Shown here: one piece after another, positions 1-64,000 of the stretch
Numbering within the stretch: position 1 is the first letter of the stretch
Layout: the number at the start of each line of letters is the position of its first letter
NCBI GenBank assembly: GCA_003833135.1
Contig: QZLH01000192.1
Location: forward strand, 30,575 to 94,574
Length of the DNA: 64,000 bases
Origin: Oehlia diaphana
Lineage: Eukaryota; Glomeromycota; Glomeromycetes; Glomerales; Glomeraceae
Reading direction: 5' to 3'
Made by a program: the position numbers and the translations under genes
Notes under the pieces: model-generated
The model's input: only the letters and a program-made list of their open reading frames with translations
What the model was told of the DNA's origin: nothing
Database searches by the model: none

Positions 1-46
1 CAAGATTTGATTTTTTTAAATGATTAGAATTTAAATTAACTTTCAA

Positions 47-164
47 GTTACGGCCATACACAGTGAAAAGCACCGGAACCCGTCCGATCTCCGAAGTTAA
101 GCCACTGATGGCCCAGTCAGTACTACGGTTGGGGACAACGTGGGAATACTGGGTGCTGTAACTC
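47..164 (+). rRNA. 5S ribosomal RNA gene
   Basis: The block is about 118 nt and has the conserved 5S core: a 5' GTTACGGCCATAC-like start, the CACCGGAACCCGTCCGATC segment, the GAAGTTAAGCC loop and a 3' GGGTGCTGTAAC end. The first bases (GTTAC) pair with the last (GTAAC), closing helix I. A run of nine T follows at 166-174, the usual RNA polymerase III terminator. No 18S, 5.8S or 28S sequence lies nearby, so this is a dispersed 5S gene, as is common in fungi. The end points are set by the closing helix and may be off by one or two bases. Confidence 0.95.
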
Positions 165-916
165 CTTTTTTTTTCACACCAAAAAGAAAACTCTTCTAAA
201 CTTTTCATTCCTCGATATTAATTTTTCAATTTTCCGTATTCAATAGATGAAGGTATAATAGAGTTGTTTTATACCTTTGACCTAAAATTTGCTTTTCTAT
301 GATCATAATGATGAGAAGTTCTTTACATTAATTTTACATGGGGAATAAAAATTCCCAAATTTCATCAATACTTTTCGATAATCATTTGAATAAGAACGAT
401 GGTATCAATTACCGTTTTCTATAAACAATATAAAATTCTTATTTTAAAAGGAAAAAGTTATTATGTATCAATAGTAATGATCGTAAGCTAGCTGAATATA
501 ATATAATTCACGAACTAAGCAGCAAACGATTATTAAGTTAGAGTATTTACTCTATTTACTCCAATATCTTAATCAATTATTAAGGAATAATAATAGCTCA
601 AGGTTTTTGAAAACAACATGAGCAAGTAAATGACCAATAGAAATTTTTTATTCAATTGTTTCATACGTACATAATTATATTGACAATTTGATTAGAGATA
701 ACAAAATTTTCTTGAGCCGAGAATGTATTTAAATTGGAGTATTGCAGATGTTTTAAGTGCACTCACAACATTTATTTATTGTGACATACAAATGTATAAA
801 AATTTAACCGGTAAAATATAAGATAAAATACATATGCAAAAATAATTTTGAGTAGTCATTTTTTTTTATCCAAATTTTTTCGTCTCAATAATTCTATTTT
901 GATCATTCCGATGATG
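165..916. other. AT-rich spacer, no gene seen
   Basis: Between the 5S gene and the first Argonaute relic I see only AT-rich sequence with no long reading frame, repeat or RNA gene. The downstream end of the first Argonaute relic (its PIWI C-terminal exon) is missing from this stretch. Confidence 0.6.
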
Positions 917-2580
917 GATTGAAGAATTTTGCTAGAATTTACTCTCTGAAACAACGATAGAATAAATACGGTTTCTTCCAGTAGTCTGATAAAATGTTTT
1001 TATAATTCCTTAATCATTTCAACAATAACCAATTTGAACACGAATTGAAGCAGCATACCGAAATGCTTTGTATTCATTGAAGTAGTTCACAGCAACAATA
1101 GATGAGTAAACCAGGAGCAAAGTGAGAAACAGATACACTCTGGATATTAGCAAAATATTATTTTTTGCTGCAAAACAAATGTCTTCCCTGAATACATTAT
1201 TTGGGTAGCAACATCAATTACTGTATCGTTCACGCACACCAATACCAGGAAACACAGACGTTGATCTAGCCAAGTCTGATTACTGCTTTGTATGTTTGAA
1301 ATATTCATTTTAGTGGCTAATTCTCTAATGAATTCTTGCATTTCTTCTTCACTTCCAAAAACAACACATGTCTGTGCAACAAGTGTTGCGCTAGGGCAAC
1401 TGGTTTATCCCTCAAATTTCATGAAACCATATCTTGGAATGAAAAGTACTATTTCTAGAAGAAGGATGATAATGTGATTTTGGAGCAGGCTGCTTCAGTA
1501 TAATATAGTATCTTATTAGATACCCTAGAACCAAATGTTGCAAATAGCACGTGATTGAAGGGATAATTGATAAATCTACACATATAAAAGTAAATATGTT
1601 ATATATTATTAGTTTTACATACTCAACTACATTAAATACTTCCATTGGTGAATATGTCTCTCCTCGGATAACAATGCAAGGAAGAAATGGATAATGTAAT
1701 TGTACATTATAACAGCATCGGTTTGATTACCAATCACCGTCATCGAATGTAATATGGAGACTGGAGTATTAGTTAATATATTAACGGTTTAAAGCCTTTT
1801 CACCATGTATGGCATAATTTTTAAATTCTTTACTTTAATTTTAAGATCTTTAATTGATCTTTTATTGAGCAATTTTAATCCTATATTTATTAAATTAACA
1901 TTCATAAAAACCAGTAACATGAAAATAATTATTTATCATCATTTTCCTAGGTGTTGGCTTAATGGATTGAAAATAATCCTCTAAGAGGTCGTGAACCCTG
2001 ATTAGTACAAAATATTCTCCTACTCTTTTAATCTTCATAGGGTTAATGCATTAAGAGCCATAATACCTAATTAACATCAAAATTAGATTTAAGTAAGAGA
2101 GATATTAAGAAAGTTATAATTTAATTTAACTTGTTAAAAAATTTTTACGTTTTTTTACTAGTTTTTTATATGTTAGTGAACAATTTTCATTAATTAAGCT
2201 TACGATATCTTTCATATAAATTTTCAGCGATCTTCTTAATTGATTTTAAAAGAACGCGGAAATCTTCTACTGTACTCACATTATTTGCATCATCCTCTGA
2301 AATAATTACATCTAAAATATGTATGTGTATAACCGAATGGAAACTGTTTGGCAGTATAACTTTATAACGCCCACCAAATACAACCCTTACGCCATAAAAA
2401 TAATTTTTCTACTATTTGAAAGTTTTCTATTTAAAATTAATGAAAAACAAGTGGTATAATTTTAAAGTTATACAATTTAGGGAAAAGAAGAGCCGTTACT
2501 TCGAAACAATTTATTATAACTTTTATAGGACGATCTATACGACTTAAACCGGACGTTTAACAAATTCTGACATATTATAT
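917..2580 (-). pseudogene. Decayed Argonaute gene, unit 1
   Basis: The strand and order match the four intact Argonaute genes downstream, but the sequence is badly eroded. Remnants of the PIWI/MID exon lie at about 917-1550, of the PAZ exon at about 1620-2060, and of the N-domain exon at about 2160-2580, where the minus strand still resembles the intact genes' RTNYFE and KRPGLGR region. The last exon, which carries the catalytic histidine, is absent. Several frameshifts, stops and deletions interrupt every exon, and only short open stretches remain (for example 1147-1341). It cannot encode an Argonaute protein. It is the most decayed unit together with unit 7, so the outer units of the array appear to be the oldest or least constrained. 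Confidence 0.88.
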
Positions 2581-3130
2581 TAGACATTATTTTCGTTCCT
2601 TGATGTATAATTTATTTCGAAATATTATAATTTTATGGTTATAATCATAATGTGTGTCATTGAAATTCAAATTTAAAGATTAAACTGTAATAATTCAGTT
2701 ATCTTCAGTAGAAAGTTGCCAATCCACGAAAAATAAGATATGAATTTTTACGATTAAAGACATAACGAAAATCAAAAAGTATAATGAATTCACATTTTTT
2801 TTTATCTCTATTAAATGTTGTCCTTTCAATATTTAATTTGGATCCGGTCTAATTAATAACTTGGATAAGTTAAAACTAAATAAATTAAATAAATTAAGTT
2901 TTAGCAAATTTTCAATTCAAATTAGTCTATTCTAATTATTTTGAGATTATTCTTTAACCCTTTTTTATTCGGTATATCATCAAAAATCTTACAATCGAAA
3001 AAAAATTTGTAATTCTGCAGTTTTATTGAAAAAATATATGTTACAAAAAGTTGAATTCTATAAACATGATATAAACTAATGATAATTCTGAACTATCATA
3101 TTCACGAAATACAGTACCTGGTTATCATTA
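2581..3130. other. Spacer duplicated with the Argonaute unit
   Basis: There is no gene here. The stretch at about 3020-3130 is recognisably similar to the 3' flank of intact unit 3 (about 6610-6713), and about 2760-2890 resembles 6300-6420. The duplicated unit therefore included flanking DNA and not just the coding region. Confidence 0.55.
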
Positions 3131-5960
3131 CATAAAATACATAACCTTAGTAGTTCAGTAGCATAACTGGTACCTCTTGCATTTGCATGAAATCTTGTTT
3201 TACGACAAACTAAACGAGTATAATACACTGATGGAACAATAGAAACTGCACGAGTTCATTGAGCAAAAGAATAGCACAAATTGTATGTTAATACTTGGTG
3301 CACCAGAACTGAATCCATTTTCATCAAACAACACGTGATAATGAGTCGGACGTGGAGCCCCTTGCAAACTAGTATGACTTTGAAGATAAAAATCAAATCT
3401 AAAAGGATGAGTTATTGTTGATTCGACTACCGTACCAGGAAGGCAGTTGCCTGTTCTGCCACCATCTTTTTTATCAATTGGAAAAAAGCGAGTACGATGA
3501 CGTTTTTGCGCAACCACAAAGGTCTATAGTGATTTGCATGCAACTAAATATTTATTGAGACAATTTAAGTAAAGCGTATTTGAAATATCATTATAAAATG
3601 ACAAAATATTAAATATATACTATTATTGCCTTGATTTCATACTCTAGAAATTGATCTTCGGAAACACCGTTTCGATAAAATAAAATACTTTCCGGTTTTC
3701 TTTCACAAGTCTGGTAAAATTTTTTAATAATTCTTTAGTCATGTCTGCTAAATCACTAATAATTTCCTGTCTGCAAGTTTGAACACGAATTGAAGCAAGA
3801 GATGCCATTGCATCTATTGAAGCAGTTACAGCTGCAATAGATGGACGACTGGTATCACCAGGAACAGGGTGAATAACAGATGCACCCAATATGATGGTTG
3901 GACTCTCTGAAACGAGAGCAATTGGCTTGTATTAATGAATGAATTCATGCCACTAAGTTTAACATTTATTTTAAGACAAACATTAACGCAATATTGCTTT
4001 TTTGTTGCAAACATATTCCTGCTCTGAATACATTGAATAATAAATAATAGTTATTGGGTAGGGGGGTTGAAATATCACCGAACTGCGAAGCAGTTCGGAT
4101 GATATTTTAACCCCTCTACCTAATAACTGTGTTATTATGCAGACGTCCAAGATCATGTTCCATATGAAAAGCATAGTAAATGTGTGATAATAATCTATAT
4201 GACGTAATGCGTCAAAAATATCAAAGATATTTACGCAATATAATTTGTCTAAAAAATATCAGTATGTTAAAAACAACATGAACCTATTTGACTGCATAAT
4301 AACACCAATTACTGACTGTATCGCTGACGTGTTTAATTTTGACATATAGTGATACACCAGTGTTAGGAAGAATACATCATAAAATTAATTGAAGCTGTGC
4401 TTTAGCATTGTTTCCAGACTTAAGCCAAACTTGCTTTAAAGAATTTTCAATATCACTCAGAAGATTAAAGTATTCTATAGGTGGTTTCCTATTTGAATAT
4501 TCATTCCAGCATCTTGACATGTGGTAACCAATTCTCTAATGAATTTTTGTATAGCGCTCATAGGAAAATCATTTTCACTTCCAAAAGCAACACATACCCA
4601 TGAACCAAGTGTTGCACCAGTGGCAACTTTCTTATCCCTCAAATTCCATAAACCATTTCTTGGAGTGAAAGTACTATCTCTAGAAGTAGGTTATAATGTA
4701 ATTTTGGAGCAGGTAATATTCTTGCTTGAGTTATAGCCATCTCATTAGATACCCGAAAATCAATTGCTGCGTATACTCATTTTGTTGATAATTAAGAATT
4801 CCGATACCTTTATTAGCACGTGATTGAGGGGACAATCATATTTGCCGTTTGTCTTTCATTCAATTTGCGTTAAAAATAATTTTATTCCATATTGATTAAT
4901 ATGTTGTTTTACATGTACATACCTCAACTACATTACATACTTCCAATGGTAAATAAGTTTCCTCTCGGATGACGATGCAAGGAAGGAATGGATATTGTAA
5001 TTGCATATTATATTTTCTTTGAAAGTATGAAGCAACATCAGTTTGATTACCATTATCATCAAATGTAGTAGTATTACTATTTGAAGTATTAGTTACTTTA
5101 GAAATTCTAAATCGGCGGTTTAAAGCATTTTTATCATGAGTGGCATAAATTTTTAAATTCTTTAAAAAATTTTCAATCTTTAGTCGATCTCTCTCTGAAA
5201 TATCCCTAAGTTCTTCAATGGTCCTTTTATTAAGCACTCTATCCGTGTTAAACTGCTACTTTCATAAAAAGCGGTAGCATGAAAATCTATATTTATCATC
5301 ATATTCTATTAGGCGTTGGTCTAATAGATTGAAAATAACTTGCCAAGTCTCTACTCCCCCATTAAGAGATTGTGAACCCTGATTAGTACAAAATATTCTC
5401 CCCGTCTTTTAAACATCATTGATGGCATATGATGAATCGATACATTAAGAGCCATAATACCTAATTGACGTTAAAATTAAATTTTAAGTATTTTAATTGT
5501 GAAAAGGAAAATTATAATGAATAAATATTAACCTGTTAAAACATTTGATGTCATAGATCCACGTCTGTTAAGAAACATATTGATCTCTTCTATAGTTCTA
5601 TATGAATTTCAGCGACTTTCTCAATTTTTTTTTAAAAATACGTGAAGGTCTTCTATCCACATTATTTGTATTATCCTCTGGCATAGTCACATCTAGAGTA
5701 TGTATATCACCAAAAGGAAACTGTCTAGAAGTATAAATATTTCTGTGACCATCAAATAGTACAGCTTTTACCCCAAAAAAGAATCTTTTGCTACTCGAAA
5801 AATTTTTCTATTTCAAAGTTGGAGGAACTTCCGATAAAATTATAATCTCATAATGGTAAACATTATTGAAAGGAAAATCTGTTATTTCGAAATAGTTTAT
5901 TCTAAGCCTTATAGGACGTCCTAGTTTACCTAAACCAGGACGTTTAACAAATTCTGTAGA
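3131..5960 (-). pseudogene. Decayed Argonaute gene, unit 2
   Basis: All four exons of the Argonaute model can be followed on the minus strand: the PIWI C-terminal exon (about 3131-3540), the MID/PIWI exon (about 3640-4870), the PAZ exon (about 4920-5450) and the N-domain exon (about 5540-5960). The reading frame is broken many times. The N-terminal ATG region is lost near 5960, the last exon has an internal deletion near 3180, and the MID/PIWI exon is split by about 260 bp of inverted-repeat DNA at 4037-4303. The frame at 3644-3889 still shows an [12 protein letters not shown] PIWI motif with serine in place of the first catalytic aspartate, as in units 3 and 5. The longest open piece is the PAZ exon at 4896-5237. 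A full protein cannot be made. Confidence 0.9.
4037..4303. mobile_element. Foldback/MITE insertion inside Argonaute unit 2
   Basis: Compared with the intact genes, the MID/PIWI exon is interrupted exactly here: sequence matching the exon resumes at about 4300. The insert has two parts. First, a hairpin at 4050-4127 has arms of about 37 nt around a 3-4 nt loop, beginning GTTATTGGGTAGGGG and ending CCCCTCTACCTAATAAC. Second, 4131-4303 is bounded by a 12-bp inverted repeat, GTTATTATGCAG and CTGCATAATAAC. No coding capacity is present. It is either two adjacent small elements or one composite element. Its superfamily is unknown. Confidence 0.75.
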
Positions 5961-6713
5961 CAAATATATTACTTCCATAAGTTCAGCGATTTGGCGAAAT
6001 GGTTTCGTGATATGATTTTATTGTTATGAACACAAATATATAGTAAGTAAGACTGAAGACTTTCGTAAGTTTCTGTGGTATAGCCATTTATAATATGGAG
6101 AAATATATGGCATTTAAGTTAGGATCACTCCGATTTATTGACAGTATGCAATTCATGAAATCAGGTCTCGATAAATTAGCATCCAATCTTACCGATAATT
6201 CAATCATTTTATAAATTTATAAAATCACGTCCAAAAAAGTTTCGATAGTAAGTAGCAAAGCAATATTGGGACATTGACATAAATAAGGAATGAAAACAGG
6301 ATATTAAATTTTAACTTTTTGTGACTGTGTACTTGAATTCGCATTTATTTAATTAAATAAGTTAAGCATACTTTTTTATTGTCACCGGATTCGGCCTAAT
6401 TAAACGTCAGTTTTTAAAAACCAATTTTTTTTTTTTGCTCAGTAATTCTATTTTGATTATTTCAACGCGATTAAAATATTTTTACTAATATTAGATAAAA
6501 AAAATTTCGTTTTTTTCTTATTTTATAGTATTTGGTTATTTTTAACTAATCTTTAGTATGACGCTGAAGTTTATAGTCGAAAATTCGAAATATTTATTAT
6601 AATTCTGTAATTTTATTGAACTAAAGTATGTGTCAAGAAAGTTGAAATTTACAAAACATATAGTAAACTAATGATAAATTCAAACATAATATTCACAAAA
6701 TACTTTGTCATCT
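5961..6713. other. Spacer between Argonaute units 2 and 3
   Basis: AT-rich sequence with no gene. The right part (about 6610-6713) is the 3' flank of unit 3 and is similar to the 3' flank of unit 2 at about 3020-3130. Confidence 0.5.
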
Positions 6714-9440
6714 TTACGCAAAATACATAAAATTTAGTAATTCAGACTTTACAACAGCATAACTTGCACTTCCTATACCTTCTAAAGTATCTCGATCGCT
6801 CCAATTTTCACCACTTGTATGAAATCTTGCTCTACGACAAACTAAACGAGCATAATACACTGGTGGAACAATAGAAACTGCACGAGTGCATCGAGCAAAA
6901 TTATAGCATAAATTATATGTTAATGTTTGAAGTGAGTCAGCATTGAATCCGTTTTCATCATATAACACGTGATAATGAGCCGGACGTGAAATCCCTTGTA
7001 AACTAGGGTGACTTAGAAGGTAAAAATCAAATTCAAAAGGATGCACTACTGTTGTATCAACTACTGTACCAGAAGGACAGTTTCCTGTTTTATCGCCATC
7101 TCTTCTAGTGTCAATTGGGAAAAAGCGAGTGTGATGACGTTTTTGCACAACTACAAAAGTTATCGTTGGTTTATACTTCTCGTCAAGTGACTTGCATGCG
7201 GCTGAATATTTAGTAAGATAGTTTATTAAGTAAAGCGTATTTGAAATATCAAATATAAAATGAATATATACCATTTATTGCCTTGATTACATTCTCTCGC
7301 ACTATTAAAAATTGGGTTTCAGAAATACCATCTCGGTAGAATAAGATACGTTCTGGTTTTCTTCCACAAGTCTGATAAAATGCTTTTAATAATTCCTTAA
7401 TAATTTCGGCTAGGTCATCAATAACTACCTGTTTGCCGTGTTGAATACGAATTGCGGCAAAATATCGAAATGCTTTTGCATCTACCGAGGCAGTGACAGC
7501 AGCAATAGATGAGCGACCGGTATTCTGTTCCCCAGGAGCAGGGTGAATAACAGATGCGCCCATTATGATGGTTGGACGTTGTGTAATAAAGGGCATTTGG
7601 CTTGGATCAATGAATGAATTCATACCACCAAGTTTAACATTTATTTTAAGACACACATTAGCACAATATTGCTTTTTTGCTGAAAACATATGCTTTCCTT
7701 GGATACACTGAGTAGCAACACCAATTACTGTATCGCCAACGCGTTTAATTTCGGCATACAATGGTGCACCAGTATTAGGGAGAATACATAAAATTAATTG
7801 AGGTTTAGATTTAGCCGAACTTCCAGCCCTAACCCAAACTTGTTTTAAAGAATTTTCAATGCCGCCTTGAGGATTACAGTGTAGTATATGTAGATTTCTA
7901 TTTGAAATATTCATTCCAGCAACTTGACACGTGTTAAACAATTCTCTGATGAAATTTTGTATAGTGCCTATTGGATAATCTCTTTCACTTCCAAAAACAG
8001 CACATGCCCATGAACCAAGCGTTGCACCAGTGACAACTTTTTTATTCTTTAAATTCCATAAACCATCTTTTGGAGTGAAAGTATCCTCTTTAGAGGCAGG
8101 ATGGTAATATAATGTTGGAGTAGGTAATACTCTTGCTTGAGTTATAACCATATCATTTGATATCCGAAACCCAAATTGATACATATACTCATTTTGTCGA
8201 TAATTAAGAATTTCGATACCTTGGTTGATTGTATAATTACGTATTTGAGGTGGTTGACAAGTAAATTCAATCATATCCGCCATTTGTCTTTCATTAAATT
8301 TGCGCATATAACGTTGCCCCTAGTAAATATAAAATACGGTTAAAAGAAAAAAATTTTTTCCTATACTCTGTAATTGAACATATGCTAGTTTTATATACCT
8401 CAACTACATTACATATTTCTATTGGTAAATAAGTTTCATTTCGTACAACAACGCAAGGAAGGAACGGATATTGTAATCTTCTGCCATACGTATTAAAAAA
8501 GTATGTAGCAATATCGATTTGTTGACCATTAACTTCAAATGTAGTGCTAGAAGCTGAAGTATTAGTTAATTTAGAAATTCTAAATTGGCATCTTGAAAAA
8601 CGAAGGATGACAAAAATTTTTAGATTCTTTAAACATTTTTCAAGCTTTGTACGATCTCTATCGTGAATCCTCCTAAGATCTTCAACGGTACTCTTACCGA
8701 GTATTCTTACAACTAATTGTATTAAGCTGCCTCTTTCATAAAAAGCAGTAGCATGTAAATCAATATTTATCATCATTTTCCTAGGTTTTGGTCTAATAGA
8801 TTGAAAATATCCTTGCCAAACCTCAATCCCTCCATCAAGGAGTTGTGATCCCTGATTAGTATAAAATATTCTCCCTACTTTTATATGGTCCTTTGATGGT
8901 TTATGATGAATCAATACATTAAGAGCCATAATGCCTAATTAACAGTAGAATAAATTTTAAGGAAATATTTTAACTAATTATAAAAGGAGAAATTATAGTG
9001 AATAAATTTTAACCTGTTAAAATATTTGATGATATAGAACAACCTCCGTTAAGAAATTTGTTGATCTCTCTCATATCAATTTCAGCGACTTTCCTAATTA
9101 TAACTTTATAAACACGTGGAAGTATTATACCCACATTATCCATATCATCCTCTGGTATAGTCACTTCTAAATTATGTGCATCACCAAAAGAAAACGGTCT
9201 GACAGTATAAACATTTCTACGACCATCAAATACAGCTTTTACACCAGAAAAAGAATTTTCTGCTTCTTGAATAATTCTTCTATTCGAAGCTGGAGGGACT
9301 TTTGGTATAATTACAATGTCATAATGATAAATTTTTGGAAAAGGAAGATCCGTTACTTCGAAATAATTTGTTCGAACTTTTATAGAATGACCAACACGAC
9401 CTAAATCAGGACGTCTAACGAATTCTGCTATACTACCCAT
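6714..9440 (-). CDS. Argonaute protein, unit 3 (predicted slicer-dead)
   Basis: Argonaute proteins bind small guide RNAs and silence matching transcripts. Four exons join in frame: 9440-9014, 8934-8399, 8319-7272 and 7201-6714, all with GT-AG introns, giving 832 residues, a normal family length. N domain is about residues 1-143, linker/PAZ about 144-321, MID about 322-560 and PIWI about 565-832. Exon junctions restore the family motifs GQRYMRK and the [10 protein letters not shown] block. The guide 5'-phosphate pocket is kept ([21 protein letters not shown]). The PIWI tetrad is largely lost: MGASVIHP has Ser577 for the first Asp, GKQVVID has Val619 for Glu, FYRDG keeps Asp651, and YYARL has Arg789 for His. 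It should bind guides but not cut. Units 3 to 6 are in the same orientation with about 270-320 bp between them. Confidence 0.93.
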
Positions 9441-9517
9441 TAATTGAATGATAGAAGTGAGTTAAGATAAAAAATTCAATTTTTTAAAAAATATTAATCG
9501 ATATTGATCAGAAATTC

Positions 9518-9571
9518 AAAGCCTTATTAAGCCACGAACCGAACCTTGAGGCACAATGGATTATATAATAG
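9518..9571 (-). promoter_or_regulatory. Conserved upstream block of Argonaute unit 3
   Basis: A block of about 55 bp that recurs upstream of units 4, 5 and 6 and, weakly, unit 7, while the DNA around it has diverged. On the minus strand it holds a TATA-like TATTATATAA about 125 nt before the ATG, followed by a TGTGCCTCAAGGTTTGGTTC-type stretch. Conservation above the background suggests a core promoter or transcribed leader. Confidence 0.6.
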
Positions 9572-9711
9572 TATTTTTTAAAAATAAAATTTTTTTATAT
9601 GATGTCATCAATTATATTAGTAAGTTATTCACAACTATAATTTTTTAATTTTTGGATAGGCTATTATTAATAAGTACTATAAATATAAATAATTTTGGTG
9701 CTTTATTAGCT

Positions 9712-12431
9712 TTATATAAAATACATAGTCTTTAGTAATTCAGCTTTTACAGCAGCATAACTGACAACTCCCCCCGCGCCTTCTGAAGTATCTGGATCGC
9801 TCCAATTTTCACCACTTGCATGGAATCTTGCTCTAGCACAAACTAAATGAGCATAATACACTGGCGGGACAATAAAAACTGCACGAGTGCATCGAGCAAA
9901 ATTATAGCACAAATTGTATGATAATGTTTGAAGTGAGTCTGCATTGAATCCGTTTTCATCAAGTAAGACGTGATAATGAGTTGGACGTGAAGTCCCTTGC
10001 AAATTAGGGTGACTTTGAAGATAAAAGTCAAACTCAAAAGGATGTACTATTGTTGAATCAACTACTGTACCAGAAGGACAATTTCCTGTTCTATCGCCAT
10101 CTCTCGCATTAGTTGGGAAAAAACGAGTGTGATGACGTTTTTGTACAACTACAAAAGTTATTGTTGGTTTATACTTCTCGTCAAGAGACTTACATGCTTC
10201 TAAATATTTATTGACAATTTAAGTGAAAAATTATTATAAAATGACTTAAAATAATAATAAATATATACCTTTTATTGCCCTGATTTCATCCTTTAATACT
10301 ATAGAAAATTGACCTTCTGAAACGCCGTTTCGATAGAATAAAATACGTTCCGGTTTTCTTCCACAGGTCTGATAAAATGCTTTTAATAATTCTTTAACCA
10401 TTTCTGCTAAATTACCAATAACTTCCTGTCTGCCAGTTTGAACACGAATTGAAGCAGCATATCGAGATGCTTTTGCGTCCATTGAAGCAGTCACAGCAGC
10501 AATGGATGGGGTATTCTGTTCCCCGGGAACAGGGTGAGTAACATCTGCACCCATTATGATGGTTGGACGTTGTGTAATGAAGGGCATTTGGCTTGGATTA
10601 ATGAATGAATTCATACCACCAAGTTTGACATTTATTTTAAGACAAACATTAGCACAATACTGCTTTTTTGCTGAAAACATATGCTTTCCTTGGATACATT
10701 GAGTAGCAACACCAATTACTGTATCGCCAACGCGTTTAATTTCGGCATACAATGGTACACCAGTATTAGGGAGAATACATAAAATTAATTGAGGTTTAGA
10801 TTTAGCCAAGTTTCCAGCCTTAACCCAAACTTGTCTCAAAGCAGTTTCATTTGGACCCTGAGGGTTACAATGTTGAATAGGTGGATTCTTATTTGGAATA
10901 TTCATTCCAGTATCTTGACATGTGGTAATCAATTCTCTAATGAATTTTTGTATAGCACCCATTGGATAATCTCTTTCACTTCCAAAAACAGCACATGCCC
11001 ATGAACCAAGCGTTGCACCAGTGGCAAATTTTTTATTCCTTAAATTCCATAAACCATCCTTTGGAATGAAAGTATCCTCTTTAGAAGCAGGATGATAATG
11101 TAATGTTGGAGCGGGCAATACCCTTGCTTGAATTATGGCCATTTCATTGGATACCCGGAAACCAAAGTGTTGCATATATTCATTTAGTCGATAATTAAGA
11201 ACTTCGACACATTGGCTAATTTTATTAGCACGTGGTCGAGGTGGCTGACAAGTAAATTTAATCATATTTTCCGTTTGTCTTTCACTCAATTTGCGCATAT
11301 AACGTTGCCCCTAACAAATAATACACAAGTTACATTAAAAATTGATTATTTTCATATTTGATTAGTATATTAGTTTTACATACCTCAACTACATTACATA
11401 CTTCCATTGGTAAATAAGTTTCCCTTCGGATGACAATGCAAGGAAGGAACGGATATTGTAGTCTTTTATTATACATATTAAAAAAGTATGTAGCGATATC
11501 AATTTGTTGACCATTAACTTCAAATTTAGTACTAGAAGCTGGAGTATTAGTTAATTTAGAAATTCTAAATCGACGTCTTGAAGCAACTTCATCACGATGA
11601 GTGACGAAAATTTTTAGATTCTTTAAACATTTTTCAAGCTTTGTACGATCTCTATCGTGAATCCTTCTAAGATCATCAACGGACCTCTTATTGAGTATTT
11701 TTACAACTAATTGTACTAAACTATCACTTTCGTAAAAAGAAGTAGCATGTAAATCAACATTTATCATTAGTTTCCTAGGTGTTGGTCTAATAGATTGAAA
11801 ATATCCTTGCCAAACCCCTACCCCTCCACTAAGAGATTGTGAACCTTGTTTAGTGTAAAATACTCTCCCTAATTTTATATGCTCCTTTGATGGTTTGTTA
11901 TGAATCAATATATTAAGAACCATAATGCCTAATTAACATTAAAATAAATTTTAAGTAAAGGAAATATTGCAACTAACATTGTAGAAAGAAAATTATAATG
12001 AATAAATTTAAACCTGTTAAAATATTTGATGATATAGACCCACGTCCGTTAAGAAATCTGTTGATCTCTTCCATATTAATTACAGCGACCCTTTTAATCA
12101 TTATTTTAAAAGTACGTGGAGTTCTTCCACCTGCATTATCCTCTGGCATAGTCACATCTAATGCTTGTGCATCACCAAAAGGAAACGGTCTGATGGTATA
12201 AACATTTCTACGACCATCAAATACAGCTCTTATACCGAGAAAAGAATTTTCTGCTACTTGAAAAATTTTTCTATTCAAAGTTGGAGGAGCTTCTGGTATA
12301 ATTACAATGTCGTAATGGTAAATATTTGAGGAAGGAAAAGCTGTTACTTCGAAATAGTTTGTTCTAAGTCTTATAGGACGTCCTACACGTCCAAAATCAG
12401 GACGTTTAACGAATTCTGTTATACTAGCCAT
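9712..12431 (-). CDS. Argonaute protein, unit 4 (predicted slicer-dead)
   Basis: Small-RNA-binding Argonaute of 830 residues from four exons: 12431-12014, 11928-11384, 11310-10269 and 10199-9712. Intron phases are 1, 0 and 1, as in its neighbours. The domain order N, PAZ, MID, PIWI is complete. The last exon has no in-frame ATG near its start but is open throughout and joins to give [13 protein letters not shown], so it is not a separate gene. The MID pocket residues (LYAEIK, ATQC, LKINVK) are present. In PIWI, Asp577 (MGADVTHP), Glu617 (RQEVI) and the histidine near 786 (YYAHL) are kept, but the third position is FYRNG, with Asn649 instead of Asp. A single D-to-N change at a metal ligand normally abolishes slicing, so this copy is one substitution away from a complete active site. 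Confidence 0.93.
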
Positions 12432-12520
12432 GATTTGGACAATTGAAAAATGAGCTAAGGTATCAAAAAAATTAGATCAATCGTATGTTAAATACAAAAA
12501 GTTCCAACAGATAAGAAATT

Positions 12521-12577
12521 GCAAAGCCTTTTTAAGCCACAAACCAAACCTTGAGGCACAATGGATTATATAATAGT
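12521..12577 (-). promoter_or_regulatory. Conserved upstream block of Argonaute unit 4
   Basis: Second occurrence of the block, nearly identical in the GAGGCACAATGGATTATATA part (plus-strand reading). The TATA-like string lies roughly 140 nt upstream of the ATG at 12431. An (ATTT)n run follows at about 12629-12660. Confidence 0.6.
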
Positions 12578-12747
12578 ACTTTATAAAATCTTCTAACAAA
12601 TCGGTAAATATATGTTTGTCAAATTATAATATTTATTTATTTATTTATTTATTTTATTTTATTCCTATGTCTAATTATAATAGTAAGATATTCACAACTA
12701 TGATTTTTATTTTTGTAGATAGATTATAATTTGGTGATTTATTAGCT

Positions 12748-15462
12748 TTACATAAAATACATAACTTTTAGTAATTCAGCTTTTACAGCAGAATAACTGG
12801 CAACTCCCCCCGCACCTTCTGAAGTATCTGGATCGCTCCAATTTTCACCACTTGCATGAAATCTTGCTCTAGCACAAACTAAATGAGCATAATACACTGG
12901 TGGAACAATAGAAACTGCACGAGTGCATCGAGCAAAAACATAACACAAATTGTATGTTAATGTTTGAAGTGAGTCTGCATTGAATCCGTTTTCATCATAT
13001 AACACGTGATAATGAGCCGGACGGGAAGTCCCTTGCAAACTAGGGTGACTTAGAAGATAAAAGTCAAATTCAAAAGGATGTACTATTGTTGAATCAACTA
13101 CTGTACCAGAAGGACAATTTCCTATTCTATCGCCATCTCTCGCATTAATTGGGAAAAAACGAGTGTGATGACGTTTTTGCACAACAACAAAAGTTATTGT
13201 TGGGTTATACTTCTCGTCAAGAGACCTACATGCTTCTAAATATTTATTAACAATTTAAGTGAAATATTATTATAATGACTTAAGAATAATAAATATATAC
13301 CTTTTATTGCCTTGATTTCATTCTTTAATACTATATAAAATTGACCTTCTGAAACGCCGTTTCGATAGAATAAAATACGTTCCGGTTTTCTTCCACAGGT
13401 CATATAAAATGTTTTTAATAATTCTTTAACCATTTCTGCTAAATCACTAATAACTTCCTGTCTACCAGTTTGAACACGAATTGAAGCAGCATATCGAGAT
13501 GCTTTTGCGTCCATTGAAGCGGCCACAGCAGCAATAGATGGACGACCCGTATTTTCTGCGCCTGGAGCAGGATGAGTAACGCTAGCACCCATAAGGATAG
13601 TTGGGCGCTGTGTGATGAAAGGTACTTGAGTTGGGTCAATAAATGAATTCATCCCGCCAAGTTTAACGTTCATTTTTAGACAAACGTTGGCACAATATAG
13701 TTTCTTTGCTGCAAACATGATATACTTTCCCTGAACACATTGAGAAGCGACGCCAATTACGGTATCGCTAACACGCTTAATTTCGGCATATAACGGTACA
13801 CCAGTGTTGGGGAGAATACAAAGAATCAGTTGAGGTTTTAATTTAGCCAAGTTTCCAGCCTTAACCCAAACTTGTCTCAAAGAAGTTTCAATTGGACCCT
13901 GAGGGTTACAATGTTGAATAGGTGGATTCTTATTTGGAATATTCATTCCAGTGTCTTGACATGTGGTAACCAATTCTCTAATGAATTTTTGTATAGCGCT
14001 CATAGGATAATCTCTTTCATTTCCAAAAACAGCGCATGCCCATGAACTAAGTGTTGCACCAGTGGCAACTTTCTTATCCCTCAAATTCCATAAACCATTT
14101 CTTGGGGTGAAAGCACTATCTCTTGAGGTAGGATGATACTGTAGTTTTGGAGCAGGCAATATTCTTGCTTGAGTTATGGCCATCTCATTAGACACCCGAA
14201 AATCAAACTGTTGCATATACTGATTTTGTCGGTAATTAAGAATTTGGATACCTTGGTTAATTTGACTAGCACGTGATTGAGGTGGTTGACAAGTAAATCT
14301 AATCATATTTGCCGTTTGTCTTTCATTCAATTTGCGCATATAACGTTGTCCCTAACAAATACACAATGCGTTAAAAAATAATTTTATTCCATATTGATTA
14401 GTATGTTGGTTTTACATGCATACCTCAACTACGTTACATACTTCCATTGGTAAATAAGTTCCACTTCGAATAACAATGCAAGGAAAGAATGGATATAATA
14501 ATTGTATATTATATGTTCTTTGGAAGTATGAAGCAACATCAGTTTGATTACCATTATCATCAAATATTGTATTACTAGCCGAAGTATTAGTTACTTTAAA
14601 AATTCTAAATCGGCGGTTTAAAGCATTTTCATCATGAGTAGCATAAATTTTTAAATTTTTTAAACATTTTTCAAGATTTGTACGGTCACTATCGTGAATC
14701 CTCCTAAGATCATCAACGGACCTCTTATTGAGTATTTTTACAACTAATTGTACTAAACTATCACTTTCATAAAAAGCAGTAGCATGTAAATCAATATTTA
14801 TCATCATTTTTTTAGGAGTTGGTCTAATAGATTGAAAATATCCTTGCAAAGCCTTTACTCCTCCACTAAGAGGTCGTGAATCTTGATTAGTATAAAATAT
14901 TCTCCCTACACTATTAAATGTCGTTGATGGAACATGACGGATCAATACATTAAGAGCCATAATGCCTAATTAGCATCATAATTAAATTTAATTAAGTAAG
15001 GTGATATTACAAAAATGATGTTATAATAAATAAATATTAACCTGTTAAAATATTTGGAGATATAGAACCATGTCCGCTAAGAAATCTATGGATCTCTTCC
15101 ATATGAATTTCATTGACTTTCTTAATTCTTATTCTAAAACTACGTAAAGGTCTTCTACCCACATTAATCGTATTATCCTCTGGTAAGGTCACATCTAATG
15201 TATGTACATCCAACGGTCTGATAGTATAAACATTTCTACGACCATCAAATACAGCTCTTATATCATGAAAAGAATTTTCAGCTATTTGAAAAATTTTTCT
15301 ATTCAAAGTTGTAGGAACTTCTGGTGAAATATCAATATCGTAATGATGAATATTGGAGTCAGGAAGATTTGTTATTTCGAAATAGTTTGTTCTAATTCTT
15401 ATAGGACGACCTAAACGACCTAAACCAGGACGTTTGACGAATTCAGTTATATTAGCCATCAT
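12748..15462 (-). CDS. Argonaute protein, unit 5 (predicted slicer-dead)
   Basis: Argonaute of 833 residues in four exons: 15462-15042, 14965-14424, 14351-13301 and 13235-12748, all GT-AG, phases 1, 0 and 1. The protein starts [13 protein letters not shown]; the second Met (15459) is equally possible. All four domains are present. The N-domain exon lacks the FPFGDA segment seen in units 4 and 6. The MID pocket is kept (LYAEIK, ASQC, CLKMNVK). In PIWI the first aspartate is Ser578 (MGASVTHP), Glu620 is kept (RQEVI), the third position is Asn652 (FYRNG), and the histidine is kept (YYAHL). Two of four catalytic residues are therefore lost. The MID/PIWI exon is the most divergent of the four over about 13540-13830. 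Confidence 0.93.
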
Positions 15463-15557
15463 TTAGACGATCAGAAGAATGAGTTATGATATTAAAAAAA
15501 TTCAATCAATTGGTATGTTTGTTGTTTAAATATTAAAATATCAATGATAAGAAAATT

Positions 15558-15613
15558 GCAAAGCCTTATTAAGCCACGAACCAAACCCTGAGGCACAATG
15601 AGTTATATAATGG
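15558..15613 (-). promoter_or_regulatory. Conserved upstream block of Argonaute unit 5
   Basis: Third occurrence of the block. It has the same GCAAAGCCTTATTAAGCCAC start (plus strand) and ends in a TATATAAT-type string about 145 nt upstream of the unit 5 start codon. Confidence 0.6.
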
Positions 15614-15748
15614 CATTTTTTTTAAAAGATTTCCACAAATTGTTTAAACTAACATTTTTTATATGTTGTCAAATTGTATTTAAAACTACATCTATAATTA
15701 TAAGACTTTTGTACTGCAAATATAAATAATTTTAGTGCTTTATTAGCT

Positions 15749-18438
15749 TTATATAAAATACATAGTTTTTAGTAATTCGGATTTTACAACACCATAACTG
15801 GCACTTCCTACACCTTCTGGAGTATCTGGATTGCTCCAATTTTCACCACTTGCATAAAATCTTGCTCTACGACAAACTAAACTAGCATAATGCACTGGTG
15901 GAACAATAGAACCTGCACGAGTGCATCGAGCAAAATTATAGCACAAATTGTATGTTAATGATTGAAGTGAGTCAGCATTGAATCCGTTTTCATCGAGTAA
16001 CACGTGATAATGCATCGGACGTGAAATCCCTTGTAAACTAGAGTGACTTTGAAGATAAAAGTCAAACTCAAAAGGATGTACTATTGTTGAATCAACTACT
16101 GTACCAGAAGGACAATTTCCTGATCTATCTCCATCTATTCCAGTATCAATTGGAAAAAAACGAGTGTGATGACGTTTTTGCACAACTACAAAAGTTATTG
16201 TTGGTTTATATCTCCCGTCAAGTGACATGCATGCGTCTAAATGTTTGTTGACAATTTAAGTGAAATATTATTATAAAATGACCTAAAATAATAATAAATA
16301 TATACCTTTTATTGCCCTGATTTCATCCTTTAATACTATAGAAAATTGACCTTCTGAAACGCCGTCTCGATAGAATAAAATACGTTCTGGTTTTCTTCCA
16401 CAGGTCTGATAAAATGTTTTTAATAATTCTTTAACCATTTCTGCTAAATCACCAATAACTTCCTGTCTGCCAGTTTGAACACGAATTGAAGCAGCATATC
16501 GAGATGCTTTTGCGTCCATTGAAGCAGTCACAGCAGCAATGGATGGGGTATTCTGTTCCCCGGGAACAGGGTGAGTAACATCTGCACCCATTATGATGGT
16601 TGGACGTTGTGTAATGAAGGGAATTTGGCTTGGATCAATGAATGAATTCTCGCCACCAAGTTTAACATTTATTTTAAGACAAACATTGGCGCAATATATT
16701 CTTATTGCGCGCACTATGTGTCTGCTCTGGATACATTGCGTAGCAACCCCAATTAACGTATCGCAAACGCGTTTAATTTCGGCATACAATACACCACCAA
16801 TATTGGGAAGAATACATAAAATTAATTGAGGTTTAGATTTAGCCGAGTTTCCAGCTCTAACCCAAACTTGTCTTAAAGAATTTTCAATACCGCCTTGAGG
16901 ATTACAGTGTAATATAGGTGGATTTCTATTTGGAATATTCATTCCAGCATCTTGACACGTGTTAACCAATTCTCTAATGAAATTTTGTATAGTGCCTATT
17001 GGATAATCTCTTTCGCTTCCAAAAACAGCACATGCCCATGAACCAAGTGTTGCACCAATGGCAACTTTCTTATCCCTTAAATTCCATAAACCATCTTTTG
17101 GAATGAAAGTATCCTCTTTAGAAGCGGGATGGTAATGTAATGTTGGAGCAGGTAATACCCTTGCTTGAGTTATTGTCATTTCAGTAGATACCCGAAAATC
17201 AAATTGGTGCATATACTCATTTTGTCGATAATCAAGAATTTGGAGACCTTGGTTAATTTTATCAACACGTGATGAAGGTGGTTGACGAGTAAATTTAATC
17301 ATCTCCGCCATTTGTCTTTTGTTCAATTTGCGCATATAACGTTGTCCCTAATAATACACAAGCTATATTAAAAAATAATTTTATTCCATATTGATTAGTA
17401 TACTAGTTTTACATACCCCCACTACATTACATATTTCCATTGGTAAATAAATTTCTTTTCGTACAATAACGCAAGGAAGGAACGGATATTGTAGACTTCT
17501 ACCATAAGTATTATTAAAGTAAGTAACAACATCGGTGCGTTGACCATTAACTTCAAACATAGTATTGGAAGCTGGAGTATTAGTTAATTTAGTAATTTTA
17601 AATCGGCGGCGTTTCGAAGAACTTTCATAAATCTTTAGGTACTTTAAACATTTTTCAAGCTTTACACGATCTCTTTCTTGAATCTCTCTAAGATCTTCAA
17701 CGGACCTCTTATTGAGTATTTTTACAAATAATTGTACTAAATTATCACTTTCATAAAAAGCAGTAGCATGTAAATCAACATTTATCATCAATTTCCTAGG
17801 TGTTGGTCTAATAGATTGAAAATATCCTTGCCAAACCTCTACCCCTCCACTAAGAGATTGTGAACCTTGTTTAGTGTAAAATACTCTCCCTACTTTTATA
17901 TGATCCCTTGATGGTTTATGATGAAGCAATACATTAAGAACCATAATGCCTATTTAACATTAAAACAAATTTTAAGTAAAGGAAATATTTCAATTAATTG
18001 TGAAAAGAAATTATTTTAACCTGTTAAAATATTTGATGAAATAGAACTACGTCCGTCAAGAAATCTATAGACCTCTTCCATATTAATTTCATTGACTTTC
18101 TTAATCTTTATTTTAAAAATACGTGGAGTTCTTCTACCCGTATCATCCTCTGGTATAGTCACATCTAATGATTGTGCATCACCAAAAGGAAACGGTCTGA
18201 TAGTATAAACATTTCTACGACCATCAAATATAGCTCTTATACCATAAAAAGAATTTTCGGCTATTTGAAAAATTTTTCTATTCAAAGTTGGAGGAACTTC
18301 TGGTGAAATTACAATGTCGTAATGATGAATATTGGAGTCAGGAAAATTTGTTATTTCGAAATAGTTTGTTCTAATTCTTATAGGACGACCTAAACGACCA
18401 TAACCAGGACGTTTGACGAATTCAGTTATATTAAACAT
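15749..18438 (-). CDS. Argonaute protein, unit 6 (predicted slicer-dead)
   Basis: Argonaute of 826 residues from exons 18438-18021, 17949-17417, 17347-16306 and 16236-15749, with phases 1, 0 and 1. The last codon of the PAZ exon is Gly instead of the Glu found in the other copies, just before GQRYMRK. The MID pocket is kept (LYAEIK, ATQC, CLKINVK), but the segment after it (about 16690-16790) is unlike units 3-5 and instead resembles decayed units 2 and 7. PIWI keeps Asp573 (MGADVTHP), Glu613 (RQEVI) and Asp645 (FYRDG), but the histidine is replaced by Ser near 783 (HYASL). Loss of the fourth metal-site residue predicts no or very weak slicing. The start of its PIWI region is almost identical to unit 4. 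Confidence 0.93.
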
Positions 18439-18530
18439 TATTTGGACGATTGGGAAAATGGGTTAAGATATTAAAAAATAAATTCGATCAATTTGCATGT
18501 TTAAATATTAAAAAATTCAATCGATAAGAA

Positions 18531-18579
18531 AACGCGAAGCCTTTTAAGCCACGAACCAAACTTGTGGATTATATAACAT
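18531..18579 (-). promoter_or_regulatory. Conserved upstream block of Argonaute unit 6
   Basis: A shorter version of the block: the GAGGCACAA part is partly deleted, but GCCACGAACCAAAC and the TTATATAACA string remain about 135 nt upstream of the ATG at 18438. A faint version for unit 7 lies at about 21098-21130. Confidence 0.5.
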
Positions 18580-18699
18580 TATTTTAAAGATTCCTAATGT
18601 ATATAATGAGATTTTCATATTTATGATTTTTCTGTAACTAGACTAGTATTAATAAGTACTGTAAATATATATGTATATATTTATTTGTATATAAAATAA

Positions 18700-21014
18700 A
18701 ATATAAATACATAACCTGAGATTTACCGCAGCATAATTGACTACTGGGTCGCTTCAATTTTTAACATTTAAGTGGAGTTTTGCTCTACAACAAACTAAAT
18801 GAGTATAAGATACTGGTAGAAAAATAAAAACAGCACGAGTGTATCGAGCAAAGAAATATCACAAATTGTATGTTAATATTTGAAGTGAGTGAACTCATTT
18901 CATCAAATAATACGTGATAATGTGTTGGACGTGAAATCCCTGGGTGACTTAGAAGACAAAAGTCAAGTTCAAAGGATGCACTACTATTGTTTCACCTACT
19001 GTACCAGGTCAGTTTTCTATTTTATCAGAATTTTCTTTATTTATTGGGAAAAAACGAGAGTAATGGCATTTTTGCACAACTACAAAAGCTCATAGTAAAT
19101 GATCAGTAATTTACATCAAGCGAATGACACGCAGCTAAATATTTATTTAAAAATGTTAATAGTGTTTGAAGTATCAATTATTTACAAAATATAAATATAC
19201 CTTTCATTGCTTTTACCTCATTATTTATTTAGCACTTGAGAGAATTGGCTTGAGCTCGATAGAACAAAATACGATTTTTCTAAGTCTCGGAGAATTTTTT
19301 AATAGTTCCTTAGTCATTTCGGTCAAATCAACCACTAATAGTATTCTGACTGGCAGTTTTTTTTTTTTAAAAAAAAAAAAAATATCTAGATTCTTTTGCA
19401 CATATATATATATATGTATATATCGTAAAGCAACAATAGATAGACGAACTAGTAACCCATTATTATAGTTGAACGTTGTGTAATTAGGATATTTGATTTG
19501 AATTTGAATTCGTATCACAAAGTTTAACATTTAGTTTAAGACAAGCATTAGGGCTTATACATGCGCCTGCTCTGAATACATTGATAGCGATACCAATTAC
19601 TGTATCGCTTACGCGTTTAATTTCGACATACAATGGTACACCAGTATTTAGGAAGAATACATAAAATTGATTGAGGCTGTGCTCTAGCCGTATTTCCTAG
19701 TCTTAAGCCAAACTTGCTTTGAAGAATTTACAATGTCACTTTGAGGATTACAGTGTTGTATATGGATTCCTATTTAGAATATTCATTTCAGAATCTAGAA
19801 CATATTGTAACTAATTTTCTAATAGCTACAATCAGAAAATCAATTTATTTCCAAAATCAGCATATGACAACCAAGGGTGCACCATTGGCAGCTTTTTATT
19901 CTTTAAATTCCATGAACCATTCTTTGAAATGAAAGTGTCCTCTTTAGAAATGTGTCATTCCACGAGAAATTCGCAAACCAATTATTCGTTTTGTTGATAA
20001 ATAAGAACATTGATACCTTGTCTAATTTTATAAGCACATATTATTGATGATTGTCGAGTAAATTCCATCATTCAGCCGCATATGATGTTGTCCCTGTGAA
20101 CTGTTAGCTTAAGTGAGTAAAGATTAGTTTTACACACCTAACTACATTACATACTTCCATTGGTAAATGAATGACAATGCAAAGCAAAGAAGAAACGGAT
20201 ATTGTAATGTATGTTATATGTCCTTTGAAAGTATGAAGTAACATTGGTATGATCATTAGTATTAAAAGCTGAAGTATTAGTTAATATAAAAATTCTAAAT
20301 TGGCGGCATAAATTTTCAACGTGTGGTATAAAAAAAAATTCTTAAGCTTTAGGTGATCTGTATCTAAAATCTTCAATGGACCTTTTATTTAGTAATTTTA
20401 AGACTATTTGTATTTAAAATAATTAAACTACCAATATTTATCATTCCTCTAATAGGTATTTACCTAATAGATTGAGAATAACCTTGCCAAGCCTCTACTT
20501 CCTCATTGAGAGGTCATGAATCCTGATTAGTACAAAATACTCTCCCTGCCTTTTAAGCGTCGTTGATGGCATATACAATAAGAGCCTAATTAACTTTAAA
20601 ATTAAATTTTATGTAAAGGAGAATATTGCAAAAGGAAAGCTATAATGAGTATAAATCTAATATGTCAAAATTTTTGGTGATAATAGAATAATTTTCGTCA
20701 AGGAACCTATTGATCAATTCAGCAACTTCTTAATTCTAATTGTCATCTAGAGTTACATATAAAGTAGCCGCAACACCAAAAGGAAACTTTTCAACATTAA
20801 AAATATTTCTAAGACTATCAAATACAGGCCATACATCTCCAAAATAATCATCTGCTGCATAATATCTTTACTACTCAAAACTGGAGTAATTACAGTGTCG
20901 TAATGATAAATATTTGAGGAAGAAAAAGATATTATTCAAATAGTTCTAATTTTTATAAAACAACCTATACTACCTAATCCAGGACGTCTAATGAAACCTG
21001 TTACACTAATCATG
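18700..21014 (-). pseudogene. Decayed Argonaute gene, unit 7
   Basis: All four Argonaute exons are recognisable on the minus strand: PIWI C-terminal part about 18700-19130, MID/PIWI about 19190-20090, PAZ about 20130-20590, N domain about 20645-21014 (a start-like ATG is still visible at about 21014). Stops and frameshifts occur in every exon. A palindromic T-run/A-run with AT dinucleotides (about 19360-19430) replaces part of the PIWI region. It cannot encode a full Argonaute. It shares a CCTGCTCTGAATACATTG stretch with unit 2 and, nearly, with unit 6. Confidence 0.9.
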
Positions 21015-22921
21015 GCGAAATAGGTAAGATGTTAAAAATTTAACCTATTTGCAAATTTTAAATAAAAAAAATTTCAATCGGTAATGTTCAATAAGAATTG
21101 CAAAAGCCTCCATTAAGCCACGAATAAACATATTAAGATTGAAAAACAGATATGAAAATAGATAATACTTTAAATATTTTTGTTAGAATATGACTAATTT
21201 TAATTAGCTTAGCCACTGGTGGACGGGTAAGCAAAAATAAATGTTCATCCGAGAATAAACTACAAATCAAAATAAAAAAAAAAAATTTTTTTTTTTCTTA
21301 AAATGAAATGTTATGTGTAGATAGGAGTCATAATAGGTTTTTATGAAGAGTAATGATTTCCAAATGTGCGTTCGTAAACTGTTTTTTTTCTGCTCCGCCA
21401 CTTAAAACTAGATTTCTTTACTTCCAAAATAGGAAAAGCGAAATTGGGGAGGCGTAACAACCCGATATGTCAACAAAATTTAAGGAAGTTAATAATCATT
21501 ATTATACATTTGATTACAGACATCCTATAAACACTCGTGCCGAAAATGCTGAAATGATGAAATGATCGGTTGTAACGTATTGGCTTATCTGTGGTCTGTG
21601 GATGCCTTTACCTTGCTGTGTAATTTCTTTGAGTTAAAAGCATCAATATGTCATGGGAATCGGAGAATTGGGATATATACAAGAAATCAAATAACTATAT
21701 AATTTTTTAAAATAAAATGAATAAAATGACAGTTTTCACAAATTAATTTATTTAGATTAATATTTATATTCTTATGATCACAGTAATCCTTGTTCATGAA
21801 AAATTGAAACCGATTATATAACTATTTTATGGAATGACAGTTTCATAAATAATGTGGCCGAAATATCCGGGTGTGACTCCTTTGACATTATGTAATTACA
21901 TTATGTAATTATTTGAAATCATTCAATATGAATTCCCATCTGAAAAATTCAAAGATACTAATTATCAAAAAAAAAAAGATTATTTGACATGGCAAATTAT
22001 AATAAAAAACGTAAGCAACGAGGAGTATCTTATGAGAGCATAATATTAAAGGTTTGTTTTTCTTGTAATGAAAGTGGAAATTATATTCCGTAGTAATATT
22101 TTCTTTATCACAATGAAATAAAGAAAAAAAAGAAAAAAAACAAATATTTATATTCAGTAGTTAACTATGGACGTTGCATATTATTTGCAGAAATTTATGG
22201 CGCAATGCATCGCACTAATCCTTATTCTTTGTCTTGCAGTTACACTTGAGTTTGATCCTAATTATTATATTTTTCATTGAGTTTGATCATCCCAATCATC
22301 AATGTCCATATATGTACTGTATTTAATTTACCTAACCCCTTAAATGGCTAACTCCTAACCCTAACCCACATTCCGATATTTATCGGACTTTTTAATCTCA
22401 ATTAATAAGTAATTGAATAGATAATTTAAATAAGGTACATAAAAGAAAGTTCGGCTTTTTTTTCTTTCTTTTCAATTAGTATAAATAATATAATTTTTAT
22501 ACAAATATGGTGAATCTTTAGAAAAATGATCAACATAAGTGGTTAACAACGGTGTAACAAAAATTAAACAAATTAATAACTAAGATTGATAAAATTCTTT
22601 GTCTTCTAAAAAAAATTAACATTTTACACAAGTAATCTAGAGTGCTTATTCAATCTTACGTTAAATTCTTAAAAACTGACTTTAATGTTACTCATGTATT
22701 TGTTACGCGAAATGAATCATGTTTTTAGAAATTTCTTTTATTTTATTCTTTTTTTTAAAAAAAATTAATACATATAAACAACAAAAGTTATAAATATGAT
22801 TGAAATTTATAATTTTTTTTTTTTTAAGAAAATTCCGCGTTATTTATATTATTACATTCATTTATATAAAAATATATACACTTATAAAGAGTAAACGCAA
22901 AATAACAAAAATTCAATCACG
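21015..22921. other. Spacer after the Argonaute array
   Basis: No gene is recognised. The first 120 bp keep a trace of the Argonaute upstream block. A short CCTAACCCTAACCC run sits at about 22355-22368, too short to be a telomere tract. Several A/T homopolymers are present. The last 100 bp are the 5' flank of the next gene. Confidence 0.55.
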
Positions 22922-24378
22922 ATGGAAGGTTCAAATTATTATGCACCTGGAGGAATGAATAGTGGTCGAAGAAATGACAATAGGTATCAACAACAGCAAC
23001 AATATTCGTATGAAATACCAAATCTATCTCAAGAACATAAATTGTTTCAAGAAAGTCAGTTACGTAACAATAAAAACAATAACAACAATAATGGTGTCTA
23101 TAATTATGTTTCTCATCTCTCTCCTGGTAATCAACCTTCAATTTATCCTCCTCCATCGTTACAAGATCAACATAATATTCATAAATCACCACAAATGAAA
23201 ATGATGCAAAATCATCAATTTCCTCAATCCTCAAATAAACCTTATGAAGAATATCCTCCATTATCGAATAGGCCTTATAATGAATTTCCTTCAGAGTTTC
23301 CTCCATCATCAAATTATCCGATTAACGGAAATATTTCCCCATCATCACCATATAATCATTTAATGCCATCACCAAATTTTCCTCCGACAAATAAAATGAT
23401 TAATGAAAGACCATCACAACCATTACAAAATAAAGGAGAATTCTCTAAATTTCCTCCACCACCGTCGTATAATCAACTGAAACAATCGTCAAATTTTCAT
23501 TCATCAAGTAATAATGAAGGACAAAATAAAGGAGAATTCTCTAAATATTCTCCACCACTATCATATAATCAAATGCAAATGAGGCCATCACAACCATCAC
23601 AAAATAAATATTCTCCGTCACCTTCATATAATCAAATTCCATCGTCAAATTTTCCAAATAACCGAATGCCCCCGCCATCGAAAATTCAACCCCCGTCATC
23701 TAATCAAATGGTGACACCATCGTCAGGAATAATAACGTTAAATCCTAACGATGGATTTTCTCCAAATCCATCAATAAACCCACACAATACACCACAACAA
23801 AATGAAAAAAATGATGATAAAATTCAAGGTCAAGTTGATCATTCTATTCCTTCAGTTGAGAGAAGTTTAACGCAACTTACTAGTCTAGAACAAGTGTGGG
23901 ATATGCCTTTAGTTAATGATGGAAAACCAACTTGGAAATTTTGGTTTTGCAAATTTTTTATTATTTTATTAATTCTTTCATGTTCAAGTATTGGTGTATC
24001 AATAAAATTAACTCTGAACAATTTGGGTATTGGATCCAGCGGACTTGTAGGAAATAATGAAACAAGTAATGAAAATTGTAATGTTCCTCCAGATTGTGGG
24101 AAATCGGTAACGTTTTATTATTATAATTTATTTTCAATACTTTTTTATAATTAATTTTACCTTTTATTAATATATAATTGTCTTACTTGATAATAGCAAA
24201 CTTTATGTATAGGACTTGACGGTTGTTTTACTTGTCTTCCATTTGTAATTATTAAATCTTTTTTATTTTTTTTTTAAAAAAAAAATGAATATATATATAA
24301 TTATTTATATACTAAAATTTTTCACTTTTTTCTAGTGTCCATTAGATGGGAAAAAACCCTCCAAAAATAACAGCTGAC
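22922..24378 (+). CDS. Pro/Asn/Gln-rich single-pass membrane protein, unknown function
   Basis: I do not recognise the family. Three exons fit: 22922-24106, 24197-24244 and 24337-24378, giving 424 residues. Residues 1-330 are low complexity, rich in Pro, Ser, Asn and Gln, with repeated SYNQ/PPS motifs and an imperfect internal repeat around QNKGEFSKF and QNKGEFSKY. One hydrophobic segment at about 342-366 (KFFIILLILSCSSIGVSI) is the only membrane span. It is preceded by basic and aromatic residues. The short tail after it is cysteine-rich, and the two small exons add more Cys (LCIGLDGCFTCLPF, then CPLDG), which supports the splicing. There is no signal peptide, so a cytoplasmic disordered domain with a short Cys-rich outer tail is likely. 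The 3' exons are less certain; without splicing the frame ends at 24154. Confidence 0.75.
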
Positions 24379-26284
24379 CATGGATAAATGAGGTTAAATT
24401 TTTACACTTAATATAAAATATTGTAATAATAATTGAATACAAATATAAACTATAATAATTTACATAGATTTAGAATAAATTTTTGTTAATTACGAGTTAC
24501 TGTATACATAAAATACGCGAGAGAAAAGATTTATGTAGTGTAAATGTTAATAAAGTCTTGCCACAAAAAATTTTTCCGCGGGTTTCGGTAATTGAATTAA
24601 TAGGCTGAGACGGTAACAGTTTAATAAAAATAAGTTTAAATTATCAATTTTGTCTTTTAATTAAGTGGTGTAACAAATAAAAAAAAAACTCGGTAAATTA
24701 TATAATCATAAACAAAGGATTGAACGCGGGTGTATTCTTATGTTACGCGAAATTGAAGTTTAATTAACACCTCTTTTTTCCGAACCAATGAATGACAGTT
24801 CAGATTACTATGAAGGAATAAATCATAAACATAGGAAAATATCGTTACGATCGAAGTAAGAGAAATAAAAAAAAAACATAATTCACTAAAATCAGTGTAT
24901 TCAACCTCACCGTATTTCATGAATGAAACATTCGAAAGTTTGTCAACTCGTAATGATGATATTTGCAAATTAATGAATTCGTTGTAGAAATGCAATATTA
25001 AATTTTCTTTATTGGGGAATATTTTGCTAAATAAAACTTTATTATAATTAGATTCTTTTATTGGCATAAAAATTAGAGATTTTAAAATTCAAATTACAGT
25101 ATTTAGAATATTATTTGACAGGTATAATGTTAATATGAACTTTACTAAATTTGGATATAACATTACACTTCAGAAAAATTAAAAAATTATCCTTTTTATA
25201 ATTATTTTTAAATAAAGATGTTTAAGAATATTACTTTATTTATTTGTGTGAGTTTATTTAAATTCTATATATAAAGTTTATTATATGAGTAAGGTATTTA
25301 CCATAGTGACATATTGCCATTTTAATTTTAATAAGGTAGTATCTCTTTTATCTAAAGAATAATTTTTGATTGAAATATTTGAAACTTATGATAAAAATGA
25401 TTCAAACTTTAAATCATTAGCATTTAATATGAATGGTATACTGTATAATTTTAATATATTAATAATATTTTAACTTATACTACTCCAAATAATTTTATAT
25501 TTAATGTATCCATAAATAAAAAAATAATAGAAACAATAGAAGCCAGCAAGGTATTATTAGAAAAATATGAATAGCTGTATTAACTAATACTTGGCTTTGA
25601 ATCTGTTTAAAAACTTTTTATATAACATGTAATATCATTAATTATTCTTATAAGTTGATATAATAGGATTTAAATCTGATATTATTATAATTATATTGGT
25701 AAAAGTATTGGTATACAAAAATTTATAATGAAATTATGAAAAAATTGTTAGATTTTTATGAAAAACACGAAAAAAAAATAATTAAAGAAATAAATGAAAT
25801 TTTTTTGATAAAGTATATTATTAAGTATTAATAATATTAATAATGCAATTAAATTCCAAAAATTAATTAGATTAATTGGCTCAAAAATTATTATTTGTGA
25901 AAAAGTAAAGAAGTATTAAAGATTCATTTTTAACTCTATTAATAAAGCCTATGCGAACAGAAGATAGGATTTTTTTCTATTTTAACGGGATACCAGCCAT
26001 ATTCACATCCGAATTCTTCTCTAACGAGTAGTCAGATTTTTTTTATCTATAATTATGTAATAATGATATGGTCACAAATTTATTTTTATATATTAGCTGT
26101 TTCAGCAATATTTTTTTATTTCATAAATAAAAGTATTAATATTTTATTGAGAAACAGATCACGTGTAATGATGTAATGTCTGTGCAATATAAAAACTCCA
26201 ATGCTGAACAGAAATAAATTTTTATCTCGCTCCAGAATGTAACATTATTTTTTTTATCTGAGTCAACTACTTATAAATAATGCT
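24379..26284. other. AT-rich spacer, no gene seen
   Basis: No convincing coding region. One open frame on the minus strand (24738-25067) has low-complexity, membrane-like composition and no splice or family support. The rest is AT-rich with homopolymer runs. Confidence 0.5.
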
Positions 26285-27446
26285 ATGTCTATCTCAACTG
26301 CTGAACACGACTCTTACTTGGTTGAGAACCAGGATACAGAAACCCTTATTAATTTTTTGAAAGAATAAAATCTCAAAGTTCAAGCTTGACGATGATGACT
26401 TCAGTATTCTTCGCAAAGAAAAATTACCAGCCTCTTCTTTCTTGACCTGAACAAAAAAAATTTTCATAGTGTTTGATTTGCGTTGAGACCAGCAACACTT
26501 CTTGCAAAAGAGATCCAGACCCTCAAAGATAATACGAAGCACCCATATGCATTCTCCTTGTACTGCAGTTTAAGTGAGATATTGGCAAAATATGACATTA
26601 ATAGTGATAGCATAACAAGCATACTTCAGTTCGCTCTAGATAAGTTATATGCATGCCAACTTTTTTAACAAATTTCAGACTTACAAATTCCATTTATAGA
26701 CCCTCACCCTATAGAGAAAAATTTTCCAGAGTTTAAGCTTTGCATCAATAATATTCTTTGCAGAATAAAAAATATGAGTCCAGTTGTTGACAGCAACGAG
26801 GCTATGTGCTGTGAATATATTTCAACAATCCTTCATATAGCTGTCAGTCTTCTTAAAGATTTGCTTATCTTACCTTGGATTATGCAATCAAAAAAATCAT
26901 AGACGGTTTATTCGAAGAAATAATTTACATAATTGAAGGAAAGCAAACCAACTGGTGGCTCTAAATCTTAAGTGCAATGTAAAAGTTCATGTGATGTAAG
27001 TAATGTAGATTTTTTATTTCTAACTCTGTACATGTGCTAACTGATATTGTCAATATAGATGAACTTAAATATGCTCAAGAAAAAGCAGAAATCTGATGAG
27101 ACATTCGGTTCTGAGTATGAATATGTCTATGGTATCATTACAACAGGTAAGAAAATGACTCTAGTGAAGATTTCTATTTCGTTTTTGCATCATTAACTCA
27201 TTTTACAATTTCATAACCATGGACTGGTATTTCATCCTACATAGTACTAAAACCATCTATTGTACAAGTAAGACTGAGTATCAAATCTCACTAATGAAAG
27301 ACGTTATCAAAAATCCAACCAAATTACGCAAAAATATGAAGAGGATTTTGGAAGTTATAATGGGTTTGTTAAAAGATAGAGTATCAGCTAGTAAAGAATT
27401 CGCAAATAAAAAGTACTGTGTAAAAGAGATAATCAAGAAAAAATAA
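26285..27446 (+). pseudogene. Broken gene: SAM-like N-terminus and Crinkler-type tail
   Basis: Coding-like text can be read across all three plus-strand frames, showing a decayed gene. It starts MSISTAEHDSYLVENQ at 26285, continues in other frames through a segment like LDDDDFSILRKEKL, then RPATLLAKEIQTLK (26483-26668), a further helical stretch to about 26870, and ends with a tail at 27219-27446 containing LMKDVIKNP and EVIMGLLKDR. In my memory of the family this layout is a SAM-like helical domain followed by a nuclease-like C-terminal domain, as in large expansions of Crinkler-annotated proteins in Rhizophagus. Many stops and shifts separate the parts, so no protein is expected. The family name is a judgement from pattern, without a search. 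Confidence 0.6.
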
Positions 27447-27629
27447 TTGTATAGGACACTAGTGGTTTAATATAGAGACATCATGATATATCCTGGGCAA
27501 AGTTCCAAATATTTGTATTTATTTTTTGCATGTATTAATAAGAAATTTTTCTTGGCAATTTTCCAAGAATACACGGTCCCACAAATTTTTTATTGAATTC
27601 TTACATGCAGTGTATTAGTTATATATAGA

Positions 27630-28080
27630 TCATGTTATCTAAGCTTGAAGTATTGAAATAGCGTATCACTGAATTTGAGGCTGCGAATGCTGAGCTTAAG
27701 GCTAAGAAAGCTGAGTTTAAAACAAATTTTTAAAATCTACCAAAAAATATTATACAGATTTTGAGGATTATATAATAAATTAAAACATCTTAGTTCGCAA
27801 TATCCAGACCATCTTGAGAATATTGAGGCTTTAATTCTTGAGATCAAGGCTTAAAATGCAAAAAATAAATCAATTATAGAAAAATATGAAAAGGAACTGG
27901 AATCCAAAAAAAATCACAATTTTCAGACCAGATGTATTCAGATAGCTATTAAGGGAAATTCTTAATGAAGAATCTATAATCAAATATCACCCTCCTTTCA
28001 TGAATGGATTAGAACTTGATGCCTTTTCCAAAAATATCAAATTGCATTAGAGGTGCGAGAAGCCTGTTAGCATCGGTATA
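27630..28080 (+). pseudogene. Relic of a coiled-coil protein gene
   Basis: Starting at an ATG near 27631, the plus strand reads MLSKLEVLK, then, after a stop, RITEFEAANAELKAKKAEF-like heptad text and later IIEKYEKELESKK. This is typical of a coiled coil rich in Glu, Lys, Ala and Leu, interrupted by several stops and frame changes. Nothing suggests a live gene. I cannot name the family. Confidence 0.45.
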
Positions 28081-30179
28081 AAGGTATCAAAAAACTTGAA
28101 GATATTAATAATTGTAATTGGCAAAAAAAATGCATTTGTCTGGATAATGAAATCTTTCTTTCAAAGTATGGTATGATCAAAACCTGAAAATTATTATTCT
28201 GGAAAGAAAACAAAAAATTAAGTGGCTTATTGATCAAGCATCTAAAAGCTTCAATCCATATTTAAATTTTAGATAAATTTTCGTATAATTATGGGCAGAT
28301 GTAAAAATGATTCGATACTTTTGGTATCCAGTTCAACAAGAAAGCCTTAGATAAAAGTTTTGAGGCATATTAAAATATTGTGTCATGATATGAAAAGGTT
28401 TTGGGTACAATTGTTGATTTAAAAAGTATAGCGTGTTCAGAAACTGATTTAGCTGGCTTATAAGTAATAATTATTATTTTTGGTTCATTCAGTTCAGGAA
28501 TCATTGCTAATGTTAGAATATTATATAGTTTAAAGACGTATGACAATAAACTTTTCTGAATTGTATATTTCAATTATCAAGCTTTATTCGATAATTTGAG
28601 TAGAAGAATTAAATTATATATTTAGCGATTACAAGCAGATATTATATTATTTTTATTTTAGATATAGAATTATTACAATGTAAAATAGCAAATATTATTA
28701 ATATTATTTTTGTTTCTAATCTTCTAATCTTTAAGCAATATATCTTTTTTTATAAAGTCATTTTTGATTCTGTTATTTTTTTTTCTTTTCCTTCCTTGAA
28801 TGATTGTTTTTTGTGCTTTTAACTGAACTTAGTTTTAAAGAATCTAAAAAGAAGAAAGTTAATTAAAAAAAAAATCCCATATTTTTACTTCCATTATTAA
28901 ATCACAGTCAAGAAATGATAGTATTAATTTTAAATAAAAATAACAATGCCTGTAAACATACCTTTAGATTCTTCATATATGACGCCATTTTCTACAGTCC
29001 ATACGACAAGATCTTTATATGGCTTCATATCTTCCAATAAATTCCCTACTGGCCATAACACCTATTCTATATCCTTCCATTAAAAAATCCGTCTGTAACA
29101 ATCAATAAAGAGCAACCCATTGTGAGTAACCGAATACTAAACAAGGATAAATGATCAATTAAAGAAATCACGTGACATGGATAAATGATTAGCCAGAAAG
29201 ATGAAACATATGGGAAATGAAATGATCCGCATGATGTAATGTTTATTGAATGATCAATGAAGATCAGATGGAGTAATTAAGAAGTTGATCATTTTCAAGA
29301 TAGAAACTGATTTATTATATTTAACAATGGGGATATATTCTGATATAATAACTGGTCTATCAAGTTCAACAATGAGAATAATTATGAGTCATAAAAATAA
29401 ATTTATTTTTCATATGAATATTTCAAGAAGATTATTTTCTTGTCGATATTTTCTTTACAATAGAATATTTAAGATGAATAAGAAAAGAAAAGAAAAGATA
29501 AAATTAATATTAGAAAAGAATATAAAAGATAGTAGATTAAAAGAATATAAATATAATACAAAAATGTAAAATAGATTAAAAAATAACATATAAAATAGAA
29601 AGATAATATATAGAAGAAAAGAAAGGAATTGTAAAAATCATTTAAATAGGAATGAAATTCAAAGCGAATTCTATAGCAACAAATTTTAGAATTTAATAAT
29701 TTTAATAAAATATTATATTAATAAAAAGTAATATAGTTCGCCCTAAATTTTTGTGAAATATTTTATTTTATTATTTCGTTAAATTCTGAATTATAAGGAG
29801 AATAAATTATGAACTTTCATGATGAGAACAATTAAATTTAAAAGTTGAAATAAATATAAAATAATTTGTAGTGAAAGATATTAAAGTTTCTTGGAAAAGG
29901 ACAAAATTTTAGAAATTCAGAGAAGTAAAATTTTAAATTATTTAATGTTTTGTATTACTAACGCTATTTATTTTATGTGAACCAAGAATGTTGTTATGAA
30001 TTTTGTCATTGTCAAAATGTTTTTATTGTTATTGTTGTAATTTTGTTATTGTTATGATATTATTGTTGTTAAAATTTTGTCATCATCATAATTTTATTAC
30101 TGTATTCTTGTTTGTTCGTTTTGTTATTTGTTCGTTCATGAGAACTGATTCGATGTAGCAACTCTTTATGTTGATGAAA
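28081..30179. other. AT-rich spacer, no gene seen
   Basis: I see no supported gene. A short stretch at about 28950-29110 has more balanced composition than its surroundings and may be an old gene fragment, but I cannot assign it. The open frame at 29285-29569 is Lys/Ile/Asn-rich and looks like chance in AT-rich DNA. Confidence 0.45.
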
Positions 30180-30770
30180 GAGGGAATCAGGAGTCCTCAC
30201 CATATAACATTTCTCCAATTACAATAATATAGTTAAATCCAAATTCTGCAACGCATTTATAGTAACAGCCAAACTTTTCTGGATCAGCGCTATTGGTGAA
30301 TAAATTACACAAAATAGAAAATGCTAAATTGCGACAGATGGATTCGTCAACAAATGTATCAACTACCATGTACAAACTACCACCTAACCCTTCCAATTCA
30401 ACTCATTCGCTAGCCATTGGCAATATGCACATGGATCTTTCACTAATATTGTTTTTATTGCTATGCATTATGAGTGCATAATTACATGCTTTTGCTCTGG
30501 ATTCTTCTTCTGTCTGCTTAGCATCTCCTAAGACGCACATTCTACGCAGTTCCCTAAAGAATACTTGCATTTCTTTAATTCTTCATCTATTAGTACAAAA
30601 TTTGGAGATATTGCCAATATCTTTATACTTTTCATTCTCATGTTGATTGCACATTTGTTCTTCAACCCTAGCTCGCAATGAACTGATGCACATCTGATAA
30701 TCTTTTCCTTCCTGACAATGAATGTTAAATTTAACACAGAAGGCTAGTGTTTCTAATTCAGTTGTATTGC
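30180..30770 (-). pseudogene. Broken gene fragment, unknown family
   Basis: On the minus strand, coding-like sequence of normal amino-acid composition runs from about 30770 to 30187 but shifts frame at least twice. The first part (30737-30528) includes KFNI and ELGLKNK-like text, the middle reads KACNYALIMHS, and the last part (30396-30187) reads LGGSLYMVVDTFVDES followed by CNLFTNSADPEKFG. The composition, with Cys, Trp, Met and Gly, is unlike random AT-rich translation, so this is a former exon set. I do not recognise the domain. Confidence 0.5.
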
Positions 30771-31065
30771 TGTAATCATAATCGCTAGACGTCTCAAGCT
30801 TTTCTTAAGGTATGCAATCTGTCTTTGAAGAGTCTATCTTTTTGACGAGGTTTAAGGCGTTTGTGATTTTTGATTACTTATACATACATGATTTTTACAA
30901 TAGGATCAGCATCATGCATGAATAGAAACCACACACACAAAACAGATTAGCTGTTAATTGTATTAGTCATTTTACTAAATTGTTTCAAGCTGATAAGACT
31001 TTGTGACTTATTAATTTTAATAATAATTATTTTTCATCATATTTCGCATTATTTTAACACAGAAG

Positions 31066-31578
31066 ATGTCTAGCAAGAAAATGAAAAAGACTGGTAGAAA
31101 GAAAGTATTATATATGTTAAAAAAATTTATCAAAAAATTATTAACAAATATACCTGTTTCCACTATTGGAGAGAATTTGGAAGAAGCAAATGAAAGCGCA
31201 ATCAGTATTTTTTTCAACTCTCTGATAAAGATTGATAATGCTGAAACTAAAAATGAAAGTACATCTTACAGTCTTATTTACAACTATTTTGATTTTGGAG
31301 AAAATGATATAAAGAATTAAAACTTGAACATGATAAGGATGGATTTTAAGCATTAGTTAAAAGTGAGGTTAGAGAAGCGATTTCTGAAGCAAAATATTCT
31401 GACAAAGCTTTGTGAAAAAGAATGGAGAGATCTGAAAAGATTTTATAAATTTTTTAATAGTATAAGCAAAGAAAAAATAGCATGGATAAAATCCATCCTT
31501 TCAGGTTTCATCTTAAATCTAACTAAAAATGAAAAGGATTATACAATGGCAAAAATCTTAAAGAAGAAAGTTCAATAG
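31066..31578 (+). pseudogene. Broken gene fragment, helical Lys/Glu-rich protein
   Basis: An open frame of 84 codons starts at 31066 (MSSKKMKKTGRKK), and a second of 71 codons begins at 31363 and ends at 31578. The region between carries stops, and the second-frame reading EVREAISEAKYSDKAL just before 31420 looks like the true continuation, so at least one frameshift has occurred. The later part (EWRDLKRFYKFFNSISKEK) is helical. It may belong to the same relic cluster as 26285-31000. Function unknown. Confidence 0.45.
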
Positions 31579-31849
31579 TGTACTGCACCATTTTTTTTGT
31601 GTAATTTTAATGAGCTCAGACACAGAATCTGCTATCAAAAAAAATAGTACTTTTTTTACATATGCATTTTCCCATATCAGGTTTTATTTTAAAGTACTTT
31701 AGTGATTATTACCAAATGTAATATAATGTACTTTTGCTGAACATAATGAAAAATATTTTGCTATTTCCAATAAGATTTTGAATAAAAATAATTTGCTGAC
31801 TACTGCACCATATAATTAATCATTTTTTGTGCAGCTTAGACACTGTATT

Positions 31850-32260
31850 TAAAGTACTAGCTTGAGCCAAGCTATAGTCTCAGCTTGAAAAAAATTCTGG
31901 CTTGAGTCAGAATAAGCCAAGCCATAAAAATTTTGGCTAAAGCTAAAGTGAGTTGAGTTGAACTATAAAAATTCTGGCTCAAGCCAAACTAGGCTTAAGC
32001 TGGCTTAACTTTATTATCTTCAGAAAAAATTTTACAATGTTTATATTAAAGCATTGAAAAAAGTATTGTGAAACATTTTTTAATATAATATTATGAAAAA
32101 ATATTTTTGCAACATTTTTTTTTATTAAAGTATTGAAAAAAACATGCAAAATATTTTTTTTAAATATATTATTAAAAAAAAATGTCTTTGCAATATTTGT
32201 AACATTTTATTAAATATAGCAAAAACTTTTTTTTAAAATATATTATTAGAAAAAAATGAT
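31850..32260. repeat. Inverted GGCTTGAGCC-type repeats and GTGAAACATTTTTT repeats
   Basis: At 31855-32005 short palindromic motifs such as GGCTTGAG, CTCAAGCC and CTTGAGCCAAG recur in both orientations. They are followed by AT-rich repeats with TTGAAAAAA and AACATTTTTT units (32040-32260). This arrangement, with short palindromic repeats at the end and an AACATTTTTTATT core, mirrors the two hAT-like elements at 46-49 kb. It is probably the left end of a related, truncated element, but I cannot find its other end. Confidence 0.4.
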
Positions 32261-35200
32261 AGAATTTTATTACAAATTCCACAGGATCATCAACTGGTTT
32301 AGTATTTAAATCTAAAAACTCCACTTCATTTTATTGCAATTCTTTTTAATTTTTTTTTAAATAGTTTTTTTTATTTTTTTATAATATACTATTATGAAAA
32401 AAAAATAAAGTTTTTTTTATATTTATTTTTTGTCATATAAACTTTTTCTATAAATTGTATGATTAAATACTAAAATATAGTGTTAATTTTGAACAGGTTT
32501 TTAGGATAATAAATTAAATTAGAATTTTATATTTTGAAAAAAAATTTTAGAAATTATCAGTAATTTTTAACTTTATGAGTTTTTATGATTTTGTTAATAA
32601 TATATGTAAAATAAATATTTTTTTTCATTGTTTGGAGAAAGTAAATTCTTTTTGTATATACTGTATATATTTTTTTTGTTATATAAACTTTTCTATAATT
32701 TAAATTATGTGATAAAAATTGACAATATTAAGTTCAAATGGATTTTTTTTTAGGATTTGATAAAATTTTGGACATGTTTTAGATATGTTTTGGATATAAT
32801 ATTAAAGGTTATTCAAAATCTGTTTAAAACTGATAGTTTTGGATAAACTTTCCAATACTGTCAGCAAAATATACAAATATATATATTAATTTTAGGTATC
32901 GGATGTTATATTACAAAATTTTCTGAATTTTTAAAAATTATTATATTATTTTTTTTACATTACATTTGACAATATGAAATAATTTTTATAGTTTTCTTTA
33001 TTAAAATACTTTCAGATATTTTTCAAAATAAATAAAGATTCTTTAAAATACTTTTGTAAAGTTGAAAGGTTAAAGTGGCTTTATTTTAAAATATTGCGCA
33101 GATTAAATACAACAATTATATATGTATAATAAGATTCTCAATTTCGGAGTATAATAACGAATAACAAATCTTGTATTATTGTAAACCAAAATGAGATAAT
33201 GATACAAATTTTTCATTTTTAACTTTTAAGAGACATAATTGAAATCATTTCATCTTATTTATCTTACAATTATCCAAATAATTACTCCATATATAGTGCA
33301 CGCTAAATATATGTGTTAATGCCTTAAAATGTTGACCAAAATTTCGGGCAAATTTTAGTGCAAATCATTTACTAAAGATATAAATTGTAATAATCCTTTT
33401 TTTTAAAAAAAACGGTTTTTTTAAAATAAACAAACAAATAAAACTCCACACAATCCCAATTTTTAATGGCTGATAATAATTTTTAATTCCAAATAAAAAT
33501 GATAAAATGCCACGTTTTTTTCATCTAACATGTAATTAATTAGAGTTTAAAAGACGCGTTTTTGATTTCCTTTTCTATCTAAATCGTTAATCATTTGTTT
33601 ATTTCTAATATTTTAGTGTAAAAAAACTTTTTTTTTTTTTTTTTTTAAGTTAATCTTGATCTAATAACGCAATTACGCATTGACAATACTTATTGACAGA
33701 TTCGATATCGACAGTTCGCATTGACAGCGTTGACGGCATTTGACATTACGACAAAAAAAGTAAACAAAAAAAAAAACTATAAATAGATTAATTAGGGTTT
33801 TTGAATATTAAAGTTTTGATTTTAATAGAAATAATGAAGTTTTATTAAGTTAAAGATCTATAAATTACAGAAATGTTTTGGTTTGTAAGAAATTTTTTTT
33901 GGCAATAATTTCTCGATATATTAATATATTATATAATTATATACCGAAGTTGGACATACCTATTTACCGTTAACCGCCTTTTTAAAATATTTTCATAAAA
34001 AGAATATGGAACCTTATTTATGTATTTCGATATGACAAAGTTTTCTTCCATATACCGAAGATTTAACCCTAAACGGTGAGTAACTTTTGGTGTAAATGAG
34101 AATTTAACTGTTATGCATACATTCTCAAAAAAGGGATAAACTTTGTATGACAAGAAAGAAAAAAAAATTATACTTGTTTTTTTAATATTCTTTCTCTAAC
34201 TCATCTAAGGTATATTATACTTTCGACAAACTTTTTTTTTTTCTTTTTTCTTCTTTTTTCAATTTCCAAGAATTTTTATCAACATCTCATCTATATTACT
34301 TATAATTATTTACTAATCACGTGAGAAAAATTTCCAGGAATTCCAGGAATACCTGAATTTAACCCAGTTTCAAAATCCGGAATAGTCTATTATAGTCTAA
34401 AATAGTCTGAAAATAATGACGAAATTTGGTAAAAACCAAGAAAAATAACTTGTTTTTAAACTCATTAAATGCAAACGTGAATAATTCTTTTTTTTTTTAA
34501 AAAAAAAAAGGCCGGGAGAGAAAAAAAAAAAAAAAAAGTACGCATTGATAAAATTCTGTACACACATTCAAATTCACGTGATGATTTTACAAATTACTTG
34601 AAATAACCGGAATTAAACAAGTTTATAACATGATTTCAAGAATTCCAAATTAAACCAAAACTCAATTTTTCTTGTGTTAGTTACAATACTATTTATTTAT
34701 TATCAAACAAAAGATCATGAAAAAAAAAATTAGTTATTTAAAAATTCTAGTTGATATCAAGTAAATCAAGTTTTTGCATGGTACAAATTATTTATTTTTA
34801 GCAAATATTTTCAAAAATGTATAAATTACTTTTCTCCGATAAAAAACTTGATAAAAATAAATATAAAAAACTTTTTTAACAGTTTCTCAAAGAAAATTTT
34901 CTTTGTGATTAGAAATAAAAAAAAATATATATATAAATAAGTACATATTATTTTTTTTTTTTTAAATAAAGATAATCTAAAATTAAAAAAAGAAAAAAAA
35001 AATCTATCTTTCTATCTTATCGTTTACCGATTATTTTTTCTCAATCCCCAAAATTGCTATACCACTTAATCGAAAAAGTAGTTTCCATAAAAAGGGTGTG
35101 TAACGTGTCAGGAGATGAATATTTATATGCAAGCTCGTTGGTGTCCGTGTGAAATAAAGTTACTATCAATAATAGCTTACATACTATTTACATGTTTCTC

Positions 35201-36841
35201 AGAGAATCATTACCAAAATAATATCAAGTTCTGTTTAAAAAAAATCCGTCAAAAAGCATAGTCGGTTAATACCATCATCGATTATAGTAAAAAACAGCAT
35301 GTCTAAAGTTTATCGTAAAATGACGTTTATCAGGAAAAAAAAAGTTTATAAAAAGTATTTTAAAAAGTTGGTTTATAATCAATCTGTTTGTTTTATCCTT
35401 TTATTTTCTCGTTTCAGTTTTTAATATAAACAAGAGATTCATTCAAGTCATTATAACATTTGCGTCAAAAACATGCCACGAGCGATGATCCTCACTGATT
35501 ATCGTTAACCTGTGAAAATTTTCGTAAAAATTGATATTTAACCGAAACAAAGAAGATAACAACAGATAATTATAATAATAATTATAATAATAATAATAAT
35601 AAAGATTATAATTATCAAACATATCAAATATACAAAGTAACCAAAATGTATCTCAGTATCAGAACAATGAAGATAGAAGAAAGTAAAGAATGAAAATGTA
35701 CTTGCAATTGACACAAAAATACTGTCATCGTCGCTCGCAGCACTGCCCATACCAATCTTGTTTAATAAAAGGATTTGCTCTTATCCGCGTACAAAACGTA
35801 CAAAAAAAAAATCTTTGTTTTGATCACAATTGTTTTTTTTATTAAATGATCAATCAGAGCCGCTAAACCTTTTCACTCTTTATTTTTTTAAAAATCAACA
35901 CGTGAATTCGTTTCTTTTCTCCTCATTTTATATATAATATTCGTACAACGATCTTTTTATATTGCTTTTTTTAAACGTTTCACCCTTTTTTTTTATGTGT
36001 ATCGTAGTAAAAAAAATGAAATCATGTGTTACCGCATTATTTTAAATATTTCCTTATTGTTCAATCCTGTGTCACTTTGAATCATTAGTCATTACGGAGT
36101 TCTTCTCATTTATTTTACCGAATTATATAGTGATTACAATCGTCATATATGAAAATGAAATGTATCATCAAAATTTATAATAAATTGCCCAACGTTACAA
36201 TTGTTACAACTAAAAAATTTCTGTCCTACTTTAAACAATACATTATATTATCCTTTTCTTTATCACAAATATCTCTTGATTTGTCTATTACGAATTTACC
36301 CGTACCACCAAAAGTAAATTGAAACAACATCCGAATAAACTTGTTTAAATTCAAGTAGGCGGGTTTTTTTTTAAAAAAAATTTAACACAAGAAAAAATTA
36401 AAGTTACAAATTGGAAAAGACTTGGGTTACAATTATAAAAACTCCACATTATTAACCTTTTTCCCCCACCTTTTTTTTAACAAAAAGAAAAAAAAAAAAA
36501 GAATAATTTTTTTTTGAACAATAAATAAATAAAATCGACAGCACATTAAAACTTCTCACCCCCTGGAAACAAACATCCTTTTTTTTTTTAAAAAAAAAAC
36601 TTTTTGACAGCATTTTATTTAATTGTTAATAATCGGTTCGATAAAAAAAAAAAAACTTCTTTAGATTATTAGAGATTATTTATTTAAATATAGAACCAAC
36701 ACTTTTCGATAAAAATAATAATAATAATTTAATTCAGAATATATATATATATACAATTGTTATTTCTTTCCCTATTTCCGTTTCTTGACAAAAAACGATA
36801 ATCCCCTTCCCCTTAAATTTAATAGTTAACAGTAAGAGAAA
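32261..36841. other. Long AT-rich spacer
   Basis: About 4.6 kb with no supported gene. It holds many A and T homopolymers, an (AAT)n microsatellite at about 35571-35602 and AT dinucleotide runs (36741-36755). The open frame 35538-35750 on the minus strand is only the translation of that microsatellite. The final few hundred bases are the 5' flank of the next gene. Confidence 0.5.
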
Positions 36842-38092
36842 ATGGAAAAGTCAAACAAAGATAAAACTTATTCAAAAAATAACAATAATCTTAAAGAACA
36901 CCAAAAGATGGAAAAGGTTCGTATTTATTTTTTTTCTTAAATGGAAATTGTAAACAATACTTTGATTTAATATAAAATTGGACATAAATTAATTTAAATT
37001 TTTTTTTTTTTTGTTTATTTATTTATTTTATCATTTTCCGAATATCATCGAAACCCTTATTTTTTTTCTCCATACTTTCTTTGTGAAATTCGATTCATTT
37101 GACGATCTGATTTTTCTCCGGTTCGAATTTTAAATCATCCTTCTCGTCCTTCTTTTAACCTGGCAGTCTTCTCCTGAACCATTTGAAAAACAGAAAAAAA
37201 ATAGTCGTTCTCATAAACGAAAACCTGATTCAGAACGTGATAAACAAAAAGCAGAATTAGAACGGTCAGGGGTAAATATAAAATTATTATATATATTTAT
37301 ATTGAATAGTAATTTCTTTATTTTATTTTTATTAATTTAATTTATTTTTTTATCTTTAAATTAGAATGAATTGAAAAAACTTTTAGCGCAATTTGGAACA
37401 AAGGCTAAAGAAGCTGACGATATAGACAGAGATACTTCGGAACTTCGGGACAACATTTATGAATTAATGACAAAAGCAAAATCAAAAACATTTAACAATC
37501 CAAAGGTACAGTATCCATATATGTATATATTTTTGTGTAAATTTCGAAAATTTGAATTTTAACAAAATTTTTTAATAAAAAGTCAAGGCACGGTGCTGCG
37601 CCACATCAACATGAATCCACTACCAGTTCAACATCATTAACGAGTTTATTTTCTAATATATGGAATAATTTAATGTCACTTATTGCATTGATTGTACGCC
37701 CTATTCAAGTATTATACCAATCTTATGAAAGATTATACTGCAGCATTAATTGGTATTTATTCTTGACTTGCATTTTGGTACTTGAATTATCAATTATTGG
37801 TCTCATTTGGAAGTAAGTATAATAAATTTAAGGAATGGAAGTTTTCATTTCTTTTTATCAACCCAATTTTTTCTTACCCTCTTTATTTGTTTCTAGGTTT
37901 AAACGGGCACAATATACTTATGTATACATTGAACCTTATGAAGCAGTTGTACATGGTACATATGGCGTAGAAACAACTTCTTGGACATATTTAAGTTCTA
38001 TGATGGATATAATGTTTGACTTTTTTAGTGAAGTGAAACATGGTGGCCGTAGTTTCAGTAGTCCAAATTATGATGGTTTAGTACCAATATAA
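36842..38092 (+). CDS. Small single-pass membrane protein, unknown function
   Basis: Five exons join cleanly: 36842-36916, 37167-37271, 37365-37505, 37583-37812 and 37897-38092, giving 248 residues with all lengths and phases consistent. The donor of exon 4 (GTAAGT) and acceptor of exon 5 (TTTCTAG) are near consensus. Residues 1-60 are highly charged and basic (SHKRKPDSERDKQK), residues 61-105 are a predicted helix (LKKLLAQFGTKAKEADD), and one membrane span is at about 161-182 (YLFLTCILVLELSIIGLIW). The C-terminal tail includes EPYEAVVHGTYGVE and ends in GLVPI. It resembles a tail- or type-II-anchored protein of internal membranes. I do not recognise a named family. The acceptor of exon 4 (AAAAAG) is the weakest junction. 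Confidence 0.8.
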
Positions 38093-38741
38093 ATGGTATT
38101 TAGAATTTGTTAGATGTTTCGGATTTTTACTTGTTTATTTTTTTTTTATTTTGTTTATTTTTCCCCTCCCCTTTTTTAAATTTCACTTATTTCCCTTCCT
38201 CTTTTGTACTTTTTTTTTTTACATCTGTATATATTTCAGTTCTTTAATTGCATGTACTTTTAAAGTTTTCTTAATTTCTCATCCTACACGTATACATAAT
38301 TACAACATTACCACTTTCAAAAAAATCTTTCCCTCTTCAAAGAAAAAAAAATTGCATTCAAATAAAAATTTTTCTTAAATGACCGTCATTAAAAAAAAAA
38401 AGAAACGTGAATCACGTGAATTGTACAACATATAACCAACGCGTACTGAAACTAGTTTACTCTGTGAAATAAAAATAAAATTTGTAAAAACAGCGCATCA
38501 CATAAAATTTAACAATTTATTTGAAAACTCAAATTATAACTGCTTTGCATTTAACTAAATAAAATGATGAAATGATGAATAGCCAAATCACGAAACTTCA
38601 AATCACTGGCGGACAAGTACATATATACTCCTTCATTTCCTCCCCCCAAAAACATAACCCTAACCTTAACCTTAACTTATACATAATGAATTTGTACAGT
38701 ATCCTATACTACTACCTACCGAACTTGAATCGAACCACATA

Positions 38742-41271
38742 TCAAGATAACTTAATATCTTCTTCTATAATCTCTTGCGTACCATTAATTCCTTTCCAAC
38801 GCGCATTTATCTTTACTTTTGTGAATTTGAGATCATGCCATATATGTATAGTATTAAGACCTGCTGCCTCTTGCTCTTTTGTAGGCCAATGAGGACATTT
38901 GTTGGTTAAGTCCTGGCAAGTGAAATGGATTACCCAAATATCACGAACGTCGAGTTCTGGTTCAAGTGAGTGTGCATAGGTTAGGGTTTGGTCGAAATAT
39001 TCATATATTTCTTTCGAAGTTTTTGTAGCTGCGATTCCAATTACCGCTGTTGGTCTCTCAGGTGCCGTTATCACCAAATTATAACCATGATTTTGGCTTA
39101 TGACATTCCACTTTTCAAGCCAATTTGTTAGGATAATGGATAGCTCTTGTTGGTATAAATTCTCATGAGGAACTAATACATTACTTTGATTTTCAACGGT
39201 CACTTGTGCTACCTTGTTATTAGAAAAAACTGTTGATCTTAAATAATTTTTGTCAAGAGTGTTAATAGCTTCTTTTAAAAGTCTGAAAATATCAATAGAT
39301 CCGTTATCATGAAGTGGAGGTTTTTTTAAAGGACAATTCTTAAAGACATTAGGCATTATATACTGCAAAATAAAGGAATGTATTATAGGAGATGATATCA
39401 CCAAACGCTCATTTTCAGCTCTTAAAATTCCTTCATTAATAAAAAATTTAAAAAATTTCATATCTTTATCTTTAAAGGAATATGGACCTGAATTGGAAAG
39501 GACTTGTGATCGTAAATAATACATAGCATTTCTTGTATCCTCATTTTGTTCCAATAACGTATTTTTCAATCTTTCAAAAATTGGAAAATTCTGAATATCC
39601 GAATATAATGATTTAATAATATAAGTTTGCCAAGTCGTAAAATCTAGATTTCCATCAATTTTATAAATTAAATTTTCAGCAATTAAATGTCCATAAAGAC
39701 CAACCATACCAGGATGCCTATTAAAATAATATTTTATGTTATTTTAATATTAATAAATTTTTATATATGACAAAATAATTTAAAATATATTTACCCATTT
39801 GTTTGTAAATAAATATCATCAATTACTTTTTTATCAATTGTAATTGATTTTTCCTGTGTAAAATCATTGAAAAGAGCCTCAATTTGCTGTTTACTAAAAT
39901 TTATATTATTAAAAGATTCTCTAGCACTAAAAGGTGATATACGCATATTTGATGTCCTTAAATATTGAATACTAAAATTTCCAATAGCAACAATTGAACA
40001 AATTGCAAAATCATAAATACTATCTTTAATAAGTCGAAAAGTATTTAAACAATTATCACGAACTTCATCAGTAGCATTATATAATCCATCAAAATCATCT
40101 ATAAAGATTACAATCTTTTTATTCCATTTACTTCCAGCAAAAACATCAAGAAAATCATCAGAAGATATGATTTCTTTATAATCACGAAAGTGATTACTAT
40201 TATTACGTTGAAGTGATTTGCCTAGATTTTTCCAGAAAATTTTTTTATCATCATTTGCTGTTACATTTAAAAAAGACGTGCTAATTGAAAAATAAATAAA
40301 AGAAAAAAACCAATTAAGAAATAATGAAAAGTTGAAAACAAAAATCACGTCATATTTATAAAAAACAACTTACGATAAACAAATAAATCCTGCTTTATGT
40401 AACTTTTGCATAAGTTGGTAAATTCGTGTAGATTTACCAGATAATCGTGATCCTATAAGCATTAAAAACTTGTGACTTCTAATATCATTTAGTAATTTAT
40501 AATTTTCTTGATGTTCTAATGGATCTATAAAATAAACGAATGGTACTTCTTTTGGTTTAATTGCTCCATTAATTGCAAACCTTTTTTTACTTAAAATTGG
40601 AACTAAATAAATAAATAATATATTAATTGTTACATTATTATTAATATTAAATACATTATAAAATATTATAAATTCTTACTTTCTATTCCTTCATCTAATT
40701 TATTCCTTTCTTTTTTTAAAATATATTCCAATTCTTCAATTAAATTTGTCATTCGTTCATAATTATCAAAATTTGATTTAATTTCTTCTATTGATGGAAG
40801 TTGTCTTTTAATAGTTTTAATTTCTTTTAGTAATAAAGGAAATTGAACTTTAACAGGTATATCTTCTAAAAATTGTATCTCATTATTCAAGGATTGTGTT
40901 GACTGTGTTGATTGTGTTGGCTGTGTTGACTTTATTGACTGTGTTGACTGTGTTGATTGTGTTGATTGTGTTGATTGTGTTGACTGTGTTGACTGTATTG
41001 ACTGTGTTGACTGCGTTAACTGTGTTTTAGTAGGAGGTATAATCAAGTCTTGTGATTTGGTAGAAAGTTTCTTATTAGATTTTATTGAAGATAAAAAATT
41101 TTTATATAAAAATTTTTTAAAATTATCATTTTTTTTATTTGATAAAGATAATAATAAAGTATTATAATTATTTGTATAAAATCTTTTAAATCTTTTTGAA
41201 TTTGTTATAATATTTAAATTATCAATATTTTTAAAAGATTTTCTTTGACATAAAGATATTAATGTTGCCAT
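38742..41271 (-). CDS. P-loop NTPase with nuclease-like C-terminus
   Basis: Four exons, 41271-40680, 40602-40374, 40280-39795 and 39717-38742, give 760 residues. Residues 1-40 are basic and Ser/Asn-rich with a KRFKRFYTNN end, resembling a mitochondrial presequence. Residues about 85-125 are a repeat of Gln-Ser-Thr triplets. The NTPase core follows: Walker A GSRLSGKST (about 253-261), Walker B KIVIFIDDFDG (about 340), a sensor-like ICSIVAIGN stretch, then GHPGMVGLYGHL. This order fits STAND-like ATPases. The final 200 residues (YQQELSIILTNWLEKW ... RDIWVIHFTC) have the layout of the PD-(D/E)XK-like tails on related fungal and oomycete Crinkler-type NTPases, but the catalytic residues are not clear, so activity is doubtful. 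The helical region at 130-200 may be a linker. Confidence 0.82.
40893..41024 (-). repeat. In-frame minisatellite encoding Gln-Ser-Thr repeats
   Basis: A 9-bp unit, TGTGTTGAC or TGTGTTGAT on the plus strand, is repeated about 14 times within exon 1 of the NTPase gene and encodes Thr-Gln-Ser triplets. Units vary mainly at silent or single positions (Ile, Lys and Pro variants occur), so the array is old enough to have diverged yet keeps the frame. Length variation between strains is likely. Confidence 0.85.
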
Positions 41272-41879
41272 ATTTTTTTCTTAAAATATTAAAAAAAAAA
41301 AGAAATTTTTATATTATAAAAAAAAAAATTCTCTTTTTTTTTTAATAATTATTATTATTAATTATTATATATATTTAATCATAATTTATCATAATTACTA
41401 AAAAATTTTCATAATTATTAAATAATATAAAATGGATTATAATATAATTTATATAATTTATATACTTAACTAAATTGAATATAGTGTAATTAAGTAAAAT
41501 TACAAGTTGCAAAAACTTTATATCTTTTGTAAAGCCAGTATATATTTTAAATTTTTGAATACTTTAATAAATATTACTTTGCTAACAACTTAAAATTTTT
41601 TAAATGTATTGTAAAATTAATATTACAGTACATTATATACAAACTATGTTAAGATACTCATTATTAGTCTTGTAGGAACATCGTACAATAGTTAGTATAA
41701 TATCAATTGTATTCATATATATTTAATATAAATTATAGCAAATTATTGGAAAATATATTGTAAAATTTAATTATATAATAAATTGTAAATTTAATTTGTA
41801 AAAACACATTGTAACTTTAATTATAAAATACATTTCTTCTTATTGGTATTTAATAAAAAAGAAAAAAAGCAAAACATTA
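41272..41879. other. AT-rich spacer
   Basis: 5' flank of the NTPase gene followed by AT-rich sequence with short repeated TTGTAAAAT and TATATTTAATATAA motifs. No gene is seen. Confidence 0.5.
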
Positions 41880-43740
41880 ATAAAACATTTTGCCAAAAAA
41901 AAAACATTTCATTAAAACCTTGCTAAAAGAATTAAATTCAAAAAAAATAGTCCTAATTTCTTTTTCTATGCGCCCAGACCTGTCTAAAAAAAAGATAGAA
42001 TTTGAAATGTCAATATATGTTTCATTATAAATAAACTAAGACAAAAAAATAAACTTACTATAACAAATTCTTACACATTTAAAGAGATTCAAAAAAATAT
42101 TTATAAAAAAAGAACTATTAATATTTTATTTTCTGTTCGTTAATATTAAAGGAAAATTTTGAAAACTTACGAAATGTTATGTCTAGGAGACCAAAAAGCT
42201 GCCTAAAAAAAAAAAGAAATAAGTGACTGTTTTTAAAGATAGAATAAAGAAATTAAAAAATAATAATACTCTACCAAAGTCCCGTATCAAAAGAGCCAAA
42301 GAACTGCCTAAAAGAAGAAAAATTGAAGTATTAGGAACATTTTGTTAAATAAATATTTCATTCTAGAATAATTCAAAAAATCTCTACCCTACCAAATTGT
42401 TACGTGTCCAAAGACTCAGTCATCTAAAAAAAGAAAAAATTGAAACATTAGTATATGTTTCGTTAAAATATATAGCAGTATAGCTTCTGATTTCTCACTG
42501 AATCCCACATGTCCAAAAGGTGAAATGAAGTCAAAATCTAGAAAAAGAAAGATTGGTATAAAAGACATCATAAAAATAAAATATACAATAAAAAACAAAA
42601 ACCTTCTTTCTGCTAAAATTTCAAAAAAAATGCAAAAAAGTTACATAAAAAAGCCACTGAAACCCAAAAGAAAAAAGAAATCAAAGCCTACATCTATAAT
42701 AAAGAAAAAGTTAATAATGAAAACAAAAAAAATATAAGAAAGACCAGAAAAAATAATACCCACTTCCATTTTCAGAAAGAATCGGCAAACTCTAAAAGAA
42801 GAAAAAATAAGAAAAATGAACTGTTAATAAAGTTCGTTAAAATAAAATAATCTAAAAAAAAAAATTAAGAATAACCATGCCAAAATCCCATTTCTCAAAG
42901 AGACTTTAGAAAAACGTCTAGATGAAGAAAGTAAACGAATTATTAGAAAATGTTCATTAAAACAAAAACAATTAAAGAAAAATTTAATAGCTTACCAAAA
43001 TTTCACATCCAAAAAGACTGAAAGAACCACCTAAGAAAAAAAACTGAAACGTTAGAAAATGGTTTGTTAAAATAGATAATTAAGAAAAAAAATTTTTCAC
43101 ATGTTAAAATAGCCAAAGAACCAAGTCGTCTAAAAAAAGTTATGAAAATGAACTATTAGAAACTATTCGTAAAATAAATAATTAAATCAAACTTGCCAAA
43201 ATTCTGCATTCAAGAAGACCATAAGAAGTATCTAAAAAAAAGAAAAAATTGGTAAAATAGATAATTAATATTTAAGAAAAATAATTTTTCCCACCATACT
43301 TCTACAAGAACCCTGGATATCTCCAAAACAGGTCATAAGTCACACTTTCGGCAGATTGGCCTATTTTTCAGGGCTCAAAAAATCGTTTTTTGTAAATATC
43401 TTGGCATCCGGTGGTCCAATTTTGATGAACTATTTTTTAAATTGTAGAGCTAATTGAGGGCTACAAAATAAAAAATTGTTCATTAAAATTGAATCACTGG
43501 ATGCTGAGATATTTACAAAAAATGATTTTTTGAGTTTCAGCAAAAAGGGGTGTTTTTGGCCAAAAGTCCATTATGACCTTTATATTAGATATCTGGGGTC
43601 CTCTTCCACATGTCTAAATACTCAATCTAAAAAAATGTAAGAGAAACAACTATTAGAAATTATTCGTTAAAATGAAACAATTAAAAAAAAGATAAACGTA
43701 TCAGAAATTTGCACCTAAGGAGAGAAACGTTTAAGATTAT
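41880..43740. repeat. Degenerate tandem satellite, about 105-120 bp unit
   Basis: Units recur with the order: CAAAATCCCACAT-like stretch, CCAAAAGAC, a CTAAAAAAAGAAAAA run, GAAACATTAG or similar, then TTTCGTTAAAATA. The C(T)AAAAA step appears at about 42202, 42307, 42420, 42538 and further on, giving a spacing of 105-120 bp. The open frame at 42525-42737 (Lys-rich) is only a translation of these units. The same family, less diverged, lies at 46040-46485 and 47851-48210. The array is interrupted by an inverted-repeat element at 43310-43599. Confidence 0.7.
43310..43599. mobile_element. Foldback-type inverted-repeat element in the satellite
   Basis: The ends are inverted repeats: ACCCTGGATATCTCC on the left and, read in reverse complement, ACCCCAGATATCTAA on the right, each followed by AGGTCATAA. 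Inside, a second pair of long inverted arms (about 43379-43440 and 43470-43540, including TTTTTTGTAAATATCTTGG and its counterpart) would fold into a large hairpin. There is no coding capacity. Composition differs from the flanking satellite, which resumes on both sides. A degraded relative is found at 50480-51600. The superfamily is not clear, and I could not define a target duplication. Confidence 0.7.
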
Positions 43741-43744
43741 TCAA

Positions 43745-43998
43745 CAAAAAGTGTGAGAAAAGTGGGAAAAGAGAAAGAAAAGAGAAGGGAAATGTAAAAG
43801 TAAAGGAAAAGGAAAGGAAAGGAAAAGGAAATAATGAAGGAGAGACGAAGAAAAGATACGAAGAGAAGTGAAAAAGCAAATAAAGGAAAAGGGAAGAATG
43901 AAAAAAAAATAAGAAAAAAGTTTAAAGAAAAAAAAAAAGTTTAAAAGAAAAAAAAATTGTTTAAAGGAAAAAAAAAGTTAAAAAAAAAAAAAAAGTTT
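43745..43998 (+). repeat. Purine-rich tract of about 250 bp
   Basis: The plus strand is almost purely A and G from about 43745 to 43998, with GGAAAAGGAAAGG repeats passing into GTTTAAAGAAAAAAAA units at the end. No coding potential. Long polypurine tracts of this type can adopt triplex structures; here it lies at the edge of the satellite array. Confidence 0.75.
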
Positions 43999-44790
43999 GG
44001 TTGATTGAAGTCAGATTATATCATATACATGTAATATATAATTTATACTGTATAAATAGGATTTCTCTGAAATTCAAAATTCTTTTTTTTTATATTTTTA
44101 ATGATTTGTATAATATGCTCATATACATACATATATAGTATATGTATATCTTATATATCTAATATAAACTTTATGAAAAGCCTATAAGGTTTTAAATGTA
44201 ATTAGATTATACATCTAGTATATTAATAGTAATTAGATTATAAATAATTAATTGTGAAATTCATTATACAATATTTGTACAATATATACTTAAGTAAAAT
44301 CTTGTAAAAACATTCTAAAAAATTATAAAACTCATTGAAAAATGTATCAGAATTATATATTTTACAAGTAATTGTGAATAAATTAATATTAAAAATGTAT
44401 TGTTAGAAATATTGTACTACATATTTCAGATTTAAAATACCTTATACAAGGTTTGTATAAGGATCGCATAATGCATTATGAAAATTTAGCATTGTTAGCA
44501 AAGTATATAATAATATGATAAATTATATTTACTTTAAAAGTAAAATTTTTGGAAATTTACTGAAAAATATTCAATTAAAATAGTTTAAAATAAATTATTA
44601 ATTTATAGACTTTGTATTATTAAGTTTTAATATATATTTAATTTACTGGACAAAAATATCTATTTGACAGTATACATATGAACTGTTTGATAGCAAATAT
44701 ATAACAAGTGACTTAGTAATTAATAATAATAGAATAATAATATAGTTTAATTTTGCATTTATGTACAGTCAGCTCTTAATATAATGAAGT
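43999..44790. other. AT-rich spacer before the Tc1-like element
   Basis: Very AT-rich DNA with short tandem TATATAC/GTATAT motifs at about 44110-44160. No gene or recognisable repeat family. Confidence 0.5.
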
Positions 44791-44980
44791 TACACTACCA
44801 TGCAAAAAGTTTAGAACCACTCTTATGATTAATATAAATAATACCTAAATGGTAAAAATTACATATATGTGTAATTTGAATGAAAATTATTTATATTGTA
44901 TGTTGATTAGTAATGTTTATTACACAAAGCTTTAGCTTCATTTTTTTTTTAACTATAAAATAGTTAAAATAAGAAAATTA

Positions 44981-45705
44981 ATGAATTTTGAACGTGACAA
45001 GATTATTGGCTTTTATGAAGCTGATAACTCATTTCAAAAAAAACAGGCTATAGTAAAAATACTATCTATAATATAAGTAATAGCAAAATATTATGAAATA
45101 AGTATCATTATTATTGCTTCTCGTAGTAAATATCCAAAAAAAAATATCAGAATAAAATAAATATCATCTTAAGATTATTATTAACAAAAACTGGCATGAA
45201 CCTGAAGAAAAAATAAGAAAAATTTTGTTAAATTTACTGAAAATGATTTAAATAGATGTTCTATGCAATAAATATTATATGAAATGAATTATAACAGCTG
45301 CAAGTTTTTAGAAAACCTTGTATTAGCCAACAAAATCAAAAAATATGCTTAAATTGGACTTGTAAAAAGCATTTATAGACAATAAATAATTGGAAAAAAA
45401 TTGTATAGAGCAATAAATTATAATTTATCTTATTTTAAAATGATGAAAAAATTTACATATAGTGCCTTTAAAAAGAAAAATATAATATTAATTGTCTTGT
45501 TTCTCTAATAAAACATAATGAAGATGGTATTATGATATGTGAGTATTTTTAATAGTTTAGATTAGGTCTTTTAGTTAAGATTGATAGTTGAGTTAATAGT
45601 CAAAGGTATACAGATTATCACGTAATACCATTTTTAGAAGGTTTGAAAAAGAAAATGGTGATTATTTATTCCAGTAAAATAACATATCCATTCACATTAG
45701 TGCAA
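44981..45705 (+). pseudogene. Tc1-like transposase relic, N-terminal and central part
   Basis: Reading frames on the plus strand give MNFERDKIIGFYEADNSFQ, an HTH-type DNA-binding start, then fragments resembling the second helix-turn-helix, KTGMNLKK, EMNYNSCKFLENLVLA, LVKSIYR, and a DYLFQ-NNISIH stretch close to the second catalytic-aspartate region of the family. Stops and frameshifts are frequent. The sequence ends abruptly at the nested element starting at 45710. The C-terminal part of the same transposase lies at 49291-49600. Confidence 0.82.
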
Positions 45706-46039
45706 GTACTAGAGGTATACTCTGAAATTCATCAATCTGGATATCCGGTTATTTATCCAAAAATTGACTAGATTCAAATTGATCCAGTTGTATCATCAGA
45801 TTGATTAGATAGATCAACAGATATCTGTTCAATCCTTGTATCACCAGTTTGACCGGATTGACCAAATAGTTCAATGTATCTGTTCAATTTATTCAATTTA
45901 TTCAATTTTTTTTTCTTAAAAACATAATTCAAATTTATTGTTTATAGTTAATTATTTAGTAATGTAAAATTTATTTATTAATTTGAACCAAATAAATTTA
46001 TTACATTGCTTAAAGTAAACCCAACCCACACACTTACCC

Positions 46040-46485
46040 ATATCTTAATAAAAAAAAATATTAGTATATTTTTCAAAGTAAATTCCAAAAAAATGAATCT
46101 CATATACTTTCTTAATATCCCAAAGAATTCAGGAAGCCAAAATCTACAAAAAAGAATAAAAAAAGAAATGTTAATACGTTTCTTCAAAATAAATTCCAAA
46201 AGAATATGCTTCTACACACTTACCTAATATTCCAAAAAACTCAGAAGCTGAAATCAACAAAAAAGAATAAAAAAAGAAATATTAGTACGTTTCTTCAAAG
46301 TAAATTCTAAGAGAATGTATTTCCATATATTTACCCAATATTCTAAAGAATCCAGAAAGTTAAAATTTATAAAAAAGAATAAAAAAAGAAATGTTAGTAC
46401 ATTTCTTTAAAGTAAATTCCAAAAGAACACGCTTCCACATACTTACTCAATATCCCAAAGAACCCAGAAAGCTGAAATCTACAAA
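46040..46485. repeat. 111-112-bp tandem satellite, left part
   Basis: Three to four units with GAAATGTTAGTACGTTTCTT at about 46165, 46276 and 46388, hence a period of 111-112 bp. Each unit also holds a CTACAAAAAAGAATAAAAA run, AAAGTAAATTCCAAAAGAA and a CCCAATATTCCAAAGAA-type segment. Units are roughly 80-90% alike by eye. The array is cut at 46485 by an inserted element and continues at 47851. Confidence 0.82.
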
Positions 46486-47850
46486 TAGTGTTTCAAAAAA
46501 TCTGATCTGATTCATATCCGTGGATCTGATCCGTGATGGATCAGATCAGATCATATATTTTATGATTCATGATCCGATCTGAATCAAAAAAATTTGATCC
46601 GCTTCAGATCGAATCAGATCAGATCAACATTTCATTATAACAGATCGGATCAGATTGATTCGAATGGATCTGGATCGGATCCGGTCCAAAACCATTGTAA
46701 AATGGTTTTTAATTAAAATAAAAAATGTTTTGCAACATTTTTTATTATAATCGTTAAAAAAATGTTGCAAACGTTTTTTTTTTTGATAAATTAAAAATAA
46801 AAAATGTTTCGCAACATTTTTTATTAAAATAGTTAAAAAACTGTTGCGAAATGGTTTTTTTTACTTTATATTGCAAGTAAAAAACGTTTTGCAATATTTT
46901 TTTATTAAAATTAGTTAAAAAAACTGTTGCGAAATGGTTTTTTTCTTTTAAATTAAAATAAAAAATGTTTTGCATCATTTTTTATTATAATCGTTAAAAA
47001 AAATGTGCGAAACATTTTTTTTTCGATAAATTAAAAATAAAAAACGTTTCACAACGTTTTTTATTAAAATAGTTGAAAACCCGTTACAAAACGGTTTTTT
47101 TACTTTATATTGCAAGTAAAAAGTGTTTCGCAATGTTTTTTATTAAAATAGTTAAAAAAACCATTGCAAAATAGTTTTTTTCTTTTAAATTAATAATAAA
47201 AAGTTTTTTATTATAATCGTTAAAAAAAATGTTGCGAAACATTTTTTTTCAATAAATTAAAAATAAAAAATGTTTTGCAACATTTTTTATTAAAATAATT
47301 AAAAAACTGTTGCGAAACAGTTTTTTTTACTTTTTATTGCAAGTAAAAAACATTTTGCAACGTTTTTTATTAAAATAACTAAAAAACTGTTGCAAAATGG
47401 TTTTTTTTCTTTTAAATTAAAAATAAAAAACGTTTCACAACATTTTTTATTAAAATAACTAAAAAACCATTGCGAAATAGTTTTTTTCCCTTTATATTGC
47501 AAATAAAAAACGTTCCACAACATTTTTTATTAAAATCATTAAAAAAATGTTGTGAAACATTTTTTTTTCGATAAATTATAAATAAAAACATTTTGTAACG
47601 TTTTTTATTTAAAATCGTTAAAAAAATATTGTGAAACATTTTTTTAAATTTCGGATTTGATTCGGACTGGATAAATCCAAATTTAATTCAGACCGAATCA
47701 AATCAAGTCTGTTTCAGATTCGAATCGGATTGGATCCAATTTTTTTTGATCTGAATTCAGATTGGATCGAATTCATTTATTTTTGATCCGAATTTGGATC
47801 AGATTGGATTCATCTCAAATCTGATCTGATTCGATCCATTCGGAACACTA
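46486..47850. mobile_element. hAT-like non-autonomous element, 1365 bp
   Basis: The termini are TAGTGTTTC on the left and, reverse complemented, TAGTGTTCC on the right. A perfect 8-bp target duplication, TCTACAAA, flanks it at 46478-46485 and 47851-47858, both within the satellite unit. An 8-bp duplication and TAG-starting termini fit the hAT superfamily. Subterminal regions (about 46500-46690 and 47650-47840) are packed with GATC/AGATCAGAT-type repeats in both orientations, typical of transposase binding sites. The interior (46700-47640) is a tandem array of three alternating sub-units of about 80 bp, each with a GTTTTGCAACATTTTTTATT palindromic core. Open frames here (46754-46978, 47299-47639) are repeat translations. 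Confidence 0.9.
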
Positions 47851-48210
47851 TCTACAAAAAGAATAAAAAAAAGAAATGTTAGTATATTAAATTCAAAATC
47901 TACAAAAAAAATTAAAAAAAGAAATATTAGTATGTTTCTTCAAAGTAAATTTGTAAATAATACACCCCTACACACTTATTCAATATTCCAAAGAACCTGA
48001 GAAGCTAAAATCTACAAAAAAGAATAAAAAAGAACTGTTAGTATATTTCTTTAAAGTAAATTCAAAATTTATAAAAAAGAATAAAAAAGAAATGTTAGTA
48101 CATTTCTTTAAAGTAAATTTGTAAAAAACGTGTTGCCGCACATTTACTCAATATCCCAAAAAATTCAGAAAGCTGAAATCTACAAAAAAGAATAAAGAGA
48201 AACATTACAA
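47851..48210. repeat. 111-112-bp tandem satellite, right part
   Basis: The array resumes directly after the inserted element, with CTACAAAAAAGAATAAAAA and GAAATGTTAGTACATTTCTTT units at about 47875, 47925, 48035 and 48090. Some units are shortened. The array fades into unrelated AT-rich sequence after about 48210, and GATCA/TGATC-rich sequence follows to 48560, the interior of the enclosing element. Confidence 0.75.
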
Positions 48211-48572
48211 AAATAAATAAATAAAAAATAAATAAAAAGACCTCTTCTAACTTACCTTCAAGCTAAAATCCAGTTACAGGAAGGTGTTTTCTAGAAAAAT
48301 GAAGTAAAGGGAATATCCTAAATCATTTAAGCCAAATTCAGACACTCTATATTTTTATATTTTTTTATATTTTTTTTTTAAAAAGAAAAAAAATATCAGA
48401 TTTGACCAGATTATTTGATCAATCTAATTAATTTGATTATTTGTGTAATATCTGATCAATCTGATATTATCCAGCAGATCTATCTGAATTTTTTGAAATC
48501 TGTTTATTTTTAATCCAGATCATTTGATCTGATCAAAAAATGGATGATGGATTGAACAGATTTCATTAGAAC

Positions 48573-49282
48573 TAGGGTTAGATCAGTTCAGTCCAGTCTG
48601 GTTTGGTCCTAAAAAGACCAGTCTTTTAATCTGAATCAGAGATCAGACTGATCTAAATTTAAGAAATTTGTTCCCATGATTTTAAGACCTCTAAATTATG
48701 CTAAAACATTATTAAAGAATATTGCAAAACATTTTTTAACATGTAATTTAACAAATAAAAAACGTTTCACAACATTTTTTAATTATTTTAATAGAAAACG
48801 TTGCAAAAATGTTTTTTATTAATAAGTTTATAAAAAAAACGTTTTTTGCAAACATTTTTAATTATATTAACAAACAACATTGTGAAAATGTTACTATTAA
48901 ATAATTTACGTTTTGCAACGTTATTTATCTGTTATTAAGAATTTAATAAAAAAAAGTACATTTTTGCACGTTTTTTTTAATTTTTATTAATTGGAAATGT
49001 TGCAAAAATGTTTTTATTAATAATTTTACAAAAAAAAAGTTTTTGCACATTTTTTTAATAAAAAATGTTGCAAAAACGTTAAAAATTGAACCAATAATTA
49101 GTTTTAGCAAAAACTGTGCCCTAGAAGTAGATAAGCATAAAAATTAGCTTATTTTTATTGGATATTAATAATATGGGATCAGTTCCAGTCCAGACTGGTC
49201 CTCAGATCTTAGACTGAAGATCATAAAGACTGGTTTCAAGACCGATGCAGAACCAGTCTTTGCTAGGACTGATTCAACCCTA
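48573..49282. mobile_element. hAT-like non-autonomous element, 710 bp
   Basis: Termini TAGGGTTAGATCAGT and, reverse complemented, TAGGGTTGAATCAGT form the inverted repeats. Flanks ATTAGAAC (48565-48572) and ATTGGAAC (49283-49290) are an 8-bp target duplication with one mismatch. Subterminal CCAGTCTGG/GACTGGT motifs occur in both orientations. The core (48700-49080) repeats CGTTGCAAAAATGTTTTT and its complement, the same kind of core as the element at 46486-47850. The two are thus related in design but not in terminal sequence. It lies almost at the right end of the enclosing element. Confidence 0.85.
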
Positions 49283-49290
49283 ATTGGAAC

Positions 49291-49600
49291 ATACCTCTAA
49301 GTGCAAAAATGAAAAATTTTATAGAAAAAATGAAAATAAATTTATTATCATGGTTTATAGCCAGAATAAAATCCTGACTTCAACCTATTACATCTATGAA
49401 ATGAGCTTGAGAGGCGCATATAAGCAAAGTAAAATAATTCAAAAAATTTAGGAAAACTAGAAGCACTTCTTCAAGAATGTTGGTCAAAAATTTCATGTGA
49501 AATTTATTAAAAACTTGTAGAAAGCATGAATTGTAGAATTGAAGCAATCATAAATAAAAGCCTGTAGGTATCTTACAAAATACTAAAAAATGTTTTTATT
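49291..49600 (+). pseudogene. Tc1-like transposase relic, C-terminal part
   Basis: Reading resumes with HTSKCKN, followed, across frames, by a stretch where SPDLNPIE-type sequence would stand (ILTSTYYIYEMSLRGA), then ENLEALLQECWSKISCEIY, KLVESMNCRIEAIINK and a VSYKIL end. This matches the C-terminal third of Tc1-like transposases, after the DxE/D catalytic centre. Many substitutions and stops are present. It belongs with 44981-45705. Confidence 0.82.
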
Positions 49601-50055
49601 GTATTTTCATAATGTAAGTTGCAAAATTGATTTTTTATTTATATTTTCACTAAAAATTAACCATTTTTAATTATAATAACTTAGTTTTTGAATTTTATGA
49701 AGTTATAGGCCAGAAAACTTTTTTTATATTGTATATAATAAAAAATTTAATAAAAAAAAGTTTTATATTTTATTACTATATATTAAAATTTATATAAACT
49801 TATATTTTATTACTATATAAACTTTTTTTTTACTTTATAGATTATGTGATACATATTTATATCACGTGATATTGCAATATTTAATTACCTGATAATTCTA
49901 TTTTTTATTTTTAAATAATAATAAAAAATTGTTTTTTATTTATTAAAATAATTATAGATAATTTTTTACAGTTTTAATAAAATGTTAAATTACTAAAAAA
50001 AATAATTTTTTTTACAATATATTGGATAATTCTAAATTTTTTGCACAGGAGTGTA

Positions 50056-53000
50056 ATAGTTTAATTAATCAGGCAGATTTTCATTATAAGGAAATTTGTT
50101 ATTAATAAAATATAGCGAGTTTTGATATAATGAGAAAATCTGATATAATATATAAAATTTTAGTAAATTGTAATATTATAATTTCTTATATTATGTATAA
50201 TATATGTTATATAAAATATCATCATTTCTCATCTTTCAAGTTTTAAATTATCAAACATGTTAAAATATTATTTATAACCTTTTTTAAGGTATTAAATAAA
50301 TTTGTAAAACAGTTAAAATTACTTATAATTATAATTTTAAAAGCTATACAAAGTTTATATTAAGTTTTATTTTTAAAAAAAATTTTAATTAAAAATTACA
50401 TTATTTCTTTTTTGGAATATTTACTGAATATTGCGAGCTATAGTATTTTAGATATTTTGTACTAAATAAAACTTAAAAATTCCATTTTTTGTAAATATCT
50501 TACAATCTACCAGTCCAATTTGAGCAATCTTTTTATTTTGAAGAATTCATTGAGAGCTATTAAATAAAAAAAAATAGTTTAAATCTGATTACTGAATCAC
50601 AAGATAAATATAAAAATACCTTAGTACTATATAATTTTAAGAAAATTTTCAAAAGAAATACTATAAATAAAGGGTATTATGGCTTATGATATATGGTATT
50701 TAAATAAATTTATTTTCATCTAGGTGATTTTTTACTTCCCTTAAATTTAAAAATAATATTATACTAATCATTTGGATTATTATATTAAAAGATATTTCTG
50801 ATATTTGTAAAATTTACTGAAAACTGCTATATTATATTTAAAAAATTTCTGGATTTGAAAAATTTTACTGGATCTATCAAAAATATTTCAGAAAATCTAG
50901 CAATTTTAAGTAGATTTTGTGTGCTACTAGTGACCATGATTACTACTGGTAATAAATTAGCAATGCCTTAATTTATATAAATTTAGTATTTGTTAAAATG
51001 AAATTTAATATTAATTACTAAAAGTATTAACAGTTAAAACAAAAAGTATTAAGGTAGCAAAAAAATTTGTGGCATATATAGTATTCTCTTAAAATATAAT
51101 ATACTGTATATATATAAACTATATATAGGCAACATAGCAAATGTATATAATTAAAATTGTATCGATAATTCATAATTCTGGCTGAAATTTTGTTAATTCT
51201 GGCCAAAATCATAAATTCAGCCTAAATTTTATTAAAATTGAAAAATGCAGATCAAATGTAACTAAAAACCATAATTATAAAAATAGCGCATTGAATTCGT
51301 TTAATTAAGATGGATTTCTTATATAATTCATTATGAAATATTGTCATAATACTGGATTAAATATAGAGGAAATTTATTCTATATCATATACTGTATTTTA
51401 ATGATTTTCCTATAATTACCAGCAATAGCTATTAGTTAAAGTAGAAAAATACAATATTTCAGAAATATTGAATTCAAAATATTGCAAGCTAAGAGGTCAT
51501 CCTGAAAAGAAGAATAATAATAATTAACATAATACAATTAAAAGCTAAAAGTTGAACTTTTTTTGCATTTGACCTTTATTATAATTATCCGGGGTCCTGG
51601 CTAACCATGTATCACAAATGATTTTTTGGCGCGCGCTATATAAAAATCAGTCAATGTTTAGCTAAAAGAATTCTCTTATCTAAAAAGAATTAAGCTACAG
51701 ATTTAGTGTATAATGACTTAGCAGGCTTGCATGACGGTGAAAATGCCATAGCCACGTATCCAAGTGTTCAATTATAATTTTGATAGTTTACATAAATGAT
51801 ATCTTGAGGCGAGAGTATCAAATCATGTACCCCAAGTGGCGGAATAGAAGTGATAGCTGTTATGTAATGTTAGAATAATCTCAAGATTGGATGTGGCCTG
51901 AAGCAATTTGTGAAATTATCAGATGTAAATCTGTGTGAAGCATTTATTCTTAAAGGTTTAAAGGCACGGACAATATATTTTGTTTAGAAGGTGGTTGTTT
52001 ACTTTTTCCAGAAGGTAAATCGTCAGAATCATTATCATGTTTTCGAAAAGTTATATATGGTAAATCGACATGACGACATCATGTTCTAGAAAGGAATAAG
52101 GGTCCTTTGTTAGATGGACCAATATACTGTTGGATGTATTGAATTATGGCTAAAAATGGTTGGTCATAAGAAGTAGTAGAAAGTGTGCGGTAGCTTATAT
52201 GAAGATAGAAGATAATTTCAAAATTATTTGACAACATACTGGAATTTCATGAGAACATAAATCTGGTGTGATTTTTAATAAACATAATTGAAATCATTTT
52301 CAATGTATATTACGAATGAAAATGTGTCATACAGTAGCTATTTTTGTAAGGGAAGATGATAAACTTGCAATTTGGTTAAGGGTTATATAACATTAAATTT
52401 GCAAAAAGATGTACAGCAGAAGTGAATGGGTTAGATACTATTGAGAAGATAAATTAGGAGTGTGTGATAGTGAAAGCATATATGATAAAACTGGCAAGGA
52501 GTAAAATGATTAGAATAAGCAACTTCAATTTCTGATAAGTAGCTTAGAATTTTATGCGGACATTATGTTTTAAATAAGTTGAATACTTGTCGACAGTCAT
52601 ATTATCACTTTGGAAGATATAGATTATAGTGCTATGGTGTTACTGAAGTTAAAACAATGCATTCCCGATAATTTAAATTAAAATAATCAACCCGAAGAAG
52701 TGGCTCATTTCATTTTGCAATACCAAAAAAAATAAAATGTACGATGAGAAATGTCTCACAAAAACATGCATATACGTTATTGTCTTCATTTTCTTAGCAA
52801 TAATCCGTCGCAAAACAATGTCCAGTTTTGGTAAGTTTGCACGAAGTTCTTTATTTGTTTATTTCCCTGAGTACAATATATTTATCATCTTTAGGCAACA
52901 ACCATTTGAAGTAAAATAACAATAAAAGCTTTTATTTATTTTCATCCGCCATTTTAGCTTTTTTGTCCTAGAATTATAAATTTTATCTTGCATATTTACT

Positions 53001-53331
53001 CGTACCAATTAATACAATTAATACCAGTGCATTAGAATCTCCAATTAATAACTTTGGAAGTTGGAACTTTCCGATAAGATATCTATCTCTTCCGAAATTG
53101 CTAATAGAAAAAGATATGGGAATAATAAATTAGTCAAAGTCCGTCCATATTTTGTTACAGTCAAATAAACAATTTTAATGTACATTTTATGTGTCGGTGA
53201 TGTTTTAAACATTTGTTTATTGATGATCAATTTGAATAGTCTCAGTTTATTTTGCGTATGTATAAATGTATTAAAAAATTCGGATTATACGAAATTTCTT
53301 GAAAATTTTTGGTTTTCGCACTTAAAATAAT
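50056..53331. other. AT-rich spacer with an old inverted-repeat relic
   Basis: No live gene is seen. From about 50480 to 50620 and at about 51570-51600 (ATCCGGGGTCCTGGC) the sequence resembles the element at 43310-43599, so this is a degraded relative with later insertions. A minus-strand stretch at about 51950-52070 reads KHDNDSDDLPSGKSKQPPSK and is open for some 40 codons, a possible old exon of unknown origin. The rest is AT-rich. Confidence 0.45.
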
Positions 53332-54753
53332 ATGGAAGAACTCCAGCATAAGCGCCAATCGCAACAATTAATGCCACAGCAGCATGGACACGATCTTTTC
53401 TCATTTATCAGAAATTTTGTACTAAAACAGCAGAGCAATGGACCTATAACTATAAATAACGTAAAATTTTATATACTTGAAAAAGGAATTTTTGAAGGAT
53501 ATTTTCCTGAAGACTTTTATCGAAATCAGCAAGTAAACGGTGAAAATGAATTCATTAAACAACTCTACGAACTACAAATCGCAGGACCAATTAATGTTGG
53601 TGAAAAACCTCATTATGTAATAAGTGAAGAGGTTTATAATGAATATCATAATCGTCGCCAGCGAGCCATCCAGCAACACGGAGAAAAAAATCAAGTTGCA
53701 AGACCAATTAATGCAAATAATGAAATTATTGATCATCAAAGAATTATTAAAGAATTAGAAGAGAAGTGTAAAACTCTTCAATTAAATAATCAAAGGCTCG
53801 AAAGTGAACGGCAAAAATTAAAGGACCATAATGACAATTTAAAGAAAGAAGCTTCCGAATATCAATCAGCTTTAGGTGATGCGACAAGTTATCATTTAGG
53901 GAATCAAGATTCTGATACAACCAGTCAATTGTCAAAAGATATTGGTAATTTACATCTTAATTTAGAAAAATTTTGCGGACTGAAAAAAGGAATTGAAATA
54001 AATGATCAAAAAGAAATAGAAGAACTCTTGAAAAAATATGAATGCTCAATAAAAGGCACAATAAAGGAAAATAAAATTTTGATTTCGGGTGTGTTAGAAC
54101 GTTACATAATTGAGATTATCATTGACAAAGCCAATGAATATTTTAATCATGAAGAGAACGATAAAGACAACAAAGAAGTCGACGAACAAAGTGACAAAAG
54201 ACAGCAACAAAATTTGGAAGCGAAAATTGTAAAAACAACGAAACAACTGTTGGAGATGATAAATTTATTTTCAACAATTCGTACCGGAAATGATAAAATT
54301 AGCAAATCTACTCCAACTAAATTACGTCAGCAAATTTTTGGTATTCTTGGAAACCGTGGTTTTTCCAATACCGTTTTAGATGAAAGTGATGGTAAAGAGC
54401 ATCCATTTGTTGAAAAATTACGAAAAGAAATTTTAGATTTAATGAATCGTTATCGTAAAATTAAAGATCAGGAAAAATTGGCAGAACATGAAAAGTTAAT
54501 AAACGATATTATTAGGCAAGTCGTTAATATATTTTTTTTCAGATTAAAAGTACAAGAACCTACCGCCGAATGGAAATGGTTTCCTAAAAATACAGGAATC
54601 AATACGTTGACTATGGACGGACCTTGGGATAAAGACGAACTTGAATATTTATCTGTTGATATCTGTGCGTTTCCGTTGATTGGAACTAATCTTGATAGTG
54701 CTGAAGATGCGAAAATGATGTTTCCGGCGCAAATTGTTGCGAGTTGCCTCTAG
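53332..54753 (+). CDS. Coiled-coil protein, unknown function
   Basis: An intronless frame of 473 residues with normal amino-acid composition. I cannot name the family. The first 115 residues form a folded-looking region (FSFIRNFVLKQQSNGPITIN ... PINVGEKPHYVISEEVYNEY), with a repeated GPITI/GPINVG pattern, resembling a winged-helix-like fold. Residues about 130-185 are a strong coiled coil (IIKELEEKCKTLQLNNQRLE). Residues 200-400 are mostly helical and charged. The C-terminal end (WKWFPKNTGI ... MMFPAQIVASC) is compact and probably folded. There are no membrane spans and no signal peptide. The start at 53332 is the first ATG after a long stop-rich AT stretch. Such single-exon coiled-coil proteins form large families in arbuscular mycorrhizal fungi (inference). 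Confidence 0.82.
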   Translation: MEELQHKRQSQQLMPQQHGHDLFSFIRNFVLKQQSNGPITINNVKFYILEKGIFEGYFPEDFYRNQQVNGENEFIKQLYELQIAGPINVGEKPHYVISEEVYNEYHNRRQRAIQQHGEKNQVARPINANNEIIDHQRIIKELEEKCKTLQLNNQRLESERQKLKDHNDNLKKEASEYQSALGDATSYHLGNQDSDTTSQLSKDIGNLHLNLEKFCGLKKGIEINDQKEIEELLKKYECSIKGTIKENKILISGVLERYIIEIIIDKANEYFNHEENDKDNKEVDEQSDKRQQQNLEAKIVKTTKQLLEMINLFSTIRTGNDKISKSTPTKLRQQIFGILGNRGFSNTVLDESDGKEHPFVEKLRKEILDLMNRYRKIKDQEKLAEHEKLINDIIRQVVNIFFFRLKVQEPTAEWKWFPKNTGINTLTMDGPWDKDELEYLSVDICAFPLIGTNLDSAEDAKMMFPAQIVASCL

Positions 54754-54966
54754 GAAAAATATAAACTAGCTTTATTTTTACTTTTTATTATCTAATATTT
54801 GTTATTTCTTTATCATACTATTATATAAATAAATTAAATTAAAAAAATAAGATTCTTTTATTCCCTTTTTCTTTTAAAAAAGTAAAGTTGTCTAACATCA
54901 TGAAATACCGGAAAACTTTCAAAGTTATCACGCTAGCACAAATGTGACTGAAAATTTACTGACTTC

Positions 54967-55315
54967 TTCGTCATTGAAAGAAAGATCCGGTTTGATATTG
55001 GTACGGTAATATTCCATCTTTCTTTTCATGCAAAACAAAAAAACAAACGTAATAAAAAAAATGAATGTTGTTTAATTCTTTATAAATTCGCCATTTATGG
55101 AAAGTTAATCGACACAATGTTTGGTGCACTCGTATGTGTTTTCGGTCTTTGTCATTAAAAAGAATAGATCCGATTTGCTATTGATAATATTCTATCTTTC
55201 TTTTCGTGTGTATCATGTCGCAAAACAAAAATAAATTTAGTAATTTATATAATTTGTAATTTAGGAAAGATTATTGTTACAATGTTTGGAGTACTCACGT
55301 TTGTTTCAGTATAAA
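54967..55315. repeat. Imperfect direct duplication upstream of the HSP70-like gene
   Basis: Two copies with a spacing of about 181 bp: TCATTGAAAGAAAGATCCGG at 54971 and TCATTAAAAAGAATAGATCC at 55152. Both continue in parallel through AATATTCCATCTTTCTTTTC / AATATTCTATCTTTCTTTTC, a GCAAAACAAAAA run, and ACAATGTTTGGTGCACTCG / ACAATGTTTGGAGTACTCA. The second copy ends about 80 bp before the gene start. It may duplicate part of the promoter. Confidence 0.75.
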
Positions 55316-55396
55316 TTTACGGAATAGGTTTTCCTTCGTGTGTGTATATAAGCATTATTTTTTCAGTTAATATTGTGTTTATTGTATTTCAGTATC

Positions 55397-57921
55397 ATGG
55401 AATTTACTTACGTCCAAAGCCAAATTTATTTATTCGAGTTCGAACCTGTCGTAATAGAGGATATACGCGTTGTTGTTGGAATAGGTGAGCATATTGTTCA
55501 TTGATACCAATTTATTACCTTTTTTTTTAATAAGACGACATTCTTTCATTTAAATTCGTCAGATTTTGGAACAACCTTTTCGGTAAATTTACATACTAAT
55601 TTTTTATTTTCATTTGTATCCTTTAATTAACTGACATCTTAACTCTTTTCTTTCTTAGGGGTTTTCTTACGCCTATGCTAAGCCCGATAAGGCGAAAATT
55701 GAGATTATAGTGAACGATGATTGGCCAGGAATTAAAGGTTTTAAGAAAATCAATACCGTATTACAATATGACGAAGACTATAATTCTGTTACCGCATGGG
55801 GAGCTAAAGCGTTAGCCGGTGAACCCCCCAAAAGAAATAAAAAAAATAAGGATTTATCAAAACCGGTGGAATTGTTTAAATTTCATTTGGGAAGAGTTCC
55901 AGATAGTAAAAAACCCAAATTGCCAGCCAAAGTTACTCCTGAAAGAGCGATAACCGATTATCTTCGTGAAATGGGTATGTAGATTGTTTATGACTTTTAT
56001 ATTAAAAATGCCTTTGAAATTAATTATATAATGTAATTATTGGTTTTTTCTTTAGGAAAGGTAAGATGATAAAATGTATATTGCTTTTTAAGTATAAGAT
56101 AAATTGAGTTTATGATTTGATAGACAATTAAGCAAGAAATCGGTCGTCGCTGGCCTGGAGTTGATTTTTATAGTAACCTGCGAATTGTCGTCACTGTACC
56201 TGCCGGTAATTAGTTATATATTTGTAAAATACACATAATATCAGCATTTATAAAATTATCATTTTAGAGTTCACTGAGGATACAAAGACAATTATGAGAC
56301 AATGTTTATATAATGCCGGCTTGATCAAAAGTCTTGGTACACTAAGTCTTCAATTTACCACTGAACGTAAGAAGTTATTTTGAAATATTACTGCGGGGTT
56401 GTTTATAATGTATGTAAATAACACTTGATTTAAAATTCTTAGCGGAAGCCGCCGCGATCCATTGTATGAATGTGATGAAAGAACATAGATTAACAACTGG
56501 AGGTACACATTATGCCAATGAATCATTTTTTATTATTTCGACAACATTATAAATAATAAAATCGTTCATTTGATCTAAATTAGCGACATATTTGGTTGTC
56601 GATTGTGGTGGAGGTAAGGTTGCTTGCCAAAACCTCTCCAAAATCCTGCGATAAATTTCGGCAAGATTTTACTATATGTTTACTATAGTTTCGGCATTTT
56701 CCGTATAGGTTTCGGCAGTTATTAAGAAGGTTTCGGCAAGCAACCTTAGGTGGAGGAACCGTGGATTTAACCGTTAGAAAACTATTATCAACTGATCGAA
56801 TAGGAGAGACAACTGAGCGGTCAGGTGATTTTTGCGGCGGTACCTACGTTGATGATGAGTTTTTAAAATATCTTGGGAGTATAGTAGGAAAATCAGCGAT
56901 GAATATGCTAAAGGAAAAAAATTATGGTCAGGTTAATTATATGGTGCAGCAATTTTGTTCCCAAGTTAAAATTCCATTCACTGGTGAAAAGTCTGATTTC
57001 GAAACTATTGAATGGGACATCGATAGAAAATGTCCTGCTCTTAAGAAATATGTTACCGGGTCAGAAAGGGATCAATTATCGGAGGATGATTGGGTTATTG
57101 AACTCAATTTTAGAACTGTAAAATCATTCTTTGATCCGGTCATCAACAAGATTTTAGGGTTGATTGAACGACAGTTAGAGAAATGTTCGAATTGTAGTGT
57201 GATGTTTTTGGTCGGAGGTTTTAGTGAATCGCAATATCTTCAAAATAGAGTTAAACAAAAATTTGGCCATAAAATTAGCATAGCGGGTATGTTCGTTGAT
57301 TATTATATTTTTTTTTGAAAAAAGGTCGAATGCAAATCAATGATGATACTTCGTATATTACAGTTCCACCTCATCCACTTGCTGCGATTGTAAGCGGTGC
57401 ATGTGAATATGGACTTGATATGGATACCGTAACTACGAGAGTATTAAAATGGACATATGGAGTTCGAATTTGTCCTGAATGGGTAAGTGTCATTTAACTA
57501 AGTAATAGTAAAGCCAAAATTATCCCAAATAAAACCTAAAACTTTTTTCAAATAGAAACATGGTGACCCACCAAATCGTAAAACATTAGAAAATCGAATC
57601 TACAAATTTTCTTTGATGGCCAGTAAAGGGACAGAAGTGCGCGTGGACGAGGAATTTTCCACACGCTTATATCCAATTTATCCTGACCAAACCTCCATAA
57701 ATTTCACTTTCTTCTATACTTCCAAATATAATGCAAAATATTGTGATGAGCCTGAGATGAACTTATTGGGTAGTTTTAACGTTGATTTGCCCGATACTTA
57801 CCTGGGTGTAAATCGTCCAGTATTAATAACGTTATGTTTCGGTGCTATGGAAATTGTTGCAACAGCAAAGAATGAAACTAATGGTAAAGTCTATCGCACA
57901 ACGTTTTCTAATAAAGAGTGA
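55397..57921 (+). CDS. HSP70-like protein of the HSPA12 type
   Basis: HSP70-fold ATPase, cytosolic; HSPA12-like members often lack the classical peptide-binding domain. Eleven exons join in frame: 55397-55484, 55563-55582, 55659-55974, 56056-56060, 56124-56205, 56268-56366, 56443-56502, 56584-56613, 56750-57286, 57364-57482 and 57556-57921, for 573 residues. The ATPase motifs are in order: phosphate-1 loop DFGTTFSG (residues about 30-37, split over two introns), the connect region RIVVTVPAEF, phosphate-2 loop DCGGGGGTVDLT, and the adenosine motif MFLVGGFSES. Exon 2 is 20 nt and exon 4 only 5 nt (GAAAG), yet both are needed to restore the frame and motif. The phosphate-2 loop has two glycines more than the usual DxGGGT, explained by the transposon-derived intron at 56615-56748. 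The C-terminus is a short beta-rich region. Confidence 0.9.
56615..56748. mobile_element. Introner: inverted-repeat transposon acting as a spliceosomal intron
   Basis: The 134-bp element begins TAAGGTTGCTTGCC and its right end in reverse complement reads the same 14 bases. The inverted repeats extend over about 20 bp with one difference. It is flanked by a perfect 8-bp target duplication, GGTGGAGG, at 56607-56614 and 56749-56756. The intron boundaries fall on the junctions: the donor GTAAGG uses the last G of the left duplication, and the acceptor TTAG uses the first G of the right one, so intron 56614-56749 removes the element. The exons then keep one extra 6-nt piece, adding two Gly codons. 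Inside, TTTCGGCA recurs four times. An old intron is unlikely, given the intact duplication. Confidence 0.88.
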
Positions 57922-58331
57922 TACAAATAATTAATTTTCCTATTAGTTCTTAAATATCATTCATTATGAGAAGAAAATTTTAAATTTTATATAGGACCTC
58001 TGAATACATTAATTGGACGGATCAAAATTTTAGTACTATTGAACATAGTGTAAAACTAATTAACATGTATTCGGGGGTTTTCATCAAATATTCTATAACC
58101 ATAAAATATTGTATCATTAAATATTTCATAATATAAAATTATATCATTATATTTAAAATTATTTATGCAATCTATTCAGAAAATACATTTTTTCATTCAT
58201 AAAAATGTATACTGTACTTATTAATAAAATATTATTGTATAATAAATAAAAATATTAGTTTATGAAATAAAATTTACATAATATTAATAATTAATTGTAA
58301 AAAATTAAATTTACAATATAATACTAACTAC

Positions 58332-58561
58332 CCTAGCGTTGCCCCAAAAAAAAGCACTGGTGGCCGGCATTATGCGGAATTATGCACTGTCACGTGAACA
58401 GTGCGGTGACAAATAACTAGTGACGAATAAGTTTTTACCAACTCGAAAAAAACCAAGTCCCTCAGATAAATATAAACAATGAAAACACTGAGGGGCGTGA
58501 CGGATGTGATGATTTTTTTACATGGTCACGTGACCAGTGCTTTTTTTGGGGTAACGCTAGG
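58332..58561. mobile_element. Palindromic MITE, about 230 bp
   Basis: Inverted repeats of about 29 bp start CCTAGCGTTGCCCCAAAA on the left and CCTAGCGTTACCCCAAAA (reverse complement) on the right, both continuing to GCACTGG. The right arm runs on into GGTCACGTGACC, and a second near-palindrome, GCACTGTCACGTGAACAGTG, sits at about 58384-58403. Flanks CTA on both sides suggest a 3-bp target duplication, as in PIF/Harbinger-type MITEs. GC-rich compared with its surroundings. It lies in the spacer after the HSP70-like gene. Confidence 0.8.
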
Positions 58562-58999
58562 CTAGATTGCGGTCCTGAAAGTTCTAGCATAAATTTTGCG
58601 TAGTGTAAAATACGTTTTAATTCTTTCCCTAAAACAGATATGCCCCTGATTTGCGAATCTACAGTAGAATGCTGTGATGCCGTCGATCGATTTCTATTGC
58701 ATTATAGGTAACTGTATTAACAATGAAAAGGGGTATTATTTTTTGCGTATCTTTCCATTATTTAACTAACCTATATTCTAGATTACGCATTCTACCAATT
58801 TTGGATATTAATAAAAAAAACAACGGATACCCCTCATCATTCACTTTAGTAGTCAAGCGGTTAAATTTTCCGCGCAGTATTAATAAAGTATAAAAGGGTC
58901 TTGCCTTCAACGGATAACGACCTTTAACTGTTACTATTTAAAAAATTCCAAATAAAACTGCATAGTGCTTTTTGAAACAATTTACAAACTACAGATAAC
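58562..58999. other. Spacer, no gene seen
   Basis: Mixed-composition DNA between the MITE and the next gene. No reading frame of note. The last part is the 5' flank of the gene at 59000. Confidence 0.45.
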
Positions 59000-59666
59000 A
59001 TGAACAGACGTGACATTTTTTTAATTTCACTCTTCATTTCCGTCGTTGCATTACGTGAGATGCATGCCCAAGGCATCTTAACAATGGATATGCTCCAAAA
59101 TGCTTTTTCGGGAAATGTAATAACATATGCAGTTGTAGCAGTTGCACTATCTTTTTTTCGCCAGCCTGGGGTAAATAATGAACTTGAAAGAGCAGACCTG
59201 GCGCTAAATAATGAATTCCAAAGAATACGTACTGAAAACGAATGGAAGAATGACACAGTATCGCAAGGTAAGAAGCATACACGTCACAGTCCGCAGTCCG
59301 CGCCCGTGACGTTCATAATAACCTGCGCCTCATTTCTTCTAGTAGGATCAAACCGATTCTTCTGCAAGTCGTGTAACTATCGGACAATATTCCGAATACA
59401 GTGAAGAGATGGAAATGTATTTGGACGAATTTACTGCTATTTTCGACCAAAGAAGGAAAAAAGTTAATCGTTCCCCTTCACAAATGTTTGATACATTATC
59501 AACTGAAATCGGACTTAGTAAAAGCACATTGGCCAATTTCTATCGTCATAAAACGACTCCAATGAAAACTTCGATGGATAAAATCATATCATGGATTGAG
59601 AAAGAGGGGGAAAGGGTAGTTAGTAATAGCAGTAGTATTATCAATAATGAAATTAGCAGTAGTTAG
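59000..59666 (+). CDS. Small membrane protein with HTH-like C-terminus
   Basis: I do not recognise the whole protein. Frame one from 59000 reads MNRRDIFLISLFISVVALRE, a hydrophobic N-terminal segment, then a second hydrophobic stretch VITYAVVAVALSFF, and a charged helix to about residue 88. The second frame, open to 59666, includes MEMYLDEFTAIFDQRRKK and MFDTLSTEIGLSKSTLANFY, a clear helix-turn-helix-like pattern, with a Ser-rich tail. An intron must link them. The best GT donor by consensus (GTAAGA at 59268) is out of phase with the acceptor TAG before GATCAA at 59346; a GTATCG donor at about 59258 restores the frame (…KNDT-DQTDSS). Without splicing the first frame ends at 59404. Splicing is therefore unsettled. 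Confidence 0.6.
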
Positions 59667-59734
59667 TAAAGGATAGCGGGAAGGAACTGCCATTATATGG
59701 GTTAGGGCTCGGCAGGCTTAAAAAGCAGGCGTGT

Positions 59735-59850
59735 TCTTTCATGTCTTTCCTCCCTTGAAACAACCTGCTACCCTATTGTTTTTTACTTTCATTTTTTCTT
59801 AGCCGTCCGGCCCTTTCTCATATTATTTATGAAAAGAATATGTGTGTGTG
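59735..59850. repeat. Segment duplicated at 63040-63150
   Basis: Downstream of the HTH-like gene, TTTCCTCCCTTGAAACAACC, CTATTG followed by TTTTTTA and CATTTTTTCTT, GTCC and CATATTATTTATGAAAAGAA match, in the same order and orientation, 63040-63150 (TTCCTCCCTTGAAACACCCG ... TTTATAAGAATAAAA). Identity is roughly 75-80% by eye. It suggests that the two loci share a duplicated flank. Confidence 0.65.
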
Positions 59851-60151
59851 TTTTATGTGTATATACGTTCTCAAATATAAATTTTGTGTTCGATATCAAT
59901 GAAAAACATATCTGACTTATAATAAAAAAGCTTGCCTCTTTGATAACATCATAAATTTTGTTTGCTTTCTAGCATTTTTTCTCAAGCTTTTATTTTTATA
60001 ACTTTAGATTCTAATTCATTAAAAAACTCGCTCATAAAAATTTAATCTAATACAACTTTGTATACATTTTTGCAGTATAACAATAAAAATCTAATAAACA
60101 CTCCGAAAAAAAGAAAGTGAATGATTAACTTAGGAAAAAGTTAGTTAATCA
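59851..60151. other. AT-rich intergenic stretch
   Basis: A GTGTGTGTGTTTT dinucleotide run at 59841-59853, then AT-rich DNA forming the shared 3' flank of the convergent genes ending at 59666 and 60152. No gene. Confidence 0.5.
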
Positions 60152-60737
60152 CTAAATAACAAAAAACGAATCATCCTGCGCATAATCGCTCTTGCGCACT
60201 GCCACATTAGTAAGAATCCAAGCGGTACCGATTGGCTCCTGTTGAGGTTGAGCGTTGCGGTCGAAGAATGCATTGGGGTAAAGCGTGCGAATGTTTCCGC
60301 GCACGGTGTAGAGTTCAGCCAAATTTGGGAAGTGGAAAATACTGAGCGAACCTTCATCTCTGCGTCTATTATTTTGGAGATTATTTGTCGCAAATGCAAG
60401 CATCACCGCTTGATAAGCCGCATACGTATGTTGATTAATCCAATTTTGATTTGCTACGATCATAAGAACGGGATCAAAGTCGTCCACTTTATTAAGTTGT
60501 TTTTCGTACTTCTCAATGACTTTGTTGGAAGCTTGCGGGAAAATATTCTCAAGAGCCTCTCTTGTAGATACGAACATTCTAGAAATAATGTGAAAAAAGG
60601 TTAACTACAATAGCTTGGATAAAATTACGCATTACTTACTCGTTTATGTTATCATCATTCATGGGTATTTGTTTGTTTCCTTTGTCGTTTACTGCGTTTC
60701 CTGGTTGTGATAAATTACTGATTAGATTATCAGTCAT
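60152..60737 (-). CDS. Small two-exon protein, unknown function
   Basis: Exon 1 is 60737-60640 and exon 2 60578-60152, with a GTAAGT donor and a TTTCTAG acceptor. Joined, they give 174 residues. Exon 1 encodes a polar, disordered start (MTDNLISNLSQPGNAVN), and exon 2 a compact domain with NKVIEKYEKQL, VLMIVANQNWINQHTYAAYQ, RDEGSLSIFHFPNLAELY and a C-terminal WILTNVAVRK. A start at 60577 alone is possible but less likely, because the upstream exon is open and joins in phase. There is no signal peptide or membrane span. I know of no named family; composition is that of a folded soluble protein. Confidence 0.78.
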
Positions 60738-61302
60738 ATAACACGTGAAATCTAATTTTTGATATACCTCTCAACAACAACCAAATAGCACCAAATATAT
60801 TTAGCAATAATAAAAGCAACAAAGACGAATGGTAGAGCCTAAAGAATATGAATTAGTGCAATGAACGACAATTTAGAGAAAGTGATAGAGTTTAAAAAAG
60901 TTGGCAAAATGAGGAGACAGACCAGCCAACCGAATAAAGAACACATTGGAAGGATCGCGACATAGTCAACCAGGTGAACCGTTCGATAGGCGATAAAAGT
61001 GATATGAATGAAACAATTTTCCGGATAACTCCTTGTAAAATCATAGTTTTGGAAAATTAAGAGCTATAGTATTTTGAGAATGGAGTTAATCTTAAGAGTG
61101 AGAATCTGGAAAGAAATCATCATAACAATCAAAAGAATCATCTAGGGGTATTTAACTCCTACTTAATAATGCGGTCACATGAAAAATGATATGTATTGTT
61201 TAAAAATTACGAATTATATGATTTTATGGTGATTTTTAACGGGATTGGTTGATTTTACTAATCAATGATTTATTATCAGCCGTGTGGACCTGATTTATGA
61301 TA
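60738..61302. other. Spacer, no gene seen
   Basis: Mixed-composition DNA upstream of the small gene on the minus strand. No supported coding region or repeat. Confidence 0.4.
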
Positions 61303-61425
61303 CTAAAGATGTTCTAAAGCCTCTTCGGCTATAAGAAGTATGATGGGACCGTTAAAAATACGCAAGGCATTATTAGCATCACGGAACATCAGAGTAGGCG
61401 AGTAATATAAATTCTCAACAGGGAT
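61303..61425 (-). CDS. Possible last exon of an unrecognised gene
   Basis: After a TTAG acceptor-like site at 61426, the minus strand is open for 40 codons: IPVENLYYSPTLMFRDANNA, then LRIFNGPIILLIAEEALEHL and a TAG stop. Composition and hydrophobic pattern look coding in an otherwise AT-rich stretch. I could not find a convincing upstream exon between 61430 and 61800, so it may be an orphan or relic exon. Confidence 0.35.
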   Translation of the reverse strand: MPVENLYYSPTLMFRDANNALRIFNGPIILLIAEEALEHL

Positions 61426-61801
61426 CTAATTTATTTCTGACACTGCATGTCACGTATAAGTATAACTGACGACCATTTATTTATCCAGATGGGGAGTTGG
61501 GGACGGATCATGGAGTTAATGTTGGGTAATTGTGTTAGTATAGTTTAGAAAAGTGAAAGCTGGTGTGGTCCACATGCATTAATATTGGTATAGAGACATC
61601 ATTTTTGCTTTGTAAAGCAAACCTACGTAGAATTAATAATTTGTTTGGTTGCCCACATTAGGCTCGTTATTTTTAACATGTATATGATGTGGCGTGTGTG
61701 TCTGAGAAATTTCTATTCGATTTTTCATGTAATTCCGGATGAATAAAATTATAGTTGAAAAAAAAAAATAGTGGATCGCAAAAGCATTTAAAGTTTTGAC
61801 T

Positions 61802-63036
61802 TTATTCAATGAGACCCAACTCTCGAAGATGATTTGGAATTACTATGTAAGGATCCTCGTAATACCAAACATATCTTAAAACAATCGAATTCTCTTTGCA
61901 TAATTCTTTCTTGAGTTGATCACGCATCAACTGTTTCTCAAAGTCTTCCGTATTTTTGTGGAAATATATTATATGTTGCTCATGTTGTTTGCCTTGTACT
62001 TCTATAGCAAATCCATACTGCGGATAGTAGATATCGAGTTCTAGTCCTCGAGGATGTTCAGGTATTTTCAAGAAATCTGGTCGGCGGATGCTAGAAGGTG
62101 GGTCAAGAATGCTAGTTATGACTTCCCGACATAGATTTTCTTGCTTATTTAAGCAAAATGGGCACCATGTTTTGGCATGCTTTATACCATTAAAACTGGC
62201 GAACCATTTATGACCTTTGTCACACATCCATTGCATTGGAACACAGAGATTTATATATTCCGTAGAAAGGCACATTCCATCTCTACTGTAAGCGATTTCT
62301 TTGGCTTCTGTAAGACCACAAGGAAAATTACCAGCACATTGTGAACACCATCTTCTCATATTTTTTATTCGATAAAGGGTTGTAGACCATTCATGACCTT
62401 TGCCACATCTCCAAAGAATTGGGGTATCTGTATTAGCATACTCTGTAGAAAGGCACTTACCACCTTGTTCTCGTGCAATACTGTTCGCTATATCAATATT
62501 GAATCGTCGTTGATTATATTTTCAATGCTGTGTATCATGCCTTTGGATTGGGTACATTCTTGTTCTAGTGTAATATGTTCTTGTACTGAGATAATCTTTT
62601 GGTTTGGTATAACACGTTTTCTACCTGGTGTACTACATCTTCGACACCAAGTTCCCTTAAGAATATCCTTTGCTGAAGCCTTCCACTTATGGCCTTCTTT
62701 ACACTGCCATTCAAGAGAATCACGTTTATTAACATACTCAGTTGCAAGGCAAAGACCTCCTTTCTTTTCTGCGGACTTCATCATATCTTCAATCGTTCGT
62801 GTACGACGATTTTCAACTGCACACCACGGGCACCATGTTTTGCTATTCTTTACACAATTAAGGTTTGCAGACCATACATGATCTTTAGCACATTTCCAAA
62901 GCATTGGAGCCTTGTTATTGACATATTCTTCGGAAAGACATTCACCTTCTCTATTACGCGCAATTTCCTTAGCAATATCTAAAGTTAATTTTGCCATTAA
63001 CATTTTATGCCATTTTTTCAAAAAGTTGGCAGGCAT
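61802..63036 (-). CDS. Treble-clef repeat protein with PD-(D/E)XK nuclease domain
   Basis: Four zinc-ribbon/treble-clef repeats precede a nuclease domain. Each repeat has the pattern CL(S/A)xEY(V/A/I)N ... WxC..GHxW ... WCxxC, as in WKCAKDHVW with WCPWC, WQCKEGHKW with WCRRC, WRCGKGHEW with WCSQC, and WMCDKGHKW with WCPFC. The C-terminal domain reads GLELDIYYPQYGFAIEVQG, then KQH: the D and E-x-Q spacing of a VSR-like PD-(D/E)XK endonuclease. The open frames 63036-62488 and 62359-61802 link through an intron at about 62624-62488 (GTAGAA to ATATAG), giving 365 residues; the first frame's stop lies within it. A frameshift is the alternative, since repeat-like text (RRFNIDIA) begins a little upstream of the acceptor. 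Such repeat-plus-nuclease proteins are known mainly from phages, bacteria and giant viruses, so transfer is possible. Likely binds and cuts DNA; target unknown. Confidence 0.8.
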
Positions 63037-63039
63037 ATT

Positions 63040-63150
63040 TCATGCTTTATTCCTCCCTTGAAACACCCGCTATCCGTTTATTTTTTATTTTATTTTTCAT
63101 AGCAATCAGTTCCTTTATCATATATTACTTTATAAGAATAAAATCTATTT
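63040..63150. repeat. Segment duplicated at 59735-59850
   Basis: Partner of the segment downstream of the HTH-like gene; here it lies just upstream of the treble-clef nuclease gene start. Same orientation on the plus strand, so relative to the adjacent gene the two copies are on opposite sides. Confidence 0.65.
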
Positions 63151-63339
63151 CTTTATCATTTAAACGTATGTGCGTGTTTTTGAGTGAAAGATGTGAAAAG
63201 TTGTAAAGATAAATGTTTTATTAATACAGACTGACCGAAGGAAGGATAAATACAAATCGGGATATTACACCCGTGATACATGCGAAAATAAATACAGTGG
63301 TTCGGGTTATTACCCGCGATACATGATATCTACACTAAC

Positions 63340-63885
63340 TTACTCGTTTCGCTTCTCCGCGATTTTGCTCAATGACTTTGACCTTTTTATTTCCCTCTCT
63401 TTATTTAAGTTAACAGCCAAATCCGCCTTTTGTGACTCTTCCAACAACCAGATAATATGACCAAGGATCTTTTCCGCCATGTCCTTCATACTCGCATCTT
63501 CGTACACAACAAATAGAGGTTTTGACAACTTGAACAACGGTTTCCCTTCAGCATCTTGCGTGCATTCCATGAAGTACCATTTCTCCACATCTGTTACGAT
63601 TCCCCATACTTTATCAAACCCATGTTCATCATCCATTTCATTTGCTTTGCGCTTACGACCTAGTGACGATTCCAACTGTACAGTGGCTTGTGCAAATCCC
63701 TGCTTAAAAAGGACCCTGGAATACACTATTAAGAACCATGTCGTACACTTTTGAAAAGTTTCATCGTACTGTGGTACAAATTTCCTTTTTAGGCGATCAC
63801 GTGTAGCTACTTTTGTCGTACACTTATAGTCAGATATATAAAAATGCCAAACTATTATTAGTTCAGCATCTTTTATATTATATAA
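63340..63885 (-). CDS. 3' part of a gene, Rhizophagus-type expanded family
   Basis: The minus strand is open from about 63885 to the stop at 63340. The downstream half is convincing: ATVQLESSLGRKRKANEMDD, a FDKVWGIVTDVEKWYF segment, KPLFKLSKPLFVVYED and ILGHIIWLLEESQKADL, followed by a basic tail. In my memory, a 'GIVTDxEKWYFxEC ... LGHIxWLLEE' ending is typical of the C-terminus of a large protein family in Rhizophagus, some members annotated as Crinkler-like, where it follows a longer N-terminal part. The upstream half (63885-63730) is open but less certain, with two copies of a short TCGTACACTT motif. No start codon is clear (a GTG at 63726 is not meaningful), so the 5' exons are missing, truncated or lie beyond the window edge. 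Confidence 0.6.
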   Translation of the reverse strand, partial: LYNIKDAELIIVWHFYISDYKCTTKVATRDRLKRKFVPQYDETFQKCTTWFLIVYSRVLFKQGFAQATVQLESSLGRKRKANEMDDEHGFDKVWGIVTDVEKWYFMECTQDAEGKPLFKLSKPLFVVYEDASMKDMAEKILGHIIWLLEESQKADLAVNLNKEREIKRSKSLSKIAEKRNE

Positions 63886-64000
63886 TAAATAAGAAAAAAT
63901 ATTATTTAATTACATATATATAAAATTTGATAGTTAATATAATGATAATTATAAGTATATTTGGAATTTTATTTAATTATCTTGGATGTACATTTTAGCT

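What the first reader, a model, noticed from the sequence alone, without database searches (positions are those of the whole stretch)
56607..56756. An intron created by transposon insertion in the HSP70-like gene (introner)
Seen: a 134-bp inverted-repeat element, flanked by a perfect GGTGGAGG duplication, whose edges supply GTAAG and TTAG splice sites. Splicing removes it and leaves six extra bases, so the phosphate-2 loop becomes DCGGGGGTVD. Known: introner elements that make introns this way occur in several eukaryotes. Inference: this is a recent case, since the duplication is unmutated, and it altered a nucleotide-binding loop by two glycines.
Basis: partly seen in the sequence, partly recalled or inferred. 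Interest (0 to 1): 0.88.

Follow-up and report, generated by a model that had tools for sequence, protein, structure and literature searches.

The report
Young transposon forming a candidate intron
A tiny, recently inserted jumping gene sits inside a heat-shock-like gene of a root-symbiotic fungus and carries signals that could let the cell splice it out like an intron, a known route to new introns that still needs RNA evidence here.

Summary
A 134-bp inverted-repeat element (56615-56748) interrupts a Rhizophagus HSP70-like gene between perfect 8-bp duplications (GGTGGAGG). Its ends plus one G from each duplication make GTAAGG...CCTTAG. Removing 56614-56749 leaves +6 nt: DCGGGTVD becomes DCGGGGGTVD. 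The insertion is young: seven further copies are identical, and the closest paralogue has the empty site.

This is a hAT-like MITE family, not a demonstrated introner family. Insertions with readable duplications are not significantly more often in open frames than nearby random sites (median 55 vs 56 aa; 80 aa or more in 21 of 57 vs 29%). Splice-compatible duplications occur at chance frequency (11 of 56). A second candidate exists: a sense copy in a deaminase-domain gene, where splicing would add Pro-Glu.

Splicing is plausible (about 0.55) but unproven; the main rival is plain gene disruption. Kind: transposon acting as an intron, as in maize Ds.

The parts
56615..56748 (.). hAT-like MITE, 134 bp, TIR TAAGGTTGCTTGCC, no transposase
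   Evidence: seven further identical copies among the nine 134-bp copies fetched
56607..56614 (.). left 8-bp target site duplication GGTGGAGG; its last G is base 1 of the donor GTAAGG
56749..56756 (.). right 8-bp target site duplication GGTGGAGG; its first G completes acceptor TTAG; it holds a second AG ending at 56755
56614..56749 (+). candidate intron, main prediction: 136 nt, GTAAGG..CCTTAG, net +6 nt (DCGGGGGTVD)
   Evidence: splice-site comparison with native introns
56614..56755 (+). alternative candidate intron: 142 nt, acceptor GGAG inside the right duplication, restores DCGGGTVD exactly
56608..56749 (+). alternative candidate intron with weak donor GTGGAG, also restores DCGGGTVD
55397..57924 (+). 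host gene, my model: HSP70-like (PF00012 27.3 bits; PF06723 28.6 bits, both over cut-off), 11 exons if the element is spliced: 55397-55484, 55563-55582, 55659-55974, 56056-56060, 56124-56205, 56268-56366, 56443-56502, 56584-56613, 56750-57286, 57364-57482, 57556-57924
   Evidence: P0005 of R. irregularis is 99% identical and covers 70% of it

Best explanation
A hAT-like MITE recently inserted by cut-and-paste transposition into the phosphate-2 loop codons of an otherwise open HSP70-like gene in Rhizophagus (shown: insertion, 8-bp duplication, youth, empty paralogue). Because the TIRs read TAAGG...CCTTA, a duplication that begins and ends with G completes a strong donor (GAG|GTAAGG) and an acceptor (CTTAG), so the element can be removed as an intron (inferred). 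The spliceosome would normally take the first AG, giving 136 nt removed and a net gain of 8-2 = 6 nt, that is two extra glycines (inferred). A minority may use the AG 6 nt on, which restores the original protein (inferred). Splicing is probably partial, because the candidate intron is G+C-richer, T-poor before the acceptor, has no near YTNAY motif, and its TIRs can pair over the donor (inferred). The same +6 rule holds for any copy of the family with a G.{6}G duplication, whatever the element length (follows from the sequence).
For: TSD and TIR. Family and youth: (nine 134-bp copies, 28 of 36 pairs identical, mean identity 99.8%). Empty site in the closest paralogue, C787 (L099): TTGATTGTGGTGGAGGAACCGTGGAT. 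P0005, 99% identical, has the ordinary loop. Donor GTAAGG resembles native donors of the gene (GTAAGA twice, GTAAGT once, of nine); acceptor TAG is that of 7 of 9 native introns, CAG in the other two, none GAG. The frame stays open after splicing, and all other exons of my model are open. A second sense G.{6}G copy (L059, GCCTGAAG, 197 bp) lies in an OTT_1508-like deaminase frame, where it would add Pro-Glu; the R. irregularis homologue P0121 reads KKPEVM without it. Splice-compatible copies lie in frames of 100 aa or more in 6 of 11 against 8 of 46 others (Fisher p 0.018), as expected if unspliceable exonic copies are purged, but see against.
Against: No RNA. The last 20 nt before the acceptor trinucleotide are 20% T against 35-65% in the nine native introns (all pyrimidines 45%, equal to the lowest native); the nearest YTNAY is 67 nt from the intron end, whereas 7 of 9 native introns have one within 32 nt (the other two at 58 and 64); the candidate is 136 nt and 39% G+C against 62-81 nt and 16-27%. 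The TIR stem covers the donor except its first G in the predicted fold (z -1.98). Of the best 120 relatives none was found with a longer loop (114 ordinary, 6 unmatched), so a 5-glycine protein may not work. The 6-of-11 excess is weak: two of the six frames are antisense, sense only is 4 of 11 (p 0.22), the window case was the finding itself, and random G..G/C..C sites are already in such frames more often than others (31% of 800 vs 20% of 1500).
Confidence: 0.55

Rival explanations
1. Plain insertional inactivation: the element is not productively spliced, the frame stops after residue 246 within the element, and this HSP70-like copy is a dying gene in a large, redundant family.
For: Unspliced frame stops after residue 246; weak branch-point and T-tract context; donor in a stem; very large paralogous family, so a loss is tolerable (151 matching stretches); another copy (L007) interrupts a kinase-domain frame with a duplication that cannot give GT..AG.
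Against: Strong donor and usual TAG acceptor; frame kept; no other disabling change seen in the gene model, though the insertion may be too young for decay.
Confidence: 0.35
2. Splicing occurs but mostly through the downstream AG (56755) or the upstream GTGGAG donor (56608), so the protein is unchanged and the insertion is silent.
For: Both give exactly DCGGGTVD; strong conservation of that loop would favour such isoforms.
Against: GAG acceptor and GTGGAG donor are unlike the nine native introns of the gene; the first AG is normally preferred (general knowledge).
Confidence: 0.1
3. The family is a true introner, selected or biased for making introns across the genome.
For: Two sense, splice-compatible copies in Pfam-recognised frames (window and L059) and two more in sense frames of 102-122 aa without a Pfam match (L049, L054); splice-compatible copies are over-represented in long frames, 6 of 11 against 8 of 46; TIR ends match splice consensus.
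Against: G..G 5 and C..C 6 of 56 duplications against 5.6 and 4.3 expected from end composition; target consensus GTTATAAC puts C, not G, before the donor; frames across the sites reach 80 aa in 21 of 57 against 29.3% of 1660 control sites (two-sided p 0.24); composition explains part of the 6-of-11 excess; only 10 perfect-TIR copies in the three length ranges searched are splice-compatible on either strand.
Confidence: 0.12

Closest known systems
Maize Ac/Ds (hAT) insertions spliced as introns (Dennis 1988; Wessler 1991; Giroux 1994)
   Same: hAT-type ends with 8-bp duplications inserted in an exon and acting as an intron; titles of these three seen in the reference list of PMC3260210, their texts not read
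   Different: Here a 134-bp MITE in a fungus, with each main splice site formed by the TIR plus one duplicated G; no RNA evidence
Introners (Gozashti 2022, PMC9860276, Fig. 2F legend, Aureococcus)
   Same: 8-bp TSD; element carries both splice sites and the mRNA gains codons (12 bp there, 6 here)
   Different: No shown set of spliced copies here and no significant genic enrichment; the ascomycete families there lack TSD and TIR
Transposon insertion at AGGT protosplice sites (reviewed in PMC3443670)
   Same: Duplication of the target contributes to both splice sites (passages)
   Different: Here the duplication gives only one G to each main site; the exact-restoring option uses the AG inside the duplication
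MITEs and hAT elements of Rhizophagus irregularis (PMC11075540)
   Same: Same genus; hAT and MITE classes in its TE library (passages)
   Different: Its main text has 0 occurrences of intron, exon or splic

Membership tests
hAT-like MITE | 8-bp target site duplication | tested here: met
   57 of 65 fetched copies have a duplication with at most one mismatch (56 perfect); 7 do not match in register and 1 is cut by a contig end
hAT-like MITE | short terminal inverted repeats of hAT type (YARNG start, motif recalled; Ac/Ds C/TAGGGATGAAA seen) | tested here: met
   TAAGGTTGCTTGCC, perfect 14 nt
hAT-like MITE | under 1 kb, no transposase, several length classes sharing ends | tested here: met
   71 end pairs; 67 of 134-266 bp, and four of 851-1076 bp that hold 624-759 N each
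hAT-like MITE | mobilised by a hAT transposase with matching ends | tested here: inconclusive
   150 Dimer_Tnp_hAT matches in the genome, a capped count, none linked to this TIR; no autonomous copy found
Introner | multi-copy, near-identical element (TSD and/or TIR in many families) | tested here: met
Introner | several copies are introns whose similarity runs to the splice sites | tested here: inconclusive
   Two candidates in Pfam-recognised frames (window, L059); no annotation or RNA available
Introner | enrichment in genes (161 of 175 genomes in PMC9860276) | tested here: inconclusive
   Open-frame proxy only: median 55 vs 56 aa; 21 of 57 vs 29.3% of 1660 control sites at 80 aa or more, two-sided p 0.24
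Introner | splicing in RNA | not testable with these tools
   no reads held

The most novel reading that the evidence does not exclude
A recently active hAT-like MITE family in an arbuscular mycorrhizal fungus works as a frame-preserving intron maker: its ends turn any G.{6}G target into a GT..AG intron that adds exactly two codons (8-2 nt) whatever the element's length and in either orientation of the element. It is creating new introns now, one in an HSP70-like nucleotide-binding loop and one in a deaminase-domain gene. It would be an introner-like source in Glomeromycota.
Probability: 0.25. Interest if true: 0.6.

Novelty: new member of a known kind. Interest (0 to 1): 0.42.

Why it matters
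Origins of new introns are rarely caught before decay. Here the element, its duplication and an empty homologous site are all intact, with a second candidate in the same genome, so the first step of intron birth (efficient, partial or failed splicing; +2 codons or exact restoration) could be read directly from RNA of one fungus.

Tried and rejected
Introner family as such: not adopted as a filing, because the open-frame proxy and the duplication statistics give no significant support. That 2 of 3 insertions in Pfam-recognised frames (HSP70, deaminase, kinase) are splice-compatible in sense was not used as evidence: the window case was the finding itself. The 6-of-11 against 8-of-46 excess in long frames is reported but weak, for the reasons given under evidence against.

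Autonomous partner: the 851-1076-bp pairs are assembly gaps. Dimer_Tnp_hAT matches near some ends (C24, C51, C1462, C552) were noticed by eye in the lists, not tested, and are not used.

Conserved old intron: rejected; paralogous exons read through the site.

Paper searches: 'introner' with 'Glomeromycota' 0 papers; 'introner' with 'hAT' as whole words 1 paper, listing only; 'Rhizophagus' with 'transposable element' and 'intron gain' 2 papers, listing only. Searches were otherwise seen as listings, apart from the papers named in the report. The library lacks most subscription journals. PMC45394 (Giroux) is not held.

Full report
What is there. The element TAAGGTTGCTTGCC...GGCAAGCAACCTTA occupies 56615-56748 (134 bp) between two perfect copies of GGTGGAGG. 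A scan of the window for perfect 14-nt inverted pairs (arms with all four bases, starts 60 to about 500 bp apart) bounded by an identical 8-bp repeat found only this site. In my gene model, drawn from the sequence and not checked by RNA, the host gene runs from 55397 to 57924 on the + strand with nine native introns. Its product matches HSP70 (PF00012, 27.3 bits, cut-off 20.6) and MreB_Mbl (28.6 bits, cut-off 27). P0005 of Rhizophagus irregularis is 99% identical and covers 70% of the query, so the genome is R. irregularis or very close; the assembly itself is unnamed (108.8 Mb, 1672 contigs).

The family. The TIR 14-mer occurs 189+190 times, the reversed control 0. Two diagnostic ends of this subfamily occur 96 times each, with up to two mismatches, and pair into 71 elements, leaving 25 unpaired ends of each kind. 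Of the 71, 67 are 134-266 bp and four of 851-1076 bp contain runs of N. A sister group of about 244 bp shares the TIR. I fetched 65 of the 71. Of these, 57 have an 8-bp duplication with at most one mismatch (56 perfect), 7 do not match in register, and 1 is cut by a contig end. The duplications share a palindromic preference, GTTATAAC, 47-51% per position when both strands are pooled. Nine 134-bp copies are 99.8% identical on average, 28 of 36 pairs identical, so this is a recent burst. TIR, TSD length and size make it a hAT-like MITE. No transposase was linked to it, although 150 hAT dimerisation-domain matches (a capped count) exist in the genome.

Empty sites. The closest paralogue in the genome (C787, 70%) reads TTGATTGTGGTGGAGGAACCGTGGAT across the site and appears to share the intron just upstream. 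Of 90 HSP70-like stretches that start near the loop in the capped list, 87 run through it; one of the other three is the window gene itself. Of the best 120 of 1204 protein relatives, a pattern search found the 3-residue loop in 114 and no match in 6; no match was longer. So the insertion, and any intron there, is new.

Splicing options. (i) 56614-56749, donor GAG|GTAAGG and acceptor CTTAG: 136 nt out, +6 nt, DCGGGGGTVD. (ii) 56614-56755, acceptor GGAG inside the right duplication: exact ancestral DCGGGTVD. (iii) 56608-56749, weak donor GTGGAG: also exact. Retention stops the frame after residue 246. The first AG and the TAG form favour (i): the nine native acceptors are 7 TAG and 2 CAG, and native donors include GTAAGA (twice) and GTAAGT. 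For any copy with a duplication G.{6}G the net gain is 8-2 = 6 nt, so the frame is kept whatever the element's length; C.{6}C does the same for the other strand. This follows from the sequence alone.

Against efficient splicing. The candidate intron is 136 nt and 39% G+C, against 62-81 nt and 16-27% for the nine native introns. The 20 nt before the acceptor trinucleotide are 20% T against 35-65% (all pyrimidines 45%, equal to the lowest native). The nearest YTNAY lies 67 nt from the end, while 7 of 9 native introns have one within 32 nt and the other two at 58 and 64. The TIRs pair in the predicted RNA and cover the donor apart from its first G (z -1.98, 6 of 200 shuffles fold as well). I therefore put productive splicing at about 0.55, a judgement and not a computed value.

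Is it an introner family? In 57 insertions the longest open frame across the empty site has a median of 55 aa against 56 aa at 1660 random sites in the flanks of the longer loci; 21 of 57 reach 80 aa against 29.3% of controls (two-sided p 0.24). Duplications of G..G (5) and C..C (6) among 56 match the 5.6 and 4.3 expected from end composition. One result points the other way: splice-compatible copies lie in frames of 100 aa or more in 6 of 11, other copies in 8 of 46 (Fisher p 0.018). But two of the six frames are antisense, sense only is 4 of 11 (p 0.22), without the window copy it is 5 of 10 (p 0.04; sense 3 of 10, p 0.39), and random G..G/C..C sites are themselves in such frames more often (31% of 800 against 20% of 1500). 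Searches for perfect-TIR pairs with G before the donor and after the acceptor end gave 6, 2 and 2 copies in three length ranges, both strands.

Second candidate. The 27 frames of at least 64 aa (the HSP70 one as the whole protein) were scanned against Pfam: three pass a curated cut-off, HSP70, OTT_1508-like deaminase (L059) and protein kinase (L007); four more have only matches below cut-off. L059 is splice-compatible in sense: GCCTGAAG, 197-bp element, would add Pro-Glu. A search with its upstream piece found three proteins: P0121 of R. irregularis (84% over 55%) reads RCLKKPEVMGR without interruption, P0123 reads KKTNVTER there, and P0122 lacks the stretch. L007 is not splice-compatible. So there are two candidate new introns in recognised frames, plus two sense frames without a Pfam match (L049, L054), and no firm sign of bias.

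Known background. Gozashti 2022 (PMC9860276; abstract and the Results section read) describes introners with TSDs and TIRs, one Aureococcus family that carries both splice sites and adds 12 bp, and finds ascomycete ones without TSD or TIR. The review PMC3443670 (passages) lists transposon insertion as an intron-gain route, with Zea among its cases. The titles of three Ds-as-intron papers were seen in the reference list of PMC3260210 (passages), texts not read. R. irregularis hAT and MITE classes appear in PMC11075540 (passages), whose main text has no occurrence of intron, exon or splic. 'Introner' with 'Glomeromycota' gave no paper.

Verdict. Observation confirmed. It would work like a maize Ds intron or the Aureococcus introner, but membership in an introner family is not shown, and splicing awaits RNA.

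Noticed in passing
window 58328-58565: Another inverted-repeat element downstream of the gene: 25-nt arms (92%) CTACCCTAGCGTTGCCCC.. / ..GGGGTAACGCTAGGCTAG, 188 nt between the arms; possibly a second MITE type, not counted genome-wide.
   Followed up: no
L059 2001-2197 (C180:66863-67059): 197-bp copy of the same family in a deaminase-domain (PF14441) frame, sense orientation, duplication GCCTGAAG; would splice to a Pro-Glu duplication.
   Followed up: partly
L007 1501-1634 (C751:46268-46401): A 134-bp copy identical to the window's interrupts a protein-kinase frame with duplication ATTCCCAC, which cannot give GT..AG there.
   Followed up: partly
L012, L013, L018, L023-L026, L038: Sister MITE group of about 244-248 bp with the same TIR but different inner sequence.
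   Followed up: partly
L039, L040, L061, L069: Assembly gaps (runs of N) lie inside copies of the inverted-repeat element, giving apparent lengths of 851-1076 bp.
   Followed up: yes
G000 C209, C414, C608, C999, C103, C369: Large clusters of HSP70-like paralogues; some matched stretches hold stops, which may be introns or decay.
   Followed up: no
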